Positions 1 through 64,000 of a DNA stretch of 64,000 nt are shown here, piece by piece. Origin of the DNA: Accumulibacter sp. (GTDB lineage: Bacteria > Pseudomonadota > Gammaproteobacteria > Burkholderiales > Rhodocyclaceae); NCBI RefSeq assembly GCF_023806625.1, contig NZ_JAMTDX010000093.1, forward strand, positions 1 to 64,000, in the 5' to 3' direction. Each line of letters opens with the position of its first letter. Position 1 is the first letter of the stretch. The position numbers were made by a program, and so were the translations under genes. The notes under the pieces were generated by a model that saw only the letters and a program-made list of their open reading frames with translations, ran no database searches and had not been told where the DNA came from.

Positions 1-1400
1 ATGACCCAGTGGCGCAACAGACGTTCGGCCGCATTGTTGGTGAGCGGCAGGCTGGGGTCGAGTAGCGGCCGGATGATCGCTTCCCAATCGTTGAGCACCT
101 CGCGGCAGAATTCGCCGAGTTTGACGAAGGGACTGTTTTGGTGGCGTTCGCACACGGCCTTGAGTTGGGCCAGGGCGGGCGCCTGTCGCTCGGCCAAGTC
201 GTCGGAAGGACCATCGCGGGCGGCCTGGATCGCCTGCATCAGGCCACCCATCAGGTCGAGGAGTTGCTGCCCGACCTGACTGGTGTGCCGGCAAGTGGCC
301 TCGGCGAGTCCGCGGGCCTTGCGCAGGAGATGCGCCAGGCAGCGAATGCGGTTGAGGACCGAACGGTAAACTGCGTAACCATCGCTCATCAGGCAGCCAG
401 CAAAGCCGCCCTGAAGAGCATTGACGAAGATCTCGGCGCTGCGTGCGCCGATGAAATACACCACCGTCGTCACGGCGTTGAACACCCACAGCCACAGCAA
501 CAGGCCGCTTTCTCGCCACGGCGTCTCGTCCAGGTGGAGCAGGCCGGCGCGCTCGATCTCCTCCAGCAGCAGGTCTTCGACCGGCGCGACCTGGCCGGCG
601 CTTTGCCGTATGGTCTGGTCGACGAGTCCGGCGGACAGTTGCAGTCCGAGCACCTCGCAGAGGAGTTCTTGAACCTTCGCGCGCGAGAGCCGATAGCGCA
701 GGCAGAGCATGACGATCAGCCCGGCCAGGCGCGGCCCGAGCATCTGCTGGGCATCCACCCGTGCGCCTTGCCACTCGGGCAGGACCACCGCACGCGGCGG
801 CTGATGGCGGCTACAGTGGCCGCACCCGCACAGGGCTTCCCAGAACCGGTGCTGCGTCACCCACAGCCGCAGGCCTGGGGCATCCGGATCGGCCGGCAGC
901 ACTTCGATTTCGTCGTAGCCCCCGTAGGCTTGGCCCACCGGCTTGGCTGCGAAGGGCTCGTCACAGGTCGCGCATCGCTCCGGCCAATGATCGAGCACCG
1001 CGTTGACCGTCAGCTTCTGGGTTCGACCAAACCCGGGCGCGCCCGGCTGCCGACCCGGGCGACGCACCCCTGGGGCCGCAGCGCCAGAAGTCTCCTTGGC
1101 CACCGGGGCGCCGTGATCGCCCGCCTCAGCCGTCTCTTCGGCTTCGTCGACCGGCGGCTTCGGCGGCTCGTCAGGCGCCGTGTCCGTCGGCGGATCACGC
1201 TCTGAAGCCCCACGGGATTGGCGATAGACCGAATCGCTTCCGGGCGGACGCGAACTGTTGCGCGAGTCCTGGTTCAATCGGTCCCGCGCCTCCTTGAGAT
1301 CGGCCAGCAGGCGCTCCGCCAACCGCCGCACCGCTTCTTCCCCAAGCCGCGACAGGCTATCGCGGTCGAGTTGGCGAAGATCGTGGTCGGTCAGATGCAT
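1..1400 (-). CDS. IS66-family transposase, 3' truncated by window edge
   Basis: This is a DDE transposase for the insertion element. 466 complete codons are visible from ATG at 1398-1400 and the frame is open to the window edge. The N-terminal part (about residues 1-130) is charged and Pro/Ala-rich, with an early NSSRPPGSDS stretch typical of the family. A Cys-rich segment follows (about 150-205; CATCDEPF, then CGCGHC). The catalytic core has Asp291 in HLDETPW, Asp340 in MSDGYAVY and Glu459 in TNNAAERLLR, the last being the family hallmark. No frameshift or stop is seen, so it may be intact; only the last part is outside the window. Confidence 0.93.
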   Translation of the reverse strand, partial: MHLTDHDLRQLDRDSLSRLGEEAVRRLAERLLADLKEARDRLNQDSRNSSRPPGSDSVYRQSRGASERDPPTDTAPDEPPKPPVDEAEETAEAGDHGAPVAKETSGAAAPGVRRPGRQPGAPGFGRTQKLTVNAVLDHWPERCATCDEPFAAKPVGQAYGGYDEIEVLPADPDAPGLRLWVTQHRFWEALCGCGHCSRHQPPRAVVLPEWQGARVDAQQMLGPRLAGLIVMLCLRYRLSRAKVQELLCEVLGLQLSAGLVDQTIRQSAGQVAPVEDLLLEEIERAGLLHLDETPWRESGLLLWLWVFNAVTTVVYFIGARSAEIFVNALQGGFAGCLMSDGYAVYRSVLNRIRCLAHLLRKARGLAEATCRHTSQVGQQLLDLMGGLMQAIQAARDGPSDDLAERQAPALAQLKAVCERHQNSPFVKLGEFCREVLNDWEAIIRPLLDPSLPLTNNAAERLLRHWV

Positions 1401-1491
1401 GGCAAGACGGGCTGGGCTGCGGTCAACGGCGCTCAGTCTAATACAACTCACGCCCAGTCCCCACGAAACCGCATGTGGCTTCTCAGCTTAC
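1..1491 (-). mobile_element. IS66-family insertion sequence, partial
   Basis: The element runs off the left edge of the window. Its only visible reading frame is a single long transposase; the 91 bases between that start codon and the element tip hold no accessory gene. This fits the single-ORF subgroup (ISBst12-like) rather than the three-gene IS66 type. The visible tip, read leftwards from 1491, begins GTAAGCTGAGAAGCCAC, which fits the GTAA start known for IS66-family inverted repeats. The other end and any target duplication cannot be checked here. The exact boundary is inferred from that motif. Confidence 0.8.
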
Positions 1492-1502
1492 ATCGGTAAG
1501 CT
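1485..1502. repeat. Head-to-head GTAAGCT ends at the IS66 boundary
   Basis: AGCTTAC (1485-1491) and GTAAGCT (1496-1502) form 7-bp inverted arms around ATCG. The left arm is the tip of the IS66 element. The right arm reads outward into GTAAGCTTATGAG, so it resembles the tip of a second element facing the other way. It could be a remnant of another IS end, part of a preferred palindromic target, or chance. The 8-bp target duplication usual for this family would be 1492-1499 if the boundary is right. Confidence 0.5.
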
Positions 1503-2141
1503 TATGAGAAAAAACGATGGTACGGATTGTCGGATCGCCCACGACGGCATGCGCAGCGGCGCACAGCGGTCACGAACTCCGTCGTTCGTCCGCAGGCACG
1601 GCCGCGGGGGCTGGTGGCCAATTGGCGGGGAGAGGGAGTGAACGGTTACGAACAGACGGCTTGCCGATTCACGCACGTCCTCCGGGAACTCGCGGCCTGG
1701 ACGCAGGCGGATGCGGCGCCGCCCGGCATGGTCGAGGAACAGTTCGCTGAACGCCCCCGAGAAGCCGGCTTCGAGGGCGCGCCGGCCCCCAGGCCGACTG
1801 CCGATCTGGGCGAGGAGGAACTCGACGTGCTTGCAGGTGCCGAGGTCGTTGGTCGCGAAGTCGGGGCACGAGCAGTGGTTCTCGCCGGCGTTGGCGCCGC
1901 GGATCAGCACGCGATAGCGACTCCGGCTCTCCGGATTGTAGACGGCGAACTCGGAGAAGACCGGGTCTTCGCCGAGGTTCTCGACGACGAAGCGCTGTTC
2001 GCGCCCGAACTGTTTGCGCAACGCGCGCTGCCATTCGTCGACGGCCAGTTCGGCGGGCTTGCGCAGCCGCGACAGGCGCGTTTCGCTGCTCTTGCGTGGC
2101 GCCGCCGGGCGGCGGCCGCTCTTTCCGGTCGTTCCGTTCAT
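1488..2141 (-). pseudogene. Truncated SWIM zinc-finger helicase (SNF2-type) N-terminus
   Basis: The frame starts at ATG 2139-2141. Its first 164 or so residues look like the N-terminal region of bacterial SNF2-family helicases that carry a SWIM zinc finger. The finger is CSCPDFATNDLGTCKHVEF (about residues 90-108), with the C-x-C and C-x-H ligand pairs present. After about residue 164 (near base 1650) the resemblance to the family ends; the frame continues in unrelated sequence and stops inside the IS66 tip. The helicase motor, normally many hundred residues, is missing. I read this as a gene broken by mobile-element activity. Expression of the finger fragment alone is possible but unsupported. 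Confidence 0.7.
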
Positions 2142-2242
2142 CGCTCTTCTGGCTTGGGGTGTGCGTCGGTGGGGGGGCGTGGAGCGAATGCTATCCGATC
2201 GCCACGCGGGGCGGGTGGACTCGCGAACCGGCGGGCGACCTT

Positions 2243-4564
2243 TCAGCGTCTGGCGCGGGCGAAGGCGCTGGCCATCGCTCCGGGCGGTTCGGCCGGGCGT
2301 GCCGACCGCTGCCGCGTCCTGCTCGGGGCGCCGTCTGGCGTTGCTTTGGTCGGCGCCGGCAGTTCGTCGGCGAGGCGCATGGTCAGCGCGATCCGCTTCC
2401 TGGCCTGGTCGACCTCGACGACCTTGACCTTGACCAGATCGCCGGCCTTGACGACCGATCGCGGATCCCTGACGAAGCGATCGGCGAGGGCCGAGATGTG
2501 CACCAGCCCGTCGTGGTGCACACCGATATCGACGAAGGCTCCGAAGTTGGCGACGTTGGTCACCACGCCTTCGAGGATCATCCCGGGCTGCAGGTCGCGG
2601 ATGTCCTCGATGCCTTCCCTGAACGCCGCAGTCCGGAATTCGGGCCGCGGGTCGCGCCCGGGTTTCTCGAGTTCGCCGAGGATATCCACGACCGTCGGCA
2701 GGCCGAAGCGCTCGTCGACGTACTTTGCCGGGGCGAGCGAGCGCAGCTTCCGTGAGTCGCCGATCAGCTCGTTGATGCTTTTGCCGGCGTCGGCGAGGAT
2801 GCGCTCGACGAGCGGGTAGGCTTCGGGGTGCACGGCCGACCGGTCGAGCGGATCGTCGCCGCCGTTGATGCGCAGGAAGCCGGCGGCGAGCTCGAAGGTC
2901 TTGTCACCGAGTCGCGGCACGGCGCGCAGCGCTTGCCGGTTGCGGAAGGCGCCGTGCTCGTCGCGATGCGCGACGATGCTCGTGGCGAGCGACGGGCTCA
3001 GCCCTGAGACTCGGGTCAGCAGCGGAACCGAAGCGGTATTGACGTCGACGCCAACGGCATTGACGCAGTCCTCGACGACCGCGTCGAGCGTCCTGGCCAG
3101 TTTCGTCTGACCGACGTCGTGCTGGTACTGGCCGACACCGATCGACTTCGGGTCGATCTTGACGAGTTCGGCCAGCGGGTCCTGCAGCCGCCGGGCGATC
3201 GACACGGCGCCGCGCAGGCTGACGTCGAGGTTCGGGAACTCGCGGGCGGCGTACTCGGATGCCGAGTAGACCGACGCGCCGGCCTCGGAGACGACGACGC
3301 TGCGCAGGCGAAGATCGGCGTGCTCGCGGATCAGCTCGCCGACCAGGCGATCGGTTTCGCGCGAGGCCGTGCCGTTGCCGATGCTGATCAATTCGACGCC
3401 GTGTCGGCGGGCGAGTTCGGCGAGCGTACGCAGGGCGCCGACGCGGTCGCGGCGGGGCTCGTGCGGATAGACCGTCGCGCATTCGAGAAGCTTGCCGGTG
3501 GCGTCGACGACGGCGACCTTGACGCCGGTGCGCAGGCCGGGGTCCAGCCCCATCGTCGGGCGCGGGCCGGCCGGGGCGGCGAGCAGCAGGTCGTGCAGGT
3601 TGGCGCCGAAGACACGGATCGCTTCGGCTTCGGCGCGCTCGCGGAGCGCGTTCAGCAGTTCGTGTTCGAGGTGGTCCGAGAGCTTGATCCGCCACGCCCA
3701 GCGCACCGTTTCGGCGAGCCAGCGGTCGGCCGGGCGGGCCTGGTCGCGGATGGCGAAACGCGCGGCGATCCGCGCCTCGCAGGGGTGTGGAACTGGCGGC
3801 GATCCGTCGGCCTCGCTGTCGAGGACCAGCGCGAGCTCGAGGACTCCCTCGTTGCGCCCGCGGAAGAGGGCCAGCGCACGGTGCGAGGGAATCGCCATGA
3901 TCGCTTCGCGGTAGGCAAAGTAGTCCCGGAAGGTTGAGCCTTCGCTCTCTTTCCCGGCGACGACCGACGATTGCAGAATGCCGTGTTGCTCGAGGTGGGC
4001 GCGCAGTTCGCCGAGCAGCCCGGCGTCTTCGGCGAACTGCTCGATGAGGATCTGCCGTGCTCCTGCGAGGCAGCTGCGCAGGTCGGGGAAGCCGGCGTCG
4101 GCGTTGATATACGCTTCTGCCGTGCTTTCCGGAGAAAGTGTCGGGTCGGCGAGCAGTGCGGCGGCGAGCGGCGCGAGCCCGGCTTCGCGGGCGATCTCCG
4201 CCTTGCTGCGTCGCTTCGGCTTGTACGGCAGGTAGAGGTCTTCGAGACGCTGCCTGGTTTCGGCTGCTTCGATTGCGGCGGCCAGTTCGGGCGTCAGCTT
4301 GCCCTGCTCGCCAATCGTCGCCAGGATGCTCGCCCGGCGCGCTTCGAGTTCGCGCAGGTAGGCGAGTCTCTCGTCGACGAGACGCAACTGGGTGTCGTCG
4401 AGTCCGCCGGTGACTTCCTTCCGGTAGCGGGCGACGAACGGGACGGTGGCGCCGTGGTCGAGCAGGGTGGCGGTGGCGACCACCTGCCGCGGCTGGCAAC
4501 CGACTTCGTCGGCAATCCTGCGGGCGATTCTCTCGGCGACCGGTGTCGGGTTCTGCTGAAGCAT
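2243..4564 (-). CDS. tex: Tex, RNA-binding transcription accessory protein
   Basis: Tex is a conserved cytoplasmic nucleic-acid-binding protein linked to transcription and RNA turnover. The 773-residue product has the full family layout. A helical N-terminal region carries [21 protein letters not shown] YqgF-like RNase-H fold lies at about 330-480 ([16 protein letters not shown]). Helix-hairpin-helix segments lie at about 505-565. A C-terminal S1 domain lies at about 655-730 ([21 protein letters not shown]), followed by a basic Pro/Arg tail. ATG at 4564 is chosen because family homology begins there; an in-frame ATG 22 codons upstream adds residues unlike the family. It is divergent from the FecR operon and has its own likely promoter. 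Confidence 0.96.
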
Positions 4565-4601
4565 GGCTGGAGCTTCCCTGATCTCAAGATTCGAGGCGCG
4601 C

Positions 4602-4630
4602 ACTATGAACAACCGATCGGCAAAATTCAA
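4602..4630 (-). promoter_or_regulatory. Likely sigma-70 promoter of tex
   Basis: Reading leftwards, TTGAAT (4625-4630) and CATAGT (4602-4607) are separated by exactly 17 bases. Four of six positions match the consensus in each box. The predicted start lies about 30 bases before the tex ATG. The more distal in-frame ATG of tex would lie inside this promoter, which supports the start at 4564. Confidence 0.45.
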
Positions 4631-4810
4631 GGAAGGCCACTGGCGTGGGAGCAGGGTTTCTCTGGCGATGAATTGCCGTCGAACGGGGAATGCGGTTAAA
4701 TGCGAGCGTTCTCGGCGGTCCCGGGGAAGTCTGGCGCCGGCAGGGAGGCCGGTAGAAGCCAGGGGGTGCTGATGAGCGGCATGCCGGAGGGGCGATAGTC
4801 GAGGTTGTCC

Positions 4811-5263
4811 ATGCGCAGACCCCTGGTTGCCCTGTCAATGCTGGTCCTTTGCGGAGTCGGGTTCGCCGGCGAAGTGACGCCGGTCGCTGGCCTCGTCAAG
4901 CGCAGCGCCGGCGAGGTGACCGTCGAACGCTCGGGACAGCTGTGGGCCGCACTGGTCGGCACCGCGGTCCATGTCGGCGACCGGGTGCGGACGGGGGACG
5001 ACGGCTCGGTCGGCATCACTCTCGCCGACGACACGCTGCTCACCGCCGGTCCGCGCAGCACGCTGCTGATCAGCGATTTCCGCTTCAATCCGACGACTCA
5101 CGAAGGCAGTCTGATGGCGACCCTGCTCAAGGGGACACTCAGCGTGGTCACCGGTCTGATCGCCCGTCAGGCTCCGGACAACGTTCGCTTCAGGACGCCG
5201 ACCGTCGTGCTCGGCGTTCGCGGAACCGAATTCATCGTCGAGGCACGGGGAGGCGGTGAATGA
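4811..5263 (+). CDS. FecR-domain secreted protein
   Basis: This 150-residue protein has an N-terminal signal peptide (hydrophobic residues about 5-17, ending GFAG). A FecR domain fills the rest: [22 protein letters not shown] in the middle and the closing motif [16 protein letters not shown]. FecR domains of this isolated type are periplasmic and unlike full FecR sigma regulators. ATG 4811 has GAGG six bases upstream; a TTG two codons earlier is less likely. Its stop overlaps the start of the OmpA-type gene (ATGA), so the two are translationally coupled. Its partners suggest an envelope-sensing module with the downstream cyclase; that role is inferred. Confidence 0.85.
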
Positions 5264-5850
5264 GTCGTTCGGCGATCGTCCTGTGCCTCGTCGGGTCGTG
5301 TCTCGGCGCCTGCGCCCGGCTGACCGACCATGTCGTCCTGCTGCCTGGCCAGAGTGGTCGCGTGGGTTCACTGGCGGTGGCCACCGGCTCCGCGGAGATC
5401 GTGCTCTCCGAAGCCTACAGCGGGGTCGACGTCGCCGGAGGGCAGCTGAAACCGGTGACGACGAGCGCGCAGATGGTCCGTGAAGCCTATGGCCGACTGC
5501 TCGACATGCAACCGGCACGGCCCAGGGTTCTCGTCCTCCATTTCGAGTTTGGAACGAACGCCCTGACCGCCGAATCCCGCGCGCTGCTGCCGCGAGTGCG
5601 CAGCGAATTGCTGGCGCTGCCGGCCGGGGAAGCAGTGGTCATCGGTCACACCGACCGCGTCGGTAGCGCCGATTTCAACGATCGCCTGTCGCTGCAGCGG
5701 GCCGCCGTGGTCCGCGACCTGCTCGTCGCCGCCGGAGTCGCGCGCGAGGCGATCAGCGTCGTCGGGCGCGGGGAGCGCCAGCCGGTGGTGATCACTGCCG
5801 ACGAAGTCGCCGAGCCGCGCAATCGTCGTGTCGAGATCAAGCTCCGCTGA
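5260..5850 (+). CDS. OmpA-family peptidoglycan-binding lipoprotein
   Basis: This 196-residue protein begins with a lipoprotein signal ending in lipobox LGAC (Cys17), so it is probably anchored in a membrane. The C-terminal half (about 90-195) is an OmpA-type peptidoglycan-binding domain, with FEFGTNALTAES, IGHTDRVGSADFNDRLSLQRA and the closing EPRNRRVEIK. Its start overlaps the stop of the FecR-domain gene, and its end overlaps the cyclase gene by 23 bases. It likely ties the module to the cell wall. No function beyond peptidoglycan binding can be read from the sequence. Confidence 0.9.
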   Translation: MSRSAIVLCLVGSCLGACARLTDHVVLLPGQSGRVGSLAVATGSAEIVLSEAYSGVDVAGGQLKPVTTSAQMVREAYGRLLDMQPARPRVLVLHFEFGTNALTAESRALLPRVRSELLALPAGEAVVIGHTDRVGSADFNDRLSLQRAAVVRDLLVAAGVAREAISVVGRGERQPVVITADEVAEPRNRRVEIKLR

Positions 5851-7870
5851 GCGGCGAGCCGGCCGCGGCTATCGGGCGATCGCCCTCGATCCACGACTGG
5901 CCATCGGCATCGCGCTGCTCGGCGTGTTCATCGCGCATGCCCTGCGCCATCTGGAGATCGATCCGCTGAATCGGCTCGACGCGTTCTTCCACGATGCGCG
6001 GGTGCGCGTCTTCGCGCGCGAGCCGGTCGATGAGCGCATCGTGATCGTCGACATCGACGAACGCTCGCTCGCCGAGCTCGGTCGCTGGCCCTGGAGCAGG
6101 GCGCGGCTGGCCGATCTGGTCGAGCGCATCTTCTCCGAGCAGGGCGCGCTGTTGCTCGGCATCGACATGATTCTCGCCGAAGCCGACGAGAGCTCCGGGC
6201 TCGCTTCGCTCGCGGCGCTGGCTCGCGGTCCGCTGCACGCGAACGCGGATTTCCGGAAGGCGCTCGAAGAACTGCGCCCGGCGCTCGACTACGACGGTCG
6301 TCTGGCGGCCGTGCTGCGCCGTCATCCGGTGGTTCTCGGATTCCATCTGTCATCCGGTGAGGCCGCCGTGCGCGTCGGCGAACTGCCGGCGCCGTTGGTC
6401 ACCGGGGCGGACGTCGCCGATCCGGCCGCGCGGTTGACCCAGTGGACGGGCTACGGCAGCAGTCTGCCGATCCTGCAGCGGGCGGCGACGGCTTCCGGGT
6501 TCCTCAGCGCGCCGGTCGATCCCGACGGCGTCACCCGCCGCGCGTTGCTCGTGGCGGCAATCGACGGCCGAGTATACGGGGCCCTCTCGCTGGTCGTCGC
6601 GCAGTTGCTGATCGGCAGCTCCGCAGTCGATCTGCGCTGCGCTGGCGGATCGGCGTCAGGCGCAGCGCTGGCGGAGATCCGCCTGATCTCGCCACGGGGC
6701 TCGCTGCGCATCCCGACCGACGGGGAGGGCGCCGCGTTGTTGCCGTTTCGCGGCGGCCGAGGAAGCTTCCCGTATCATTCGGCGGCCGACGTGCTTACCG
6801 GACGTCTCGCGGCAGGCAGCCTGCAGGGGCGGGTCGTGCTGCTCGGAACGACGGCACCGGGTCTGCTCGATCAGCGGGTCACTCCCGTCGGGGAGGCGTT
6901 TCCGGGAGTCGAGGCGCACGCGAATCTGCTTTCCGGGCTGCTCGACGAGCGTCTCGTGCACCGCCCCTCGTACACTCCGGTGATCGAGGCCGGCTGTCTG
7001 CTGCTCGTCGGAATCGGCCTGCTCGGGGGTCTGCCGCGGCTTTCTCCACCGTGGTCGGTCGCCGTGACGCTGCTGCTGATGCTGCTGTTCACGGTTGCCA
7101 GCCTGCTCGCCTGGGCCTACGCACGCCTGGCGCTGCCGATGGCCGCGGTGCTCGTGCTCGCCGGGATGCTGCTCGTCGTGCATCTCTTCTTCGGGTCGTT
7201 CATGGAACTGCGCGCCAGGAGACATCTGGCCGCGCTTTTCGGGCAGTACGTACCACCCGAGCTCGTCGACGAGATGAGCCGCGATCCGGCGAACTACAGC
7301 ATGGACGGGCGAAACGCCGAACTGACGGTCCTTTTCGCCGACCTGCGGGGCTTCACGACGCTGGCCGAGTCGATGCCCGCGGACGAACTGGCGAGGATGA
7401 TGAACGACTATTTTTCGGTGATGACCGAGGTCATCCGCAGGCACCGTGGTACGCTCGACAAATATATCGGCGACGAGATCGTCGCCTTCTGGGGAGCGCC
7501 GGTGGCCGACGAGCAGCATGCCCGTCACGCGGTCGATGCGGGTCGTGAGATGCTCGCCGCTCTGGCCGGCGTCAATCGGCGATTTGCGGCGCGTGGCTGG
7601 CCAGCCCTGCAGATCGGCATCGGCATCAACACCGGGACGATGGTCGTCGGTGACCTCGGCTCACGCCACCGGCGCTCATACACGGTGCTCGGCGATGCCG
7701 TCAACCTGGCTTCACGGTTCCAGGGATTGTCCAAGGAGTACGGGGTGGCGATGATCATCGGCGAGGCGACGCGCGACGCGCTCGGCGGGTATCCCTGCCG
7801 GCCGCTCGACTGCGTCGCGGTGCGCGGCCGTGCCGTGCCGGTGGCGATCTATGAACCGCTCGGTTCGTAG
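5828..7870 (+). CDS. CHASE2-domain class III adenylate/guanylate cyclase
   Basis: This is a 680-residue membrane nucleotide cyclase. An N-terminal membrane segment (about 22-42) leads into an extracytoplasmic CHASE2 sensor (to about 370; RIVIVDIDERSLAELGRWPW). Three closely spaced membrane helices follow (about 375-460). A cytoplasmic class III catalytic domain occupies about 490-675. Metal aspartates are in LFADLRGFT and YIGDEIVAFWGAP. The lysine in LDKYIGDE favours ATP as substrate. The transition-state Asn/Arg pair is in VNLASRFQG. GTG 5828 lies inside the upstream OmpA-type gene, implying coupling. Cyclic AMP is the likely product, but this is inferred from one residue class. Confidence 0.92.
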   Translation: MSRSSSAERRAGRGYRAIALDPRLAIGIALLGVFIAHALRHLEIDPLNRLDAFFHDARVRVFAREPVDERIVIVDIDERSLAELGRWPWSRARLADLVERIFSEQGALLLGIDMILAEADESSGLASLAALARGPLHANADFRKALEELRPALDYDGRLAAVLRRHPVVLGFHLSSGEAAVRVGELPAPLVTGADVADPAARLTQWTGYGSSLPILQRAATASGFLSAPVDPDGVTRRALLVAAIDGRVYGALSLVVAQLLIGSSAVDLRCAGGSASGAALAEIRLISPRGSLRIPTDGEGAALLPFRGGRGSFPYHSAADVLTGRLAAGSLQGRVVLLGTTAPGLLDQRVTPVGEAFPGVEAHANLLSGLLDERLVHRPSYTPVIEAGCLLLVGIGLLGGLPRLSPPWSVAVTLLLMLLFTVASLLAWAYARLALPMAAVLVLAGMLLVVHLFFGSFMELRARRHLAALFGQYVPPELVDEMSRDPANYSMDGRNAELTVLFADLRGFTTLAESMPADELARMMNDYFSVMTEVIRRHRGTLDKYIGDEIVAFWGAPVADEQHARHAVDAGREMLAALAGVNRRFAARGWPALQIGIGINTGTMVVGDLGSRHRRSYTVLGDAVNLASRFQGLSKEYGVAMIIGEATRDALGGYPCRPLDCVAVRGRAVPVAIYEPLGS

Positions 7871-7938
7871 CGCCCGGTCCGCTGCGAGGAAGATGCTGGC
7901 CAGTGTCGCCGCCGGCATCGGTCGACAGTTCGTGGCGC

Positions 7939-7966
7939 TAAAGGCGCTGGCGAACGCTGCCGTACA
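7939..7966 (+). promoter_or_regulatory. Possible sigma-28 (FliA) promoter of the chemoreceptor gene
   Basis: TAAA (7939-7942) is followed after 16 bases by GCCGTACA (7959-7966). The flagellar consensus is TAAA, 15 bases, GCCGATAA. The -35 is exact, the -10 matches five of eight, and the spacing is one base long. Chemoreceptors are common FliA targets, and the predicted start would be about 35 bases before the gene. The match is imperfect. Confidence 0.35.
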
Positions 7967-8007
7967 TGTGCGAGGGAGAAAGGGATGAGCAAGAGGAGGA
8001 GTGAAGG

Positions 8008-9705
8008 ATGAGCGGAATCGCCTGGAAGGTCCGTGCTGCGGTGCTCGTGCAGGGACTCGCCGCGCTGCTCGCGGCACTCGTGGTCAGCGGCCGCTTGGCG
8101 ACCGGCGCGTATGCCTGGCCAGTGGCGGCGCTGCTGATCGCAGTCGTCGCGCTGTCGGTCGACGTCTTCTTCGAGACCACGCTGGTCAGCCGGCTGAAGC
8201 GGCTTCGCGAGACGATCGGCAGCATGTATGCCGACGGCGATCTGACTCGCCGGGCGGTGGCCGAGGGAAAGGACGAGATCGCCGAGGTGGCCGGCGAGTT
8301 CAACCGGCTGATCGGCAGTTTTGCAACGATCGTCGGCAAGGTGCTGTTCAATTCGCTCGAGGTCGGCACGGCGTCGAAGGAACTGATCAGCGAGGCCAAC
8401 CGCGTCGTCTCGGGTTCGAACCAGCAACGCGACGCGGCGCTGGCCACCGCCGGCGAGATGGGCGAACTGACCGAGAACATGGCCCGGGTGAGCAGCAACG
8501 CGAGTGAGACGGCGTCGATTTCCGAGGCAGCGAACGCTCTGTCGGCCGAAGGGATGGGCATCGTCGGCAGCGCCTCTGCGGAGATGGAACAGATCGCCGC
8601 TTCGGTGACTCAATCGGCGCGCGTCGTGGTCGCTCTCGGCGATCGCTCGCGGGCGATCAGCGGCATCGTGCAGACGATTCGCGAGATCGCCGACCAGACC
8701 AACCTGCTGGCGCTCAACGCGGCGATCGAGGCGGCTCGAGCCGGTGACCAGGGACGCGGCTTCGCGGTCGTCGCCGACGAGGTGCGCAAACTCGCCGAGC
8801 GGACCTCCCAGGCGACCGGCGAGATCAGCCAGATGATCGCGGCGATTCAGGAAGAGACGCAGAGCGCGATCGCCAGCATCGAGGCGGGCAGCGGGCAGGC
8901 GCGCAAGGGCGCAGAGCTGGCCCGACAGGCCGCCGAGTCGCTCGAACGGATCAACCGCGGCGCCCGCGGGACGATGGAAAAGGTCGATGCGATCGCCGCT
9001 GCGGTCGCTCAGCAGACGCGCACCGGTCAGAACATCGCCGAGCACGTCAGCCGGATCAGGGAGATGGCCGAGGCGAACAACGCGATCGCCGCCGAGGCGC
9101 TGCTCGCCGCCGACCACGTCGAGTGCCTGGCCGAGAATCTCAACGAGGTCGGCAACGTCTTCCGTCTCGGTCGGGCCGGCGAAGAAGCGGTGGCGACCCA
9201 TGCGCGCATGCCGGCGATCATCCGTCAGGCGGCGCAGACGGTCGGCGAACTCTTCGAGAAGGCGATCGCCGCCGGCCGGATCGCCGGCGACGACCTGTTC
9301 GACGACCGCTACCAGCCGATCCCGAATACACGCCCGCAGAAGTTCAGGACCCGTTTCGACGAGTTCACAGACCGGAGCGTCGGGCCGTTGCAGGAGAATC
9401 TGCTCGAGCAGCACCGCTGGCTCATCTACGCGGTCTGCGTCGACCGCAACGGCTACGCGCCGACGCACAACCGCAAGTTCTCGCAGCCGCTGACCGGTGA
9501 CGAGAAGGTCGATTTCGTGAACAACCGGACGAAACGGATCTTCGACGATCCGGTCGGCAAGCGTTGCGCCAGCCACGAGCAGCCCTTCCTGCTGCAGACC
9601 TACCGTCGTGACACGGGCGAGGTGCTGCACGACATCTCGGCGCCGATCTACGTCAATGGCCGGCACTGGGGAGGTTTCCGGATCGGCTACCGGACGGAGT
9701 CATGA
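8008..9705 (+). CDS. Methyl-accepting chemotaxis protein with C-terminal sensor-like domain
   Basis: This 565-residue chemoreceptor has two membrane helices near the N-terminus (about 10-28 and 35-53) with almost no periplasmic loop. A HAMP-like linker follows (about 55-105), then the signalling coiled coil with the hairpin tip EIADQTNLLALNAAIEAARAG (about 225-245). About 160 residues after the coiled coil form a separate domain ([34 protein letters not shown], ending ISAPIYVNGRHWGGFRIGY). This is the kind of Cache-like domain found on the C-terminus of some cytoplasm-sensing receptors. Ligand input is therefore probably intracellular. ATG 8008 follows GAAGG. It precedes two cheV genes, so it may feed a CheV-coupled array. 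Confidence 0.9.
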   Translation: MSGIAWKVRAAVLVQGLAALLAALVVSGRLATGAYAWPVAALLIAVVALSVDVFFETTLVSRLKRLRETIGSMYADGDLTRRAVAEGKDEIAEVAGEFNRLIGSFATIVGKVLFNSLEVGTASKELISEANRVVSGSNQQRDAALATAGEMGELTENMARVSSNASETASISEAANALSAEGMGIVGSASAEMEQIAASVTQSARVVVALGDRSRAISGIVQTIREIADQTNLLALNAAIEAARAGDQGRGFAVVADEVRKLAERTSQATGEISQMIAAIQEETQSAIASIEAGSGQARKGAELARQAAESLERINRGARGTMEKVDAIAAAVAQQTRTGQNIAEHVSRIREMAEANNAIAAEALLAADHVECLAENLNEVGNVFRLGRAGEEAVATHARMPAIIRQAAQTVGELFEKAIAAGRIAGDDLFDDRYQPIPNTRPQKFRTRFDEFTDRSVGPLQENLLEQHRWLIYAVCVDRNGYAPTHNRKFSQPLTGDEKVDFVNNRTKRIFDDPVGKRCASHEQPFLLQTYRRDTGEVLHDISAPIYVNGRHWGGFRIGYRTES

Positions 9706-9813
9706 TCGGGCCGGCGTGCCTGGATGCGCTGGCGCGAGACCGGACACGCTACGCCGGATCGACGATCTCCAGGGAGGTGGGCTCTGCCCCGTTCTGCGAG
9801 GAAGAAGAGTGAC

Positions 9814-10782
9814 ATGTCGGATCTGCTGAAAGACGTCGATGCGCGAACCCGGCTCGCCGGGACCAACAAGCTCGAGATTCTCCTTTTCTCGCTGGGCACC
9901 GATTCGCGGACCGGAAGACGCGAGACCTTCGGGATTAACGTCTTCAAGGTTCGCGAAGTCATGCGCACGCCGGCGATCACCGCCGCGCCGGAGATGCCCG
10001 ACTGCGTCGAGGGAATGGTCAGCCTTCGCGGCATGCTCGTTCCGGTCGTCGATCTCGCCCGCTATGCGCGGGTGGCGGCGACCACGCCGCGCTCGATCAT
10101 GATCGTCACCGAGTACGCCGGCCACACACAGGGCTTCCTCGTCGAGGCGGTGGACACGATTCTGCGCCTCGACTGGAGCCAGATGCGTGTTCCGCCGATG
10201 ATGCTCCAGGCCGAGCTCGGTGGGCTGGTGACCGCGGTCACCGAGCTGGCGGACGGCAGGCTGGTGATGATCATGGACGTCGAAAAGATCCTCTCGGAGA
10301 CGACGGCCTACGATGACGAGATCGTTTATCGTAATATCAAGCCCCTGGACAACCCGGAACTGACGGTCGTCTTCGCCGACGACTCGGCCGTCGCGCGCCG
10401 GCAGATCCAGCGAACGCTCGAAGCGATGGGGGTCCGGTACCTGGCCGCGGTCAATGGTCTCGAGGCCTGGGATGAACTCCAGAGAGTTGCGGCCTATGCG
10501 CAGACTTCAGGCCGCCGGATCAGCGAACTGGTCAGTCTGGTGCTCACGGACATCGAGATGCCCGAAATGGACGGCTACATGTTGACCAGGAGGATCAAGT
10601 CCGATCCGCGCTTCGCCGGCGTTCCGGTGGTCATGCACTCGTCGCTCTCGGGCATGTCCAATCAGCAGCTCGGCAGGTCGGTCGGCGTCGACGAGTATGT
10701 GCCGAAGTTCGAGCCGCAGCGTCTGTCGGAGACGCTGGCGCGCCGGCTGCAGGGGTCGGTCGCGGCGTTGCCGGCGAGTTGA
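9814..10782 (+). CDS. cheV: CheV chemotaxis coupling protein, copy 1
   Basis: CheV couples receptors to CheA and is itself a phosphorylation target. This 322-residue protein has an N-terminal CheW-like domain (about 20-170; ETFGINVFKVREVMRTPAI, GMVSLRGMLVPVVDL). A C-terminal receiver domain follows (about 185-310) with the acidic pair FADDSAVARR, phosphoacceptor Asp in LVLTDIEMPEMDG and conserved Lys in EYVPKFEP. ATG 9814 is used because upstream in-frame sequence is low-complexity and lies over a purine-rich ribosome site. It is followed 26 bases later by a second cheV, and the two share near-identical receiver segments. Confidence 0.95.
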   Translation: MSDLLKDVDARTRLAGTNKLEILLFSLGTDSRTGRRETFGINVFKVREVMRTPAITAAPEMPDCVEGMVSLRGMLVPVVDLARYARVAATTPRSIMIVTEYAGHTQGFLVEAVDTILRLDWSQMRVPPMMLQAELGGLVTAVTELADGRLVMIMDVEKILSETTAYDDEIVYRNIKPLDNPELTVVFADDSAVARRQIQRTLEAMGVRYLAAVNGLEAWDELQRVAAYAQTSGRRISELVSLVLTDIEMPEMDGYMLTRRIKSDPRFAGVPVVMHSSLSGMSNQQLGRSVGVDEYVPKFEPQRLSETLARRLQGSVAALPAS

Positions 10783-10808
10783 GCGGACGATCGGGCGGGA
10801 GCGGGGCG

Positions 10809-11747
10809 ATGGATCTGGCGCAAAGGGAGAGCGTTCTCGAAGGGGTCGACGCACGGACGCAGCTGGCCGGGTCCAACCGGATGGAGATCCTGCTCTTCTC
10901 GCTGGGCACTCGCGAGACTTTCGGGATCAACGTCTTCAAGGTGCGCGAGGTCGGGCGCACGCCGCACATCACGCGGACGCCGAACATGCCGCGCGGGGTC
11001 GAGGGGCTGATCTCGCTGCGTGGCAACGTGATCCCCGTCCTGTCGCTGATCACCTTCCTCGGCTACCGGCAGCAACCGGAAGGTTACGGGCGGACGATGA
11101 TGGTGGCCGAGTACTCGAAGCGCACGCTCGGCTTTCTTGTCCATGAAGTCGACCGGATCGTGCGCGTGGACTGGGAGAAGGTGCGCGCGCCCGAAAACGT
11201 GTTGTCGTCGAACCATGGGCTGATTACCGCGGTCACCCAGCTCGACGACGGCAAGCTGGTGTCGATCCTCGACGTCGAACAGATCCTTGCCAACGCCTTT
11301 GGCGAGGCGGTGATCGTCGACATCGAGCCGGTCAAGGCCGAGCGCGAGGTGAATGTCTTCTTCGTCGATGACTCGCTGGTCGCGCGCCGGAAGATCGGCG
11401 AGGTGCTCGACCGGCTCGGGGTTCGCCACAAGCATGCGACGAACGGCGCCGAGGCGTGGACCAGGCTGCAGGGGATTGCGGCGCATGCGGCGCAGACCGG
11501 CCGGGATCTGCGTGACGAGATCGGGCTCATCCTGGTCGACGCCGAGATGCCCGAGATGGACGGCTACGTGCTGACCAGGCACGTCAAGGGCGACGCCCGA
11601 TTCGGAGGAATCCCGGTGGTCATGCACTCCTCCCTGTCGTCGCAGGCCAACCATGCGATGGGCAAGGCGGTCGGGGTCGATGCCTACGTGGCCAAGTTCG
11701 ATGCCGGGGTGCTCGCCGACACGCTGCGTCCGCTGCTCGAGCGCTGA
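10809..11747 (+). CDS. cheV: CheV chemotaxis coupling protein, copy 2
   Basis: This second CheV (312 residues) has the same CheW-receiver layout as its upstream neighbour. It starts RMEILLFSLGTRETFGINVFK. The receiver has FVDDSLVARR, phosphoacceptor Asp in LILVDAEMPEMDG and Lys in AYVAKFDA. The two copies agree most at the receiver surface (EMPEMDGY, PVVMHSSLS), consistent with a tandem duplication. They differ enough elsewhere that they may serve different receptor sets. ATG 10809 follows a GGGAGCGGGG ribosome site; an upstream TTG overlapping copy 1 is less likely. Receiver residues needed for phosphorylation are intact in both copies. Confidence 0.95.
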   Translation: MDLAQRESVLEGVDARTQLAGSNRMEILLFSLGTRETFGINVFKVREVGRTPHITRTPNMPRGVEGLISLRGNVIPVLSLITFLGYRQQPEGYGRTMMVAEYSKRTLGFLVHEVDRIVRVDWEKVRAPENVLSSNHGLITAVTQLDDGKLVSILDVEQILANAFGEAVIVDIEPVKAEREVNVFFVDDSLVARRKIGEVLDRLGVRHKHATNGAEAWTRLQGIAAHAAQTGRDLRDEIGLILVDAEMPEMDGYVLTRHVKGDARFGGIPVVMHSSLSSQANHAMGKAVGVDAYVAKFDAGVLADTLRPLLER

Positions 11748-11916
11748 GACGTCGCCAGGCAATCGTCGCGAGCAGGCCGGGATCGCGGGGTCGGGGGGCG
11801 AATGACGGAACGTCTCCGATCGATGGGTGAGCCGTGCGCGAGTCGGCCACACGCTGGTCGCGCAGCGGGTTCATTGACCGCCTGCGGGGAAAAGGGAAGG
11901 CACACAGGAGCAACGA

Positions 11917-12306
11917 ATGGCTGATCCGAAGATGCGGATTCTGGTGGTGGACGATTTTTCGACGATGCGCAGGATCGTCCGGAATCTCCTCAAGGAGCTG
12001 GGTTACGCGAACGTCGACGAGGCCGAGGACGGCGCGGTCGCCCTGCAGAAGCTGCAGGGCGGGGGGATCGACTTCGTGGTCACCGACTGGAACATGCCGA
12101 ACCTGGATGGCCTGCAGCTGCTCCAGGCGATTCGCAGTTCGCCGGCGCTCAAGCATCTGCCGGTGCTGATGATCACCGCCGAGGCCAAGAAGGAGAACAT
12201 CATCGCGGCGGCGCAGGCCGGAGCCAGCGGCTACATCGTCAAGCCGTTCACCGCCGCCACGCTCGCCGAGAAGCTGCAGAAGATATTCGAACGGATGGGT
12301 GGCTGA
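11917..12306 (+). CDS. cheY: CheY chemotaxis response regulator
   Basis: This is a 129-residue single-domain receiver. When phosphorylated by CheA it binds FliM/FliN at the motor switch. The active site is complete: acidic pair Asp12/Asp13 in [10 protein letters not shown], phosphoacceptor Asp57 in [12 protein letters not shown], Thr88 in [11 protein letters not shown] and Lys109 in YIVKPF. The 169 bases before it hold no clear promoter, but GGAG lies ahead of the ATG. It is one base from cheZ and in the order cheY-cheZ-cheA. Confidence 0.97.
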
Positions 12307-12307
12307 G

Positions 12308-13210
12308 ATGAGCGAGGCGAACATGTCCGGCGACAGCAAGGAACTCGAAGATCTGTTCGACAGCATCGCTGCCCAGGTCGCAGGCGGCCACGCCGCAAGC
12401 GCCGTGGCCGGCGCGGAAACTGCGCAGCCGGATGCGCGCCCCCGGCCGTCGTCGCGGCCGTTCGACGAAGCGATCGACGAGAGCGCCGATAGCGACGCGC
12501 TGCAGGCGCTGTTCGATTCGGTCTCTGCCGCCGCCGACGCGTCGCGCGCGGCGGCAGACCACCCGGCAGGAGCAGAGCCGCCAGCCGGTGAGCAATGGGA
12601 TGGACAGGATCGGGTGTTCCGGCGCGTCGGCCAGATGGCCCGCCAGCTCCACGACACGCTCGGCCAGCTGGGTTACCACGAGCTGCTCGAGAGCACGGTG
12701 GCGGCGATCCCCGACACCCGCGACCGGTTGAACTACGTCGCCAGCCTGACCGAACAGGCGGCGTGCCGCGTCCTCAACGCCGCGGACATCGCCAGTCCCC
12801 TGCTCGACGAGCTCGAAGCGGCGTCGGCGGCGCTGGCTGTGCGTTGGGACGCGCTCTTCGCCAACCAGATCGGCGTCGAAGAGTTCAGACGGCTGGCCGA
12901 GGAGACTCGGGCCTATCTCAAGCAGGGTCTGCCCGCGAAGACCAGCGCGACCAAGGCGCAGTTGCTCGAGATCGTCATGGCGCAGGACTTCCAGGACCTG
13001 ACCGGCCAGGTGATCAAGAAGATCATCCAGGTCGCGCAGGACCTCGAGGCGCAGCTGATGGGCGTGCTCATCGAAACACTGCCCGGCGAGCGCAGGACGG
13101 ATTCGCTGATCAGTCTGCTCAACGGGCCGGTGATCAACGCCGAAGGGCGTAACGACGTCGTCGCCACGCAGCAGCAGGTCGACGAGCTTCTCGGCAGCCT
13201 GGGTTTCTAG
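12308..13210 (+). CDS. cheZ: CheZ, CheY-P phosphatase
   Basis: CheZ removes phosphate from CheY. The 300-residue product has an acidic, low-complexity N-terminal segment (about 1-100). A long helical hairpin follows with the catalytic region AQDFQDLTGQVIKKI (about residues 223-237), holding the Asp and Gln that place the attacking water. A short C-terminal tail ending QVDELLGSLGF would be the CheY-binding peptide. ATG 12308 is the first after the cheY stop. A GTG at 12299 and an ATG at 12323, the latter with AGCGAGG ahead, are alternatives. The N-terminal extension is long compared with enteric CheZ (about 214 residues). Confidence 0.93.
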   Translation: MSEANMSGDSKELEDLFDSIAAQVAGGHAASAVAGAETAQPDARPRPSSRPFDEAIDESADSDALQALFDSVSAAADASRAAADHPAGAEPPAGEQWDGQDRVFRRVGQMARQLHDTLGQLGYHELLESTVAAIPDTRDRLNYVASLTEQAACRVLNAADIASPLLDELEAASAALAVRWDALFANQIGVEEFRRLAEETRAYLKQGLPAKTSATKAQLLEIVMAQDFQDLTGQVIKKIIQVAQDLEAQLMGVLIETLPGERRTDSLISLLNGPVINAEGRNDVVATQQQVDELLGSLGF

Positions 13211-13220
13211 GAGACGCGCG

Positions 13221-15161
13221 ATGAGCGACTTTCCCGGGATGGAGGACCTGCTCCAGGATTTCCTTCAGGAGGCTGGCGACCTCCTGTCGGACGTCGACAA
13301 CAAGCTCGTCGACCTCGAGAGGAGCCCGGCCGATCGGCGACTGCTCAACGACATCTTTCGCGGCTTCCATACGATCAAGGGGGGCGCCGGCTTCCTCGAC
13401 GCGCGCGAACTCGTCGCGCTCTGCCACCTGACCGAGAACGTCTTCGACCGGCTGAGGAACGTCGAGATGACCCTGACTCCGGCGCTGATGGATACCATCC
13501 TCGCCGCAACCCAGGGCATCCGCAGCATGTTCGCCGAAATCGGGCAGCAACGGCAGCCGGCTCCGGCGGCCGCCGATCTGATGGCCGCGCTGCGTTCGGC
13601 GTTGGCCGGCGGCGACGCCGCCCAGCCGGTGGCCGCTGTCCCGACGGTTGGTGCGGCAGCAAAGGCCGCGCAGTCCGGTGCGGGGCCGGCGCCCCTGGCG
13701 CCAGAGAGCGGGCCGGACTGGCAGGCGTTGCACCAGGCGCTGACCGGCCGGACGTCCGAGCCTCCGGCGCGAGCGGCGCCGGAGCAGGCCCCTGTGGCGC
13801 CGGTCGCAGCGCCGGTCGCTGCCGATCCTGGCCAGCTGCAGCCGCATTTCCCGCCCGAAGGACGGCGCGCTTCCGACCGGCCCGGCGCGGCGATGAGCGG
13901 CGTTCCGGCGGGCCGACGTGCCGACGAGAGGGCGGCCGCGCGCGAGACGACGATACGCGTCGACACCGCCCGCCTCGATCAGGTGCTCAACCTGTCCGGT
14001 GAAATCGGGCTGACCAAGAACCGGCTGACCAGCCTGCGCGCAGAGATCATCGCCGGCCGAACCGACAGCGAGACGCTTCAGGCGCTCGATCAGGCGGTCA
14101 GCCAACTGGATCTGCTGGTTTCCGACCTGCAGAATTCGGTGATGAAGACGCGCATGCAGCCGATCGGGCGCCTCTTCCAGAAGTATCCGAGGATTGCCCG
14201 CGATCTCGCCAGGCAGCTCGGCAAGGACGTCGAACTGGCGCTCGTCGGCGAGGAGACCGAAGTCGACAAGACGATGATCGAGGACCTCGCCGATCCGCTG
14301 ATCCACCTGATCCGCAACGCCGTCGACCATGGCGTCGAGTCACCGGACGAGCGCCGCGCGGCGGGCAAGCCGGCGAAGAGCGTCGTCCGCCTCGAAGCGC
14401 GCCAGGAAGGTGACCACATCGTGCTGATGATCGCCGATGACGGGCGCGGCATAAGTCCCGAACGGATCCGCGCCAAGGCGGTCGAGAAGAAGATCATCAG
14501 CGAGGAAGAGGCGAACACGCTCGACGAGCGGCAGAGCCTGAACCTGATCTTCCTGCCCGGCTTCTCGACGATGTCGCAGGCTTCGTCGATCTCGGGCCGG
14601 GGCGTCGGCATGGACGTCGTCAAGACGAACATCCAGAAGCTCAACGGGTCGATCGAGATTCGCTCGGATCTTGGCAAGGGCTCGGTCTTCGTCATCTCGC
14701 TGCCGCTGACCCTGGCGATTCTGCCCGTCCTGCTCGTCGTTCTGGGCGATCAGCCGTTCGCGCTGCCACTGTCGATGGTCCGCGAGATTCTGCCGATCGA
14801 CCAGTCGAAGATGCAGGAAGTCGGCGGCCGGGACACTCTCGTCGTCCGCGGCGAGATCCTGCCGGTGATCGCGCTCGCACATCTGCTCGGCTGGCCGCAG
14901 GCGCGGGAACCCGAGTACGGGGTGCTGATGCAGACCGCCGAGCGCAGCTTCATCCTCGCGGTCGACAACTTCGCCGGTCGCGACGACGCGGTGATCAAGG
15001 CGCTCGACGACTTCCGTCCGCGCGGCGTCGCCGGAGTGACGACGCTCTCGAACGGCCAGATCGTACTCATCCTCGACATGAAGGAACTTCTCGCCGACCT
15101 GGCGACGCACGCCGATCGCGAACAGCGCAGCACTCAGCCGAGGGTCGAACTGTTCGCCTAG
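13221..15161 (+). CDS. cheA: CheA chemotaxis histidine kinase
   Basis: CheA passes receptor signals to CheY and the CheV receivers. The 646-residue protein has an HPt domain with phospho-His50 in FHTIKGGAGF. A roughly 110-residue Ala/Pro-rich linker (about 120-235) follows. Then come the dimerisation domain (TIRVDTARLDQVLNLSGEI), the ATP-binding domain (N box HLIRNAVDHGVE, G1 MIADDGRGI, G2 GRGVGMDVV) and a CheW-like regulatory domain at the C-terminus. I see no P2 (CheY-docking) fold in the linker. It lies ten bases after cheZ and ends the chemotaxis block; a terminator follows. Confidence 0.96.
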   Translation: MSDFPGMEDLLQDFLQEAGDLLSDVDNKLVDLERSPADRRLLNDIFRGFHTIKGGAGFLDARELVALCHLTENVFDRLRNVEMTLTPALMDTILAATQGIRSMFAEIGQQRQPAPAAADLMAALRSALAGGDAAQPVAAVPTVGAAAKAAQSGAGPAPLAPESGPDWQALHQALTGRTSEPPARAAPEQAPVAPVAAPVAADPGQLQPHFPPEGRRASDRPGAAMSGVPAGRRADERAAARETTIRVDTARLDQVLNLSGEIGLTKNRLTSLRAEIIAGRTDSETLQALDQAVSQLDLLVSDLQNSVMKTRMQPIGRLFQKYPRIARDLARQLGKDVELALVGEETEVDKTMIEDLADPLIHLIRNAVDHGVESPDERRAAGKPAKSVVRLEARQEGDHIVLMIADDGRGISPERIRAKAVEKKIISEEEANTLDERQSLNLIFLPGFSTMSQASSISGRGVGMDVVKTNIQKLNGSIEIRSDLGKGSVFVISLPLTLAILPVLLVVLGDQPFALPLSMVREILPIDQSKMQEVGGRDTLVVRGEILPVIALAHLLGWPQAREPEYGVLMQTAERSFILAVDNFAGRDDAVIKALDDFRPRGVAGVTTLSNGQIVLILDMKELLADLATHADREQRSTQPRVELFA

Positions 15162-15189
15162 CCTCGCCGAGTCGCTCGTGCCGAACTGA

Positions 15190-15214
15190 CGGGGGCTGCG
15201 GCCCCCGCTTTCGT
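15190..15214 (+). terminator. Rho-independent terminator after cheA
   Basis: A perfect 7-bp stem, CGGGGGC (15190-15196) with GCCCCCG (15201-15207), closes a TGCG loop and is followed by the T-rich CTTTCGTT. It sits 28 bases after the cheA stop, so it likely ends the cheV-cheA transcript. Confidence 0.75.
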
Positions 15215-15284
15215 TCACCCGTCTGCAGCAAATGTTGTGCCCGTGCAACTGTTCGAGAACGGATCTAAATAAACGCCGATACTG

Positions 15285-15313
15285 CTTTATTTTAACGAAG
15301 AAATTTTTATAAT
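15285..15313 (+). promoter_or_regulatory. Possible promoter of the flhB operon
   Basis: This is the most AT-rich stretch near the flagellar genes. A perfect TATAAT lies at 15308-15313, 26 bases before flhB. The hexamer 17 bases upstream is CTTTAT, a poor -35 match, so an activator may be needed. The start of the flhB-flhA-flhF-flhG-fliA block after a terminator makes a promoter here likely on position alone. Confidence 0.4.
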
Positions 15314-15339
15314 AGCCTGGACTTGACCGGAACCTGGAC

Positions 15340-16479
15340 ATGGCCGAGGAAAGCGATCTCGAACGAACCGAAGCGGCGTCGGCCAGACGCCTCGAACAGG
15401 CACGCGAACAGGGCCAGGTGCCGCGTTCGCGCGAGGTCGGCGCGTTTCTCGTGCTGATCACTGGCGCGGGCGTCTGTGCGCTGCTCGGACCGTCGATCGT
15501 CGAGCGGCTCTCGGCGCTCTTCCGGCGGGCCTTGATCGTCGATTCACGCCTGGCCGGCGAACCATCGCTGATCGTCGTTCGCCTCTTCGAGGTGGCCGTC
15601 GAGTCGTTGTTCATCTTCGCGCCGCTGCTCGCCGCCCTGCTGGCTGCCGCGCTCCTCTCGCCCTTTCTGGTCGGGAGCTGGAATTTTTCGCCGGCGGCAC
15701 TGGCTGCCGACCTCGGTCGTCTGGACCCGCTGAAGGGGCTGGCGCGCCTCTTCTCGTGGACGGCCCTGGCTGAACTGGTCAAGGCGGTGGCCAAGGCCGT
15801 GCTGCTTGGTGGCGTCGCCGCCTGGGTCCTGTGGACCGAGCGCGGCGATCTGCTGGCCATGTTCGGGCAGTCCGTCGCGGCAGGCCTGGCAAACTCGGGG
15901 CAACTGCTGAGCGTCACCTTTCTGATCATCGTCTCGGCGATGCTGCTGATCGTCGCGGTCGATGTGCCGTTCCAGATCTGGCAGTACCACGAGCAGCTGA
16001 AGATGAGTCGCCAGGAGGTCAGGCAGGAGAGCAGGGAACTCGAAGGCAACCCCGAGATCAAGGGACGCATCCGTCAACTGCAGCGAGAGGCGGCGCGCAG
16101 GCGGATGATGGCCGCGGTGCCGTCGGCCGACGTCGTGGTGACCAACCCGGGCCACTATGCAGTCGCCCTGGCCTATCGCAGCGGGATGGCGGCGCCGCGA
16201 GTGCTGGCCAAGGGGATCGGCGAAATCGCCCTGCGCATCCGCCAACTGGCCGCCGACCACGGTGTTCCGCTGGTCGAGGCGCCGGCGCTCGCCCGGGCCC
16301 TCTACCGGCACGTCGAACTCGACGAGGACATTCCTTCGGTGCTCTACGCGGCGGTCGCCGAGGTGCTCGCGTACATCTACCAGCTGAGCCGCTGGCGCGA
16401 GACCGGCGTCGGCCAGCCGGTTGCGCCAGGCGCGATCACTGTTCCCGACGGGCTCGATCCGGAGGCGGCCAATGGCTAG
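15340..16479 (+). CDS. flhB: FlhB, flagellar export gate and substrate-switch protein
   Basis: FlhB is an inner-membrane export gate component whose cytoplasmic domain switches export from rod/hook to filament substrates. The 379-residue protein has four membrane helices (about 30-215), then the charged linker EVRQESRELEGNPEIKGRI and a C-terminal domain. The self-cleavage site reads Asn269-Pro270-Gly271-His272 (NPGH) where the family usually has NPTH; Asn and Pro, which flank the cut, are kept. The stop overlaps flhA by eight bases. Other family motifs are intact. Confidence 0.96.
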   Translation: MAEESDLERTEAASARRLEQAREQGQVPRSREVGAFLVLITGAGVCALLGPSIVERLSALFRRALIVDSRLAGEPSLIVVRLFEVAVESLFIFAPLLAALLAAALLSPFLVGSWNFSPAALAADLGRLDPLKGLARLFSWTALAELVKAVAKAVLLGGVAAWVLWTERGDLLAMFGQSVAAGLANSGQLLSVTFLIIVSAMLLIVAVDVPFQIWQYHEQLKMSRQEVRQESRELEGNPEIKGRIRQLQREAARRRMMAAVPSADVVVTNPGHYAVALAYRSGMAAPRVLAKGIGEIALRIRQLAADHGVPLVEAPALARALYRHVELDEDIPSVLYAAVAEVLAYIYQLSRWRETGVGQPVAPGAITVPDGLDPEAANG

Positions 16480-18556
16480 CGCGAGTATCGCCCTGCAGGA
16501 CTTCCTGGTCCGTTTCGGCCAGCGACAGCTCGCCGGCCCGGTGCTGATCCTGCTGATTCTGGCGATGATGGTGCTGCCGCTGCCGCCGTTTGCGCTGGAT
16601 CTGTTCTTCACCTTCAACATCGCCATTTCGGTCATCGTCATGCTGGTCGCGATGAGCGTGATGAAGCCGCTCGATTTTTCGGTCTTTCCGACAGTGCTGC
16701 TGGTGACCACGCTGCTCCGCCTGTCGCTCAATGTCGCGTCCACCCGCGTCGTGCTGCTCGAAGGGCACACCGGCCCCGCGGCGGCGGGCCAGGTGATCGA
16801 CGCTTTCGGTCATTTCCTGGTCGGCGGCAACTACGCGGTGGGACTGGTCGTATTCACGATCCTGGTGGTGATCAATTTCGTGGTCATCACCAAGGGCGCG
16901 GGGCGGGTGGCCGAAGTGGCCGCGCGCTTCACGCTCGACGCGATGCCCGGCAAGCAGATGGCCATCGACGCCGACCTCAACGCCGGCCTGATCGGCGAAG
17001 ACGAGGCGCGCAAACGCCGGGCGACGATCGCCGAGGAGGCGGATTTCTTCGGTTCGATGGACGGTGCGTCCAAGTTCGTTCGCGGTGACGCGATCGCCGG
17101 AATCCTGATCATGCTGATCAACATCGTCGGCGGCCTGTTCGTCGGCGTCCTGCAACACAATCTGGACCTGGCCACGGCGGCAAGAAGCTATACGCTGCTG
17201 ACCATCGGCGACGGTCTGGTGGCGCAGATCCCGGCGCTGATCATCTCGATCGCCGCGGGCATGGTCGTGACGCGCGTCGGCGACCAGCAGGACGTCTCGC
17301 AGCAGTTCCTTGCCCAGCTGTTCGGCAATCCGCGGCTGCTCTTCCTCACTGCCGGGATCGTCGGCGTACTCGGCCTGATCCCCGGCATGCCCAACTTCGT
17401 TTTCCTGCTGCTCGCTGGCGGGCTCGGCTACACTGCGTGGCAGATGCAGAGGCGGCAGCAGGCGGCCGCGCCGGTGGCCGTGGCAGCCGTTCCTCCGACG
17501 GCGCGGGAAGTGCAGGAAGCCAGCTGGGCCGACGTCGTTGCGCTGGACGTGCTCGGCCTCGAAGTCGGCTACCGGCTGATCCCGCTGGTCGACAAGGCTC
17601 AGGATGGCGAATTGCTGCGCCGCATCCGCGGGATCCGCAAGAAGTTCGCGCAGGACGTCGGTTTCCTCGTCTCGCCGATCCATATCCGCGACAACCTCGA
17701 GCTGAAGCCGAACGCCTATCGGATCTTCCTCAAAGGTGTCCAGATCGGCGAGGGCGAGGTGTTCCCCGGCAATCTGCTGGCGATCAACCCCGGGCGTGTG
17801 GCCGGAGACGTGCCCGGAACTGCGACGCGGGATCCGGCGTTCGGGCTGCCGGCGCTGTGGATCGATCCGCTGCTCCGCGAACAGGCTCAGGCCTACGGGT
17901 ACACGGTCGTCGACCCGAGCACGGTGATCGCGACGCACCTCAACCACCTGATCCTCTCGCACTCGGCCGAGCTGCTCGGCCGGCAGGAGACGCAGGCCCT
18001 GCTCGACCACCTTGCCAAGGACATGCCCAAGCTCGTCGAGGAACTGGTGCCCAAGGCGCTGCCGCTCGGCGCCGTCCAGAAAGTGCTGCGCAACCTGCTC
18101 GACGAGGGCGTTCATCTGCGCGACATGCGTACGGTGATCGAGACGCTCGCCGACCACGCCCCGCGAGTTCAGGACCCGGAGGTGCTGACTGCGCAGGTGC
18201 GTATCGCTCTCGGGCGGTCGATCGTCCAGGCGCTATACCCTGCGGGGGCCGAAATGCAGGTGATGTCGCTCGATCCGCAGCTCGAACGGTTGCTGCTGCA
18301 GGCCGTGGCCGGCGCCGGCGACAGCGCGGCGATCGAACCCGGACTGGCCGACACGCTGATTCGTGAAGCCGTTGCCGCGGCACAACGTCAGGAGGAGGCT
18401 GGCCTGCCGGCGGTGCTTCTGGTTCCGGCAACCCTGCGCCCGCTGCTCTCCCGTTTCCTTCGGCGCAGCATTGTCCAGCTCAGGGTCCTGGCGCACGGCG
18501 AAGTGCCTGAAGAGCGGATCATCAAGGTCACCTCAGTTATCGGACAGCGACCATGA
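16472..18556 (+). CDS. flhA: FlhA, flagellar export gate protein
   Basis: FlhA forms the nonameric ring of the export gate. The 694-residue product has about eight N-terminal membrane helices and the FHIPEP signature region (EVAARFTLDAMPGKQMAIDAD, about 165-185). A large cytoplasmic domain (about 345-694) docks export substrates. ATG 16472 has GGAGG at 16461-16465 and overlaps the flhB stop; starts further upstream would read through flhB in another frame. The stop overlaps the flhF start (ATGA). Nothing is missing. Confidence 0.97.
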   Translation: MASASIALQDFLVRFGQRQLAGPVLILLILAMMVLPLPPFALDLFFTFNIAISVIVMLVAMSVMKPLDFSVFPTVLLVTTLLRLSLNVASTRVVLLEGHTGPAAAGQVIDAFGHFLVGGNYAVGLVVFTILVVINFVVITKGAGRVAEVAARFTLDAMPGKQMAIDADLNAGLIGEDEARKRRATIAEEADFFGSMDGASKFVRGDAIAGILIMLINIVGGLFVGVLQHNLDLATAARSYTLLTIGDGLVAQIPALIISIAAGMVVTRVGDQQDVSQQFLAQLFGNPRLLFLTAGIVGVLGLIPGMPNFVFLLLAGGLGYTAWQMQRRQQAAAPVAVAAVPPTAREVQEASWADVVALDVLGLEVGYRLIPLVDKAQDGELLRRIRGIRKKFAQDVGFLVSPIHIRDNLELKPNAYRIFLKGVQIGEGEVFPGNLLAINPGRVAGDVPGTATRDPAFGLPALWIDPLLREQAQAYGYTVVDPSTVIATHLNHLILSHSAELLGRQETQALLDHLAKDMPKLVEELVPKALPLGAVQKVLRNLLDEGVHLRDMRTVIETLADHAPRVQDPEVLTAQVRIALGRSIVQALYPAGAEMQVMSLDPQLERLLLQAVAGAGDSAAIEPGLADTLIREAVAAAQRQEEAGLPAVLLVPATLRPLLSRFLRRSIVQLRVLAHGEVPEERIIKVTSVIGQRP

Positions 18557-19908
18557 ACGTCAGGAAATTCATCGCCGGGACAGCGCGCGACGCCCTGCGC
18601 AAGGTCAAGGAAACCCTTGGGCCGGATGCCATCATTCTCTCCAATCGCGGCATTCCCGGCGGAGTCGAGATCATGGCGGTCGCGGCCCGGGACATGGAGC
18701 TGATCGTTCCCGCGGCAGAACGCGAAGCTCCGCGCAGCGGTGATCGGGGACCTGCGCCGGTGCGCGAGGCCATGCCGGCGAAGCCGGCGGTCGGCGGCGC
18801 CAGGCCGGCCGAACGCCCGCTCTCCGAGGAGGTCCAGCGAGGCAGCGTCGCACCGGCGCCACGGACGCCGGCACCGCTGGCCGTGCCGGTGCAGCCGAGA
18901 CTCGATCTTCCGGTCCATGGGGTCGCGACGAGCCCTCAGCAGGAGGCCGCCGTGGTTCCGGCGGCGGTACTCGAGGAAATCCGCACGCTCCGCCGTCTCG
19001 TCGAACAGCAGCTGGCCGGCTTTGCCTGGGGTGAAGTGGCGCGCACCGACCCGGTGAGAACCGCCGTTCTGCGGCACATGCTCGACGCCGGCTTTTCGCC
19101 GCAACTGGCTCGCGAACTCCTCGCCGATCTGCCGGGCGACCTCGATACGGGACAGGCGCTGGCCTGGGCGAAGGGCGGCGTCGAACGTGGCCTGTCGACG
19201 ATCGACAGCGAGACCGACATCGTCGACCAGGGCGGCGTTTACGCGCTGGTCGGTCCGACGGGCGTCGGCAAGACGACGACGACGGCGAAGCTTGCCGCGC
19301 GTTGCGTCTTGCGCCACGGGGCTCGCAAGCTCGCCCTGGTGACCACCGATGGCTACCGTATCGGGGCGCACGAGCAACTGCGCATCTATGGCCGGATTCT
19401 CGGCGTCCCGGTTCACCTGGCGCGCGATTCCCGCGACCTGCAGGCGACGCTCGATGACCTGCAGCACACCCACATGGTCCTGATCGACACCATTGGCATG
19501 GGCCAGCGCGACCGGCTGGTCGGCGAGCAGATGGCGATGTTCCAGGACAGACGGGTGAACTGTCTGCTGCTGCTTCCCGCGACGAGCCGTGGCGACACGC
19601 TCGACGACGTGGTCAGGGCCTACAGCGGGCTCGGCCTTGCTGGCGGCATCCTGACCAAGGTCGACGAGGCGGCGAGCCTGGCCTCGTCGCTCGACGTGAT
19701 CGTCCGGCAGCGTCTGCGACTGCATTACGTCTCGAATGGCCAGCGTGTCCCCGAAGACCTTCACCTGCCGAATCGTGCCTACCTGCTGCACCGCGCGTTC
19801 AGGGACCTGCCCGAGGGCTCGCCGCACCGCCTCGGCGGGATCGAGCCCGGTCTGGTGATGGCCAGTTCGGCGACCGGCGGTCTGACGGCCGGAGGCCAGC
19901 GTGGCTGA
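18553..19908 (+). CDS. flhF: FlhF, SRP-type GTPase for flagellar placement
   Basis: FlhF sets the position and number of polar flagella. The 451-residue protein has an N-terminal B domain (MNVRKFIAGTARDALRKVKE), a variable Pro/Ala-rich segment (about 55-140) and a C-terminal NG GTPase. G1 is GPTGVGKTTTTAKLAAR, G3 is DTIGMGQRDR (the family usually has DTAGM) and G4 is TKVDEA. It is coupled to flhA by a four-base overlap and to flhG by eight bases. The presence of FlhF with FlhG suggests polar flagellation; that is inferred. Confidence 0.95.
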   Translation: MNVRKFIAGTARDALRKVKETLGPDAIILSNRGIPGGVEIMAVAARDMELIVPAAEREAPRSGDRGPAPVREAMPAKPAVGGARPAERPLSEEVQRGSVAPAPRTPAPLAVPVQPRLDLPVHGVATSPQQEAAVVPAAVLEEIRTLRRLVEQQLAGFAWGEVARTDPVRTAVLRHMLDAGFSPQLARELLADLPGDLDTGQALAWAKGGVERGLSTIDSETDIVDQGGVYALVGPTGVGKTTTTAKLAARCVLRHGARKLALVTTDGYRIGAHEQLRIYGRILGVPVHLARDSRDLQATLDDLQHTHMVLIDTIGMGQRDRLVGEQMAMFQDRRVNCLLLLPATSRGDTLDDVVRAYSGLGLAGGILTKVDEAASLASSLDVIVRQRLRLHYVSNGQRVPEDLHLPNRAYLLHRAFRDLPEGSPHRLGGIEPGLVMASSATGGLTAGGQRG

Positions 19909-20785
19909 ACTGTACGGCGATCAGGCGGCAGGCCTGCGCCGCCTTTTCGGCACGCCGCAACTGCGCATCGTCAGCTTCGCTTCGGGCTGTGCCGGTGTCG
20001 GGAAAAGTCTGTCGGTGATCAACCTGGCGACGATCCTCGCCGGGCAGGGCAGGGAAGTCGTCGTTTTCGACGAGAACGCTGAAGCCGGCGTGCCGGCCTT
20101 CTACGGCGCGCCGCTCGAAGGCGATCTGTTGCAGGTGGTGCACGGCGAACGATCGCTTGCCGAGGTGATGCTGCGCGTCGCGCCAGGAATTCGCGTCCTT
20201 CCTGCGGCCAGGCTGGTGCGCAGGCTGTCGCGACTCAGCGAGCTCGAGCAGCGGGTGCTCGTCGACTGCCTTGGCGAAATCGAACCGCCCGTCGAGGTCA
20301 TCCTCGTCGATACTTCGCTCGACCATCCGTTGGCCTTCTCGCCGCTCGGGCTCGCCGCCGACGACACGGTCGTCGTCGTGACCCCCGACCCGGCGGCGAT
20401 CACCGACGCCTACGCGCTGATCAAGAAGGTCAGTCTCGGCTATGCGCGGAAGGATTTCCGGATCCTCGTGAACCAGGCGCGTTCGCCGGGGGCGGCGAGG
20501 GCGATCCACGACCGGATGGCTGGTCTGACCGGCAGTCGGCGACTGGCCCGGCTCGATTACGCCGGCTACGTGCCCTTCGACGAGCGCCTGGACCAGGCCG
20601 CACGACTCTGTCAGCCGGTATCGGCGCTGTTTCCCGATGCCCCGGCAGCCAGCGCGTACCGACGACTGGTCGGTGAGCTGCTGAGCTGGCCGGCTGGTCG
20701 TGATGGTCCGGCGAGGCTCGGTAACTTCGTGCAGTTGCTGCTACACTTGAGCCAGCGTAGCGACCCCGCTGCCATCTACGCCTGA
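19901..20785 (+). CDS. flhG: FlhG/FleN, MinD-like regulator of flagellar number
   Basis: FlhG counteracts FlhF to limit flagellar number, using MinD-type ATP-dependent dimerisation. The product is 294 residues. The P-loop reads S28-G-C-A-G-V-G-K35-S36. The usual deviant Walker A motif is KGGVGKT/S, so the signature first lysine (position 30) is cysteine here, while the canonical Lys35 is present. Walker B-like VEVILVDTSLDH follows. GTG 19901 has GGAGG at 19891-19895. It overlaps flhF and is followed 17 bases later by fliA, a common order. Confidence 0.9.
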   Translation: MAELYGDQAAGLRRLFGTPQLRIVSFASGCAGVGKSLSVINLATILAGQGREVVVFDENAEAGVPAFYGAPLEGDLLQVVHGERSLAEVMLRVAPGIRVLPAARLVRRLSRLSELEQRVLVDCLGEIEPPVEVILVDTSLDHPLAFSPLGLAADDTVVVVTPDPAAITDAYALIKKVSLGYARKDFRILVNQARSPGAARAIHDRMAGLTGSRRLARLDYAGYVPFDERLDQAARLCQPVSALFPDAPAASAYRRLVGELLSWPAGRDGPARLGNFVQLLLHLSQRSDPAAIYA

Positions 20786-20802
20786 AAGCCGGTCCCCAGT
20801 CC

Positions 20803-21549
20803 ATGTACAACGCCGCTGGTCAGCTCAACAGGGATCAGCTGATCCAGCGTTTCGCTCCACTGGTGAAGCGCATCGCCTGCCACCTGATGGCTCGGCTGCC
20901 GGCCAGCGTCCAGGTCGACGACCTCATCCAGAACGGGATGATCGGTTTGCTCGACGCGATTGGCCGGTTCGAATCGGGCCTCGGTGCGCAGTTCGAGGTA
21001 TACGCCGCGCAGCGCGTGCGTGGCGCGATGCTCGACGGTCTCCGGGAAAACGACTGGCTGCCGCGCAGCCTGCGGCGCAGCTGCCGGCGAATCGAGACGG
21101 CCATCGCCGAGCTCGAACAGGCGAATGGTCGCGCACCCAGCGAAGCCGAACTCGCCGAGGCGCTCGACATGACGCTCGCCGATTATCAGAAGATGCTCCA
21201 CGAGGCTCGCGGACACCAGCTCGTCTACCTCGAGGATCTGGTCGCCGAAGGCGGCGACGACTTCCTCGAGCGGCATCTCGTCGACGAAGCCGCCGATCCG
21301 TCGCAGCTGGTCGAGGACGAAAACCTCCGCCAGGTTCTGGTAAGGGCCATCGAACAGCTCCCGGAGCGCGAACGACTGACGATGGCGCTCTACTACGAGC
21401 AGGATCTGAACCTGCGCGAGATCGGCGCGGTCCTCGGAGTCACCGAGTCGCGCGTCTGCCAACTGCACAGTCAGGCGGTGATGCGCCTGCGTGCGCGGTT
21501 GTTCAGCGGCGAGGCGGTGACCCGCAAGGCGGGCGGGCGTCGTGGATAG
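20803..21549 (+). CDS. fliA: FliA, sigma-28 factor for late flagellar genes
   Basis: This 248-residue sigma factor directs late flagellar and chemotaxis transcription. Region 2 includes DDLIQNGMIGLLDAIGRFE and the promoter-melting segment AQRVRGAMLDGLRENDW. Region 3 is at about 105-165. Region 4 carries the helix-turn-helix LNLREIGAVLGVTESRVCQLHSQ near the C-terminus. FlgM, encoded 2.2 kb downstream, is its expected inhibitor, and a consensus FliA promoter precedes flgM. The stop overlaps motC by eight bases. Confidence 0.97.
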   Translation: MYNAAGQLNRDQLIQRFAPLVKRIACHLMARLPASVQVDDLIQNGMIGLLDAIGRFESGLGAQFEVYAAQRVRGAMLDGLRENDWLPRSLRRSCRRIETAIAELEQANGRAPSEAELAEALDMTLADYQKMLHEARGHQLVYLEDLVAEGGDDFLERHLVDEAADPSQLVEDENLRQVLVRAIEQLPERERLTMALYYEQDLNLREIGAVLGVTESRVCQLHSQAVMRLRARLFSGEAVTRKAGGRRG

Positions 21550-22285
21550 GACGAGCGTGATCGGCCTGCTGATCGGTCTGCTGGCGATCGGTGGTGGCCA
21601 GATTCTCGAGGGCGGGCATCTCGGCTCGCTGCTCCAGCCGACGGCGATGCTCATCGTCATCGGCGGGACTCTCGGTGCGGTGATGCTGCAGAGCCCTTAC
21701 ATCGCTTTCGTGCGCGGCCTGCGCATGGCTCGATGGATCTGGTACCCGCCGCTGGTCAATTACCCGCAGATGATCCAGCAGGTGTCGCGCTGGAGCCAGG
21801 TGTCGCGGCGCGAGGGCCTGCTTGCACTCGACGCGATGGTCAGCGAACTGAAGGATGAGTTCACCCGCAAAGGCCTGCAGCTGCTCGTCGACGGTGCCGA
21901 GCCTGAGCGCTTGCGCGAGGTGCTCGAGGTGGAGATCGACACCTTCGAGCAGGAGATGAAGATGTCGGCGAGAATCTGGGAAGCGGCGGGCGGGTACTCG
22001 CCGACGATCGGGATTCTCGGCGCAGTCATGGGGCTGATCCAGGTCATGGAGAATCTGTCGGACCCCTCGAAACTCGGTGCCGGGATCGCGGTGGCCTTCG
22101 TGGCCACGATCTACGGGGTCGGGCTGGCCAACCTGGTCTATCTCCCGATAGCCAACAAGCTCAAGACGCACATCAGCCGACTGATCGTGCAGCGCGAAAT
22201 GATCGTCGACGGTCTGGTCGGGATTGCCAACGGCGACAATCCGCGGATCATCGAGAGCCGGCTTCGCGGCTACGTCCCGGGCTAG
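21542..22285 (+). CDS. motC: MotC-type flagellar motor stator protein (MotA family)
   Basis: This is a proton-channel stator subunit of the MotA/PomA/MotC family, 247 residues. Four membrane helices are seen: two near the N-terminus (about 5-22 and 33-50) and two in the C-terminal half (GGYSPTIGILGAVMGLIQVM and AVAFVATIYGVGLANLVYL). A cytoplasmic loop of about 100 residues lies between them. The opening MDRTSVIGLLIGLLAIGGG and the position after fliA resemble MotC more than MotA. GTG 21542 overlaps the fliA stop. It pairs with motD 57 bases downstream. Confidence 0.92.
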   Translation: MDRTSVIGLLIGLLAIGGGQILEGGHLGSLLQPTAMLIVIGGTLGAVMLQSPYIAFVRGLRMARWIWYPPLVNYPQMIQQVSRWSQVSRREGLLALDAMVSELKDEFTRKGLQLLVDGAEPERLREVLEVEIDTFEQEMKMSARIWEAAGGYSPTIGILGAVMGLIQVMENLSDPSKLGAGIAVAFVATIYGVGLANLVYLPIANKLKTHISRLIVQREMIVDGLVGIANGDNPRIIESRLRGYVPG

Positions 22286-22342
22286 CCGGTGGGCCCTACG
22301 TTGCTCCACGCCTGCCCGGTCCTCTTTGATGGCCGTTGAGCG

Positions 22343-23176
22343 ATGGCCCGGCGAAAGATCGAAGAAGATCGCGAGAACCACGACCGCTGGCTGGTTTCGT
22401 ACGCCGACTTCATCACTCTGCTGTTCGCCTTCTTCGTGGTCATGTACGCGCTTTCCTCGGTCAATGAGGGCAAGTACCGGATCCTCAGCAACTCGATGAT
22501 CAGCGCTTTCCGCAACGTACCGGTCAACAGCGCCGGGCAGACACCGATCGTCGTGCCGACGCCGCCGCCCGCGTCGCCACGGGCGACCCTGGCGAGCCGA
22601 ACACACGAGGCCGTCCGGCAGCGGCAGCGCGACAAGATGCGCGACGTCGCCAAAGAGATCCTCGAGGTGATGGCACCGCTCGTCGAGCAGGGCAAGGTCC
22701 GCGTGCTCGAAACCAGTCGTGGCGTGAGCATCGAAATCAACGACAGCATACTGTTCTCTCCGGGGCAGGCGGTCCTCAACCCGGCGTCGGCGAAGGCCAT
22801 GCAGTCGGTCGCCGAAGTGCTCGTCGCCTCCGAGTTCCCGATCACCATCGAAGGGCATACCGACAATGTGCCGATTCGCAATGCGCAGTTTCCGTCGAAC
22901 TGGGAGCTGTCAGCCGTGCGCGCGACGACCGTCCTGCGCCTCTTCGCCGACGCGGGCGTCGCCGCCGACCGCCTGACGGCGATCGGCTACGCGGATACCC
23001 GCCCGGTCGAACCCAACCTCCTCGCCGACGGACGGGCGCGCAATCGGCGCGTGACGATACTCATCGACTCCGAGATCCCGGAAAAGGGAACCGAGCTGAA
23101 TCTGCAGGGCCAGGTCACCGGAAGAGAAAGCGGCTCTGCTGGCGCCGCCTCGCCAGCGACCCCGGCCAGCCGCTGA
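22343..23176 (+). CDS. motD: MotD-type flagellar motor stator protein (MotB family)
   Basis: This is the peptidoglycan-anchoring stator subunit, 277 residues. A single membrane helix carries the proton-binding Asp in VSYADFITLLFAFFVVMYA (about residues 18-36). A plug-like and linker segment follows (about 45-120). An OmpA-type domain (about 125-250) includes VEIKDSILF-like EINDSILFSPG, IEGHTDNVPIRNAQFPSNWELS and the closing NRRVTILID. The tail is Gly/Ser/Ala-rich. It is convergent with flgN, 99 bases away; no clear hairpin terminator is seen between them. Confidence 0.93.
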   Translation: MARRKIEEDRENHDRWLVSYADFITLLFAFFVVMYALSSVNEGKYRILSNSMISAFRNVPVNSAGQTPIVVPTPPPASPRATLASRTHEAVRQRQRDKMRDVAKEILEVMAPLVEQGKVRVLETSRGVSIEINDSILFSPGQAVLNPASAKAMQSVAEVLVASEFPITIEGHTDNVPIRNAQFPSNWELSAVRATTVLRLFADAGVAADRLTAIGYADTRPVEPNLLADGRARNRRVTILIDSEIPEKGTELNLQGQVTGRESGSAGAASPATPASR

Positions 23177-23275
23177 ACACGCCGGCGGCGCCACCCGGTC
23201 GCTTGCCGCCGTCGATCCGGGCTGGCGCGTATTCCGCTGGTCGTGTCGATCCAGCCGCGCTGGCGGCCACGGCAC

Positions 23276-23752
23276 TCAGACGCTGTCGCTGATCCGCTGG
23301 CCGTCCGGAACCTGCGGCAGGTTCTGTCCGTCCCGGCCGTAGAGGCCCGGGATGCTCGCTCCGAGGAGCGCGGCGAGAGCGCCGGCATTGTGCTGCAGGC
23401 GCACCCGGATCAGCTCGCCATTCAGGTGGTTCAGCTCGCGGGCCTGCCTGGCCAGCGGTACGAGTTGCGACCAGGCCGTACGAACCCGGGATTCACCGGG
23501 GTGAGCTGTGAACCACGCGGCGACTCCGGAACGGTCGGCGCTGAGCCCTTCGGCGGTCAGCAGCCGGCCGTGGCGGTCGGCGAGCGCAGCCAGTTCGCCG
23601 GCCAGCGCGTTCTTTTCGTCGACGAGATCGAGGAGATCATCGACGGCCCCATCGACGAGCATCGCCTGTTCGCGCTCGAGAAGCCCGACGAATCGCTGCA
23701 CGGCGGCGACTTCCGCCTCGACGGTGTGCAGCAGGTCGGGCGGCTCGGGCAT
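23276..23752 (-). CDS. flgN: FlgN, export chaperone for hook-filament junction proteins
   Basis: This 158-residue, mostly helical protein fits FlgN, the chaperone for FlgK and FlgL. Sequence conservation in this family is low. The call rests on the helical Leu-rich pattern (LLEREQAMLVDGAVDDLLDLVDEKNALAGELAAL), the length and the place directly after flgM. Its ATG shares one base with the flgM stop (TGATG), so the two are coupled and probably driven from the sigma-28 promoter upstream of flgM. Confidence 0.8.
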   Translation of the reverse strand: MPEPPDLLHTVEAEVAAVQRFVGLLEREQAMLVDGAVDDLLDLVDEKNALAGELAALADRHGRLLTAEGLSADRSGVAAWFTAHPGESRVRTAWSQLVPLARQARELNHLNGELIRVRLQHNAGALAALLGASIPGLYGRDGQNLPQVPDGQRISDSV

Positions 23753-24033
23753 CAGTCGGGTCTGCGCGAGGCGACCAGCTCGCTGGCTGAAGCGATCAGC
23801 CGGTCGGCGATCGCCGTCGCGTTGATCGTGAAATGTCCCTCGGAGATCGCCCGGGTGATCTCGGCAACCCGCGCCTCGTCGAAGGTCGATGCTTCGCCGG
23901 TGGACTGAAGTTGGGCGGCGAGCTCGCTCAGGTGGACTTCGGCTGCCGCGCTCCCACCGGGCTGGCTGACGCTGGTGCGGCCACGCGTTTCGCTGACCGT
24001 CGTGGCAACGGTATGGGTACTGTCGATCTTCAC
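23752..24033 (-). CDS. flgM: FlgM, anti-sigma-28 factor
   Basis: This small 93-residue protein starts at GTG 24033 with GGAGGG seven bases upstream. The N-terminal half is Ser/Thr-rich and likely disordered (KIDSTHTVATTVSETRGR). The C-terminal half is the FliA-binding region (VHLSELAAQLQSTGEAS, ARVAEITRAISEGHFTINATAIADRLI). FlgM holds FliA inactive until it is exported through the finished hook. A consensus sigma-28 promoter ends about 35 bases before the start, giving the expected FliA-FlgM feedback loop. The same frame stays open far upstream, but that part has no homology. Confidence 0.93.
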   Translation of the reverse strand: MKIDSTHTVATTVSETRGRTSVSQPGGSAAAEVHLSELAAQLQSTGEASTFDEARVAEITRAISEGHFTINATAIADRLIASASELVASRRPD

Positions 24034-24067
24034 TGGCCTGCCCTCCGAGCGCTTGTCGTCGATTCCT

Positions 24068-24094
24068 TTATCGGCCGTCGGCTGGCGAACTTTA
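24068..24094 (-). promoter_or_regulatory. Consensus sigma-28 promoter of flgMN
   Basis: Reading leftwards, TAAA (24091-24094), 15 bases, then GCCGATAA (24068-24075). Every conserved position and the spacing match the sigma-28 consensus. The -35 extends as TAAAGTT, also as in the consensus. Predicted transcription starts about 25-30 bases before the flgM GTG. It lies in the 137-base gap between flgA and flgM, so flgMN can be made separately from flgA. Confidence 0.88.
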
Positions 24095-24170
24095 ACACCA
24101 TTCCGCCAACCCCGACCCCTCTCCGGCAAGCGGCAGCGGGGGGTTGGCGAGTCGCCGGGCGACTCGGGCG

Positions 24171-24878
24171 CTATTGGCTGACCTCGACCACTCCGCCCTG
24201 GCGCGCGACACCGCTGACGACCTGGCCACTGGCCGTGCGCACCTGGGCGATCTGTCCCTCGCTGGCGTTGTTCAGAGCCTTGCCTTCGTTGCTCACGGTA
24301 AACCCCGCACCCGTGGTGAGCAGCCTGACGTTCTGCCCCTGCTGGACGGCCCATGGCGCAATCAGCAGATCGTTGCGCAACGGTTGACCGGCCGCGACGC
24401 CGTTTCTCGGCGTCTTGCCGAGCGCCTGTGCGGTGTCGGTCACCACGTTCGCTGGCAGCGCGCCGAGGTCGCCGTTCTTGACCATCACATCGGCTGCGCC
24501 AATCGGCTGACCCGGAACGAGCTGCTGGGCGGCGACCACGTAGCTGCCGTGGATCCTGACCTGAACCGGCACGTAGATCGTCCACGTCGTCGGGGCGAGG
24601 CAGCGGATGCCGACCGTCGTGTTGCCCCAGAGTCTCGAACCCTGCGGCAGGAAGGGCTCGAGCGCGGTACACGCGGCGAGCTGTGCCGGCTGCTCGAGCT
24701 GTCCGACGCCGTACGAGACTTTGCCGGGGAGTCCCTGCGTCTGCACGCGCAGGAAGCTGTCCAGCGCGGCAGACAGTGATGTCTGGGCGCCAAGCGGCGA
24801 CGCCACCAGGGCGGCCAGCAGCGCGCACAGGCGCAGGCACCCGGCGGACTGAAGACGGGCGAGCGTGGTCATCGACAT
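24171..24878 (-). CDS. flgA: FlgA, P-ring assembly chaperone
   Basis: FlgA is a periplasmic chaperone that helps FlgI form the P ring. The 235-residue product has a signal peptide (hydrophobic about 15-28, ending SPLGA). The C-terminal SAF-type domain includes VVAAQQLVPGQPIGAADV, RNGVAAGQPLRNDLLIAPWAVQQGQNV and the final repeat-like QIAQVRTASGQVVSGVA. ATG 24878 is chosen; ATG 24872 is equally possible and an in-frame ATG at 24920 lengthens the N-terminus. No good ribosome site helps the choice. It is divergent from flgB. Confidence 0.93.
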   Translation of the reverse strand: MSMTTLARLQSAGCLRLCALLAALVASPLGAQTSLSAALDSFLRVQTQGLPGKVSYGVGQLEQPAQLAACTALEPFLPQGSRLWGNTTVGIRCLAPTTWTIYVPVQVRIHGSYVVAAQQLVPGQPIGAADVMVKNGDLGALPANVVTDTAQALGKTPRNGVAAGQPLRNDLLIAPWAVQQGQNVRLLTTGAGFTVSNEGKALNNASEGQIAQVRTASGQVVSGVARQGGVVEVSQ

Positions 24879-25030
24879 CGCGTCATTGTGCCCGATTTCG
24901 CTTGGCCGGCGTAGCGCCATCGTCCGCCGTGCCGTGCCGGACCGGCAATATTTGCCGTCATGCCGGCAAGGGTCGGTCCGCGAAGGGCATCGGACGCTGA
25001 CCAAGCGCCTCCTGAACAGGGAACGGCGGC

Positions 25031-25046
25031 TGGCACGGCACTTGCT
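25031..25046 (+). promoter_or_regulatory. Consensus sigma-54 promoter of the flgB operon
   Basis: TGGCACG (25031-25037), four bases, then TTGCT (25042-25046) exactly match the sigma-54 consensus, including GG and GC ten bases apart. Transcription would start near 25057, about 26 bases before flgB. The fleR product encoded in this window is the natural activator candidate. It should drive flgB through flgJ and perhaps beyond. Confidence 0.9.
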
Positions 25047-25082
25047 CTGTCCATCGCAGGCCCAACTTCCAAAGAGAATCCC

Positions 25083-25487
25083 GTGCTCAGCAAAGTCGAC
25101 CGAGCCCTGTTCGTCCAGCAGCAAGCTCTCGGCCTGCGTGCGCATCGCCAGCAGGTACTGGCGAGCAACATCGCCAACGCCGACACACCGCACTACAAGG
25201 CGAAGGACTTCGACTTCGCGAGCGCTCTGCGCGACGCTCTGGTGGCTGACGGGCAGGGATCCCTGGCCATGACGGTCAGTTCGCCGCGCCACCTGCCCGG
25301 CCACCAGGACGCGGGCTCGCCGCGCCTGCTCTACCGCCAGCCCGTTCAGCCGAGCGCCGACGGCAGCACGGTCGAGATGGACGTCGAAAGCGCCCAACTC
25401 GCCGAGAACTCGTTCCACTACGAAGCCGGGATCAGTTTTCTGACTCAGCAGATCAGAACGCTGCAGGCGGCGCTGCAGGCACAGTAG
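25083..25487 (+). CDS. flgB: FlgB, proximal rod protein
   Basis: This is a rod subunit exported without a cleaved signal, 134 residues. The N-terminal rod motif is present (QQVLASNIANADTPHYKAKDFDF), as is the C-terminal coiled-coil segment (ISFLTQQIRTLQAALQA). GTG 25083 gives the family-typical start LSKVDRALF and has AAGAGAA upstream. It lies 37 bases after a consensus sigma-54 promoter and two bases from flgC. Confidence 0.95.
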   Translation: MLSKVDRALFVQQQALGLRAHRQQVLASNIANADTPHYKAKDFDFASALRDALVADGQGSLAMTVSSPRHLPGHQDAGSPRLLYRQPVQPSADGSTVEMDVESAQLAENSFHYEAGISFLTQQIRTLQAALQAQ

Positions 25488-25489
25488 CG

Positions 25490-25894
25490 GTGAGCATCTT
25501 CTCGGCGTTTCGGGTCGCGGGAAGCGCGCTGACCGCGCAGTCGATCAGGCTCAACGCGGTGGCCAGCAATCTGGCCAACGCCGAGAGCGTGGTCAGTTCG
25601 GACGGCAGGCCGTATCGCGCCCGGCAGGTCGTCTTTTCCGCCACGCCGATCGGCAGTCCCGCGGCGCTCGGTGTGCGTGTCAGCCAGTTGGTCGAGGACG
25701 GCAGTCCCGCCCGCCTGGTCTACGATCCGAGGAACCCGGCCGCCGACGACAGGGGGTACGTGGCCATGCCAAACGTAAACGTCGTCGAGGAGATGACCAA
25801 CATGATTTCGGCGGCGCGCTCGTACCAGAACAACGTTGAGGTGATGAACACGGCCAGGCAGCTGCTGCTCAAGACGCTGACCCTGGGCCAGTGA
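25490..25894 (+). CDS. flgC: FlgC, proximal rod protein
   Basis: This is a rod subunit of 134 residues. It has the N-terminal motif AVASNLANAESVVSSDGRPYRARQ, the conserved PNVNVVEEMTNMISAARSYQNNVE and a C-terminal helix ending LLLKTLTLGQ. GTG 25490 follows the flgB stop by two bases, so coupling is likely. Confidence 0.95.
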   Translation: MSIFSAFRVAGSALTAQSIRLNAVASNLANAESVVSSDGRPYRARQVVFSATPIGSPAALGVRVSQLVEDGSPARLVYDPRNPAADDRGYVAMPNVNVVEEMTNMISAARSYQNNVEVMNTARQLLLKTLTLGQ

Positions 25895-25919
25895 GAAACC
25901 GCAACCTGAGGAGAACGGG

Positions 25920-26603
25920 ATGACGCCCCTGCAACTTGGAAGTGTGGTCGGCAGCGCCTTCGCCGCGCTCGGCAGTCGGACCACCAATACCGCGACGGAA
26001 GCGACGCCGGCGAGCGAGGAAGTCCAGGACCGATTCCTGAAGCTCCTGGTCACCCAGCTGAAGAATCAGGATCCGCTCAATCCGCTCGACAATGCCGCGG
26101 TGACCAGCCAGCTGTCGCAGATCAGCACGGTTGCCGGTGTCGAGAAGCTCAATACGACGCTCGAGACCCTGCTCAACAGTTACCACGATGACCAGGCGGC
26201 ACAGGCTGCGGCGCTGATTGGCAGGCAAGTGTTGGTCCCGGGCTCACATCTCACGCTGAGCCGCGGCACGGCGCTGGCGGGGGTCAGTCTCGGCGAAGCC
26301 GCCGACAGCGTCGCGATCCAGATCGTCGACCCGTCCGGACGGGTCGTGCAGAGCCGGACTCTCGGTCCGTGTAATGCCGGCAGCTTCAGCTTCATCTGGG
26401 ACGGGATGACCGACTCGGGGTCGGCGGCGCCGCCGGGGACCTACAGCTTTGCGGTGGCCGCGCTCCGCGACGGTCAGAGAGTCGATGCCCAGACGCTGCA
26501 GCCTGGCACGGTCGGTGGGGTAGTCAGGAGCAAAGGCGGCTTCGAGCTGGACCTCGGAGCGCTGGGCAGGGTTGGCTTCGACAAGGTTCAGCAGATTCTT
26601 TAG
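25920..26603 (+). CDS. flgD: FlgD, hook cap scaffold
   Basis: FlgD caps the growing hook and is lost afterwards. The 227-residue protein has the N-terminal motif QDRFLKLLVTQLKNQDPLNPLD. A middle Tudor-like and FlgD Ig-like region has SFIWDGMTDSGSAAPPGTYSF. The C-terminal part is near LGAL. ATG 25920 follows the strong GAGGAGA. Length and order are as expected. Confidence 0.95.
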   Translation: MTPLQLGSVVGSAFAALGSRTTNTATEATPASEEVQDRFLKLLVTQLKNQDPLNPLDNAAVTSQLSQISTVAGVEKLNTTLETLLNSYHDDQAAQAAALIGRQVLVPGSHLTLSRGTALAGVSLGEAADSVAIQIVDPSGRVVQSRTLGPCNAGSFSFIWDGMTDSGSAAPPGTYSFAVAALRDGQRVDAQTLQPGTVGGVVRSKGGFELDLGALGRVGFDKVQQIL

Positions 26604-26616
26604 GAGCGGGACGGCG

Positions 26617-27870
26617 ATGAGTTTTCAACAGGGATTGAGCGGCCTTGACGCTGCCTCGACGGCGCTCGACGTCATCGGCAACAACGTGGCCAACGCGAGC
26701 ACCGTCGGGTTCAAGAGTGCGACGCCGATCTTTTCGGATCTCTATGCGGCCTCGCTCGGCATCGTCGGTGCCTCACAGGTCGGTATCGGCGTCGCCGTGT
26801 CGTCGATCCAGCAGCAGTTCACCCAGGGCAACCTGACGACCACCGACAATCCGCTCGACCTGGCGATCAACGGGGGAGGTTTCTTCCGGATGAGCAGCGA
26901 CGGGGCGATCAGCTACACGCGCAACGGACAGTTCCACATCGACAAGAACGGTTACGTGGTCAACGACCAGAGCCAGCGGCTGACCGGCTACGTGGCCGGG
27001 ACGAACGGCCAAATTTCGCCATCGAGTCCGGTCGATCTGCAGGTCTCCGCGACGCAGATCCCGCCGCGGGCGACCAGCGATCCGCTGGCCGGCGACGTCG
27101 CTGCGCAACTCAACCTCGACGCCCGGGAGACGGTGCCGACGGTCCAGCCCTTCGACTATACCAATCCGGCGAGCTACAACTTCTCGACGGCGCTGACCGT
27201 CTATGATTCGCTCGGCGTCGCACACAATCTGACCACCTTCTATGTGCTCAATCCGCCGGCGCCGCCCGGCGGCGGTCAATGGACCGTCCACGCGACGCTC
27301 GACGGCGCAAACCCGCAGACCGTTCCTGGCGGCAATCTGATCTTCAACACCTCGGGAGCGCTGACGCCCGCTGCCGCGGTGCACTCACTTCCTTCGTGGA
27401 ACCTGGTCAGTGGCGCGACGACGCCCTGGTCGCCGGGGACCATCGACTTTTCGGGAACGACCCAGTACGGCAGTCAGTCGACGGTCGAAAGTCTCACCCA
27501 GGGCGGCTTTGCCGCCGGCAACCTGGTCGGGGTCGGCGTGGCCAAGGACGGCATTGTCCAGGGTCGGTACAGCAACGGTCAGACGAGGAGCCTGGCGCAG
27601 ATCGTGCTTGCCAGCTTCGCCGATCCAAACGGCCTGTTGAACATCGGCAACAATCAGTGGACTGCGACATCGGCTTCAGGACCGGAACTGGTCGGCACGC
27701 CAGCCTCGGGCAGTCGCGGGGTCGTCCAGTCGGCGGCAGTCGAAGACTCGAACGTCGACCTGACCGCCGAACTGGTGGCGATGATCACTGCCCAGCGCAA
27801 CTATCAGGCGAACGCCCAGACGATCAAGACGCAGGATCAGATCATGCAGACGCTGATCAACCTGCGCTAG
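26617..27870 (+). CDS. flgE: FlgE, hook protein
   Basis: This is the hook subunit, 417 residues, a usual length. The N-terminal rod/hook motif is DVIGNNVANASTVGFKSATP. The central region holds the D1/D2 beta domains (GGGFFRMSSDGAISYTRNGQF). The C-terminal motif is NVDLTAELVAMITAQRNYQAN followed by the terminal helix KTQDQIMQTLINLR. ATG 26617 has AGGAGCGG eight bases upstream. Confidence 0.96.
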   Translation: MSFQQGLSGLDAASTALDVIGNNVANASTVGFKSATPIFSDLYAASLGIVGASQVGIGVAVSSIQQQFTQGNLTTTDNPLDLAINGGGFFRMSSDGAISYTRNGQFHIDKNGYVVNDQSQRLTGYVAGTNGQISPSSPVDLQVSATQIPPRATSDPLAGDVAAQLNLDARETVPTVQPFDYTNPASYNFSTALTVYDSLGVAHNLTTFYVLNPPAPPGGGQWTVHATLDGANPQTVPGGNLIFNTSGALTPAAAVHSLPSWNLVSGATTPWSPGTIDFSGTTQYGSQSTVESLTQGGFAAGNLVGVGVAKDGIVQGRYSNGQTRSLAQIVLASFADPNGLLNIGNNQWTATSASGPELVGTPASGSRGVVQSAAVEDSNVDLTAELVAMITAQRNYQANAQTIKTQDQIMQTLINLR

Positions 27871-27905
27871 ACCTGGCGGCACCGAACAGGGGTAGCGAGT
27901 CAGCA

Positions 27906-28655
27906 ATGGACCGCCTGATCTATACGGCGATGAGCGGCGCCAAGCAGGCCTTTCTCCAGCAGGCAGGCGTCGCCCAGAACCTCGCCAATGCGGCGACGAT
28001 CGGCTATCGGGCCATGGAGCACCGTTTTCGCGCGGTGCCCGTGCTCGGTTCCGGGCAGCCGGCGCGCGCCTTCACCGTCGACGCGTCGGTCGCCGACGTG
28101 TTCGATCAGGGGCCCGTGACCAGTACCGGGCGGCCGCTCGACGTGGCCGTCGAGGGGCCGGGCTGGATCGCCGTCCAGGGCGCCGATTCGCGAGAGGCCT
28201 ATACGCGTGCGGGAAACCTGCGGACCGACGCCAACGGTTTGCTGCGGACGAGTTCCGGGTTGATGGTGATCGGCGAAGGCGGGCCGATCACCCTGCCACC
28301 GGACAACAACGTGGCGATCGCGCCGGACGGCACGGTCTCGGCGATTCCGCGAAACGGAGCTGGCTCGCTGAACAGCGTGAACGTCGTTGGCCGGATCAAG
28401 CTGGTCAACCCGCCCGATTCCGACCTGGTGCGCGGCGACGACGGGCTCTTCCGGACGCGCAGCGGCATCGAGGCGCCGGCCGACGAGACGGTCAGGCTGG
28501 CGCCCGAGGCGCTCGAGGGGAGCAACGTCAACCCCGTCGATGCGATGATCCGGATGATCAGCCTCGCGCGCCAGTTCGAGGTGCAGGTCAGGATGCTGCA
28601 GACGGCCGACGCCAACGCCCGCGCAGCTGCCCAGTTGCTCACGATCAGTCGTTGA
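27906..28655 (+). CDS. flgF: FlgF, proximal rod protein
   Basis: This is a rod subunit of 249 residues. It begins [15 protein letters not shown], has the rod motif [16 protein letters not shown] and the flgF/flgG pattern [14 protein letters not shown], and ends in a coiled-coil tail ([22 protein letters not shown]). ATG 27906 lies 35 bases after flgE. The same frame is open for about 600 bases upstream inside flgE, which is only a GC-rich shadow. Confidence 0.95.
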
Positions 28656-28665
28656 TGGGACGCCC

Positions 28666-29448
28666 ATGATCCGTTCGTTATGGACTGCCAGCACGGGCCT
28701 GAATGCCCAGCAGGTGCAGATCGACATCATTGCCAACAACCTGGCCAACGTCAGCACCAATGGCTTCAAGCAGGCCAGGGGCATCTTCGCCGATCTGCTC
28801 TACCAGACTCTGCGCCAGCCGGGAGCCCAGTCGTCGCAGACGACGCAGATCCCCGACGGATTGCAGATCGGCCTGGGGACGATCCCGGTGTCGACCGGCC
28901 GGATCTTCACGCAGGGATCACTGCAGCAGACGGGCAACAGCCTCGACATGGCGATCGATGGCGCCGGCTTCTTCCAGGTGCTGCTGCCCGATGGGACGAC
29001 GGCCTACACGCGCGATGGCTCGTTCCAGAAGGATAATCAGGGGCAGATCGTGACCGCCAACGGCTATCCGCTGCAGCCGGCGATCATCATTCCGCAGAAC
29101 GCGCTGACGGTGACTGTCGGTAACGACGGCGTCGTCAGCATCACCCAGCCGAATTCAGCGGCCGCGGTGCAGATCGGCACGATCCAGGTGGCCACCTTCA
29201 TCAACAACGGCGGCCTGCAGAGCATCGGCGAGAACCTCTATCTCGAGACGGCGTCGAGCGGCGCGCCGAGCGCCAACACGCCCGGAAACAACGGTGCCGG
29301 CGTCGTCGTGCAGAACTACGTCGAGGCCTCGAACGTCAATGTCGCTCAGGAGCTCGTCCTGATGATCCAGACGCAGCGCGCCTACGAGCTGAACTCGAAA
29401 GTGATCTCGACTTCCGACCAGATGCTCGGCCGGCTGACGCAACTGTAG
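28666..29448 (+). CDS. flgG: FlgG, distal rod protein
   Basis: FlgG forms the distal rod through the P and L rings. The 260-residue protein starts [15 protein letters not shown], has the rod motif [21 protein letters not shown], the domain [24 protein letters not shown] and the C-terminal [21 protein letters not shown]. The length matches E. coli FlgG (260). It lies ten bases after flgF. Confidence 0.97.
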
Positions 29449-29457
29449 GAGCGGGCG

Positions 29458-30138
29458 ATGGTTCAGCGGTTCCTGTCGATGGTCGTCGCCGCCACGCTGC
29501 TCGGTCTCGCCTGCGGGTGCACGACCGTTCCGCCGACCAACGTCCACCAGCCGATGAGCGCCCGACCGCCGTCGCGCCCGGACTCGCTGTCCGCCGGTCT
29601 CGCGGCGACCGGCAGTATCTACCAGCCGGGGACGTCGCGGACGCTGTTCGAGGACCGGCGCGCCCGCTATGTCGGTGACACGATCACCGTGACGATCACC
29701 GAGAACACCTCGGCGACGACCAAGTCGAACAACACCTTGTCGAAGACCGGAAGCGTCAGCGCGTCTTCCGGGCCGAACGTCAACCTGCCCGGCAAGTCGC
29801 TGTTCGAGCTCAAGGGAAGCAGCAGCAATGCGGCCACCGGCAAGGGCGAGGCAGCGGCGAACAACGTGTTCACGGGAACGATCACCGTCACGGTCATCGA
29901 AGTCCTGGCCAACGGCAACCTCCTCGTTTCCGGCGAGAAGCAGGTGGCCATCGGTCAGGGACAGGAGTACATCCGTCTCTCGGGCGTGGTCAATCCCTAT
30001 TTCGTGAATGCGGCGAACACGATCGCCTCGTCACAGATTGCCGACGCACGAATCGAGTACAAAGAGAGCGGGGCGATCAGCGAAGCTCAGGTCATCGGCT
30101 GGCTGGCGAGGTTCTTCCTGAGCTTCCTACCCTACTGA
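29458..30138 (+). CDS. flgH: FlgH, L-ring lipoprotein
   Basis: This is the outer-membrane ring subunit, 226 residues, with a lipoprotein signal ending LLGLACGCTTVPP. Two cysteines (19 and 21) compete for lipidation. Conserved ring motifs include SLFEDRRARYVGDTITVTITENTSA, GKGEAAANNVFTGTITVTV and VVNPYFVNAANTIASSQIADARIEY. The start is nine bases after flgG. P-ring and L-ring genes together confirm a Gram-negative envelope. Confidence 0.96.
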   Translation: MVQRFLSMVVAATLLGLACGCTTVPPTNVHQPMSARPPSRPDSLSAGLAATGSIYQPGTSRTLFEDRRARYVGDTITVTITENTSATTKSNNTLSKTGSVSASSGPNVNLPGKSLFELKGSSSNAATGKGEAAANNVFTGTITVTVIEVLANGNLLVSGEKQVAIGQGQEYIRLSGVVNPYFVNAANTIASSQIADARIEYKESGAISEAQVIGWLARFFLSFLPY

Positions 30139-30150
30139 GAGGGATCGGTG

Positions 30151-31293
30151 ATGGACGCAACCCTTCGTGCATGGTCCGGCTGCCGACGACGCGCAGCAGC
30201 GATTCTCGTGGCGCTGGCGGGCATTCTGTCGTGCAGCGCAGCGCTTGCCGACCGGATCAAGGATCTCGCCTCGGTACAGGGCGTGCGCAACAATCAGCTC
30301 GTCGGTTACGGGCTGGTTGTTGGCCTCGACGGCACCGGAGACCAGACGACCCAGACTCCGTTCACCACGCAGAGCATCATCAACATGCTCGCGCAGCTCG
30401 GTACGACGCTGCCGCTGGCCACGGCCCAGTCGTTTCAGCTGAAGAACGTCGCGTCGGTGATGGTCACCGCCAATCTGCCGCCGTTCGCCAGGATCGGCCA
30501 GCAGATCGACGTCACCGTATCGTCGATGGGCAACGCCAGGAGTCTGCGCGGAGGAACCCTGGTGATGACCCCGCTGAAGGGTGCGGACGGGCAGATCTAC
30601 GCCCAGGCCCAGGGCAATCTGCTGGTCCCCGGCGCGGGAGCAGCCGCTCCGGGTGCGCGGGTCGTGGTCAACCACCAGCTCGCCGGTCGAATAGTCGGTG
30701 GCGCAACGGTCGAACGTGAGGTGCCGACGGCGCTCGGCCAGGGTCCCTTCGTTCATTACGAGATGGGCCATACCGATTTCGAGACCACGCAGCGCGTCGT
30801 CGAGGCGATCAACCGCGAACTCGGCCCCGGCACGGCGCAGGCAGTCGACGGGCGGGTGGTGCGGGTCGCAGCTCCCGATGATCCGAACAGCCGGGTTGCG
30901 TTTCTCGGTCGAATCGAGAACCTCGACGTCCGCCCGGCGAAGACCGTGGCCAAGGTGATCATCAACTCGCGTACGGGTTCGGTGGTGATGAATCAGACGG
31001 TGACCATCGAGTCGTGCGCGGTGGCCCATGGCAGCCTCTCGGTCGTCGTCAGCACCGAGCAGAAGGTCAGCCAGCCGCCACCGCTGTCCGGCGGGCAGAC
31101 GGTGACCACGACGCAGAGCGAAATCGACGTCAAACAGGGTGGAGGAACACTGATCCCGTTGAAGGCGGGTGTCAGGCTCTCCGACGTCGTCAAGGCGATC
31201 AATTCCCTGGGTGCAGGACCGCAGGACCTGATGTCCGTCCTGCAGTCGATGAAGGCGGCCGGCGCCCTGCGCGCCGACCTCGAGATCATCTGA
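30151..31293 (+). CDS. flgI: FlgI, P-ring protein
   Basis: This periplasmic ring subunit has 380 residues. A Sec signal peptide (residues about 15-33, ending SAALA) is followed by the family-typical [26 protein letters not shown]. Other motifs are [20 protein letters not shown] and [20 protein letters not shown] 30151 is preferred over the adjacent GTG 30148. FlgA from this window is its likely folding helper. Confidence 0.96.
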
Positions 31294-31452
31294 TCGGGGG
31301 CTCGCCTGCTGCGGCGAGTGGTTCGGCGGCGCGCGGCGCGCGGTGCGCAGACGCAGCGCCGGGTTTCCCCGGATGGCGAAGGAGGAGGAGCGGATGTCGG
31401 ACGGAGCGGCAAGGGTGGTGACCGAGGGCCATCCGGCAGGCTGCGCGCAGTC

Positions 31453-32388
31453 ATGGCGATGAGGGCTGGCGATTCCGGACTGCAGCGCCTCGCCGTCGAT
31501 CCGGCGGCGGCTGCCGACCTGCGCCTTCGGCTGCGCAATGACCCGCAGTCGGGGATCAGGCAGACAGCCCGCCAGTTCGAGGGTCTGCTCATCCAGCTGA
31601 TGCTCAGGAGCATGCGTCAGGCGACCCCGGCAAGCAGCCTGCTTGACGGCGAGCAGAGCCGCTTCTTCGCCGAGATCGGCGATCAGCAACTTGCTCAGGA
31701 TCTGGCTTCACGGACCCCGATCGGCTTTTCCGCGCTGATCGAGAGGCAGCTGGCGCGACAGGCAGGCCGTGGCAGCGCCGACCTCGCCGCTGTCGCTGGC
31801 GGAGCTCCGCTCGTCGCTCCGCCCCCTGCGCAGCCCGCCCGGCCGGCGATCGGGCCGGCGGCCGGAAATGCGCAGCGCCCGATGGCTCCCGGTCAGCCGA
31901 CTGCCGCAGACCGACCAGCGACGACACGCGAGTTTGTCGACCGCGTCTGGCCGCACGCCGTCGAAGCGGCGGCGATGACCGGAATTCCGGCGCACTTTCT
32001 GGTCGCCCAGTCGGCGCTCGAGAGCGGCTGGGGCAGGCGCGAGATCCGCCGGGCCGACGGTTCGCCGAGCTTCAACCTTTTCGGCGTCAAGGCCGGGCGC
32101 AGTTGGACCGGGCCCTGCGTCGAAGTGAACACGACGGAATTCGCCAACGGCGTCTGGCAGTCTGGCCGTGCGCGTTTTCGCGCCTACGAGTCGTACGCCG
32201 AGGCGTTTCGCGACTACGCGCGGCTGATGACCGGCAACCCCCGCTTCGCCGGGGTCGTTGGCCAGCAGGATGGCGCACAGTTCGCGCGCGCGCTGCAGCA
32301 GGCAGGGTATGCGACCGACCCGATGTACGCAGCGAAACTGGCGCGTATCATTGACAGCACGAGCCTGCGCCAGGCCCTCGTCGCCTAG
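31453..32388 (+). CDS. flgJ: FlgJ, rod cap and peptidoglycan hydrolase
   Basis: This is the two-domain type of FlgJ, 311 residues. An N-terminal rod-scaffold domain (about 25-105; RQTARQFEGLLIQLMLRSMRQATP) is joined by a Pro/Ala linker (about 110-160) to a GH73-like glucosaminidase domain (about 160-311). That domain has the catalytic Glu in VAQSALESGWGRREI and the fold motif FNLFGVKAGRSW. The enzyme opens the wall for the rod. ATG 31453 is used; 31459 is possible. The 159 bases between flgI and flgJ hold no other gene. Confidence 0.95.
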   Translation: MAMRAGDSGLQRLAVDPAAAADLRLRLRNDPQSGIRQTARQFEGLLIQLMLRSMRQATPASSLLDGEQSRFFAEIGDQQLAQDLASRTPIGFSALIERQLARQAGRGSADLAAVAGGAPLVAPPPAQPARPAIGPAAGNAQRPMAPGQPTAADRPATTREFVDRVWPHAVEAAAMTGIPAHFLVAQSALESGWGRREIRRADGSPSFNLFGVKAGRSWTGPCVEVNTTEFANGVWQSGRARFRAYESYAEAFRDYARLMTGNPRFAGVVGQQDGAQFARALQQAGYATDPMYAAKLARIIDSTSLRQALVA

Positions 32389-32540
32389 GCTGGCTTTGCC
32401 GTCCGCTTGACGCAGCGCTAAACATTCAGGCTCGCCGGTCGTTTACCGACCAACAGGCGAGGGATCACCGCCCGTAGGGCGGGGCCGCTGGGCTCGGGAA
32501 TTCGGGTCCGGATGTGGCCGGCCAAGATGGGAATGAATTC

Positions 32541-34586
32541 ATGGGTTCAGGAATACTCGGCGTCGGTCTCAGCGGTCTGCGAGCTGCGCAGGCGGGTCTG
32601 CAGACGACCGAACACAACATCGCGAACGTCAACACGCCCGGGTTTGCCCGGCAGCGGATCGTTCAGACGGCCAGCGACGCGGCCCGGACGGGGTCCGGCT
32701 TCATCGGTCGCGGGACCGAGGTGGTGACCGTCGAGAGAGTCTATAGCCGTTTCCTGACCGAGCAGGTCCAGCAGTCGCAGAGCAGCGCCAGCGAACTGGA
32801 CAGCTATCATGCACAGATCAGCCGGATCGACAACCTGCTGGCCGATCCGGCGACCGGTCTCGCTCCGGCTCTGCAGAACTTCTTCGCCAGCGTGCAGCAG
32901 GTGGCTGCCAATCCAGCGCAGCTGGCCGCCAGGCAGGTGATGGTCGCCAACGCACGCTCGCTGAGCGCACGCTATCAGTCGCTGGCCGGTCAGCTCGACC
33001 AGATCGCCGGCCAGGTCGATGACGAGATCAGGGCCAGCGTCGCGGAGATCAACGGCTACGCTGGCCAGGTTGCCTCGGTGAATCAGGAGATTGCACTGGC
33101 CGAAGCGTCGACGGGCCAGCCGGCGAACGATCTGCGCGACACTCGCGATCAGTTGTTGCTCGAACTGAACAAGCTGGTCAGGACGCGCGCGACGAGCAAC
33201 GCCGACGGCACGGTCAATGTTTTCTTCGGTAGCGGCCAGCAGCTCGTCGTCGGATCGCAGGCGATGGCCATTGCAGCCACGCCCTCGTCGAGTGATCCCG
33301 GTCGACTGAGTGTCGGCCTGTCGACAGCGGCCGGAGTCCAGGAGATGCCCGAGTCGCTGATCAAGGGGGGATCACTGGGTGGCCTGCTCGCCTTTCGCAG
33401 CGAGGCGCTCGATCCGGCGATCAACGAGCTCGGGCGAAACGCCGCCTCGCTGGCTCTGGTGGTCAATGCCCAGAGCGAGCTCGGCCAGGATCTCCTCGGC
33501 CAGTCGCAGATCTCGGGCTCGCCGTCGGCTTTTGCTCCCGGGCTGTTCACGCTCGCCGGGCCGGTGGTCACCGCCAGCACACAGAATCCCGCAGGGAGTC
33601 CGACGGTCAGTGCGACGCTGATCCAACCCCCACCGTACAGCGGCAACTACCGGACCGACCTGCAGGCCAGCGACTACCGGCTGAGTGTCGACGCGACCGG
33701 CGCCACGCTGACTCGATTGGCGGACAACCGGCAGTGGTCGGGTGTCAATCTGGTGGCAGTCAATGGCCTGTTGGCGAGTGATCCGCAGGGCTTCACGCTG
33801 TCGGCTACGGCGCCCCTGACCGCCGGGACGAGTTACCTGATCCAGCCGGTGCGTCATGCGGCTCGCGACATCGCCGTCAACCCGACGCTCGTTGCCGATC
33901 CTCGCCTGGTCGCCGCGGCCGGACCTCTGCGCACCGCCGCTGCGAGCTCGAACACCGGCAGCGCGACGATCTCGGCCGGTCAGGCCGAGGCGGGCTACCC
34001 GGCCGCGGTGACGACGCTGCCGGTCTCGCTCGTTTTCAATTCAGGGCTGCTAAGCAATTTTCCGGTCGGCGCACAGGTGTCGGTCGATGGCGCTACGCCG
34101 GTGACGATCGCTACGCCGGCCGACACCGTCGCCTATACCAGCGGCGCGCGGATCACCCTCGTCGGCTCGGTAGCCACTTCGCCACCGAGCGGTTTCAGCT
34201 TCGTGATCAGCGGGTTGCCGAACAACGGCGACACTTTTTCGATCCTCCTCAACAGTGGGGCAACCGCCGACGGGCGGAACGCGCTGGCCATCGCCCAGCT
34301 CCAGACGCAGGCGACGATGGGCGGCGGAACGGACTCGCTGGCTGACGCGTATGCCAATCTGGTCAGTCAGGTCGGCAGCCGGGCGCGCAACCTGCAGGTC
34401 GCCAGCGATGCCCAGCAGACGATACTCGATCAGGCGCGGAGCAGTCGCGAGGCGCTCTCCGGGGTCAACCTCGACGAGGAGGCGGCAAATCTGCTCCGTT
34501 ATCAGCAGGCCTATCAGGCTTCGGCGAAGGCGATGGCCATCGGCGCCAGCCTGTTCGACACGATCCTGCAGCTTGCCGGTGGCTGA
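32541..34586 (+). CDS. flgK: FlgK, hook-filament junction protein 1
   Basis: This junction protein has 681 residues, longer than enteric FlgK (about 550) because of extra central domains. The N-terminal motif is QTTEHNIANVNTPGFARQRIV. The long coiled-coil N-terminal region is followed by beta-rich domains (about 310-600). The C-terminal motif is SGVNLDEEAANLLRYQQAYQASAKAM. ATG 32541 gives the family-typical start. The 152-base gap upstream has no convincing sigma-28 or sigma-54 site. Confidence 0.94.
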   Translation: MGSGILGVGLSGLRAAQAGLQTTEHNIANVNTPGFARQRIVQTASDAARTGSGFIGRGTEVVTVERVYSRFLTEQVQQSQSSASELDSYHAQISRIDNLLADPATGLAPALQNFFASVQQVAANPAQLAARQVMVANARSLSARYQSLAGQLDQIAGQVDDEIRASVAEINGYAGQVASVNQEIALAEASTGQPANDLRDTRDQLLLELNKLVRTRATSNADGTVNVFFGSGQQLVVGSQAMAIAATPSSSDPGRLSVGLSTAAGVQEMPESLIKGGSLGGLLAFRSEALDPAINELGRNAASLALVVNAQSELGQDLLGQSQISGSPSAFAPGLFTLAGPVVTASTQNPAGSPTVSATLIQPPPYSGNYRTDLQASDYRLSVDATGATLTRLADNRQWSGVNLVAVNGLLASDPQGFTLSATAPLTAGTSYLIQPVRHAARDIAVNPTLVADPRLVAAAGPLRTAAASSNTGSATISAGQAEAGYPAAVTTLPVSLVFNSGLLSNFPVGAQVSVDGATPVTIATPADTVAYTSGARITLVGSVATSPPSGFSFVISGLPNNGDTFSILLNSGATADGRNALAIAQLQTQATMGGGTDSLADAYANLVSQVGSRARNLQVASDAQQTILDQARSSREALSGVNLDEEAANLLRYQQAYQASAKAMAIGASLFDTILQLAGG

Positions 34587-34650
34587 GATCGGTCGGCGAG
34601 CCGCCGATCGCCCCTGCGGCCAGGTGATCGACCCTCGTTGAGGAGAGTTC

Positions 34651-36003
34651 ATGCGCATCAGTACCGCCCAGATTCACGCGTCGGCCCTGCTCGGGATGGA
34701 GCGTAACCAGAGCCAGCTGCTGCGGGTTCAGAACCAGTTGGCCAGCGGGCGCCGGCTGCTCACCCCGTCCGACGATCCGCTGGCTTCGGCCAAGGCTCTG
34801 GGCGTCAGCCAGGCGCGCGACGTGGCCGCTCAGTACGCGCGCAACCAGGGCGACGCCAGCGACCGGCTGGGGCTGGTCGACGGCCAGCTCGATGCGCTGA
34901 CCGAGCTTCTCCAGGGTGTGCGCGCACGCACGGTTCAGGCCGGGAACACGGTCCTGACGGACAGCGACCGTCAGGCGATGGCCAGCGAAGTCGAGGAGCG
35001 CTTCGCGCAGTTGCTGGGTATCGCCAACAGCCGCAGCGCCCAGGGAGACTACCTGTTCTCGGGCTACCAGGGCTCGACCGCGCCGTTCGCGTTGGCCGCT
35101 GCGACCGCAGCTGCGGGCAATCCGCCGGTTGCCTACTCCGGCGACGACGGCGAGCGGCTGCTGCAGGTCAGCGCCACGCAGCAGATGCCGGTCAGCGTCG
35201 CCGGCAGCGACCTGTTCATGAACATCCGCGAAGGAAACGGAACGTTCGTCAGCGAAGCCGGCGGGCAGCCCTCTGCGCTTCCCAACCAGGGCACGGCGGC
35301 GATCGACGCCGGATCGGTTGTCGATCGCCAGCGTTGGCAGAAAGCGCTGAACGTCGATTTCCCGTGGCAGGGGAGCGACAACCATCAGCTCGAGATCCGC
35401 TTTTCGGTCAGCAGTGGCGTCACCAGTTACCAGATCTTCGATGCGTCGACCCCGGCTCCACCGGCTGCACCGCTGAGTCCGCGGCCGGTGAGCGCAGTGC
35501 TTCCCTATGCCTCCGGTCAGGCGATTTCACTGCTCACCGTCGGCCAACCGCCAGCGGCGCCGACGAGCGTGGATTTTGGTGCACAGGTGGTGATCACCGG
35601 GTCGCCGGCGTCCGGCGACAGCTTCAAGATCCGGCCGAGTGGCCAGCGAAGCATGTTCCAGACTCTACAGGACCTGATCGGGTTGCTGCGCACGCCGCTT
35701 GCTTCAGGCAGCGACCGAAGCGCGTTTTCCTCGCGCCTGCAGGGTCTGCTTGGCGATCTGGACGCGGCGCTGAGCAACGTCAGCCAGGTCCAGTCCGCGG
35801 TCGGTGCACGACTTTCCGAACTCGACGCCCTGGCCAGCGACTCGGCCAATCTGGACGTTGCTTACCAGCAACTCCTTTCGAGCACCCAGGATCTCGACTA
35901 CGCACAGGCGATTTCGGAGTTCACCCGACAGCAGGCCGGCCTTGAAGCGGCGCAGAAGTCCTTCGTCGCGGTCAGCGGTCTGAGCCTGTTCCAGTACATC
36001 TGA
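34651..36003 (+). CDS. flgL: FlgL, hook-filament junction protein 3
   Basis: This junction protein has 450 residues. It has an N-terminal flagellin-like helical region (MRISTAQIHASALLGMERNQ, LASGRRLLTPSDDPLASAKAL), the conserved GDYLFSGYQGSTAPF and a C-terminal helical region (ANLDVAYQQLLSSTQDLDYAQAIS). ATG 34651 follows GAGGAGAG. FlgN is the expected chaperone. Confidence 0.95.
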   Translation: MRISTAQIHASALLGMERNQSQLLRVQNQLASGRRLLTPSDDPLASAKALGVSQARDVAAQYARNQGDASDRLGLVDGQLDALTELLQGVRARTVQAGNTVLTDSDRQAMASEVEERFAQLLGIANSRSAQGDYLFSGYQGSTAPFALAAATAAAGNPPVAYSGDDGERLLQVSATQQMPVSVAGSDLFMNIREGNGTFVSEAGGQPSALPNQGTAAIDAGSVVDRQRWQKALNVDFPWQGSDNHQLEIRFSVSSGVTSYQIFDASTPAPPAAPLSPRPVSAVLPYASGQAISLLTVGQPPAAPTSVDFGAQVVITGSPASGDSFKIRPSGQRSMFQTLQDLIGLLRTPLASGSDRSAFSSRLQGLLGDLDAALSNVSQVQSAVGARLSELDALASDSANLDVAYQQLLSSTQDLDYAQAISEFTRQQAGLEAAQKSFVAVSGLSLFQYI

Positions 36004-36016
36004 TCGGGTGGCGTGG

Positions 36017-36550
36017 ATGCGCGTGCCTGTGGCTTTCGGCCTGGTCCTGGCGCTCAGCGCCTGCATCGGCGTCGACTGGCGAGCTCCGTCGGGCACACCG
36101 GATAGCCCTGCGGGGTCGGTCTACACGCAGTCGCCGAATCCGACGCTCAGCCTCGATCCGCCGCGGGCGCTGGCTCTGGCCGGTGCGCTGGCCTACGGGA
36201 TCAGCCAGTACGCCGGACCGACCGCGTATCTCGGCGCGGCCGCCGCGGCCGCTGTCGCCGTCTACGTGATCCATGACCCGTTGGCGCCGAACTGGACGAT
36301 CGAGGAGAGCATCCTCGATCCGCAGACCTATCGGCTATCGATGCGCGCGAAGAGCTTTCGTACTGGAGGCGATGGGGAGTCGGGCCTGATCCTCCGCCGC
36401 CGTGCCCTCCAGTTGCAGCGCGAGCGGGGCTTCGCCGGGTACCGGATCGCCGAGTATACAGAAGGGATCGAGTCTTCGACGCCGTTCACCCATCGCTTTG
36501 CCGAGGGAATCATCCAGCTGGTCAGCGTCGAACCCGGCGGCGGGCGCTAG
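36017..36550 (+). CDS. Small conserved-type lipoprotein after flgL
   Basis: This 177-residue protein has a lipoprotein signal with lipobox LSAC at about residues 13-16. A second hydrophobic Ala-rich stretch (about 50-78; AYLGAAAAAAVAVYVIHDP) could span a membrane. The C-terminal half is mixed and ends GIIQLVSVEPGGGR. I do not recognise the family. It follows flgL by 13 bases and overlaps the end of fliR by four bases tail to tail, so a link to flagellar assembly is possible from position only. ATG 36017 is preferred over GTG 36008 because the signal peptide begins there. Confidence 0.7.
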   Translation: MRVPVAFGLVLALSACIGVDWRAPSGTPDSPAGSVYTQSPNPTLSLDPPRALALAGALAYGISQYAGPTAYLGAAAAAAVAVYVIHDPLAPNWTIEESILDPQTYRLSMRAKSFRTGGDGESGLILRRRALQLQRERGFAGYRIAEYTEGIESSTPFTHRFAEGIIQLVSVEPGGGR

Positions 36551-37332
36551 CCTCCCGGGTTGGCAAAGGGGCCGAGCATTGCCTCGAGACCCTTCTCGAA
36601 GAGCCTGTGCAGCGGCACGCCGAGATGCGCGAGGCCGAGCAGCAGGGCGGCGAAGCCGACCGCGATGGTCAGCGGAAAGCCGATGACGATCAGATTGAGT
36701 TGCGGCGCGGCGCGACTCAGGATGGCCAGTGCAAGGTTGGTGATCAGCAGCGCGACGACGATCGGCAGCGCGAGCAGCAGGCCCGATGAGAAGATGATCG
36801 CCGCGGAATCGGCTACGGCCTTCCAGGTGTCGGCGGCGAGTGCCGTGCCGCCGACAGGCAGGACCGTGAAGCTGTGCACCAGCGTCGCCAGGACCATCAG
36901 ATGGCCGTCGATGGCCAGAAAGGCGAGCAGCGCGATCAGTCCCATGAATTCCGATACGACCACCGTCTGCCCCGCACTCTGCGGGTCGTAGGTGGTGGCA
37001 AAGCCGAGGCCCATCTGCAGGCTGATCAGGTTTCCGGCCATGTCGACGGCAGTGAACACCAGCCGCATCGCCAGGCCCATCGCCAGACCGATGAGCAGTT
37101 GTTCGGCGAGAAGCAGCAGACCGGCTCCCGACCCGGGATCGACCGACGGGGTCGGCGGCAGGATTGGGGCGATTCCGAGCGTCACCGCCAGGCCGAGCGC
37201 CAGCCGCACGCGCACGCTCAGCGCCGGGTTGTTGAACGGCGGTGCCGCGGCGAGCACGCCGAGTACGCGGGTCAGCGGAAAGAAGAAGGCGGCGACCCAG
37301 GCGTTGATCTGGGTAGAGGTCAGGCTGATCAA
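36547..37332 (-). CDS. fliR: FliR, flagellar export gate protein
   Basis: FliR forms the export gate core with FliP and FliQ. The 261-residue protein has about six membrane helices and motifs such as RVRLALGLAVTLGIAPIL, VDMAGNLISLQMGLGFATTYDP and SRAAPQLNLIVIGFPLTIAVG. The family-typical N-terminus (ISLTSTQINAWVAAFFFPLTRV) begins at a TTG codon, 37330-37332, with only a weak ribosome site. No in-frame ATG fits better. It is the last gene of the leftward fliF-fliR series. Confidence 0.95.
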   Translation of the reverse strand: MISLTSTQINAWVAAFFFPLTRVLGVLAAAPPFNNPALSVRVRLALGLAVTLGIAPILPPTPSVDPGSGAGLLLLAEQLLIGLAMGLAMRLVFTAVDMAGNLISLQMGLGFATTYDPQSAGQTVVVSEFMGLIALLAFLAIDGHLMVLATLVHSFTVLPVGGTALAADTWKAVADSAAIIFSSGLLLALPIVVALLITNLALAILSRAAPQLNLIVIGFPLTIAVGFAALLLGLAHLGVPLHRLFEKGLEAMLGPFANPGG

Positions 37333-37441
37333 GGCGTGCTCAGAACTCGTGCGCGGACCGGGAACTCGGCCGGTTGGCAGTCTGAGTCATCCGGTCGCAC
37401 CGCACATCCCTGTCTGTTCGCCGCGACCTCTTGATCATCGT

Positions 37442-37711
37442 TCAGCCGATCAGCTGGGGAATGCTCTCGAACAGACGCCGGACGTAGTCGATCATCAGCT
37501 GGAGCATCCACGGTCCGGCGAGAATCAGCGTCAGGAACATCCCGACGAGCTTCGGGATGAACGACAGGGTCTGTTCGTTGATCTGGGTCGCCGCCTGGAA
37601 GATGCTCACCACCAGACCGATGACCAGCGCCGCGAGCAACAACGGTGCCGAAAGCAGGAGGGTCATCTCGACAGCCTGCCGGCCGACCTCCATCGCCGCT
37701 TCGGGGGTCAC
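37442..37711 (-). CDS. fliQ: FliQ, flagellar export gate protein
   Basis: This 89-residue protein has two membrane helices ([22 protein letters not shown] and [19 protein letters not shown]). It carries the family motif [17 protein letters not shown] between them. GTG 37711 overlaps the fliP stop by four bases. Length and order are standard. Confidence 0.96.
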
Positions 37712-38460
37712 TGCGCAAAGCTCTCGACGAGCGAGCCGACGACCAGATGCCAGCCGTCGACGAGGACGAAGAGCATCAGCTTGAACGGCAGGGCGACCAT
37801 AACCGGCGACATCATCATCATGCCCATCGACATCAGCACGCTGGCAACGACCATGTCCACGATCAGGAAGGGGATGAAGACCACGAAGCCGATCTGGAAG
37901 GCCGTCTTCAGCTCGCTGGTCACGAAGGCGGGGACGAGCAGGCGCATCGGGATGTCCTCGGTGGAGGCGAACTGCGGTGCCCGGGTCATCCGGGCGAAGA
38001 GCGCCAGATCCGCCTCGCGCGTCTGCTTGAGCATGAATTTGCGCAGGGGTACGGCGCCGCGCTCGAAAGCTTCGACGTAGCCGATCCGTTCCTCGGAGAG
38101 TGGCAGGTACGCGTCGCGGTAGATCGTGTCGAGGACCGGCGACATGACGAAGAGCGTCAGGAACAGGGCGAGGCCGATCAGCACCTGGTTGGGCGGCGAG
38201 GTTTGCGTGCCAAGGGCGTGGCGGAGCAGCGAGAGCACGATGATGATTCGCGTGAAACTGGTCATCATCAGCAGCGCTGCGGGCAGGAAGGTCAGCGCGG
38301 TCAGGGTCAGCAGCGTCTGGATCGACAGCGCGTAAGTCTGGCTCCCGCCAGCACCTGGCGTGCTGGTGACTAGCGGAAGACCTCCAGCTTGTGCCCAGGC
38401 GGCCAGTGGCCAGAACAGATCGACGACGAAGAGCAGGCCGAGGATCCTAGCCGTCTTCAT
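37708..38460 (-). CDS. fliP: FliP, flagellar export gate protein
   Basis: FliP is a core export gate subunit of 250 residues with a cleavable signal peptide (ending AAWA) and about four membrane helices. The signatures are intact: [20 protein letters not shown] in the first half and [29 protein letters not shown] in the second. The start overlaps the fliO end by 14 bases. Confidence 0.97.
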
Positions 38461-38926
38461 TCCTGCGCTCGGTGAGCTGCTTCAGCCACTGTGCGAAGTG
38501 CTTCTCGCCATTGCCGGGGGCCTTCGTTTCGCCTTTCGGCAGCGTGTGCAGGCAGCGGATCTGGCTCGGGACGAGACCGACGACGATCCAGGTGTCGCCC
38601 ACCTCGACGAGGATGATGCGCTCGCGCGGGCCGATCATCGCGCCGCCGACGACACGCAGCGGACCGCTGCTGCCAAACCCGTGGCCGCGATTCAGCCGAC
38701 GCAGGACGTGTGCGGCCAGGAGGAGGACGCCAACCACCGCGAGCAGCGCCAGTACGGTCTGCATGATCGCCATCGCCGGGACCAGCGGTTCGGCGCTGGC
38801 CTGGGCGAGCGCGCTGGCTGGCAGAAGAGAAGCCAGCATCGTGCCGGCGTGGCCAGCGATGTGGCGAAGGATCTGTACGGGTCGGGTCACGGGTTTTGGC
38901 GAGAATCGTCGGCTGATCGCCATCAT
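38447..38926 (-). CDS. fliO: FliO, flagellar export gate assembly protein
   Basis: This is a small membrane protein of about 159 residues that helps assemble FliP. Hydrophobic segments lie near the N-terminus (about 25-40) and at about 52-70 ([21 protein letters not shown]). A cytoplasmic tail has the family pattern [29 protein letters not shown]. Two adjacent ATG codons (38926 and 38923) could each be the start. Confidence 0.9.
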
Positions 38927-39010
38927 AAAGCAAGCCGGGACAAGGTCAAACCCCGCGGGCAGTCGCGCCGGGCGCCCCGTCCCGTACGCGACGATCTCCT
39001 GACGACTCGC

Positions 39011-39448
39011 TCAGTGACCGATCTTGCGGGCTCTCTCCGAAGGCGTGACGATGTCCGTCAGGCGGATTCCGAACTTGTCATTGACCACGACGACTTCGCC
39101 CTGCGCGATCAGCGTGCCATTGACGAACACGCTCAGCGGTTCGCCGGCCAGCGCGTCGAGCTCGACGACCGAACCGTGGGCGAGCTGCAGAAGGTTCTTG
39201 ATCGTGATCCGCGTTCGCCCGAGTTCGACGCTGATCTGCACCGGGATGTCGAGGATCATGTCCAGCTCGCTGATCAGCGAGGGTCGGGTGCCTGGCTCGT
39301 CGAAACTCGGAAAGATCTCGGCCCGCCGGGCGCCGCCGGATGCGGCACTTTCGGCTATCGCCTGTTCGGTCATCGCTGCCGCCCAGTCGTCCTCGAAGCT
39401 GTTGCCGCCGCCCGGCGGAGCGGCAAAATCATCCGTCTTGTCAGTCAT
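39011..39448 (-). CDS. fliN: FliN, motor switch protein
   Basis: This is a C-ring subunit of 145 residues. An acidic, variable N-terminus (about 1-55) precedes the SpoA domain (LDIPVQISVELGRTRITIKNLLQLAHGSVVELD, LSVFVNGTLIAQGEVVVVNDKFGIRLTDIV). Its start overlaps the fliM end by eight bases. Confidence 0.96.
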   Translation of the reverse strand: MTDKTDDFAAPPGGGNSFEDDWAAAMTEQAIAESAASGGARRAEIFPSFDEPGTRPSLISELDMILDIPVQISVELGRTRITIKNLLQLAHGSVVELDALAGEPLSVFVNGTLIAQGEVVVVNDKFGIRLTDIVTPSERARKIGH

Positions 39449-40445
39449 GGGCCTCTCCCAGCGGCGATCCCGAGTCTTCGGAATGCGTGAAACGTTCGAT
39501 CTTCAGCGCGTATTGCCCGCCCTGCTGGCCGTACCGGCATTCCATCAGCGGCACGTCATCGACGTAGGCGACGATCGTTTCCGGAATGTCGAGCGGGACC
39601 ACGTCTCCGACTTTCATCGCCAGGATCTGTCGGAGGCTGACCGTCGTCGTCGCCAGCCGCGCGGTGATCTCGACTTCGGCGTTCTTGAGTTGTTTGCGCA
39701 GCGTGGCGATCCAGCGACGGTCGGTGGTCACCTGGTCGCTCTGCATCGCGCTGTACAGCAGATCGCGAATCGGCTCGATCATCGAGTAGGGGAAGCAGAT
39801 GTGCATGTCGGCGCCCGATCCACCGAACTCGATCGAGAAGGTCGTCGACACGACGATCTCGGAGGGCGTCGCGATGTTCGCGAACTGCGAATTCATTTCC
39901 GAACGGACATACTCGAAGGCGAGTTCGTAGACCGGTTTCCACGATCGCGCATACTCGGCGAAGACGACCGACAGCAGGCCCTGAATGATTCGCTGCTCGG
40001 TCGGAGTGAAGTCCCGGCCTTCGACACGGGTGTGGAAGCGCCCATCGCCGCCGAACATGTTGTCGACGACCAGGAAGACCAGGCTCGGGTCGAAGACGAA
40101 CAGCGCGGTGCCACGCAACGGCTTTGCGGTGACCAGGTTGAGGTTGGTCGGGACGACGAGGTTGCGCGTGAACTCGCTGTACTTCTGGACGAGGATCGAG
40201 CCGACCGAGATCTCGGCGCTGCGATGCATGTAATTGAACAACCCGATGCGCAGGTAGCGGGCGAAGCGCTCGTTGACCAGTTCGAGCGTCGGCATCCGTC
40301 CGCGGACGATCCGTTCCTGGGTTCCCAGGTTGTAAGCCCGTGGACCTTCTGTCGCCTCTTCGGTCGATTCGGGCTCTTCCGCTTCGCCGCTGACACCCCT
40401 GAGGAGAGCGTCGACCTCCTCCTGGGAAAGGAAATCAGCGCTCAT
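39441..40445 (-). CDS. fliM: FliM, motor switch protein
   Basis: FliM is the C-ring subunit that binds CheY-P. The 334-residue product has the N-terminal CheY-docking peptide LSQEEVDALLRGV, a middle domain with the GGxG motif (MFGGDGRF) and a C-terminal SpoA domain (VGDVVPLDIPETIVAYVDDVPL). ATG 40445 is preferred over the TTG two codons upstream. The gene lies six bases after fliL. Confidence 0.97.
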   Translation of the reverse strand: MSADFLSQEEVDALLRGVSGEAEEPESTEEATEGPRAYNLGTQERIVRGRMPTLELVNERFARYLRIGLFNYMHRSAEISVGSILVQKYSEFTRNLVVPTNLNLVTAKPLRGTALFVFDPSLVFLVVDNMFGGDGRFHTRVEGRDFTPTEQRIIQGLLSVVFAEYARSWKPVYELAFEYVRSEMNSQFANIATPSEIVVSTTFSIEFGGSGADMHICFPYSMIEPIRDLLYSAMQSDQVTTDRRWIATLRKQLKNAEVEITARLATTTVSLRQILAMKVGDVVPLDIPETIVAYVDDVPLMECRYGQQGGQYALKIERFTHSEDSGSPLGEAHD

Positions 40446-40451
40446 CGGCAA

Positions 40452-41000
40452 TCACTGGATGATGAACGAAGTGAACAGTACCTCCCGAATCGGGCCGTCG
40501 CGCTTCTTGGCCTTGCTTCCCGGGTCGAGAACACCGTTCATCTGCTCGAGGATTTCCCGTGCCAGCTGTTCCTTGCCTTCCTTGGTCACCAGTTCCGACG
40601 GCTTCTTGCTCGACAGCAGCAGCGTCAGGTCGTTGCGCAGCTTGGGCATGTACAGCTTCAGCTGATCACCGATCTGCGAGTCCTCGACCTCGACCGACAG
40701 GATCAGTTGCAGGAAACGATCGCCGCCTTCCGGCACGAGGTTGACCGTGAAGGCGTCGAGTGCGACGTAGATCGGCGGCGCCCCCTTGTCGGCTTTCTTC
40801 TTCTTAGCGGGTCTGGTCTTTTCGACGGCGACTTCGCCGTCTTCCTCGTCAGCCTCGGGTGCGTGCCTGAAGAGCAGGAAGGCGCTGAGCGCACCGAGAG
40901 CAAGAACCGCCACGACCAACGAAACGATGATCAGCTTCTTGCTGTTTCTCGCCGGTGCGGCTTCACTGCCGTTGGCTGAGGGCTTTGCATCCTTGGCCAT
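40452..41000 (-). CDS. fliL: FliL, stator-associated membrane protein
   Basis: This is a single-pass inner-membrane protein of 182 residues. It has a short cytoplasmic N-terminus, a membrane helix (about 22-43; KLIIVSLVVAVLALGALSAFLLF), an acidic and Lys-rich linker, and a periplasmic domain (YVALDAFTVNLVPEGGDRFLQL) ending VLFTSFIIQ. FliL supports stator function under load. It directly precedes fliM. Confidence 0.95.
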   Translation of the reverse strand: MAKDAKPSANGSEAAPARNSKKLIIVSLVVAVLALGALSAFLLFRHAPEADEEDGEVAVEKTRPAKKKKADKGAPPIYVALDAFTVNLVPEGGDRFLQLILSVEVEDSQIGDQLKLYMPKLRNDLTLLLSSKKPSELVTKEGKEQLAREILEQMNGVLDPGSKAKKRDGPIREVLFTSFIIQ

Positions 41001-41079
41001 TCAGTTTCGATCTCCCTGAATCTTTGGTCGGCGACGGTCGCCGCTGAACCGGTCACTCGGGCAATCTCTGCGGCTTCCG

Positions 41080-42126
41080 TCAGGCGAAAATGTCGACCAG
41101 TCCGGAGCCACTGCGCAGGTTCATCGGCCGGACTCCCGGCTCGTCGCCGGGCATGCTGCCAAGTATAGCGTTATCGGCAAATGGTCGGGGCGGCGGGTCG
41201 GCCTGCCGTCCGGATTGCGACGATTGAGAGAAAGCTTCGCTGCCAACCGCCACCTGGCCGAGGTCTATTCCCGCACTGGCGAACATTTCGCGCAGCCGTG
41301 GGACCGCGGCTTCGATGGCGCTCCTGACTTCGGGGCTCGTGGAGACAAAAGATGCGCTGGCGGTATCCTTGTCGATGTCCAGCCGGATGTCGATCCTGCC
41401 GAGTTCGGGTGGGGTCAGCGAGAGGCGGGCGAACTCCCTGTCGTTCCTGACGAACCACAACACACGGTCGGCGAATTCACCGGCCCAGGCCGGTGCGCCG
41501 ACCGCGGTGGGGATCGTCGCGCTGGTCGCGTGACCTGGTGGCGACGTCGGGGCGGCGAGCGGCAGCGCCGCCTGCAGCGGCGTGCCCGGCCTGTTGGGCG
41601 CTGCGGCCAAGTCGCCATCCCGCTCGGCGGCGGGGCCACTGGCTGCGGCGATCGTCTCGGCAACGGCAAATCTTGCCGGCCTGGCCAATGCCGGCAACTC
41701 CGCGGAGGCAGACTGCGCCGCGCCATCAGAGTCCGGGCGACGCACGAGCGCTTCGTCGTTTGCCGACCTCAGTGAAAGAGCGATCGGCTTGGTCGCTGAC
41801 TTGTCTTCAGGGGTCATCGGTACCGCATCGTCGCTGCGGGCAATGGTCGGGGCGATCGGCGGCGCGGCCAGCGGTGCGCCGAGCAGCGCCGCAAACGGGT
41901 CTCCGACTGCCCCGGGTGGGGCGTTGTCGCCGGTCTGCTCGTCGCCTTTGCCTCTCGGCGGCTCGGGCAGGGCGCAATCGGTGGCCGCCGGCACCCTGCT
42001 GAGGATCGTCGCGAAGTCCTGCCCGTCGATCGGCGACGAGGCTTCGCCTCCGCCCCTGACCGGCAGCTCTGCGGCTGGCCGCACCTGCGGGGCGCCAGGC
42101 GGGCTCGATACGACGACGATGGCCAT
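41080..42126 (-). CDS. fliK: FliK, hook-length control protein
   Basis: FliK measures the hook and triggers the FlhB switch. The 348-residue product has a long Ala/Pro-rich N-terminal ruler region (about 1-225). A C-terminal switch domain follows (about 230-320; FVRNDREFARLSLTPPELGRIDIRLD, then TSPEVRSAIEAAVPRLREMFASAGI). The N-terminal half has low sequence conservation, as is usual. ATG 42126 follows AAAGGA. FlhB in this window, its partner, carries an unusual NPGH cleavage site. Confidence 0.92.
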   Translation of the reverse strand: MAIVVVSSPPGAPQVRPAAELPVRGGGEASSPIDGQDFATILSRVPAATDCALPEPPRGKGDEQTGDNAPPGAVGDPFAALLGAPLAAPPIAPTIARSDDAVPMTPEDKSATKPIALSLRSANDEALVRRPDSDGAAQSASAELPALARPARFAVAETIAAASGPAAERDGDLAAAPNRPGTPLQAALPLAAPTSPPGHATSATIPTAVGAPAWAGEFADRVLWFVRNDREFARLSLTPPELGRIDIRLDIDKDTASASFVSTSPEVRSAIEAAVPRLREMFASAGIDLGQVAVGSEAFSQSSQSGRQADPPPRPFADNAILGSMPGDEPGVRPMNLRSGSGLVDIFA

Positions 42127-42272
42127 CAGCAGGTCCTTTTCTGAAAGGCGGTCGGCAGCTCCGGTTCGCTGCCGATCAGCTGGGGCAGGCGCGAATCCGG
42201 ATCCGGAGGCAGGCAGGCGTCTTTGGACCCGTCGGCACGTCGTTGGCAAGCAAACGGCGTGCCATGAACGAA

Positions 42273-42719
42273 TCAGGGCTCGTCCGGGCGGTCGTGATGT
42301 CGGGCGGCGAACTCGTCCTGCGTCTTCTGTTCCCTGCGCAGGTCACTTCGTGCTTCAGCCGCCTGATGGCGCTGGGCGAGCGTGGCGAAGGCCTGCAGCC
42401 TGACCCTCTGCTCCTGCCATGCTGCCTGACCCTCTGCAGTCTGGCTTTGCCTTGCGCGCAGTGCCTGCAGCTGATGGCTGACCGCTTCGTCGAGTCGGGA
42501 GAGGAAGTCCTCGTAGTTTCGCCACTCGGGCAGGCTCAGGCCGTTGCTGGCAGCCTGGCGGAAGCGCTCCGAGTATTCGTGGCGGTAGTCGTGGAGCAGT
42601 TCGAGCTGCTTCCTTGCGTCCATCTCGGCAGCGATCAGCCGGGCGAGTCGCTGTGTCGCCTCGTCGTTGCGTTGCTGCATCAGGTCGAGAACGGTTTGCA
42701 GCGAGAACGGTCGGGTCAT
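42273..42719 (-). CDS. fliJ: FliJ, export ATPase stalk protein
   Basis: This 148-residue, almost fully helical protein is rich in Gln, Arg, Glu and Ala (LDLMQQRNDEATQRLARLIAA, then LSRLDEAVSHQLQALRARQSQ). It forms the coiled coil that links the FliI ring to FlhA. ATG 42719 gives the family-like start MTRPFSLQTVLDL. It lies between fliI and fliK; the 146 bases before fliK hold no other gene. Confidence 0.88.
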   Translation of the reverse strand: MTRPFSLQTVLDLMQQRNDEATQRLARLIAAEMDARKQLELLHDYRHEYSERFRQAASNGLSLPEWRNYEDFLSRLDEAVSHQLQALRARQSQTAEGQAAWQEQRVRLQAFATLAQRHQAAEARSDLRREQKTQDEFAARHHDRPDEP

Positions 42720-42780
42720 CGCGGGTGTCCCGTCCGGAGGGCAACGCCGGCGATGGCTGTACTGGTCGGCCAGGGCTCGT

Positions 42781-44208
42781 TCACGACCGCTCAGGCGGGA
42801 TGCCGAGCGCACTGGTCAGCTGGGCGACGCTGTCTGCGAACCCGGCGCGTTGTCCGAGACCCTGCTGCAGGAAGGCCTCGAAGCGCGGATAACTGGCGAT
42901 CGCCTGGTCGAGCTGCGCGTCGGATCCTGCGACGTAGGCGCCGACGCTGATCAGGTCGCGTGAGCGCTGGTAGCGCGAGAACAGATTGCGGAAGCGCCGG
43001 ATGTGGTCGAGGTGCGCCGGGCTGACCAGATTGACCATCGCGCGCGAAATCGACTGCTCGATGTCGATCGCTGGATAGTGGCCGGCGTCGGCGAGCATTC
43101 GCGAGAGGACCACGTGGCCGTCGAGGATCGCCCTGGCCGAATCGGCGATCGGGTCCTGCTGATCGTCGCCCTCGGCGAGCACCGTGTAGAAAGCGGTGAT
43201 CGACCCACCGCCCTCGGGTCCGTTGCCGGCTCGCTCGACGAGCTGCGGCAGGCGCGCGAAGACCGAAGGCGGGTAACCCCGGGTGACCGGTGGCTCGCCG
43301 ATGGCCAGAGCGATTTCCCTCTGGGCCATCGCGTAGCGGGTCAGCGAATCCATGATCAGCAGCACCTGACGCCCCTGATCACGAAAGTACTCGGCGACGC
43401 AGGTCGCGTAGGCGGCCCCTTGCAGGCGCATCAACGGGCTCACGTCGGCCGGCGCGGCAACGACGATCGAGCGGCGAAGACCTTCCTCGCCGAGAATCTG
43501 CTCGATGAATTCCTTGACCTCGCGCCCGCGCTCGCCGATCAGGCCGACGACGATCACCTCAGCCGACGTGTAGCGGGCCATCATCCCGAGCAGGACGCTC
43601 TTGCCGACGCCTGATCCGGCGAAGAGGCCCATGCGTTGTCCACGGCCGACGCAGAGCAGGGCGTTGATCGCTCGGACCCCGACGTCGAGAACCTCGACGA
43701 TTGGTGCCCTGGACATCGGATTCACCGGCCGGCTCTGCAGCGGCCGCAGAGCGCTCGCGCGCAGCGGACCGAGCCGGTCGAGCGGCCGCCCGGCGCCGTC
43801 CAGAACTCGGCCGAGCAGAGAGTTGCCAACCGGGACGAGCTTGGCCCGGTCGATCGACCGGCGCCGTGCCGGCGGCGGCGAGCCTATCCGTGGTGGCCGG
43901 GCGGGTGTCTCGAGGGCGACGACGCGAGATCCGGGCGAGAGACCATAGACGTCCTCGGAGGGCATCAGGAAGAGCCTTTCGCCGTGGAAGCCGACGACCT
44001 CGGCTTCGATCGGTGAGCCGCCAGGGGGGATGATCCGGCACGAGCTTCCGAGGGGCAGCTTGAGTCCCGCCGCTTCCATGACCAGGCCGTTGATCCGCGT
44101 CAGATGGCCGCTGGGGAGCAGCGAGCTGACCTGGCTGCTGGCCTGCCGACAGCCGTCGAGGAAGACGCGCCAAGCGTTCAGATGGGGGTTCGGCGTCGTC
44201 TCAGCCAC
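42781..44208 (-). CDS. fliI: FliI, flagellar export ATPase
   Basis: FliI is the F1-like hexameric ATPase of the export apparatus, 475 residues. The P-loop [15 protein letters not shown] and the region [19 protein letters not shown] are intact, as is the Walker B segment [37 protein letters not shown] (positions about 43280-43380). The GTG at 44208 is chosen since it overlaps the fliH stop by eight bases and gives a family-length product; a longer frame upstream lies inside fliH. Confidence 0.96.
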
Positions 44209-44923
44209 TTCTCGTGGGCCTTCCCATGCGTTCGTCGAGCCACTCCTGGTTGACGCCGATGGCTTCGATGACCCGGCGCCAGCGCGTCTCGAGAGTCGCA
44301 TCGACCTCGCTGGCGCCGAGCTGCAGCCGGCATCCGCCAGCGGTCAGCGAGCGATCTTCGACGATTCGCCAGCTGCTGTGCGCGAGCTGTTCACCAAGGT
44401 GACTGCGCACCAGGGCGGCGTCGTCGGGGTTCACGAAGAGCAGCGGCTGACCGTGGTGCAGGTGGAGCGTGGTCAGCGCTTCACGGACGACCGGCAAGAG
44501 CAGTTCGGGACGAATGCGCAGGCTCTGGCGGACGACCTGACTGGCGATCTCGATGGCCAGCGTCAACAGTTGCTCGGCAACCTGCTGCTCGATTTCGGCG
44601 AGCCCGCGCGACAGACCCTCGGTCAGCGTGGCGAATCGCTCGCTGACCGCCTGCACGGCCCTGAGTCCCTCTTCGTGCCCGGCGGCGTAGCCCGAAACAT
44701 GCGCTTCCTGATAGACCCGTTCGAGCTCCTCGGCGGTGGGCATGACAACTGCCGGCTCGGCTGCCGTGCTTTCGGGCTCGGGCGCGGGCTCCCGCGGGGC
44801 CTCGGGGACCGTGCCGGCCGGGCTCTCCGCCGCAGGTGTGTCTTCCTCCCGGCGTTCGTCGAAAGCCGCGATCTCCCAGCGCTGGTACGCGGTCAGCTTC
44901 TCCTTGGGAATCCAGTTGCTCAT
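44201..44923 (-). CDS. fliH: FliH, negative regulator/stator of FliI
   Basis: FliH anchors FliI to the C ring and restrains its ATPase. The 240-residue product starts [21 protein letters not shown], a conserved opening. An acidic Pro-rich segment (about 25-65) follows, then a helix with Gly/Ala spacing ([16 protein letters not shown]) and a C-terminal domain ([30 protein letters not shown]). It lies five bases after fliG and overlaps fliI. Confidence 0.94.
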
Positions 44924-44928
44924 CCCTC

Positions 44929-45927
44929 TCAGACCATTTCCTCACCGCCCGCGCCGCCGAGGACGATCTGCCCTTCGTCGGCGAGACGGCGGACGATCTT
45001 GAGGATCTCCTTCTGTTCGGCTTCGACCTCCGAGACGCGCACCGGGCCGCGCGATTCGAGGTCCTCGCGGAGCATTTCGGAGGCCCGCTGCGACATGTTC
45101 CGGAAAATCTTGTCGCGCAGCGCTTCGCTGGCCCCCTTCATCGCCAGGATCAGCGACTCCGACTGAATCTCGCGCAGCAGCAACTGGATCGCTCGGTCCT
45201 CGAGATCGAGGAGATTCTCGAAAACGAACATCTCGTCGAGGATCTTCTGTGCGAGGTCGGGGTCGTATTCGCGGATCGACTCGAGAACCGCGGCTTCGTT
45301 GGCGCTGCCCATGAAGTTGAGGATTTCGGCGACCGTGCGCACGCCGCCCATCGCCGATTTCTTCATCCCTCCGGCTGTCGAGAGCAGCCGGACCATCACG
45401 TCGTTGAGTTCCTGAAGCGCCTCGGGCTGGATGCCCTCGAGGGTGGCCACACGCAGGATCACGTCGTTGCGCAGGCGCTCGGGGAAATGATTGAGGATGT
45501 CGCTGGCATGATCATGGGCGAGATGGACGAGGATCGTGGCGATGATCTGCGGGTGCTCGTTGCGGATCAGGTCGGCGACGGTCGGCGCGTCCATCCACTT
45601 CAGACCCTCGATCCCCTTGGTGTCTCCGGGCTGGAGAATGCGCGAGATCAGGTTCGATGCCTTGTCGTCGCCAAGCGCCTTGGTGAGCACCGAACGGACG
45701 TAGCTGTCGGTGTCGACATGGACTGCGGCCGATTCCTCGGCCGACTTGTGGAACTCGGCGAGCACTTCCTCGACCCGCGCGCGGGGGACCGACTTCAGTG
45801 TGGCCATCGCCTGACCGAGCCGCTGCACCTCGCGTGGGCCGAGGTGGCGGAGGACTTCAGCCGCGTAGTCCTCGCCGAGCGCGATGAGCAGGATGGCGCT
45901 CTTCTCGATGCCGTCGTCAGCTGGCAT
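44929..45927 (-). CDS. fliG: FliG, rotor and switch protein
   Basis: FliG meets the stator and generates torque. The 332-residue protein closely matches the enteric length (331). The N-terminal domain binds FliF (SAILLIALGEDYAAEVLRHL). The middle domain has the EHPQ motif (RNEHPQIIATILVHL). The C-terminal domain carries the charged torque helix (DRAIQLLLREIQSESLILAMKG). ATG 45927 overlaps the fliF stop by 11 bases. Confidence 0.97.
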   Translation of the reverse strand: MPADDGIEKSAILLIALGEDYAAEVLRHLGPREVQRLGQAMATLKSVPRARVEEVLAEFHKSAEESAAVHVDTDSYVRSVLTKALGDDKASNLISRILQPGDTKGIEGLKWMDAPTVADLIRNEHPQIIATILVHLAHDHASDILNHFPERLRNDVILRVATLEGIQPEALQELNDVMVRLLSTAGGMKKSAMGGVRTVAEILNFMGSANEAAVLESIREYDPDLAQKILDEMFVFENLLDLEDRAIQLLLREIQSESLILAMKGASEALRDKIFRNMSQRASEMLREDLESRGPVRVSEVEAEQKEILKIVRRLADEGQIVLGGAGGEEMV

Positions 45928-47653
45928 TGGCGCCGGTCCATTGCCTGATGATGTTCGCCACAGCCTGCGGGTCCCGCTGAGCGAGTGCCCGCGCCTCGGC
46001 GAGCTTGCGTTCGAGGATCTCGCTGGCCGTCGGAGCGCGTTCGCCGACTTCCTCTTCGGCCTCCTCGCCGGCGACCAGATCGATGCGTCCACCTGGCGCC
46101 GTCTCGGCGCCGGCAGGGCGCTCGAGCATCGTCCTGACCAGTGGCCGGACGACACCGAGCAGCAGGTAGGCGATGATCGCGGCAATCGTCCCGTACTTGA
46201 CGAGATCGCGGCCCACGGCGAGCGTCTCGGGGTCTCGCCATGGCGGAATTCCTTCTTCCTTTTCGGTGGCCGTGAACGGGGCGTTGGCCACCGAGATGCT
46301 GTCGCCTCGCTCCTTGCTGAAACCCATGGCTTCCTTGACCAGGTCGCTGATCTGCTTGAGTTCGCCGTCGGGCAGCGGCTTGCTCACCGGCTTGCCGTCC
46401 TTGCCGACGTCCTTGCGCTGGTTGATCACCACGGCGCCGGAGAGTCGCCGGATCGTGCCGACCGCCTGTCGGACGTGGCGGATCGTCCTGTCGACCTCGT
46501 AGTTGATCGTCGAATTCTTCGTCGTACTGAGCGGTTGTGCGATGCTCGCGATCGGCGCCTGGACGCCGGCGGCGTTGATCTGCCCAGGCAGCGGCGGGGT
46601 CGCCGTACCGCCCGTTCCCGCGCCGGCCGCCGGCGGCTGAGTCAGCGGGGCGGTCGCCGGGACCGGCGGCTGGTTGCTCAGCGCTCCCGGCACTCCCTGG
46701 GCAGTCGGGCTGGTCGTCGCCGTCTCGCTGCTCTGCTGGCTGCGGATGGTGATTTCCGGAGGCGTCGCGTTCGGGCGATGCGTTTCGGCCGTTTGCTCGG
46801 TCTGTGAGAAGTCGATGTCCGCGGCGATCTGGACACGTGCGTTTCCCGGTCCGACGATCGGCGCGAGGATGTCCTCGACGCGCTTGATGATCGCCGCCTC
46901 GACCTCGTGGACGTACTTGACCTGCGTCGGATCGAGCCCGGCCTCGAGCAGGCGGCTCTTCATTTGCGAGAGGAGCGTTCCGCTCTGGTCGAGGACCGTG
47001 ACGCTCGACGGCGAGAGTTGCGGCACGCTCGCCGCGACGAGGTTCTGGATTCCGGCGATCTGCGCCGCATCGAGCGCCCTTCCGGCGTACAGGTTGAGCA
47101 TCACCGACGCCGACGGCTTGAGTTCCTCGCGCATGAAGACCGTCGGCTTGGGTATCGCGAGATGGACTCGTGCAGACTGGACGGCGGCGATCGACTGGAT
47201 CGTGCGTGACAGTTCGCCTTCGAGACCGCGCTGGTAATTGACCTGTTCGGCAAACTGGCTGATGCCAAACTTCTGGCCCTCCATCAGCTCGAAGCCGACC
47301 GCTCCGCCCCTCGGCAGCCCCTGCGAGGCCAGGCGCAAGCGCACGTCGTGGACCCGGCTCGAGGGAACGAGGATCGCATTGCCCGATTCGGTGAACCGGT
47401 AGGGAACGTTCATCTGCTCGAGCGCGGCGATGATCGCACCGCCGTCGCGTTCCGAGACGTTCGAGAAGAGAATCCTGTACTCGCCCTGGCGGAGCAGCGT
47501 CGCGGCGGCGACGAGCAGGGCGATCACCACGGCCAGCGAGACCATCAGGACGACCTTCTGGCGGTTGCTCAGGCGCGCGAAGGCCTCGCGAGCGCGATCG
47601 ACCAGCTTGCCGCCGGTGGGGTTTGCAGTGCCCTCGGTTCCGACTGCGGCCAT
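45917..47653 (-). CDS. fliF: FliF, MS-ring protein
   Basis: FliF builds the MS ring, the base of the motor. The 578-residue protein has two membrane helices (about 32-52, VVLMVSLAVVIALLVAAATLL; and about 480-500, YGTIAAIIAYLLLGVV). Periplasmic ring-building domains lie between (EGELSRTIQSIAAVQSARVHLAIP). A C-terminal FliG-binding tail ends in AVANIIRQWTGAN. It is the first gene of the leftward fli series and is divergent from fleS across 107 bases; I found no canonical sigma-54 site for it there. Confidence 0.96.
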   Translation of the reverse strand: MAAVGTEGTANPTGGKLVDRAREAFARLSNRQKVVLMVSLAVVIALLVAAATLLRQGEYRILFSNVSERDGGAIIAALEQMNVPYRFTESGNAILVPSSRVHDVRLRLASQGLPRGGAVGFELMEGQKFGISQFAEQVNYQRGLEGELSRTIQSIAAVQSARVHLAIPKPTVFMREELKPSASVMLNLYAGRALDAAQIAGIQNLVAASVPQLSPSSVTVLDQSGTLLSQMKSRLLEAGLDPTQVKYVHEVEAAIIKRVEDILAPIVGPGNARVQIAADIDFSQTEQTAETHRPNATPPEITIRSQQSSETATTSPTAQGVPGALSNQPPVPATAPLTQPPAAGAGTGGTATPPLPGQINAAGVQAPIASIAQPLSTTKNSTINYEVDRTIRHVRQAVGTIRRLSGAVVINQRKDVGKDGKPVSKPLPDGELKQISDLVKEAMGFSKERGDSISVANAPFTATEKEEGIPPWRDPETLAVGRDLVKYGTIAAIIAYLLLGVVRPLVRTMLERPAGAETAPGGRIDLVAGEEAEEEVGERAPTASEILERKLAEARALAQRDPQAVANIIRQWTGANAS

Positions 47654-47760
47654 GCTCCGTGAGACGTCGATGGTCCTGCGATCAGGCAGGCAGGGAGGAA
47701 GAGAAAAGACCGATAATTACGCCGATATTGTAGCGGTTAGTGTATGGGACTTGCCATTCG

Positions 47761-48939
47761 ATGACCGAACTTGACCGGTTAACGGGTCAGGACGCTCGGG
47801 CGCAGGAACTGCAGCGCGCCTTCGACGTGTTCAACCAGGTTTCCGAGGCGCTGACACAGGCGTACCAGGAACTCCAGGGGCGCGTCGAGTCGCTGACTGC
47901 CGAACTCGCCGTGGCCAACGGCGAACTGCGTCGCCAGTACGAAGAGAAGCAGGCGCTGTCCGAACGTCTCGCGCTGCTGCTCAATGCGTTGCCGGCCGGA
48001 GTCGTCGTGGTCGACTGCGCGGCGCGGGTCAGCGAGGCCAACCCGGCCGCGCGCGAGATGTTCGGCGAAGCGATCATCGGCGAGGACTGGCCCGTTCTCG
48101 CCGCGGCGCGACTCGTTCAGGCCGGGACACCCGGCGAGTGGTGCCTCGGCGAGCGGCGCCTCGCAGTCGTCGAGAGCCCGCTGGATTCGGCCGGAGGCCG
48201 GATCCTGCTCCTCCACGACGTCACCGCGGCGCATCGCCTGAAGGCCGACCTGGAGCGCAACCAGCGTCTGGCTGCGATGGGCGAGATGGCCGCTTCGCTC
48301 GCTCACCAGTTGCGCACACCGCTGGCCACGGCGCTGCTGTACAGCGCCAACCTCGGACAGGACGACTTGCCCGATGCCGCGCGCAGGCGCTTCGCCGAGC
48401 GGACCAGCGCGCAACTCAGGCGGCTCGAGCGCTTGATCCAGGACGTACTGCTCTTCGCGCGCGGCGGCAGCATGGGCCGTGATACGATCTCGGTCCGGCA
48501 ACTGCTCGGTGACGCCGTGCACGCCGTGCAGCCGCTGTTCGCGTCAGGCAGCGTGGCTTTCGAGGTCGCCTGTCTGGCGCGAGAAGTCGTCGTCGTCGGC
48601 AACCGCAAGGCCCTCGCCGGAGCTCTGGTCAGTCTGCTCGAAAACGCCCTGCAGGCGTGCTCGCCAGGCGCGCGCGTGGTTCTCGGTGCGGAAGTGGCCG
48701 GAGACAGTCTGCGGATCAGCGTTTCGGATACCGGTTCAGGGATTCCGGTCGAGGTCCAGGAGCGTGTCTTCGAACCCTTCTTCACCACCCGCGGTCAGGG
48801 AACCGGGCTCGGACTGGCGATCGCCCTCGGCGTTGCACGAGCCCACGGCGGGAGCCTGAGCCTGCGCTCGGCTCCGGGCGAAGGCGCGGAATTCCTGATG
48901 CTTCTGCCTTTGGAGGCAGCGGCGGGAGACGAAGACTGA
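47761..48939 (+). CDS. fleS: FleS-type sensor histidine kinase
   Basis: This 392-residue kinase without membrane segments pairs with the adjacent FleR. A helical N-terminus (about 1-75) leads to a PAS-like domain (about 80-165; LLLNALPAGVVVVDCAARVSEANPA). The phosphoacceptor His is in the H box SLAHQLRTPLATALLYSANL. The ATPase domain has N box LVSLLENALQACSPG, G1 VSDTGSGIPVEV and G2 GTGLGLAIALGVARAHGG. In Pseudomonas and Vibrio relatives (FleS/FlrB) it controls mid-class flagellar genes. It may sense an internal cue such as assembly state. Confidence 0.9.
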   Translation: MTELDRLTGQDARAQELQRAFDVFNQVSEALTQAYQELQGRVESLTAELAVANGELRRQYEEKQALSERLALLLNALPAGVVVVDCAARVSEANPAAREMFGEAIIGEDWPVLAAARLVQAGTPGEWCLGERRLAVVESPLDSAGGRILLLHDVTAAHRLKADLERNQRLAAMGEMAASLAHQLRTPLATALLYSANLGQDDLPDAARRRFAERTSAQLRRLERLIQDVLLFARGGSMGRDTISVRQLLGDAVHAVQPLFASGSVAFEVACLAREVVVVGNRKALAGALVSLLENALQACSPGARVVLGAEVAGDSLRISVSDTGSGIPVEVQERVFEPFFTTRGQGTGLGLAIALGVARAHGGSLSLRSAPGEGAEFLMLLPLEAAAGDED

Positions 48940-48953
48940 AGTCCGGACGCGAT

Positions 48954-50324
48954 ATGGGCGGTGGAATGCCGATTCTGGTGGTCGAGGACGACCCGGCGCT
49001 GCGCGAGGCGCTCTGCGATACGCTCGAACTGGCGGGCCACGCGGTGCTCGGTGCAGCCGGCGCCGAGGAGGCGTTGCGCCTGCTCGCCGCGCGCGATGTC
49101 TCACTGGTGGTCAGTGACGTGCGCATGCTGCCGGTCGACGGGATCGCGCTGCTCAAGGAGATTCGCCAGCGCTTCGCTTTCCTGCCGGTCGTCCTGATGA
49201 CCGCCTTCGCCGACGTCGATCGCGCCGTCGAGGCGATGCGCGCGGGTGCCTGCGACTTTCTGCTCAAGCCCTTCGACGCGCAGGTGCTGCTCGCTCACGT
49301 CCTGCGCTACCGGCTTCCGGGGACGGTCACCAGCGACGGGGTGATCGCCACCGACCCGGTGAGCATGCATCTCTTCGCACTCGCCGCCCGGGTCGCGCAG
49401 ACCGACGCGACGGTCCTGCTGACCGGCGAGAGCGGTGTCGGCAAGGAGGTCGTCGCGCGGTACATCCACCAGCACTCGGCGCGACGCGGTGGACCTTTCG
49501 TGGCCATCAACTGTGCGGCGATCCCCGAGAGCCTCCTTGAAGCTACCCTGTTTGGCCACGAGAAGGGTGCCTTCAGCGGCGCACAGAATGCGCAGCCAGG
49601 CAAGTTCGAGCAGGCGCAGGGCGGTACCCTGCTGCTCGACGAGATCACCGAAATGCAGCCGGCGCTGCAGGCCAAGCTGCTGCGTGTCCTCCAGGAGCGC
49701 GAAGTCGAGAGGGTCGGCGGGCGCAAGCCGATCGTCCTCGACATCCGGGTCATCGCGACGACCAACCGCGACATGTCCGACGCCGTCGCCAGGGGAGCGT
49801 TCCGCGAAGACCTCTATTATCGGCTCAACGTCTTCCCGTTGCCGATCCCGGCCTTGCGGCAGCGCGTTCGCGACGTCGTTCCGCTCGCCCGCCATTTCCT
49901 GGTCGCCCACGGCAGCCGCGGCGGCCGGCCGGGTCTGCGTTTCTCCGCCGCAGCCGAATCCGCCCTCGAGGCTCACCCGTGGCCGGGCAACGTGCGCGAA
50001 CTCGAGAACGTCATCCAGAGGGCGGTCATCCTCGCTGCCGGAGAACTCGTCGAGGCCGCTGACCTGCAACTCGCCGGCAGCAGCCATTCGGGTGTGGCCA
50101 GCGAGCCCGCGCCATCGCCCGGTTCACTGTCCGTGGCCGGCCGCCGGACGCCGAGAGCCGGGCAGAGTGACGAGTTGCGCGAAGTCGAGCGCGAGCACAT
50201 ACTGGAGACGCTCGCTGCGGTCGGCGGCTCGCGCAAACTCGCCGGCCAGCGCCTTGGAATGCCCGAGCGAACGCTGCGCCACAAGCTTCGGCAGTACCGG
50301 ATCGAGGGTTTTCTGAAAGGGTGA
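48954..50324 (+). CDS. fleR: FleR-type sigma-54-dependent response regulator
   Basis: This 456-residue NtrC-family activator has a receiver domain (about 5-115; VVEDDPALREAL, Asp in VVSDVRMLPVDG, Lys in FLLKPFD). The AAA+ domain (about 130-365) has Walker A LTGESGVGKEVVARYIHQHS and Walker B GGTLLLDEITEM. Its sigma-54 contact loop reads GAFSGA (residues 205-210) where GAFTGA is usual. A C-terminal Fis-type helix-turn-helix follows (SRKLAGQRLGMPERTLRHKLRQY). Sigma-54 sites before flgB and fliE are probable targets. The start is ATG 48954; ATG 48966 is possible. Confidence 0.93.
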   Translation: MGGGMPILVVEDDPALREALCDTLELAGHAVLGAAGAEEALRLLAARDVSLVVSDVRMLPVDGIALLKEIRQRFAFLPVVLMTAFADVDRAVEAMRAGACDFLLKPFDAQVLLAHVLRYRLPGTVTSDGVIATDPVSMHLFALAARVAQTDATVLLTGESGVGKEVVARYIHQHSARRGGPFVAINCAAIPESLLEATLFGHEKGAFSGAQNAQPGKFEQAQGGTLLLDEITEMQPALQAKLLRVLQEREVERVGGRKPIVLDIRVIATTNRDMSDAVARGAFREDLYYRLNVFPLPIPALRQRVRDVVPLARHFLVAHGSRGGRPGLRFSAAAESALEAHPWPGNVRELENVIQRAVILAAGELVEAADLQLAGSSHSGVASEPAPSPGSLSVAGRRTPRAGQSDELREVEREHILETLAAVGGSRKLAGQRLGMPERTLRHKLRQYRIEGFLKG

Positions 50325-50350
50325 GCGAGCGGCGCTGCCTGGGCGCATCA

Positions 50351-50366
50351 AGGTACGCTTCTTGCT
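50351..50366 (+). promoter_or_regulatory. Sigma-54 promoter of fliE
   Basis: AGGTACG (50351-50357), CTTC, TTGCT (50362-50366). GG and GC are ten bases apart. The -24 box matches five of seven consensus positions and the -12 box matches fully. The predicted start is near 50377, about 20 bases before fliE. It lies 27 bases after fleR, whose product is a sigma-54 activator. Confidence 0.78.
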
Positions 50367-50396
50367 TGGACTCTGTGCGACAGCGGAGGGAATCAG

Positions 50397-50720
50397 GTGG
50401 AAACCAAGGGTATTGACCAGATGCTCAACGTCTTGCGGGCGACCTCCACGGCAGCCGCCAACCGTTCACCCGAGGGTTCGGCCGTCCCCGGAACGGCGGT
50501 CGACTTCGCTCAGGTTCTGCAGACGTCGATCGACCGCGTCAGCCAGACGCAGGAACAGGCGGAAGCGCTGGCGGCAAGTTTTGCCGCCGGCAACTCGGGT
50601 GAGAACCTGCACGAGGTAATGATCGCCCTGCAGAAGGCCAACCTCTCTTTCCAGGAGATGATCCAGGTCCGCAACAAGTTGGTCTCGGCCTATCACGACG
50701 TGATGAACATGCAGGTCTGA
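50397..50720 (+). CDS. fliE: FliE, MS-ring/rod adaptor
   Basis: FliE joins the MS ring to the rod. The 107-residue protein is helical, with the family C-terminal motif LHEVMIALQKANLSFQEMIQVRNKLVSAYHDVMNM (50607-50711). GTG 50397 has GGAGGG seven bases upstream. It is oriented away from fliF, which usually follows it, so fliE and the fliF series have separate promoters here. Confidence 0.96.
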   Translation: METKGIDQMLNVLRATSTAAANRSPEGSAVPGTAVDFAQVLQTSIDRVSQTQEQAEALAASFAAGNSGENLHEVMIALQKANLSFQEMIQVRNKLVSAYHDVMNMQV

Positions 50721-50744
50721 CCGAGCCGGGCGGTCTGCAGGGTC

Positions 50745-50773
50745 TTGAACTCGTCCGCTTCTGGCCCCATAAT
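50745..50773 (+). promoter_or_regulatory. Sigma-70 promoter of the tmRNA gene
   Basis: TTGAAC (50745-50750) and CATAAT (50768-50773) are separated by 17 bases. Four of six bases match at -35 and five of six at -10. The predicted start is near 50780, just before the acceptor piece of the tmRNA. Confidence 0.65.
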
Positions 50774-50779
50774 ACTGAA

Positions 50780-51010
50780 CATGGTCGTAATCCCGGCGAA
50801 CCGGAGGCATTCTGGACGCGGGTTCGATTCCCGCCACCTCCACCACTACGGGGGTGTACTGGCTTCGACAGGGTGAAGCAAGGCAAGCAGGCGACCCGAG
50901 AGGCGACGGACGTAATCCGCGCAAATCAATAAACGCCAACGATGAGCGTTTCGCACTGGCCGCTTGAGGCCTGCTGAGGACATAGCCTTCCGATAAACAG
51001 AATGGCTATC
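50780..51010 (+). ncRNA. ssrA: Circularly permuted (two-piece) tmRNA
   Basis: tmRNA rescues stalled ribosomes and adds a degradation tag. Here the 3' part comes first. The T arm is GCGGG (50818-50822), loop TTCGATT, CCCGC (50830-50834). The acceptor 3' strand CACCTCC (50835-50841) leads to A and an encoded CCA (50843-50845). Only four bases later the mature 5' strand GGGGGTG (50850-50856) begins, pairing fully with the acceptor 3' strand, followed by the tmRNA-type TGGCTTCGACAGGG. The tag frame reads ANDERFALAA and stop from 50935 to 50967. A stem ATAGCC/GGCTAT (50982-51009) precedes the terminator. Both outer ends are approximate. Confidence 0.93.
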
Positions 51011-51039
51011 GACGGGGGCTTCGGCCCCCGTCGCTTTTT
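51011..51039 (+). terminator. Rho-independent terminator of the tmRNA gene
   Basis: A perfect 9-bp stem, GACGGGGGC (51011-51019) with GCCCCCGTC (51024-51032), closes a stable TTCG loop and is followed by GCTTTTT. It directly ends the tmRNA gene. Confidence 0.92.
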
Positions 51040-51090
51040 CTGGTGATCTCGGTGACGAACCGCGCACGGCTCGGGGGGCTGGGCGTTGCC

Positions 51091-51450
51091 CTAATCGTGA
51101 TGTCTGGCGGTTTCGTGACCGCGTTCCTCGCCGAAGCCGGTCAACTGGGACTCGAGTTCGTTGAAGCGGGCTGCGCCCGACTGATTGAGGCGCGAGAGGC
51201 GGCGCATCAGGCGTTGCTGGGCGAAGGTCTCCGAGGGGTCGGGCTTGCCGAGCAGATACTCCGAGCCACGTCGGGTGATCACGACCATCGAGTTCGAATC
51301 CAGGCTGTAGCCGGTCACCGGCGATGTCCGGATGTGTGAAGACGACGGAAAGCGTGGATTGTTGCCGTACACCCGGCCCTCGATGCACACCAGAACCTCA
51401 TTGTCCCGGGTGACGAGTTCGAGCATTTTCCAGTTGTTGAGGATGTTCAT
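51091..51450 (-). CDS. Hypothetical protein, 119 residues
   Basis: I do not recognise this family. The product has no signal peptide or membrane helix. The N-terminal two thirds look like a compact beta-rich domain (MLELVTRDNEVLVCIEGRVYG, then SHIRTSPVTGYSLDSNSMVVI). The last third is Arg/Leu/Gln-rich and helical, ending in a His-rich tip. ATG 51450 has AGGGGC upstream; a longer frame to 51591 has no such support. It is convergent with the tmRNA gene and lies downstream of the phosphotransferase/kinase gene, 293 bases away, with the same orientation. The codon pattern looks coding. Confidence 0.65.
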   Translation of the reverse strand: MNILNNWKMLELVTRDNEVLVCIEGRVYGNNPRFPSSSHIRTSPVTGYSLDSNSMVVITRRGSEYLLGKPDPSETFAQQRLMRRLSRLNQSGAARFNELESQLTGFGEERGHETARHHD

Positions 51451-51743
51451 GGCGCTGCCCCTGTGCTGACGAGACGCGATCCGCGGCATTGTACGCGAGA
51501 TGCGGATGCTGAAGTCGATCTGAGCCCGCACGCGGCGGCGCTGAAAAGGGCCGTCGGTTGCGCGCCACCGGATGGACCCCGAGACTCCCAAAGCAAGAAT
51601 TCTGCCATCTCCTCCGAGAATCGATGACAGACATTAAATCAGACTATTGAATGGGCAACGCAATGCCTCTGGTGTCGCCGCTGTAAAATTTCCCGACAGC
51701 GGCCAATGGCGACGATGGCGGACGCTGTGCGACGCCGTGCGGT
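51451..51743. other. Intergenic region with one hairpin, no gene seen
   Basis: This 293-base gap separates two leftward genes. Its middle (about 51590-51660) is more AT-rich than its surroundings and probably holds the promoter of the 119-residue gene, though I see no clear pair of boxes. Near its right end is the hairpin at 51677-51703. Confidence 0.4.
51677..51703. repeat. Inverted repeat (hairpin) after the phosphotransferase/kinase gene
   Basis: GCCGCTGT (51677-51684) and ACAGCGGC (51696-51703) form a perfect 8-bp stem around an 11-base loop. It sits 41 bases beyond the stop of the leftward gene ending at 51744, where a terminator would be expected. No T run follows the stem; the T run is in the loop, so intrinsic termination is doubtful. 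Confidence 0.45.
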
Positions 51744-53273
51744 TCATTCGCCCCTGGGCACGTCGGGCGGGCGGGATGGGTCGATCAGGCAGCTGCGCTC
51801 ATCGGCCGAAAGGCGTTCGACATGCGCCAGTTGTCGCTCGAGAACCGCGAGGGTCGCCTCCGAGGCGTCCCTTCGTCGGGCCAGCCGGCCCTGGACGCGG
51901 GCCCTGAGCTGGGCCCGCGTCGCCTGCGGGGCGACGATCCGGAAGGCAACCCCGGTCTCGCTGGCCAGGGCCCGGAAATCGTCGCGCCGCGATCTTTCGA
52001 GAAAGGCGGCGTCTACGATCACCGACCACTTTGCGTCGAGGAGTTCGGCGGCGAGCCCGCGCAGGCGCCGGTAGGTCAGCTCGCTGGCTTCGGGAGCATA
52101 GATCCCGCCGTTGATCGGCGACCCGCTTCCCGAGGCGGCGCTCAGGCCAAACAGACGTTTGCGCTCGACGTCGGAACGCAGGCGAATCGTCGCTGCTGCC
52201 TGGTCGGTGAGCAGCAGCCGGCGCGAGGCGCGGCTCTTGCCGCAACCGGCAACGCCATGGGTGATGATCAGTTGCGGGGAGGGCGGGGCAACGAGTCGTT
52301 CAGCCAAGGCAAGGTATTGGCGGGCGATGGCGGCATCGTCCGCGCGCTGGGTCGAGCGGATCGCGGCGACCTTCGCGCGGACGAGGGCGCGGTAGACCGC
52401 GTAGAAGCGCAGGACCCGGGCCGCGGGATAGTCGCCGCTGCTGGCCAGCCATTCGTTGAGCAGCCAGCAAGCGAAGCCCGGCTGATCATGGTCGAGCAGG
52501 TCAACGTAGGTGAAGGCGATTTCGCTGGCCACGTCGATCCAGCGCAGCGCCTCGTTGAACTCGATGCAGTCGAACAGCATGAATCGTCCGTCGACGAGGA
52601 CGATGTTGCCGAGATGGAGGTCGCCGTGGCACTCGCGGATTCGACCGGTCGCCTTGCGCTCGGCGAAGACCGCCTGAAGGCGTCCGGATTCGGCGTTTGT
52701 CCACTCGTCGAGGCGCGCCAGGCGACGCTGCTCGTCCGGCTCGGCCAGCAAATCGCGAAGTTCGTCGAAGTTCTCGCTGACCGGGGCGAGCACTTGGCCG
52801 GGGTCGCCCCACGGGCTGCCGATGGGCGCCTGCCGGGCCTGCTCGTGGAAATCGGCGATCGTCTGGGCGAGCTGCGAGACCTGCTCCCGGCGCAGTTGAC
52901 GGCGGGCGCAGAGCCGGTCGGCGCGTCCGGCTTCGACGAAGCGGCGCATGCGCACTGCGAACTCGATCGCCGGGCCGCTGCCGCCGATCCTTGGGTCGTC
53001 GGCCTGGCCGGTGATCGGCACGACGCCGAGATACAGGTCGGCCGCGAACCGCCGGTTCAGCTGGAGCTCGGCTTCGCAACACGCGCGCCGCTTGTCGAGC
53101 GTGCCGTAGTCGAGGAAGGGAAGGGTCAGGGGCTTCTTGACCTTGTACGCGTAATCGCCGGCGAGCAGCAGCCACGAGGCGTGCGTTTCGACGAGTTCGA
53201 CACGTTCCGCGGGATCGGGATAGCGTGCCGGATCGAGAAGGCTGGCGATCAGTGGGGGCAACTCGGCGGGCAT
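51744..53273 (-). CDS. Phosphotransferase-like and P-loop kinase fusion protein
   Basis: This 509-residue two-domain protein joins two families often seen fused. The N-terminal part (about 1-320) is aminoglycoside-phosphotransferase-like, with the catalytic loop CHGDLHLGN (about 214-222) and the metal motif LFDCIEFNEALRW. The C-terminal part (about 330-500) is a small P-loop kinase with Walker A THGVAGCGKSRASRR (about 332-346). Substrates are unknown, and antibiotic resistance should not be assumed. It starts three bases before the P-type ATPase stop, so the two are probably one operon with the ATPase upstream. Confidence 0.85.
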   Translation of the reverse strand: MPAELPPLIASLLDPARYPDPAERVELVETHASWLLLAGDYAYKVKKPLTLPFLDYGTLDKRRACCEAELQLNRRFAADLYLGVVPITGQADDPRIGGSGPAIEFAVRMRRFVEAGRADRLCARRQLRREQVSQLAQTIADFHEQARQAPIGSPWGDPGQVLAPVSENFDELRDLLAEPDEQRRLARLDEWTNAESGRLQAVFAERKATGRIRECHGDLHLGNIVLVDGRFMLFDCIEFNEALRWIDVASEIAFTYVDLLDHDQPGFACWLLNEWLASSGDYPAARVLRFYAVYRALVRAKVAAIRSTQRADDAAIARQYLALAERLVAPPSPQLIITHGVAGCGKSRASRRLLLTDQAAATIRLRSDVERKRLFGLSAASGSGSPINGGIYAPEASELTYRRLRGLAAELLDAKWSVIVDAAFLERSRRDDFRALASETGVAFRIVAPQATRAQLRARVQGRLARRRDASEATLAVLERQLAHVERLSADERSCLIDPSRPPDVPRGE

Positions 53274-53276
53274 CGG

Positions 53277-55952
53277 TCAGATCCGGGCATTCGTGCGTAC
53301 GGCCGCCTTGCGCAGCTCCTCGAGTGAGCCCATGAGCACGGCGCAGCCGAACGCGAAGACCCAGCTCGCGGTAGCCAGCGGCGCCGTGCCGAAGAGCCAG
53401 TTACCGGCTGGAGTGTAGACGATCAGCAGGATCACTGCCAGTTCGGCGGCGACGCCGAGGAGCAGGAAGCGATTCGCGGCTGCCCCGCCGGTCAGCGAAG
53501 ATCGCTGCAGGTGACGGCATAGGAACACATTGATCATCTGCATGACGACGATCGTCCCCAGGCAGGCGGTGGTCGCCTCGAGGTACAGCGGGGCGGAGCG
53601 ATCGAGCGCTTCACCGTAAACCCAGCCGCCGCCACCGAGCACGACAAAGAACGCAGCCATCGATCCGGCGGCTTCGAGCAAACCGAGGAAGAGGTAGGCA
53701 CGAGCCAGCAGACCCCAGGAGAGCAGCCGTTCGTGGCGCGCACGCGGGGGGCGCTTCATCACCGCCGGGTCGGGTTTCTCGGCGCCGAGCGCCAGCGCCG
53801 GGAGCATGTCGGTCCCGAGGTCGACGGCGAGGATCTGAATGATCGTCAGCGGCAGGGGAATGCGCAGCAGGACGTAGGCGAGATAGGGAACGAGCTCAGG
53901 GATGTTCGAGGCCAGGATGTAGGTCAGGAACTTGCGGATGTTCTCGAATACCGCCCGGCCTTCCTCGATTGCCGCGACGATGCTCGCGAAGTTGTCGTCG
54001 AGCAGGATCAGGTCGGCGGCCGCCTTGGCCACGTCGGTTCCGGCGATGCCCATGGCGATGCCGATGTCGGCCGCCTTGAGCGCCGGCGCGTCGTTGACGC
54101 CGTCGCCGGTCACCGCGACGATCTCGCCCTTGTTTTTCAGCGCCTCGACGATGCGCATCTTCTGTTCCGCCGCGACGCGAGCGAAGAGCACCTCGGGTGC
54201 GTCGAGGGCCAGTTGCAGCTGGGTCGGGGACATCAGGCGCAACTGTTCGCCGACGATGACCACCGGCAGCTCGCTGCGGATCAGTCCGATCTGCCGGGCG
54301 ATGGCCAGCCCGGTGCGCGGGTGGTCGCCGGTGACCATGATGATCCGGATTCCCGCTTCGGAGCAGCGGGCGATCGCCTCCGGGACCTGCGGCCGCGGCG
54401 GATCTTCGAGCCCGATCAGTCCGGCGAGAATCATCTGCTCCTCGGCGCCCGGGGCGTCGCCGCCCATCCTGCGGTGGGCGAAGGCGAGCACGCGCAGGCC
54501 TGCGCCGGCCATTTCGTCCTGCGCGGCGAGCAGTCGACCGCAGGCGGCCGGATCGATCGGCACGACCCCGGCTGCGGAGTCGAGGAACGAGCAGGTGCCG
54601 AGAACCGTCTCGAGCGCGCCCTTGCAGTAGAGCATCGGTCCGTCGGGGGTCGAGCAAAGCACCGACATGCGCTTGCGGTCGGTGTCGAAGGGGATCTCGT
54701 CGATGACCCTGAAGTGCTCGACGTTTCCGATCATCTGCCGGCCAGTTTCGGCGAGAGCCATTTCCATCGGGTCGCCGTGCAGCTGCCGCTGCCCCTCCTG
54801 CTCGACTTCCTTGAGGTTGTGGCACAGCGCCGCGTTGACGAACAGGTGGTGGTGAGCGCTGGCCAGATCCGGGTGTCTGGCCAATTCGTCGCGGGCGACA
54901 AACACATCTGCCACCCACAGCCGATGAACCGACATCCGGTTCTGGGTCAGTGTCCCGGTCTTGTCGCTGCAGATCACCGTCGTCGAACCCAGCGCCTCGA
55001 CCGCTGGGAGGTGGCGGACGAGCGCGTTGCGTCGGGCCATCCGCTGCGTGGCCATGGCCAGCGAGAGCGTCACTGTTGGCAGCAGGCCCTCGGGGACGTT
55101 GGCGACGATGATGCCGATCGCGAAGAGCAGATTCTCCCAGGTCGGCAGGCCGATCGCCTGCCCGACGAAGAACAGCGCGATGCCGGTGCCGGTTGCCAGA
55201 AAGGCGACGATTCGCGAGAGCCGGGCGATCTCGCGTTGCAATGGCGAAGCGGTCTCACCGGCCGTCTGCGTCAGGTGGGCGATGCGTCCGAACTCGGTGC
55301 GCATGCCGGTCGCGTAGACGACGGCGCGCGCCTGACCCGAGACGACCGTCGTTCCGGCGAGAACGACGTTGCGCGCCTGAAGGGGTGACTCCTCGCTGCT
55401 CGGCGCGACACCGCGCGCCTTGGCCAGCGATTCACCGGTGACCGTCGACAGATTGACGCGCAGTCCGAGGACCTCGATTAGCCGGCAGTCGGCCGGGACG
55501 AAGTCGCCCTCGTCGAGCAGGACGACGTCGCCGGGGACCAGCTCGCGGGCAAGGATTCCGGCCACTTCGCCGTTGCGCAGCGCCTTCACCCTTTGGGGCA
55601 GCAGCTGACGCAGCGCCGCGACCGCGCGCTCGGCCTTGTATTCCTGCCAGAAGGAGAAGACGCCGTTGATCACGATCACACCGACGATCGCTACCCCGAG
55701 GCGCGCCATTCCCTGGCCCGGGTCGAAATGCTCGGCAAGGAACGACAGCGCGGCGCCGATCCACAGGATGATCGCGAAGAAGTGCGTGAATTCCTGGGCG
55801 AAGCGCAGGAGCAGGTGGGGACGCTCGATCTCCTCGAGGTCGTTGGCTCCGAATTCGGCGAGACGGCGAGCCGCCTCCTCGCCGCGCAGGCCGCGCGACG
55901 AGCTGTTCAGGCTCTGCAGCGCCTGCTCGACCGTCAGGGAATGGATGCGCAC
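53277..55952 (-). CDS. P-type cation-transporting ATPase (type IIC-like)
   Basis: This is an ion pump of about 891 residues. It has an N-terminal cation-ATPase domain, actuator TGES, phosphorylation site SDKTGTLTQN (Asp near residue 329), nucleotide-binding KGALE and hinge TGDGVNDAPALKAADIGIAMG. Helix 4 reads VANVPEGLLPTVT, and helices 5-6 read SNIPELVPYL and DLGTDMLPALALGAEKPD. These resemble the Na,K/H,K-ATPase group more than bacterial Ca or Mg pumps. No beta-subunit gene is seen. GTG 55952 is chosen, since homology begins at HSLTVEQAL; an in-frame ATG at 56054 would add 34 residues. The transported ion is inferred only. Confidence 0.9.
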   Translation of the reverse strand: MRIHSLTVEQALQSLNSSSRGLRGEEAARRLAEFGANDLEEIERPHLLLRFAQEFTHFFAIILWIGAALSFLAEHFDPGQGMARLGVAIVGVIVINGVFSFWQEYKAERAVAALRQLLPQRVKALRNGEVAGILARELVPGDVVLLDEGDFVPADCRLIEVLGLRVNLSTVTGESLAKARGVAPSSEESPLQARNVVLAGTTVVSGQARAVVYATGMRTEFGRIAHLTQTAGETASPLQREIARLSRIVAFLATGTGIALFFVGQAIGLPTWENLLFAIGIIVANVPEGLLPTVTLSLAMATQRMARRNALVRHLPAVEALGSTTVICSDKTGTLTQNRMSVHRLWVADVFVARDELARHPDLASAHHHLFVNAALCHNLKEVEQEGQRQLHGDPMEMALAETGRQMIGNVEHFRVIDEIPFDTDRKRMSVLCSTPDGPMLYCKGALETVLGTCSFLDSAAGVVPIDPAACGRLLAAQDEMAGAGLRVLAFAHRRMGGDAPGAEEQMILAGLIGLEDPPRPQVPEAIARCSEAGIRIIMVTGDHPRTGLAIARQIGLIRSELPVVIVGEQLRLMSPTQLQLALDAPEVLFARVAAEQKMRIVEALKNKGEIVAVTGDGVNDAPALKAADIGIAMGIAGTDVAKAAADLILLDDNFASIVAAIEEGRAVFENIRKFLTYILASNIPELVPYLAYVLLRIPLPLTIIQILAVDLGTDMLPALALGAEKPDPAVMKRPPRARHERLLSWGLLARAYLFLGLLEAAGSMAAFFVVLGGGGWVYGEALDRSAPLYLEATTACLGTIVVMQMINVFLCRHLQRSSLTGGAAANRFLLLGVAAELAVILLIVYTPAGNWLFGTAPLATASWVFAFGCAVLMGSLEELRKAAVRTNARI

Positions 55953-56294
55953 GGGTTCGAGTTCCTCGAAACGCAGCGAAGGCTCAGGCGAGAATCTACA
56001 CTGCCTGGAGCCCGCGGTCACATCCTGCCTTGCCCGCGACCACGAACGCCGCAAGCTGCGTGGCCTCGCGCCTCGCGCGAGCGTCGCGTCCAGGTGAGCG
56101 TTGCCGGAGTCCGATGTGCGGGCGCACGCTTCCGTTGTCTTCCCGAGAGAGGCACGATCGGCCGCGCGCTCGACGCTGGTCGAGGTGCGGGGTCATCGAT
56201 CTGTCATCGGCCGATGCCCGGCCTGGTGGCCTTCGTCAGGTCTCGGCCCGTGCTTGCTCGGCGACGACGATCGGTGGCTGGCCCGGCGGGCTGG
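55953..56294. other. Intergenic region, no gene seen
   Basis: This gap lies between the leftward CorA-like gene and the P-type ATPase start. Open frames here are GC-driven and lack homology. If the ATPase begins at the upstream ATG (56054), the gap shrinks to 240 bases. Upstream of the GTG start I see only a weak TAGATT-like -10 near 55995. A transcript from the CorA-like gene may simply continue into the ATPase. Confidence 0.4.
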
Positions 56295-57974
56295 TCAGCC
56301 ATCACGGGTGCTTTGGCCGGCAGCTCCTTTCGGCCGCTTCTTCCGCCACACCGGAACGAGTGCCGCGAGCTTGTCCCGGTTCGACAGTCGCTCGTCGGAG
56401 AGCGCCTCGAGAAAGTCGGAAAGCGGCTTGGATTTGGCGACCGCGAAACCGGTGAGCAACAGAGAGGGAATCGCGACGAGGGTGAACAAGACGATCCGCT
56501 CGGACAGCGGCGCGCTCGCCGCGTCGATCAGGTTCATCCCGAGAAAACCAGTGGTGATCGTCGCGACCAGACCGGCGGTGGTCACCACGGTCAGCCGGAC
56601 GACGGTATTGGCTTGCCGGCGCAGGCTGTCGCTGTCGAGGTACTGGCTCATGTCCTGGATCTCCTCGCGCAGTTCGGAGTAGAGGCGCTCGGTACCGAGG
56701 TGGTCGCGGGTCATGCTGAACAGCGCTCTGGCCTGGGTCTGGTCGGAAATCTCGTGGAACCAGTAGCGATGGCTGAAGCGCAGGAAGACTTCGAGGATCT
56801 GGCGGATCGCCCGCTTGAACTGCTTGACCGACTCGGCGCTGCCGATTTCGAGGCGATTGAGTGCCGTGACCAGGCGGTCGGAGAGCATCAGCAGCGCGGC
56901 CTTGTGGAAGTGCGGAATCAGCGCGAGCAGGAAGAACTGATGGCGGAACTGGCCGAGCAAGCCCTTCTCGAGGTCGCAGAAATAACTGTCGTGCGCGCTG
57001 CCGACCATCACGAAGGCATGGCCGCAGGACATCAGGCGGGTTCCCGGCTGCTCGGCCTGCGGGTGCCAGAAGCGATCGAAGCAGTAACGGCTCTCGAAGC
57101 CTTGAAGGTGCTCGTCGGAGTAGGGCAGCGAACCCTTCTTTCCGGGGCCGGTCACCAGAACCAGCCGGGCAAAGTCGCCACGCGTCAATGAGTGTGGATC
57201 GTCCATCGCCAGATAGGCGAGCAAGGGCATGCGGTGATATTCGATCTGGCGGTAGCGGACCGGACCCGATTCGTCGGAATGATGGAGGACCAGCGGGCGC
57301 AGAATGAACTCCCAGTGTGACGAGATGCACGGTGCGCGAAAACGGCTGACGAAGTGCAGATACTTGCTGCGCCGTTCGTAGTCTGACGCGGCCAGGATGT
57401 CGCCCTGGGTTCCGATCCACTCGCAGCGCCGGAGACAGTGACCGCCGCTGCCGTCGTCGTCCCAGTGCGGCGGATACGCGCGGCCGAAGCGGTACAGCGT
57501 GTCGAGGACCTGATGCAGCTCGAGGTCGTCGGCGCAGATCTCGACGACCAGGATGACGGCGTCGATGTCGTAGAAGAAGTAGAGGTCGAGATGGACGACC
57601 TCGAAATCGATCGGCTCCTCGCGATCCTTGAAGCTCATCCGGACTCTCGCCACGTCGTGGCGGCGGAAGACGCGGATCGGCGACTCGCCGAAGGGCGCGG
57701 GTGCGCCGTGGGCGCTGCCCTCGCCGTAGAGGAAGCGCTGCACGTAAGGGAGGAAGGTGACGAACTCACTGTAGTGTCGTTCGTGGAACTGCGCGGGGTC
57801 GCCCGAGAACTCGTCGGCCAGCTCACGCCAAGGATTGTCCGTGGTCGGCTTTTCGAGCAGCTGGTAGTGCTCGGCCAGCGGGCCCGACGGGTCGAGCGGC
57901 ATCAGCTGCAGTGGCCAGAGGAGGATTTGCCGGAAGTGGCCGACTCGCTGTCTGCTGCTGCTCGACTGATCCAT
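56295..57974 (-). CDS. CorA-like divalent cation transporter family protein
   Basis: This 559-residue protein has a large soluble N-terminal part (about 1-445) and two C-terminal membrane helices (about 455-480 and 490-515). The end of the first helix has the CorA hallmark GMN (TTGFLGMNLI). A short charged tail ends KKRPKGAAGQ. CorA proteins form pentamers that carry Mg, Co or Ni. The soluble part is longer than in classic CorA (about 316 residues total) and has aromatic, acidic stretches (EVVHLDLYFFYDIDAVILVVE). It lies upstream of the P-type ATPase in the same direction, so the pair may be an ion-homeostasis unit. Confidence 0.82.
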   Translation of the reverse strand: MDQSSSSRQRVGHFRQILLWPLQLMPLDPSGPLAEHYQLLEKPTTDNPWRELADEFSGDPAQFHERHYSEFVTFLPYVQRFLYGEGSAHGAPAPFGESPIRVFRRHDVARVRMSFKDREEPIDFEVVHLDLYFFYDIDAVILVVEICADDLELHQVLDTLYRFGRAYPPHWDDDGSGGHCLRRCEWIGTQGDILAASDYERRSKYLHFVSRFRAPCISSHWEFILRPLVLHHSDESGPVRYRQIEYHRMPLLAYLAMDDPHSLTRGDFARLVLVTGPGKKGSLPYSDEHLQGFESRYCFDRFWHPQAEQPGTRLMSCGHAFVMVGSAHDSYFCDLEKGLLGQFRHQFFLLALIPHFHKAALLMLSDRLVTALNRLEIGSAESVKQFKRAIRQILEVFLRFSHRYWFHEISDQTQARALFSMTRDHLGTERLYSELREEIQDMSQYLDSDSLRRQANTVVRLTVVTTAGLVATITTGFLGMNLIDAASAPLSERIVLFTLVAIPSLLLTGFAVAKSKPLSDFLEALSDERLSNRDKLAALVPVWRKKRPKGAAGQSTRDG

Positions 57975-58091
57975 GGGGGTCTCCCGAAAGGCGGCGGCGT
58001 TGCCTGGGGCTCGCGGGTGCCGTCGTTCGATCAGAACGGCGGCCGACGAGCGCGGCGGGCCCGCCGGTCAAAACCCTGCGCGAACGTGTCG

Positions 58092-59009
58092 CTAGCCGCT
58101 GAGTTCAGCGAGCAGCCTGCTGGTCATCCGCTCGGCCTCGCGCAGGTAGCCGCGCCCAAAAAGGTTGAGGTGGTTGAGCACATGATAAAGGTTGTAGAGC
58201 GTCTTGCGCTGCTCGTAGCCGTCGGCGAGCGGCCACGCGTCGCGGTAGGCCGCGTAGAAACTGTCTGGAAATCCGCCAAACAGCTCGGTCATCGCCAGGT
58301 CGGCCTCGCGGTCACCGTGATAGACCGCCGGATCGAAGACCGCGAGCCTGCCCGAATCGTCGCTGGCCACGTTGCCCGACCAGAGGTCGCCGTGGAGCAG
58401 ACTCGGCGGAGGATCATGGCTCAAGAAAAGGGCGGGCAGCCGTTCTGCGAGCCGCAGGCCATCGTCGATCAGTCGGCCGGCGTGGCCTCGACGCTTCGCC
58501 AGTTCGATCTGTGGCAGGAGCCTCTGGCGGGCAAAGAACAGCGGCCAGGTCCGCTGTGCAGCGTTCGGCTGCGGCGTACGGCCGATGAAGTTGTCGCGCG
58601 GCCAGCCATGGCGATCGCCGGTGATCCGGTGCAGTTGGGCCAGCGCGCGCCCGGCGCTGATTCCGTCCGCGCGCTCGCGCAGTGGCCGCAGCGGCAGATA
58701 CTCGAGGATCAGCCAAGCCTGCCCGTCGCTCGTGCCCTGGCCGACGACACGTGGAACGCGCAGCGCCGCGCAAGCGGCGAGAGCGGCCAGACCGTCGACC
58801 TCGGCAGCGAACATCGGGGCGTTGCTGGCTTCGTTGAGCTTGACGAAGAAAGGGCGCTGGCCTGCCTCGACGAGCAGGGTGCGCGATATCGAACCACCGC
58901 CGATCGGCTTCGCCGTCTCGATCCTCGTTGGCGAGCCGGTTGTCTGGCCTATCGCCTCGCCGAGCGCGTCGAGCAGCGCGCGGGAGAGCGTCAGGTCGGG
59001 CGGGCTCAT
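58092..59009 (-). CDS. Fructosamine/ketosamine-3-kinase family protein
   Basis: This 305-residue kinase has the aminoglycoside-phosphotransferase fold. Fructosamine kinases phosphorylate sugars attached to protein amines, a protein repair step. The ATP-site lysine is in RPFFVKLNEAS. The catalytic loop is LLHGDLWSGNV and the metal site FDPAVYHGDREADLAMTELFGG, both typical of this family. ATG 59009 gives a family-length product; a start at 59084 adds unrelated residues. It is separated from the CorA-like gene by 117 bases. Confidence 0.9.
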   Translation of the reverse strand: MSPPDLTLSRALLDALGEAIGQTTGSPTRIETAKPIGGGSISRTLLVEAGQRPFFVKLNEASNAPMFAAEVDGLAALAACAALRVPRVVGQGTSDGQAWLILEYLPLRPLRERADGISAGRALAQLHRITGDRHGWPRDNFIGRTPQPNAAQRTWPLFFARQRLLPQIELAKRRGHAGRLIDDGLRLAERLPALFLSHDPPPSLLHGDLWSGNVASDDSGRLAVFDPAVYHGDREADLAMTELFGGFPDSFYAAYRDAWPLADGYEQRKTLYNLYHVLNHLNLFGRGYLREAERMTSRLLAELSG

Positions 59010-59285
59010 TGCAGTGGTTCCAGTGGCTGCGGCCAGCGAAGCCTCAACGAACGAGCCGCGGGTCGTCGCGCGCCTCGGCTGCACGTTTCGCAGCCCGGGC
59101 GATCGCCCGCATGGGGCTGCCTGCGGGCTTTACTCGGCTCGTCGAATGTGCTGTGATGGGCGGGTTCTTTCCGGTCGCTGGCGGGATGCAGGCACGTCGC
59201 CCCGGGCCAGGCCAGCCCGGAGTCGGCGCGGGCGGTCTGCCTGCCGACCGGCTGACCAATCGTTCTGACAAGGGAGTTCGGGATC

Positions 59286-59612
59286 ATGAGAGTCCGTCTG
59301 TTCGTCCTTTCCACCTTGTTGGCGCTGGGGCTTGCCGCGTGCAGCGACGACGCCGCGAAGGCCGAGGCGGCGAGAGCCGAAGCGGCGAGGCTTGCCCGCG
59401 AGGCGGCACAGAAGGCTGACGAAGCGGCCAGGAAGGCCGGCGAAGCCGTCGGGGCCGCTGCCGAAGCCTCCCGCGAAGCGGGGAAGGATGTGGTCACCGC
59501 GACCCGGGAAGCGGGCAAGGACCTCGTCGTCAAGGCGGCAGACGCGACCAGCGAAGCGGCCGACAAAGCCAGGGAGACGGCCGACAAGGCCAAGGCGGCT
59601 GTCGGCCGGTAA
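59286..59612 (+). CDS. Ala-rich coiled-coil lipoprotein
   Basis: This 108-residue protein has a lipoprotein signal ending in LAAC (Cys19). The rest is a charged Ala/Lys/Glu repeat with a roughly 7- to 11-residue period (AEAARLAREAAQKADEAARKAG, then REAGKDVVTATREAGKDLVVK), which should form one long helix. It resembles small coiled-coil envelope lipoproteins in general form, but I cannot assign a family. GGGAG lies 12 bases before ATG 59286. It is divergent from the fructosamine-kinase-like gene and stands alone. Confidence 0.8.
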   Translation: MRVRLFVLSTLLALGLAACSDDAAKAEAARAEAARLAREAAQKADEAARKAGEAVGAAAEASREAGKDVVTATREAGKDLVVKAADATSEAADKARETADKAKAAVGR

Positions 59613-59754
59613 CCTGCAGCGACGAACGCGCCGTCGCCGGCGCGCGACGCAGCGTGCCGGCCTGGCCGTCGGCTCGGTCTTGCCGTGCGCGTCGACGACA
59701 CCGTCGTCGTGCTGCCGCGAGAAGCGCCGGGGTTGGCCTGCGTCGCCCGACGGC

Positions 59755-61236
<1,482 letters not shown>

Positions 61237-61257
61237 TGGCGCTGCCTTTTGCGATTG

Positions 61258-61279
61258 CCGGCCGGGGTCGCCCGGCCGG
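61258..61279 (-). promoter_or_regulatory. Perfect 9-bp hairpin in the cyclase leader
   Basis: CCGGCCGGG (61258-61266) and CCCGGCCGG (61271-61279) pair fully around a four-base loop. It lies between the promoter at 61319-61347 and the GTG start, 21 bases before that start. No T run follows on either strand, so it is not a normal terminator. It could affect ribosome access or message stability, or act as a weak terminator for the tat operon. Confidence 0.5.
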
Positions 61280-61318
61280 GGCTGCTCCTGACGGATCCCA
61301 TGTCCCGGACAAGGAACA

Positions 61319-61347
61319 ACTATACGACCTTCGCCGGTGGTCACCAA
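61319..61347 (-). promoter_or_regulatory. Sigma-70 promoter of the GGDEF-hemerythrin gene
   Basis: Reading leftwards, TTGGTG (61342-61347), 17 bases, TATAGT (61319-61324). The -10 matches five of six positions. The predicted start near 61312 gives a leader of about 75 bases that contains the hairpin at 61258-61279. Confidence 0.55.
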
Positions 61348-61428
61348 GGACTGGCAGCACTGTAGCCGGGGCGAATAGATAAGCTCAATGGGATGGGTTG
61401 TCGGTCGAAGCTGCTGCGCGTCGTGCGC

Positions 61429-62265
61429 TCAATCGTCCGCTCGTCGGCCAGCTGGCTCGCCATCTGCGTCGCTCTTTGGACCGCTCGCTGTCGCTGCTGG
61501 CCCCGCGGGGTCTGCCGGCAGCGGCAGCGGCGGTTCGTCGCGCCGTGCCGATCGCTCGCCGACGAAGCGGGCGAGGAACAGGCCGAGTTCGAACAGCAGG
61601 CAGAGGGGGATGGCCATCATCAACTGCGAGATCACGTCGGGGGGCGTGAAGATCGCCGCGACGACGAACGCGCCGACGATGAAGTACGGGCGCCAGTCCC
61701 GGAGTCGGGCGAGGTCGATGATTCCGGCATAGACGAGGACGACCACCGCCACCGGGACCTCGAAGGTCACTCCGAAGGCCACGAAAGTGGTCAGGACGAA
61801 CGACAGGTACTTCTCGATGTCGGTCATCCAGGCGACACCTTCCGGTGCGATCTTCGACATGAAGGCGAAGACCGTCGGGAAGACCAGGAAGTAGGCGAAG
61901 GCCATGCCGATGAAGAAGAGCACGACGCTCGCCGTGATCAGCGGCAGCGCCAGCCGCTTCTCGTGGCTGTAGAGGCCCGGGGCGATGAAGGCCCACACCT
62001 GGTAGAGCACGTAGGGCAGGGCGATCAGGAAGGCGACCATCAGGGCGACCTTCATCGGCACGAGGAAGACGCCGATCACGTCGGTGGCGATCATCTGTCC
62101 GCCCTGGGGGAGCGTGGCCAGCAGCGGCTGGGCGAGCAGCGTGTAGAGTTCCTTGGCCCACGGGAGGAGGCAGACGAAGACGATGCCGATCGCCAGCAGC
62201 GCGCGGATCAGCCGGTCGCGGAGTTCGACGAGATGGGAGAGGAAGGACTCTTCGGGCAGGTTCAT
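61429..62265 (-). CDS. tatC: TatC, twin-arginine translocase receptor
   Basis: TatC recognises twin-arginine signal peptides at the inner membrane. The 278-residue protein has six membrane helices, the N-terminal motif SHLVELRDRLIRAL and conserved FIAPGLYSHEKR with its signal-binding Glu. The tail of about 35 residues is Pro/Ala-rich and hydrophilic. It follows tatB by seven bases. Confidence 0.97.
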   Translation of the reverse strand: MNLPEESFLSHLVELRDRLIRALLAIGIVFVCLLPWAKELYTLLAQPLLATLPQGGQMIATDVIGVFLVPMKVALMVAFLIALPYVLYQVWAFIAPGLYSHEKRLALPLITASVVLFFIGMAFAYFLVFPTVFAFMSKIAPEGVAWMTDIEKYLSFVLTTFVAFGVTFEVPVAVVVLVYAGIIDLARLRDWRPYFIVGAFVVAAIFTPPDVISQLMMAIPLCLLFELGLFLARFVGERSARRDEPPLPLPADPAGPAATASGPKSDADGEPAGRRADD

Positions 62266-62272
62266 CGCCGGC

Positions 62273-62698
62273 TCAGAGCGTTGGTCCGGGCGTTGCTGGC
62301 GGATTCGCGCGGTCGCTGGCCTCGTTCGCCGGGGACGCTGGCGGCGTGCTGCCGATCGCCGGCGACGACTCGGGGGCTGGCTGACTCGCCTCGACCGCTG
62401 TCCGGTTGCCGGTCACCGCCTGGGCGGTCTGCTGCACGGCCTCACGGGCCGCCTGGATCTCGGTGCTCAGGCTCTGCTCGACGTTGCGCGCCGACTGCTC
62501 GATCTCGTTCTGCAGGCGGCGCAGTTCCTCGATCTGCATCTCCCGGTTGATGTCCGCCTTGACGTCGCTGACGTAGCGTTGCAGGCGGCCCAGCAGATGG
62601 CCGGCAGTACGCGCGACGCGGGGCAGGCGCTCGGGACCGATGACCACCAGCGCGACGATGGCGATGACGATCATCTCGGAGAAGCCGATATCAAACAT
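62273..62698 (-). CDS. tatB: TatB, twin-arginine translocase subunit
   Basis: This 141-residue protein has one N-terminal membrane helix (MFDIGFSEMIVIAIVALVVIG), the PERLPRVART hinge and an amphipathic helix, then a long Gln/Glu-rich helix and a disordered Pro/Ser/Ala tail. It pairs with TatC in substrate recognition. The order tatA-tatB-tatC is standard. Confidence 0.95.
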   Translation of the reverse strand: MFDIGFSEMIVIAIVALVVIGPERLPRVARTAGHLLGRLQRYVSDVKADINREMQIEELRRLQNEIEQSARNVEQSLSTEIQAAREAVQQTAQAVTGNRTAVEASQPAPESSPAIGSTPPASPANEASDRANPPATPGPTL

Positions 62699-62824
62699 CG
62701 CGTGTCAACCAGTCTGCGGGGACAAAGGCGGGTTGGTCATCGAGCCGTCACCGCTCGCAAGCCGGGCCGCTCCACCCGTTCGGGCGGCCGTGCGACGAGC
62801 AGTCGGCGAACTCCGCGAGCCGGG

Positions 62825-63076
62825 CTAGCTTGTCGTCTTTTCGCGGACTTCTCCTTCGATCGTCCGTCCGCCGGTGACCTGCTGCGGCGCTGCGCCGGGC
62901 GATGGCGAAGGCGCCGCCTCGGGCGGCCGCTCTTCCGCCGCGTCCTTGAGGCCGTCCTTGAAGCCCTTGACCGCGCCGCCGAGGTCGGCGCCGAGATTGC
63001 GCAGCTTCTTCGTGCCGAAGATCAGCAGGACGATGATCAGGACGACGAGCCAGTGCCAGATACTGAAAGAACCCAT
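62825..63076 (-). CDS. tatA: TatA, twin-arginine translocase pore subunit
   Basis: This 83-residue protein has an N-terminal membrane helix ([16 protein letters not shown]), the [10 protein letters not shown] hinge and the amphipathic [16 protein letters not shown], then a short charged tail. It lies between hinT and tatB; the 126 bases before tatB hold no other gene. Confidence 0.96.
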
Positions 63077-63148
63077 CTCAGGTCTCCAGAAAACATCAAT
63101 GCGAACGCTGGCGATTCCGGCGCGGAATGCGCAGCGCGCGGTGGCGCG

Positions 63149-63499
63149 TCAGACGCGCTTGAGCATCGGACCAACGGGGTCCGGTCCGCCGACGATGTGG
63201 ATGTGCAGGTGCTGGACTTCCTGGTGGCCGACCCTTCCGGTATTGATGATCACGCGGAAGCCGTCGGGACTGCCCTGCTCGGTGGCCAGGCGGTTGGCGA
63301 TCGCCAGCATCCGGCCGAGCAGCGGCACGTCCGCGTCGCTGACCGTGGCCAGCGAGGTGATGTGCCGCTTCGGAATGACCAGCAGATGGACCGGCCGGGC
63401 CGGGTTGATGTCGTGGAACGCGACGATCTCGTCGTCCTCATGGACCTTCCGCGAAGGGATCTCGCCGGCGGCAATCCGGCAGAACAGACAGCGGTCCAT
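63149..63499 (-). CDS. hinT: HinT-type HIT-family purine nucleotide hydrolase
   Basis: This 116-residue HIT protein hydrolyses adenosine phosphoramidates and related compounds. The catalytic triad motif is QHLHIHIVGG. The N-terminal CLFCRIAAGEIPSRKVHEDD is typical of the HinT group. It lies three bases after hisE, so it is cotranscribed with the histidine genes, a common order in betaproteobacteria. Confidence 0.95.
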   Translation of the reverse strand: MDRCLFCRIAAGEIPSRKVHEDDEIVAFHDINPARPVHLLVIPKRHITSLATVSDADVPLLGRMLAIANRLATEQGSPDGFRVIINTGRVGHQEVQHLHIHIVGGPDPVGPMLKRV

Positions 63500-63502
63500 C
63501 GA

Positions 63503-63823
63503 TCAGCCCTTTCGTGATTTCTTTTCGTCGATTCCCGAGATGCCCTCGCGCCGGCGCATTTCCTGCAGCACGTCCTCGATCGACAGACCGTAGAAGGCGA
63601 GCAGGACCATCGTGTGGTAGAGGACGTCGGCGGACTCCCAGACGACGTGCAGGCGGTTGCCTTCCTTGCCGGCCATGATCAGTTCGGCGCACTCCTCGCC
63701 GATCTTCTTGAGGATCGCGTCGGGGCCTTTGGACATCAGTTGCGCCGTGTACGAAGTTTCCGGGTCGGCCTTTCGGCGCTGAAGCAAGGTGTCCGAGATC
63801 CGGTGCAGCATGTCGGTGTTCAT
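63503..63823 (-). CDS. hisE: HisE, phosphoribosyl-ATP diphosphatase
   Basis: HisE carries out the second step of histidine synthesis, PR-ATP to PR-AMP. The 106-residue protein has the MazG-like motif [15 protein letters not shown] and a second metal-binding helix ([19 protein letters not shown]). ATG 63823 overlaps the hisI stop (ATGA), showing coupling; an upstream in-frame start would lie within hisI. Confidence 0.96.
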
Positions 63824-64000
63824 TTGCCGTAGATATCCTTCGGGTCTCTGAGTACCGGGTCGAGCAGAACCCACGACTCGCCCTGCAATTGATGGAAGAA
63901 GCAGCTTTCGCGACCCGTGTGACAGGCGCTCCCGCCCCGCTGGTCGATCGCCAGCAAGAGGACGTCGCCGTCGCAGTCGGTGCGCAGTGAATGCACACGT
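63820..64000 (-). CDS. hisI: HisI, phosphoribosyl-AMP cyclohydrolase, 5' end outside window
   Basis: Only the last 60 codons are visible. The segment [20 protein letters not shown] and the zinc-site region [14 protein letters not shown] are diagnostic. The protein opens the adenine ring of PR-AMP in the third step of histidine synthesis. The stop TGA at 63820-63822 overlaps the hisE start. HisI and HisE are separate proteins here rather than fused. Confidence 0.95.

Follow-up and report, generated by a model that had tools for sequence, protein, structure and literature searches.

A permuted tmRNA gene with a four-base spacer in Accumulibacter and the two spacer classes of its family

The window analysed here (the whole 64,000-nucleotide stretch of an Accumulibacter contig) holds a permuted ssrA gene in which only four bases separate the encoded CCA tail from the mature 5' end. 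It is probably a working gene of the betaproteobacterial type and the sole tmRNA gene found in its genome, with RNase P predicted to cut between 50849 and 50850 and to yield a two-piece tmRNA that acts with SmpB. The permuted gene type is long known; the variant part is the spacer architecture. The four-base spacer is a compact architecture, unlike the hairpin spacers that most permuted relatives have in this family (Rhodocyclaceae).

An earlier note made from the letters of the window had proposed the permuted order, with the T arm and CCA upstream of the mature 5' end, and had suggested a covariance-model search as a check. Both permuted-tmRNA models match the locus: RF01850 (beta_tmRNA) over the whole model at 50732-51035 with 231.8 bits (threshold 84, E = 1.1e-73), and RF04321 (tmRNA_permuted) at 50783-50967 with 164.4 bits (E = 5e-33). 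ARAGORN calls a permuted tmRNA (tmRNA*) with the tag ANDERFALAA, placing the coding part at 183-215 within 50753-51058. The other anatomical claims of that note were borne out as well. The acceptor strands can form all seven pairs, one of them G-U, and close an eight-base loop (ACCACTAC); the tag frame, with a resume codon and an Ala-Ala end, stops at TGA and is followed by a terminator hairpin with its T run; CTAC is all that lies between CCA and the mature 5' end; and promoter to terminator takes up about 290 bases where some 300 had been estimated. Whether the arm is folded by itself or within 50783-51030, the minimum-energy structure contains it, and single-example folding of the arm leaves the eight-base loop open. 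The folding energies are unremarkable (z = -1.66 for the arm alone; z = -1.84 for 50783-51030, for which the whole-transcript fold was dropped as weak evidence), and because they are so, the case rests on homology. On this footing, a permuted gene that would give rise to a two-piece tmRNA in Accumulibacter is well supported. The features are collected in Table 1.

Table 1. Features of the permuted tmRNA locus and its upstream neighbor, in window coordinates.
Feature	Positions	Strand	Basis
fliE, upstream of the tmRNA gene and adjoining it	50397-50720		PF02049, 106 bits
Sigma-70-like promoter, TTGAAC-17-CATAAT	50745-50773	+	consensus scan
Acceptor piece, approximate transcript start to encoded CCA	50780-50845	+	RF01850/RF04321 alignments
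Acceptor 3' strand, CACCTCC	50835-50841	+	sequence, fold
Encoded CCA tail	50843-50845	+	sequence
Spacer CTAC, 4 bases, segment to be removed	50846-50849	+	sequence
Mature 5' end and acceptor 5' strand, GGGGGTG	50850-50856	+	sequence, RF04321 alignment
Coding (mRNA-like) piece, to terminator hairpin	50850-51009	+	RF01850 alignment
Tag frame ANDERFALAA and stop TGA	50935-50967	+	ARAGORN
Intrinsic terminator, hairpin 51010-51033 and T run	51010-51039	+	terminator scan

The promoter was the one sigma-70-like site found by the consensus scan against 0.1 expected from shuffles, and most of the short-spacer relatives listed have a CATAAT-like box upstream at an equal distance. The transcript start near 50780 is inferred from the -10 box. 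In the RF01850 and RF04321 alignments the acceptor piece contains the T arm and the acceptor 3' strand, after which the sequence reads A as the discriminator at 50842. The hairpin at 51010-51033 corresponds to the last hairpin in the RF01850 alignment. Downstream, a convergent frame on the minus strand (51091-51591) is without a Pfam match. A minus-strand open frame of 157 aa (50466-50939), antisense to fliE and the tmRNA gene, is likely spurious.

The earlier note had named a normal-order ssrA elsewhere in the genome, with this locus silent, as a finding that would contradict it. A genome-wide search with the standard tmRNA model RF00023 produced six matches, all under the cut-off, the best of which (35.4 bits) overlaps the permuted locus itself; of the remaining five, four coincide with ordinary tRNA genes called by ARAGORN. 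RF01850 has a single match in the genome, which is this locus. The genome also has a gene for SmpB (PF01668, 191.3 bits) and encodes RNase P RNA of the A type (312 bits).

The likeness to RF01850 covers gene order, acceptor pairing, tag and terminal hairpin in a full-length match. In the spacer stretch, the RF01850 consensus has 29 positions and the window five. The spacer of the model is of the hairpin class, whereas the window has 4 nt and an encoded CCA; the spacer is a variable part, and its length does not decide membership. The alphaproteobacterial and cyanobacterial types (RF01849 and RF01851) have the permuted principle in common and short spacers also occur there, as in three cyanobacterial loci with 5 nt; however, the clan match reported for the window is RF01850, and the permuted genes sampled outside its class (described below) mostly encode CCA despite long spacers. 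The standard one-piece tmRNA (RF00023) is alike in function, as judged by homology, and differs in the order of its parts.

The earlier note had singled out the spacer as very short, and a family survey places it in one of two spacer classes. Of 297 Rhodocyclaceae genomes sampled, 115 have an RF04321 match over cut-off. All but one of these 115 loci were fetched; the one omitted (G366) matches only in part, at 49 bits, and its genome carries a standard gene scoring 213 bits. Spacers were measured in 113 genes. The short class comprises 33 of these (32 of 4 nt and one of 6 nt) and the long class the other 80 (20-48 nt), with none between 6 and 20 nt. The locus excluded from measurement (L145 in G322, 496-756) is a permuted tmRNA-like element without T arm and acceptor 3' strand that retains the spacer hairpin and the coding piece, from either a deletion or an assembly fault. 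An apparent deletion in G501 (a 161-base match) was found to be a contig end; the spacer there is 4 nt.

The two classes differ in more than length. CCA is encoded in all 33 short genes and in 7 of the 80 long ones (Fisher 5e-22, related genomes not being independent). Base pairs between A73-C74-C75 and positions -1 to -3 occur in 65 of the 80 long genes and in none of the 33 short ones, so that in those 65 the acceptor stem continues into the spacer hairpin. Folding of two long-spacer genes (L008 and L009) produced continuous hairpins with z-scores of -3.6 and -4.5. All 12 sampled Accumulibacter genomes have the short, four-base layout while the spacer letters vary, which argues that the layout is maintained and is not a private error of one genome.

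From the computed anatomy, homology, sole copy and SmpB and RNase P RNA genes, we infer transcription, the cut, its enzyme, the order of steps and function. A single transcript would begin just downstream of the CATAAT box and stop at the 51010-51033 terminator. Its acceptor stem would fold across the eight-base loop made up of ACCA and the four-base spacer, and the whole spacer may act as the RNase P leader. A single cut at 50849/50850 would then both split the molecule in two and free the coding piece at its 5' end, and exonucleases would remove CUAC from the acceptor piece back to the encoded CCA end. The two pieces are predicted to stay paired as tmRNA, with SmpB binding and alanine charging as for any tmRNA.

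According to an in vitro study of bacterial RNase P (PMC9433436), leader bases paired with the tail slow the enzyme, contacts beyond -4 matter little, and C at -4 is modestly favored. The pairing and -4 results suggest that an unpaired 4-nt leader with an encoded CCA is a plausible substrate. C is found at -4 in 33 of 33 short and 12 of 80 long family genes. The window leader, A(-2)C(-1), belongs to the best class in the E. coli assay of that study, whose best dinucleotides are found in 5 of 33 short genes and whose favored U(-1) in one of 33. The slowest-class leader of that assay, G(-2)G(-1), occurs in 16 of 33 short genes, and the GU leader of 65 of 80 long genes is also slow. With GG in 16 and U(-1) in one of the 33, leader tuning in general is disfavored. 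Four sources together gave 32 distinct spacers no longer than 13 nt (the 3-nt spacer of L148 left out), and 31 of them have a purine at -2; such a purine is also present in 77 of 80 long family genes and, being common to them, was dropped as a mark of the short class.

The proposed first step can be set against two other accounts of the same locus. It is unlikely, but deserves some weight, that the two-piece tmRNA is a working one but that a different nuclease, such as RNase Z/BN, RNase E or RNase III, makes the initial cut and RNase P comes in later or never. The CCA encoded by all 33 short genes suits tail recognition by RNase P, and an encoded CCA disfavors RNase Z. A closed loop may hinder RNase P, and by the assay of PMC9433436 the E. 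coli enzyme is slow on the leaders found in half of the short-spacer relatives, whereas RNase P is the enzyme that makes the standard tmRNA 5' end (PMC3985003). The other account, which we regard as highly improbable, is that of a degenerate gene, with a spacer so short that it escapes cutting and leaves an inactive RNA with a closed acceptor end. The presence of a standard tmRNA over cut-off in two of 34 permuted-gene genomes tested in the family (G311 and G416) could be taken in its favor; nevertheless, the gene has an intact acceptor, T arm, tag frame and terminator, both models score high, the layout is kept in all 12 Accumulibacter genomes and no other tmRNA was found here. A working gene first cut by RNase P is the preferred reading of the locus.

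Short spacers are also found outside the family. When 84,980 species genomes were scanned for spacers up to about 13 nt long, 41 loci were returned; the scan's pattern is blind to most alphaproteobacterial-type genes, in which the T loop differs, and the yield is uninformative on them. One locus, L181 on a contig labelled Hydrogenophaga, is a false positive with 5 of 7 pairs and the normal order. This normal-order tmRNA-like element (about 1.7-2.1 kb) has no evident tag frame and lies within a row of 17 tRNA genes called by ARAGORN, as in phage. The other 40 spacers measure 3 nt (1), 4 nt (33), 5 nt (5) and 6 nt (1). Most of the titles are Accumulibacter, Rhodocyclaceae, Azonexaceae, Dechloromonas or unclassified Betaproteobacteria, and the rest are Ca. 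Synechococcus spongiarum (two loci), Aphanocapsa lilacina, Dyella, Pseudogulbenkiania and one labelled Mycobacteriaceae. The last of these (L186) is a permuted tmRNA of betaproteobacterial type with a 4-nt spacer; as its contig is ascribed to an actinobacterium, misbinning is likely. The two Ca. Synechococcus spongiarum genes have 5-nt spacers and do not encode CCA.

In a same-phylum set outside the class of the window, presumably mostly Alphaproteobacteria, 69 loci were fetched and 66 measured. Three have short spacers (5, 6 and 11 nt) and the others have at least 22 nt, the largest values (115 and 128 nt) perhaps being misread. CCA is encoded in 55 of the 66, though only three spacers are 13 nt or less, and it is encoded in five of five long-spacer genes from other families of the order. 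An encoded CCA as the general partner of short spacers was accordingly discarded, since it holds only in this family.

Viral contigs searched with the pattern used on species genomes gave 34 genes, several of them near-copies of each other, all with seven acceptor pairs and an encoded CCA. Their spacers are 4 nt in 12, 5 nt in 10 and 6-12 nt in 12. Since spacers elsewhere fall in the interval that is empty in the family, the absence of spacers between 6 and 20 nt characterizes the family and is not a law. The Dyella gene (L165) has its spacer and tag in common with a viral contig (L374), and the Dyella copy is thus probably borne by a prophage. Odd tags accompany 5-nt spacers in several permuted genes: GAKPIDANDNVYDQAIAA in L165 and L374, ANFDIYDVQHVA in L168, and a tag of 28 residues in L019, which lies in a genome (G249) that also carries a standard tmRNA. 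These four genes are probably phage- or island-borne. Two-piece tmRNA in phages is already known (PMC9004378). Phages in the annotated collection were dismissed as a source of the window's gene, as 20 records match and none does so over 80% of the query; the four phage records inspected (L391-L394) have permuted genes with long spacers.

The distribution of the short form was compared between a host tree and a tree of the gene itself. For RpoB, 60 genomes were queried, 51 matched and one fragmented gene was dropped, the reading frame being picked by shared 4-mers to one reference; the resulting 50 family genomes comprise 15 short, 29 long and 6 without a permuted gene. On this tree the short form is scattered: it requires 11 changes, compared with a mean of 13.0 in shuffles, and a single clade is rejected. 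The tmRNA tree was built from 109 genes with the spacer removed (250 columns), four of the 113 being omitted as cut by contig ends. It has four changes of spacer class against 25.8 in shuffles, and 25 of the 29 short genes fall in one clade (SH-aLRT 100) that spans genera set apart on the RpoB tree; the four outside it are G311, G320, G328 and G565. The tmRNA data do not reject one clade for all 29 short genes (p = 0.159) and do reject the RpoB clade that holds Accumulibacter (p = 0.0037). Both trees are quick, single-gene trees, and since most genomes are draft, misbinning is possible; it is less likely for the short genes in one-contig genomes (G347, G320 and, from Accumulibacter, G317 and G449). 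As the RpoB tree scatters the spacer forms and the tmRNA tree largely sorts them, gene transfer or replacement is suggested. Transfer of a short gene together with a few separate shortenings would be a fair reading of these sequences.

One-piece genes enter this history as well. Standard tmRNA was found in 38 of 39 family genomes chosen by us from the 182 without a permuted match over cut-off, and seven genera (g4, g5, g7, g159, g175, g181 and g195) contain both one-piece and two-piece ssrA. A standard gene over cut-off accompanies the permuted one in G311, and in G416 of the same genus. An apparent third, G397, was set aside because its 47.2-bit standard match overlaps its own permuted gene. 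The ubiG gene, with the identity of UbiG verified by TIGR01983, is found no more than about 1.5 kb away at 28 of 33 standard loci, compared with 13 of 33 short ones and 21 of 80 long ones, or 34 of the 113 permuted family loci overall. In Accumulibacter it is near none of 12 loci, and fliE is the neighbor in 8 of 12. These neighborhoods are most simply read as an exchange of one-piece and two-piece genes at an old ubiG site, with relocation of the gene in Accumulibacter.

Two wider readings follow. We offer only tentatively, and with more doubt than belief, the proposal that the short spacer marks a second maturation route. In it the spacer would not exceed the leader contact of RNase P, and one RNase P cut in a closed loop would both form the 5' end and split the RNA, with none of the hairpin opening or CCA addition required in most relatives; its gene lineage would have moved between genera of the family, a family that also swaps one-piece and two-piece ssrA at one chromosomal place, and phages carry comparable short-spacer genes. 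A stronger possibility, although still somewhat short of probable, is that separate deletions in many lineages produced the short architecture in place of the spread of one gene lineage. The 11 changes and the rejected single clade on the RpoB tree would fit such deletions, as would the four short genes outside the main tmRNA clade and the short spacers of unrelated bacteria and viral contigs. Separate deletions fit less well with the grouping of 25 of 29 short genes in one strongly supported clade across RpoB-separate genera, with a single clade for all 29 not being rejected, or with rejection of the RpoB clade for Accumulibacter by the tmRNA data.

Permuted tmRNA of this family is already known and modelled; there are 11,946 permuted entries in the part of PMC11915505 available, which contains no discussion of spacer length. 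A literature search for very short permuted-tmRNA spacers found no account; older core papers fell outside its coverage and an earlier notice is possible. Permuted tRNA genes, known from red algae, green algae and Thermofilum pendens, offer a parallel, with acceptor ends joined by an intervening sequence of 1-74 nt. According to PMC3978253, these tRNAs are rejoined into one RNA via a circular intermediate, whereas tmRNA remains in two pieces, and removal of a 1-nt intervening sequence is an open question. With 4-nt loops and 20-48 nt hairpin spacers alternating among relatives, the family provides matched natural substrates for the question of excision. If the transfer reading is true, a core RNA gene would have been repeatedly replaced by a differently built version of itself.
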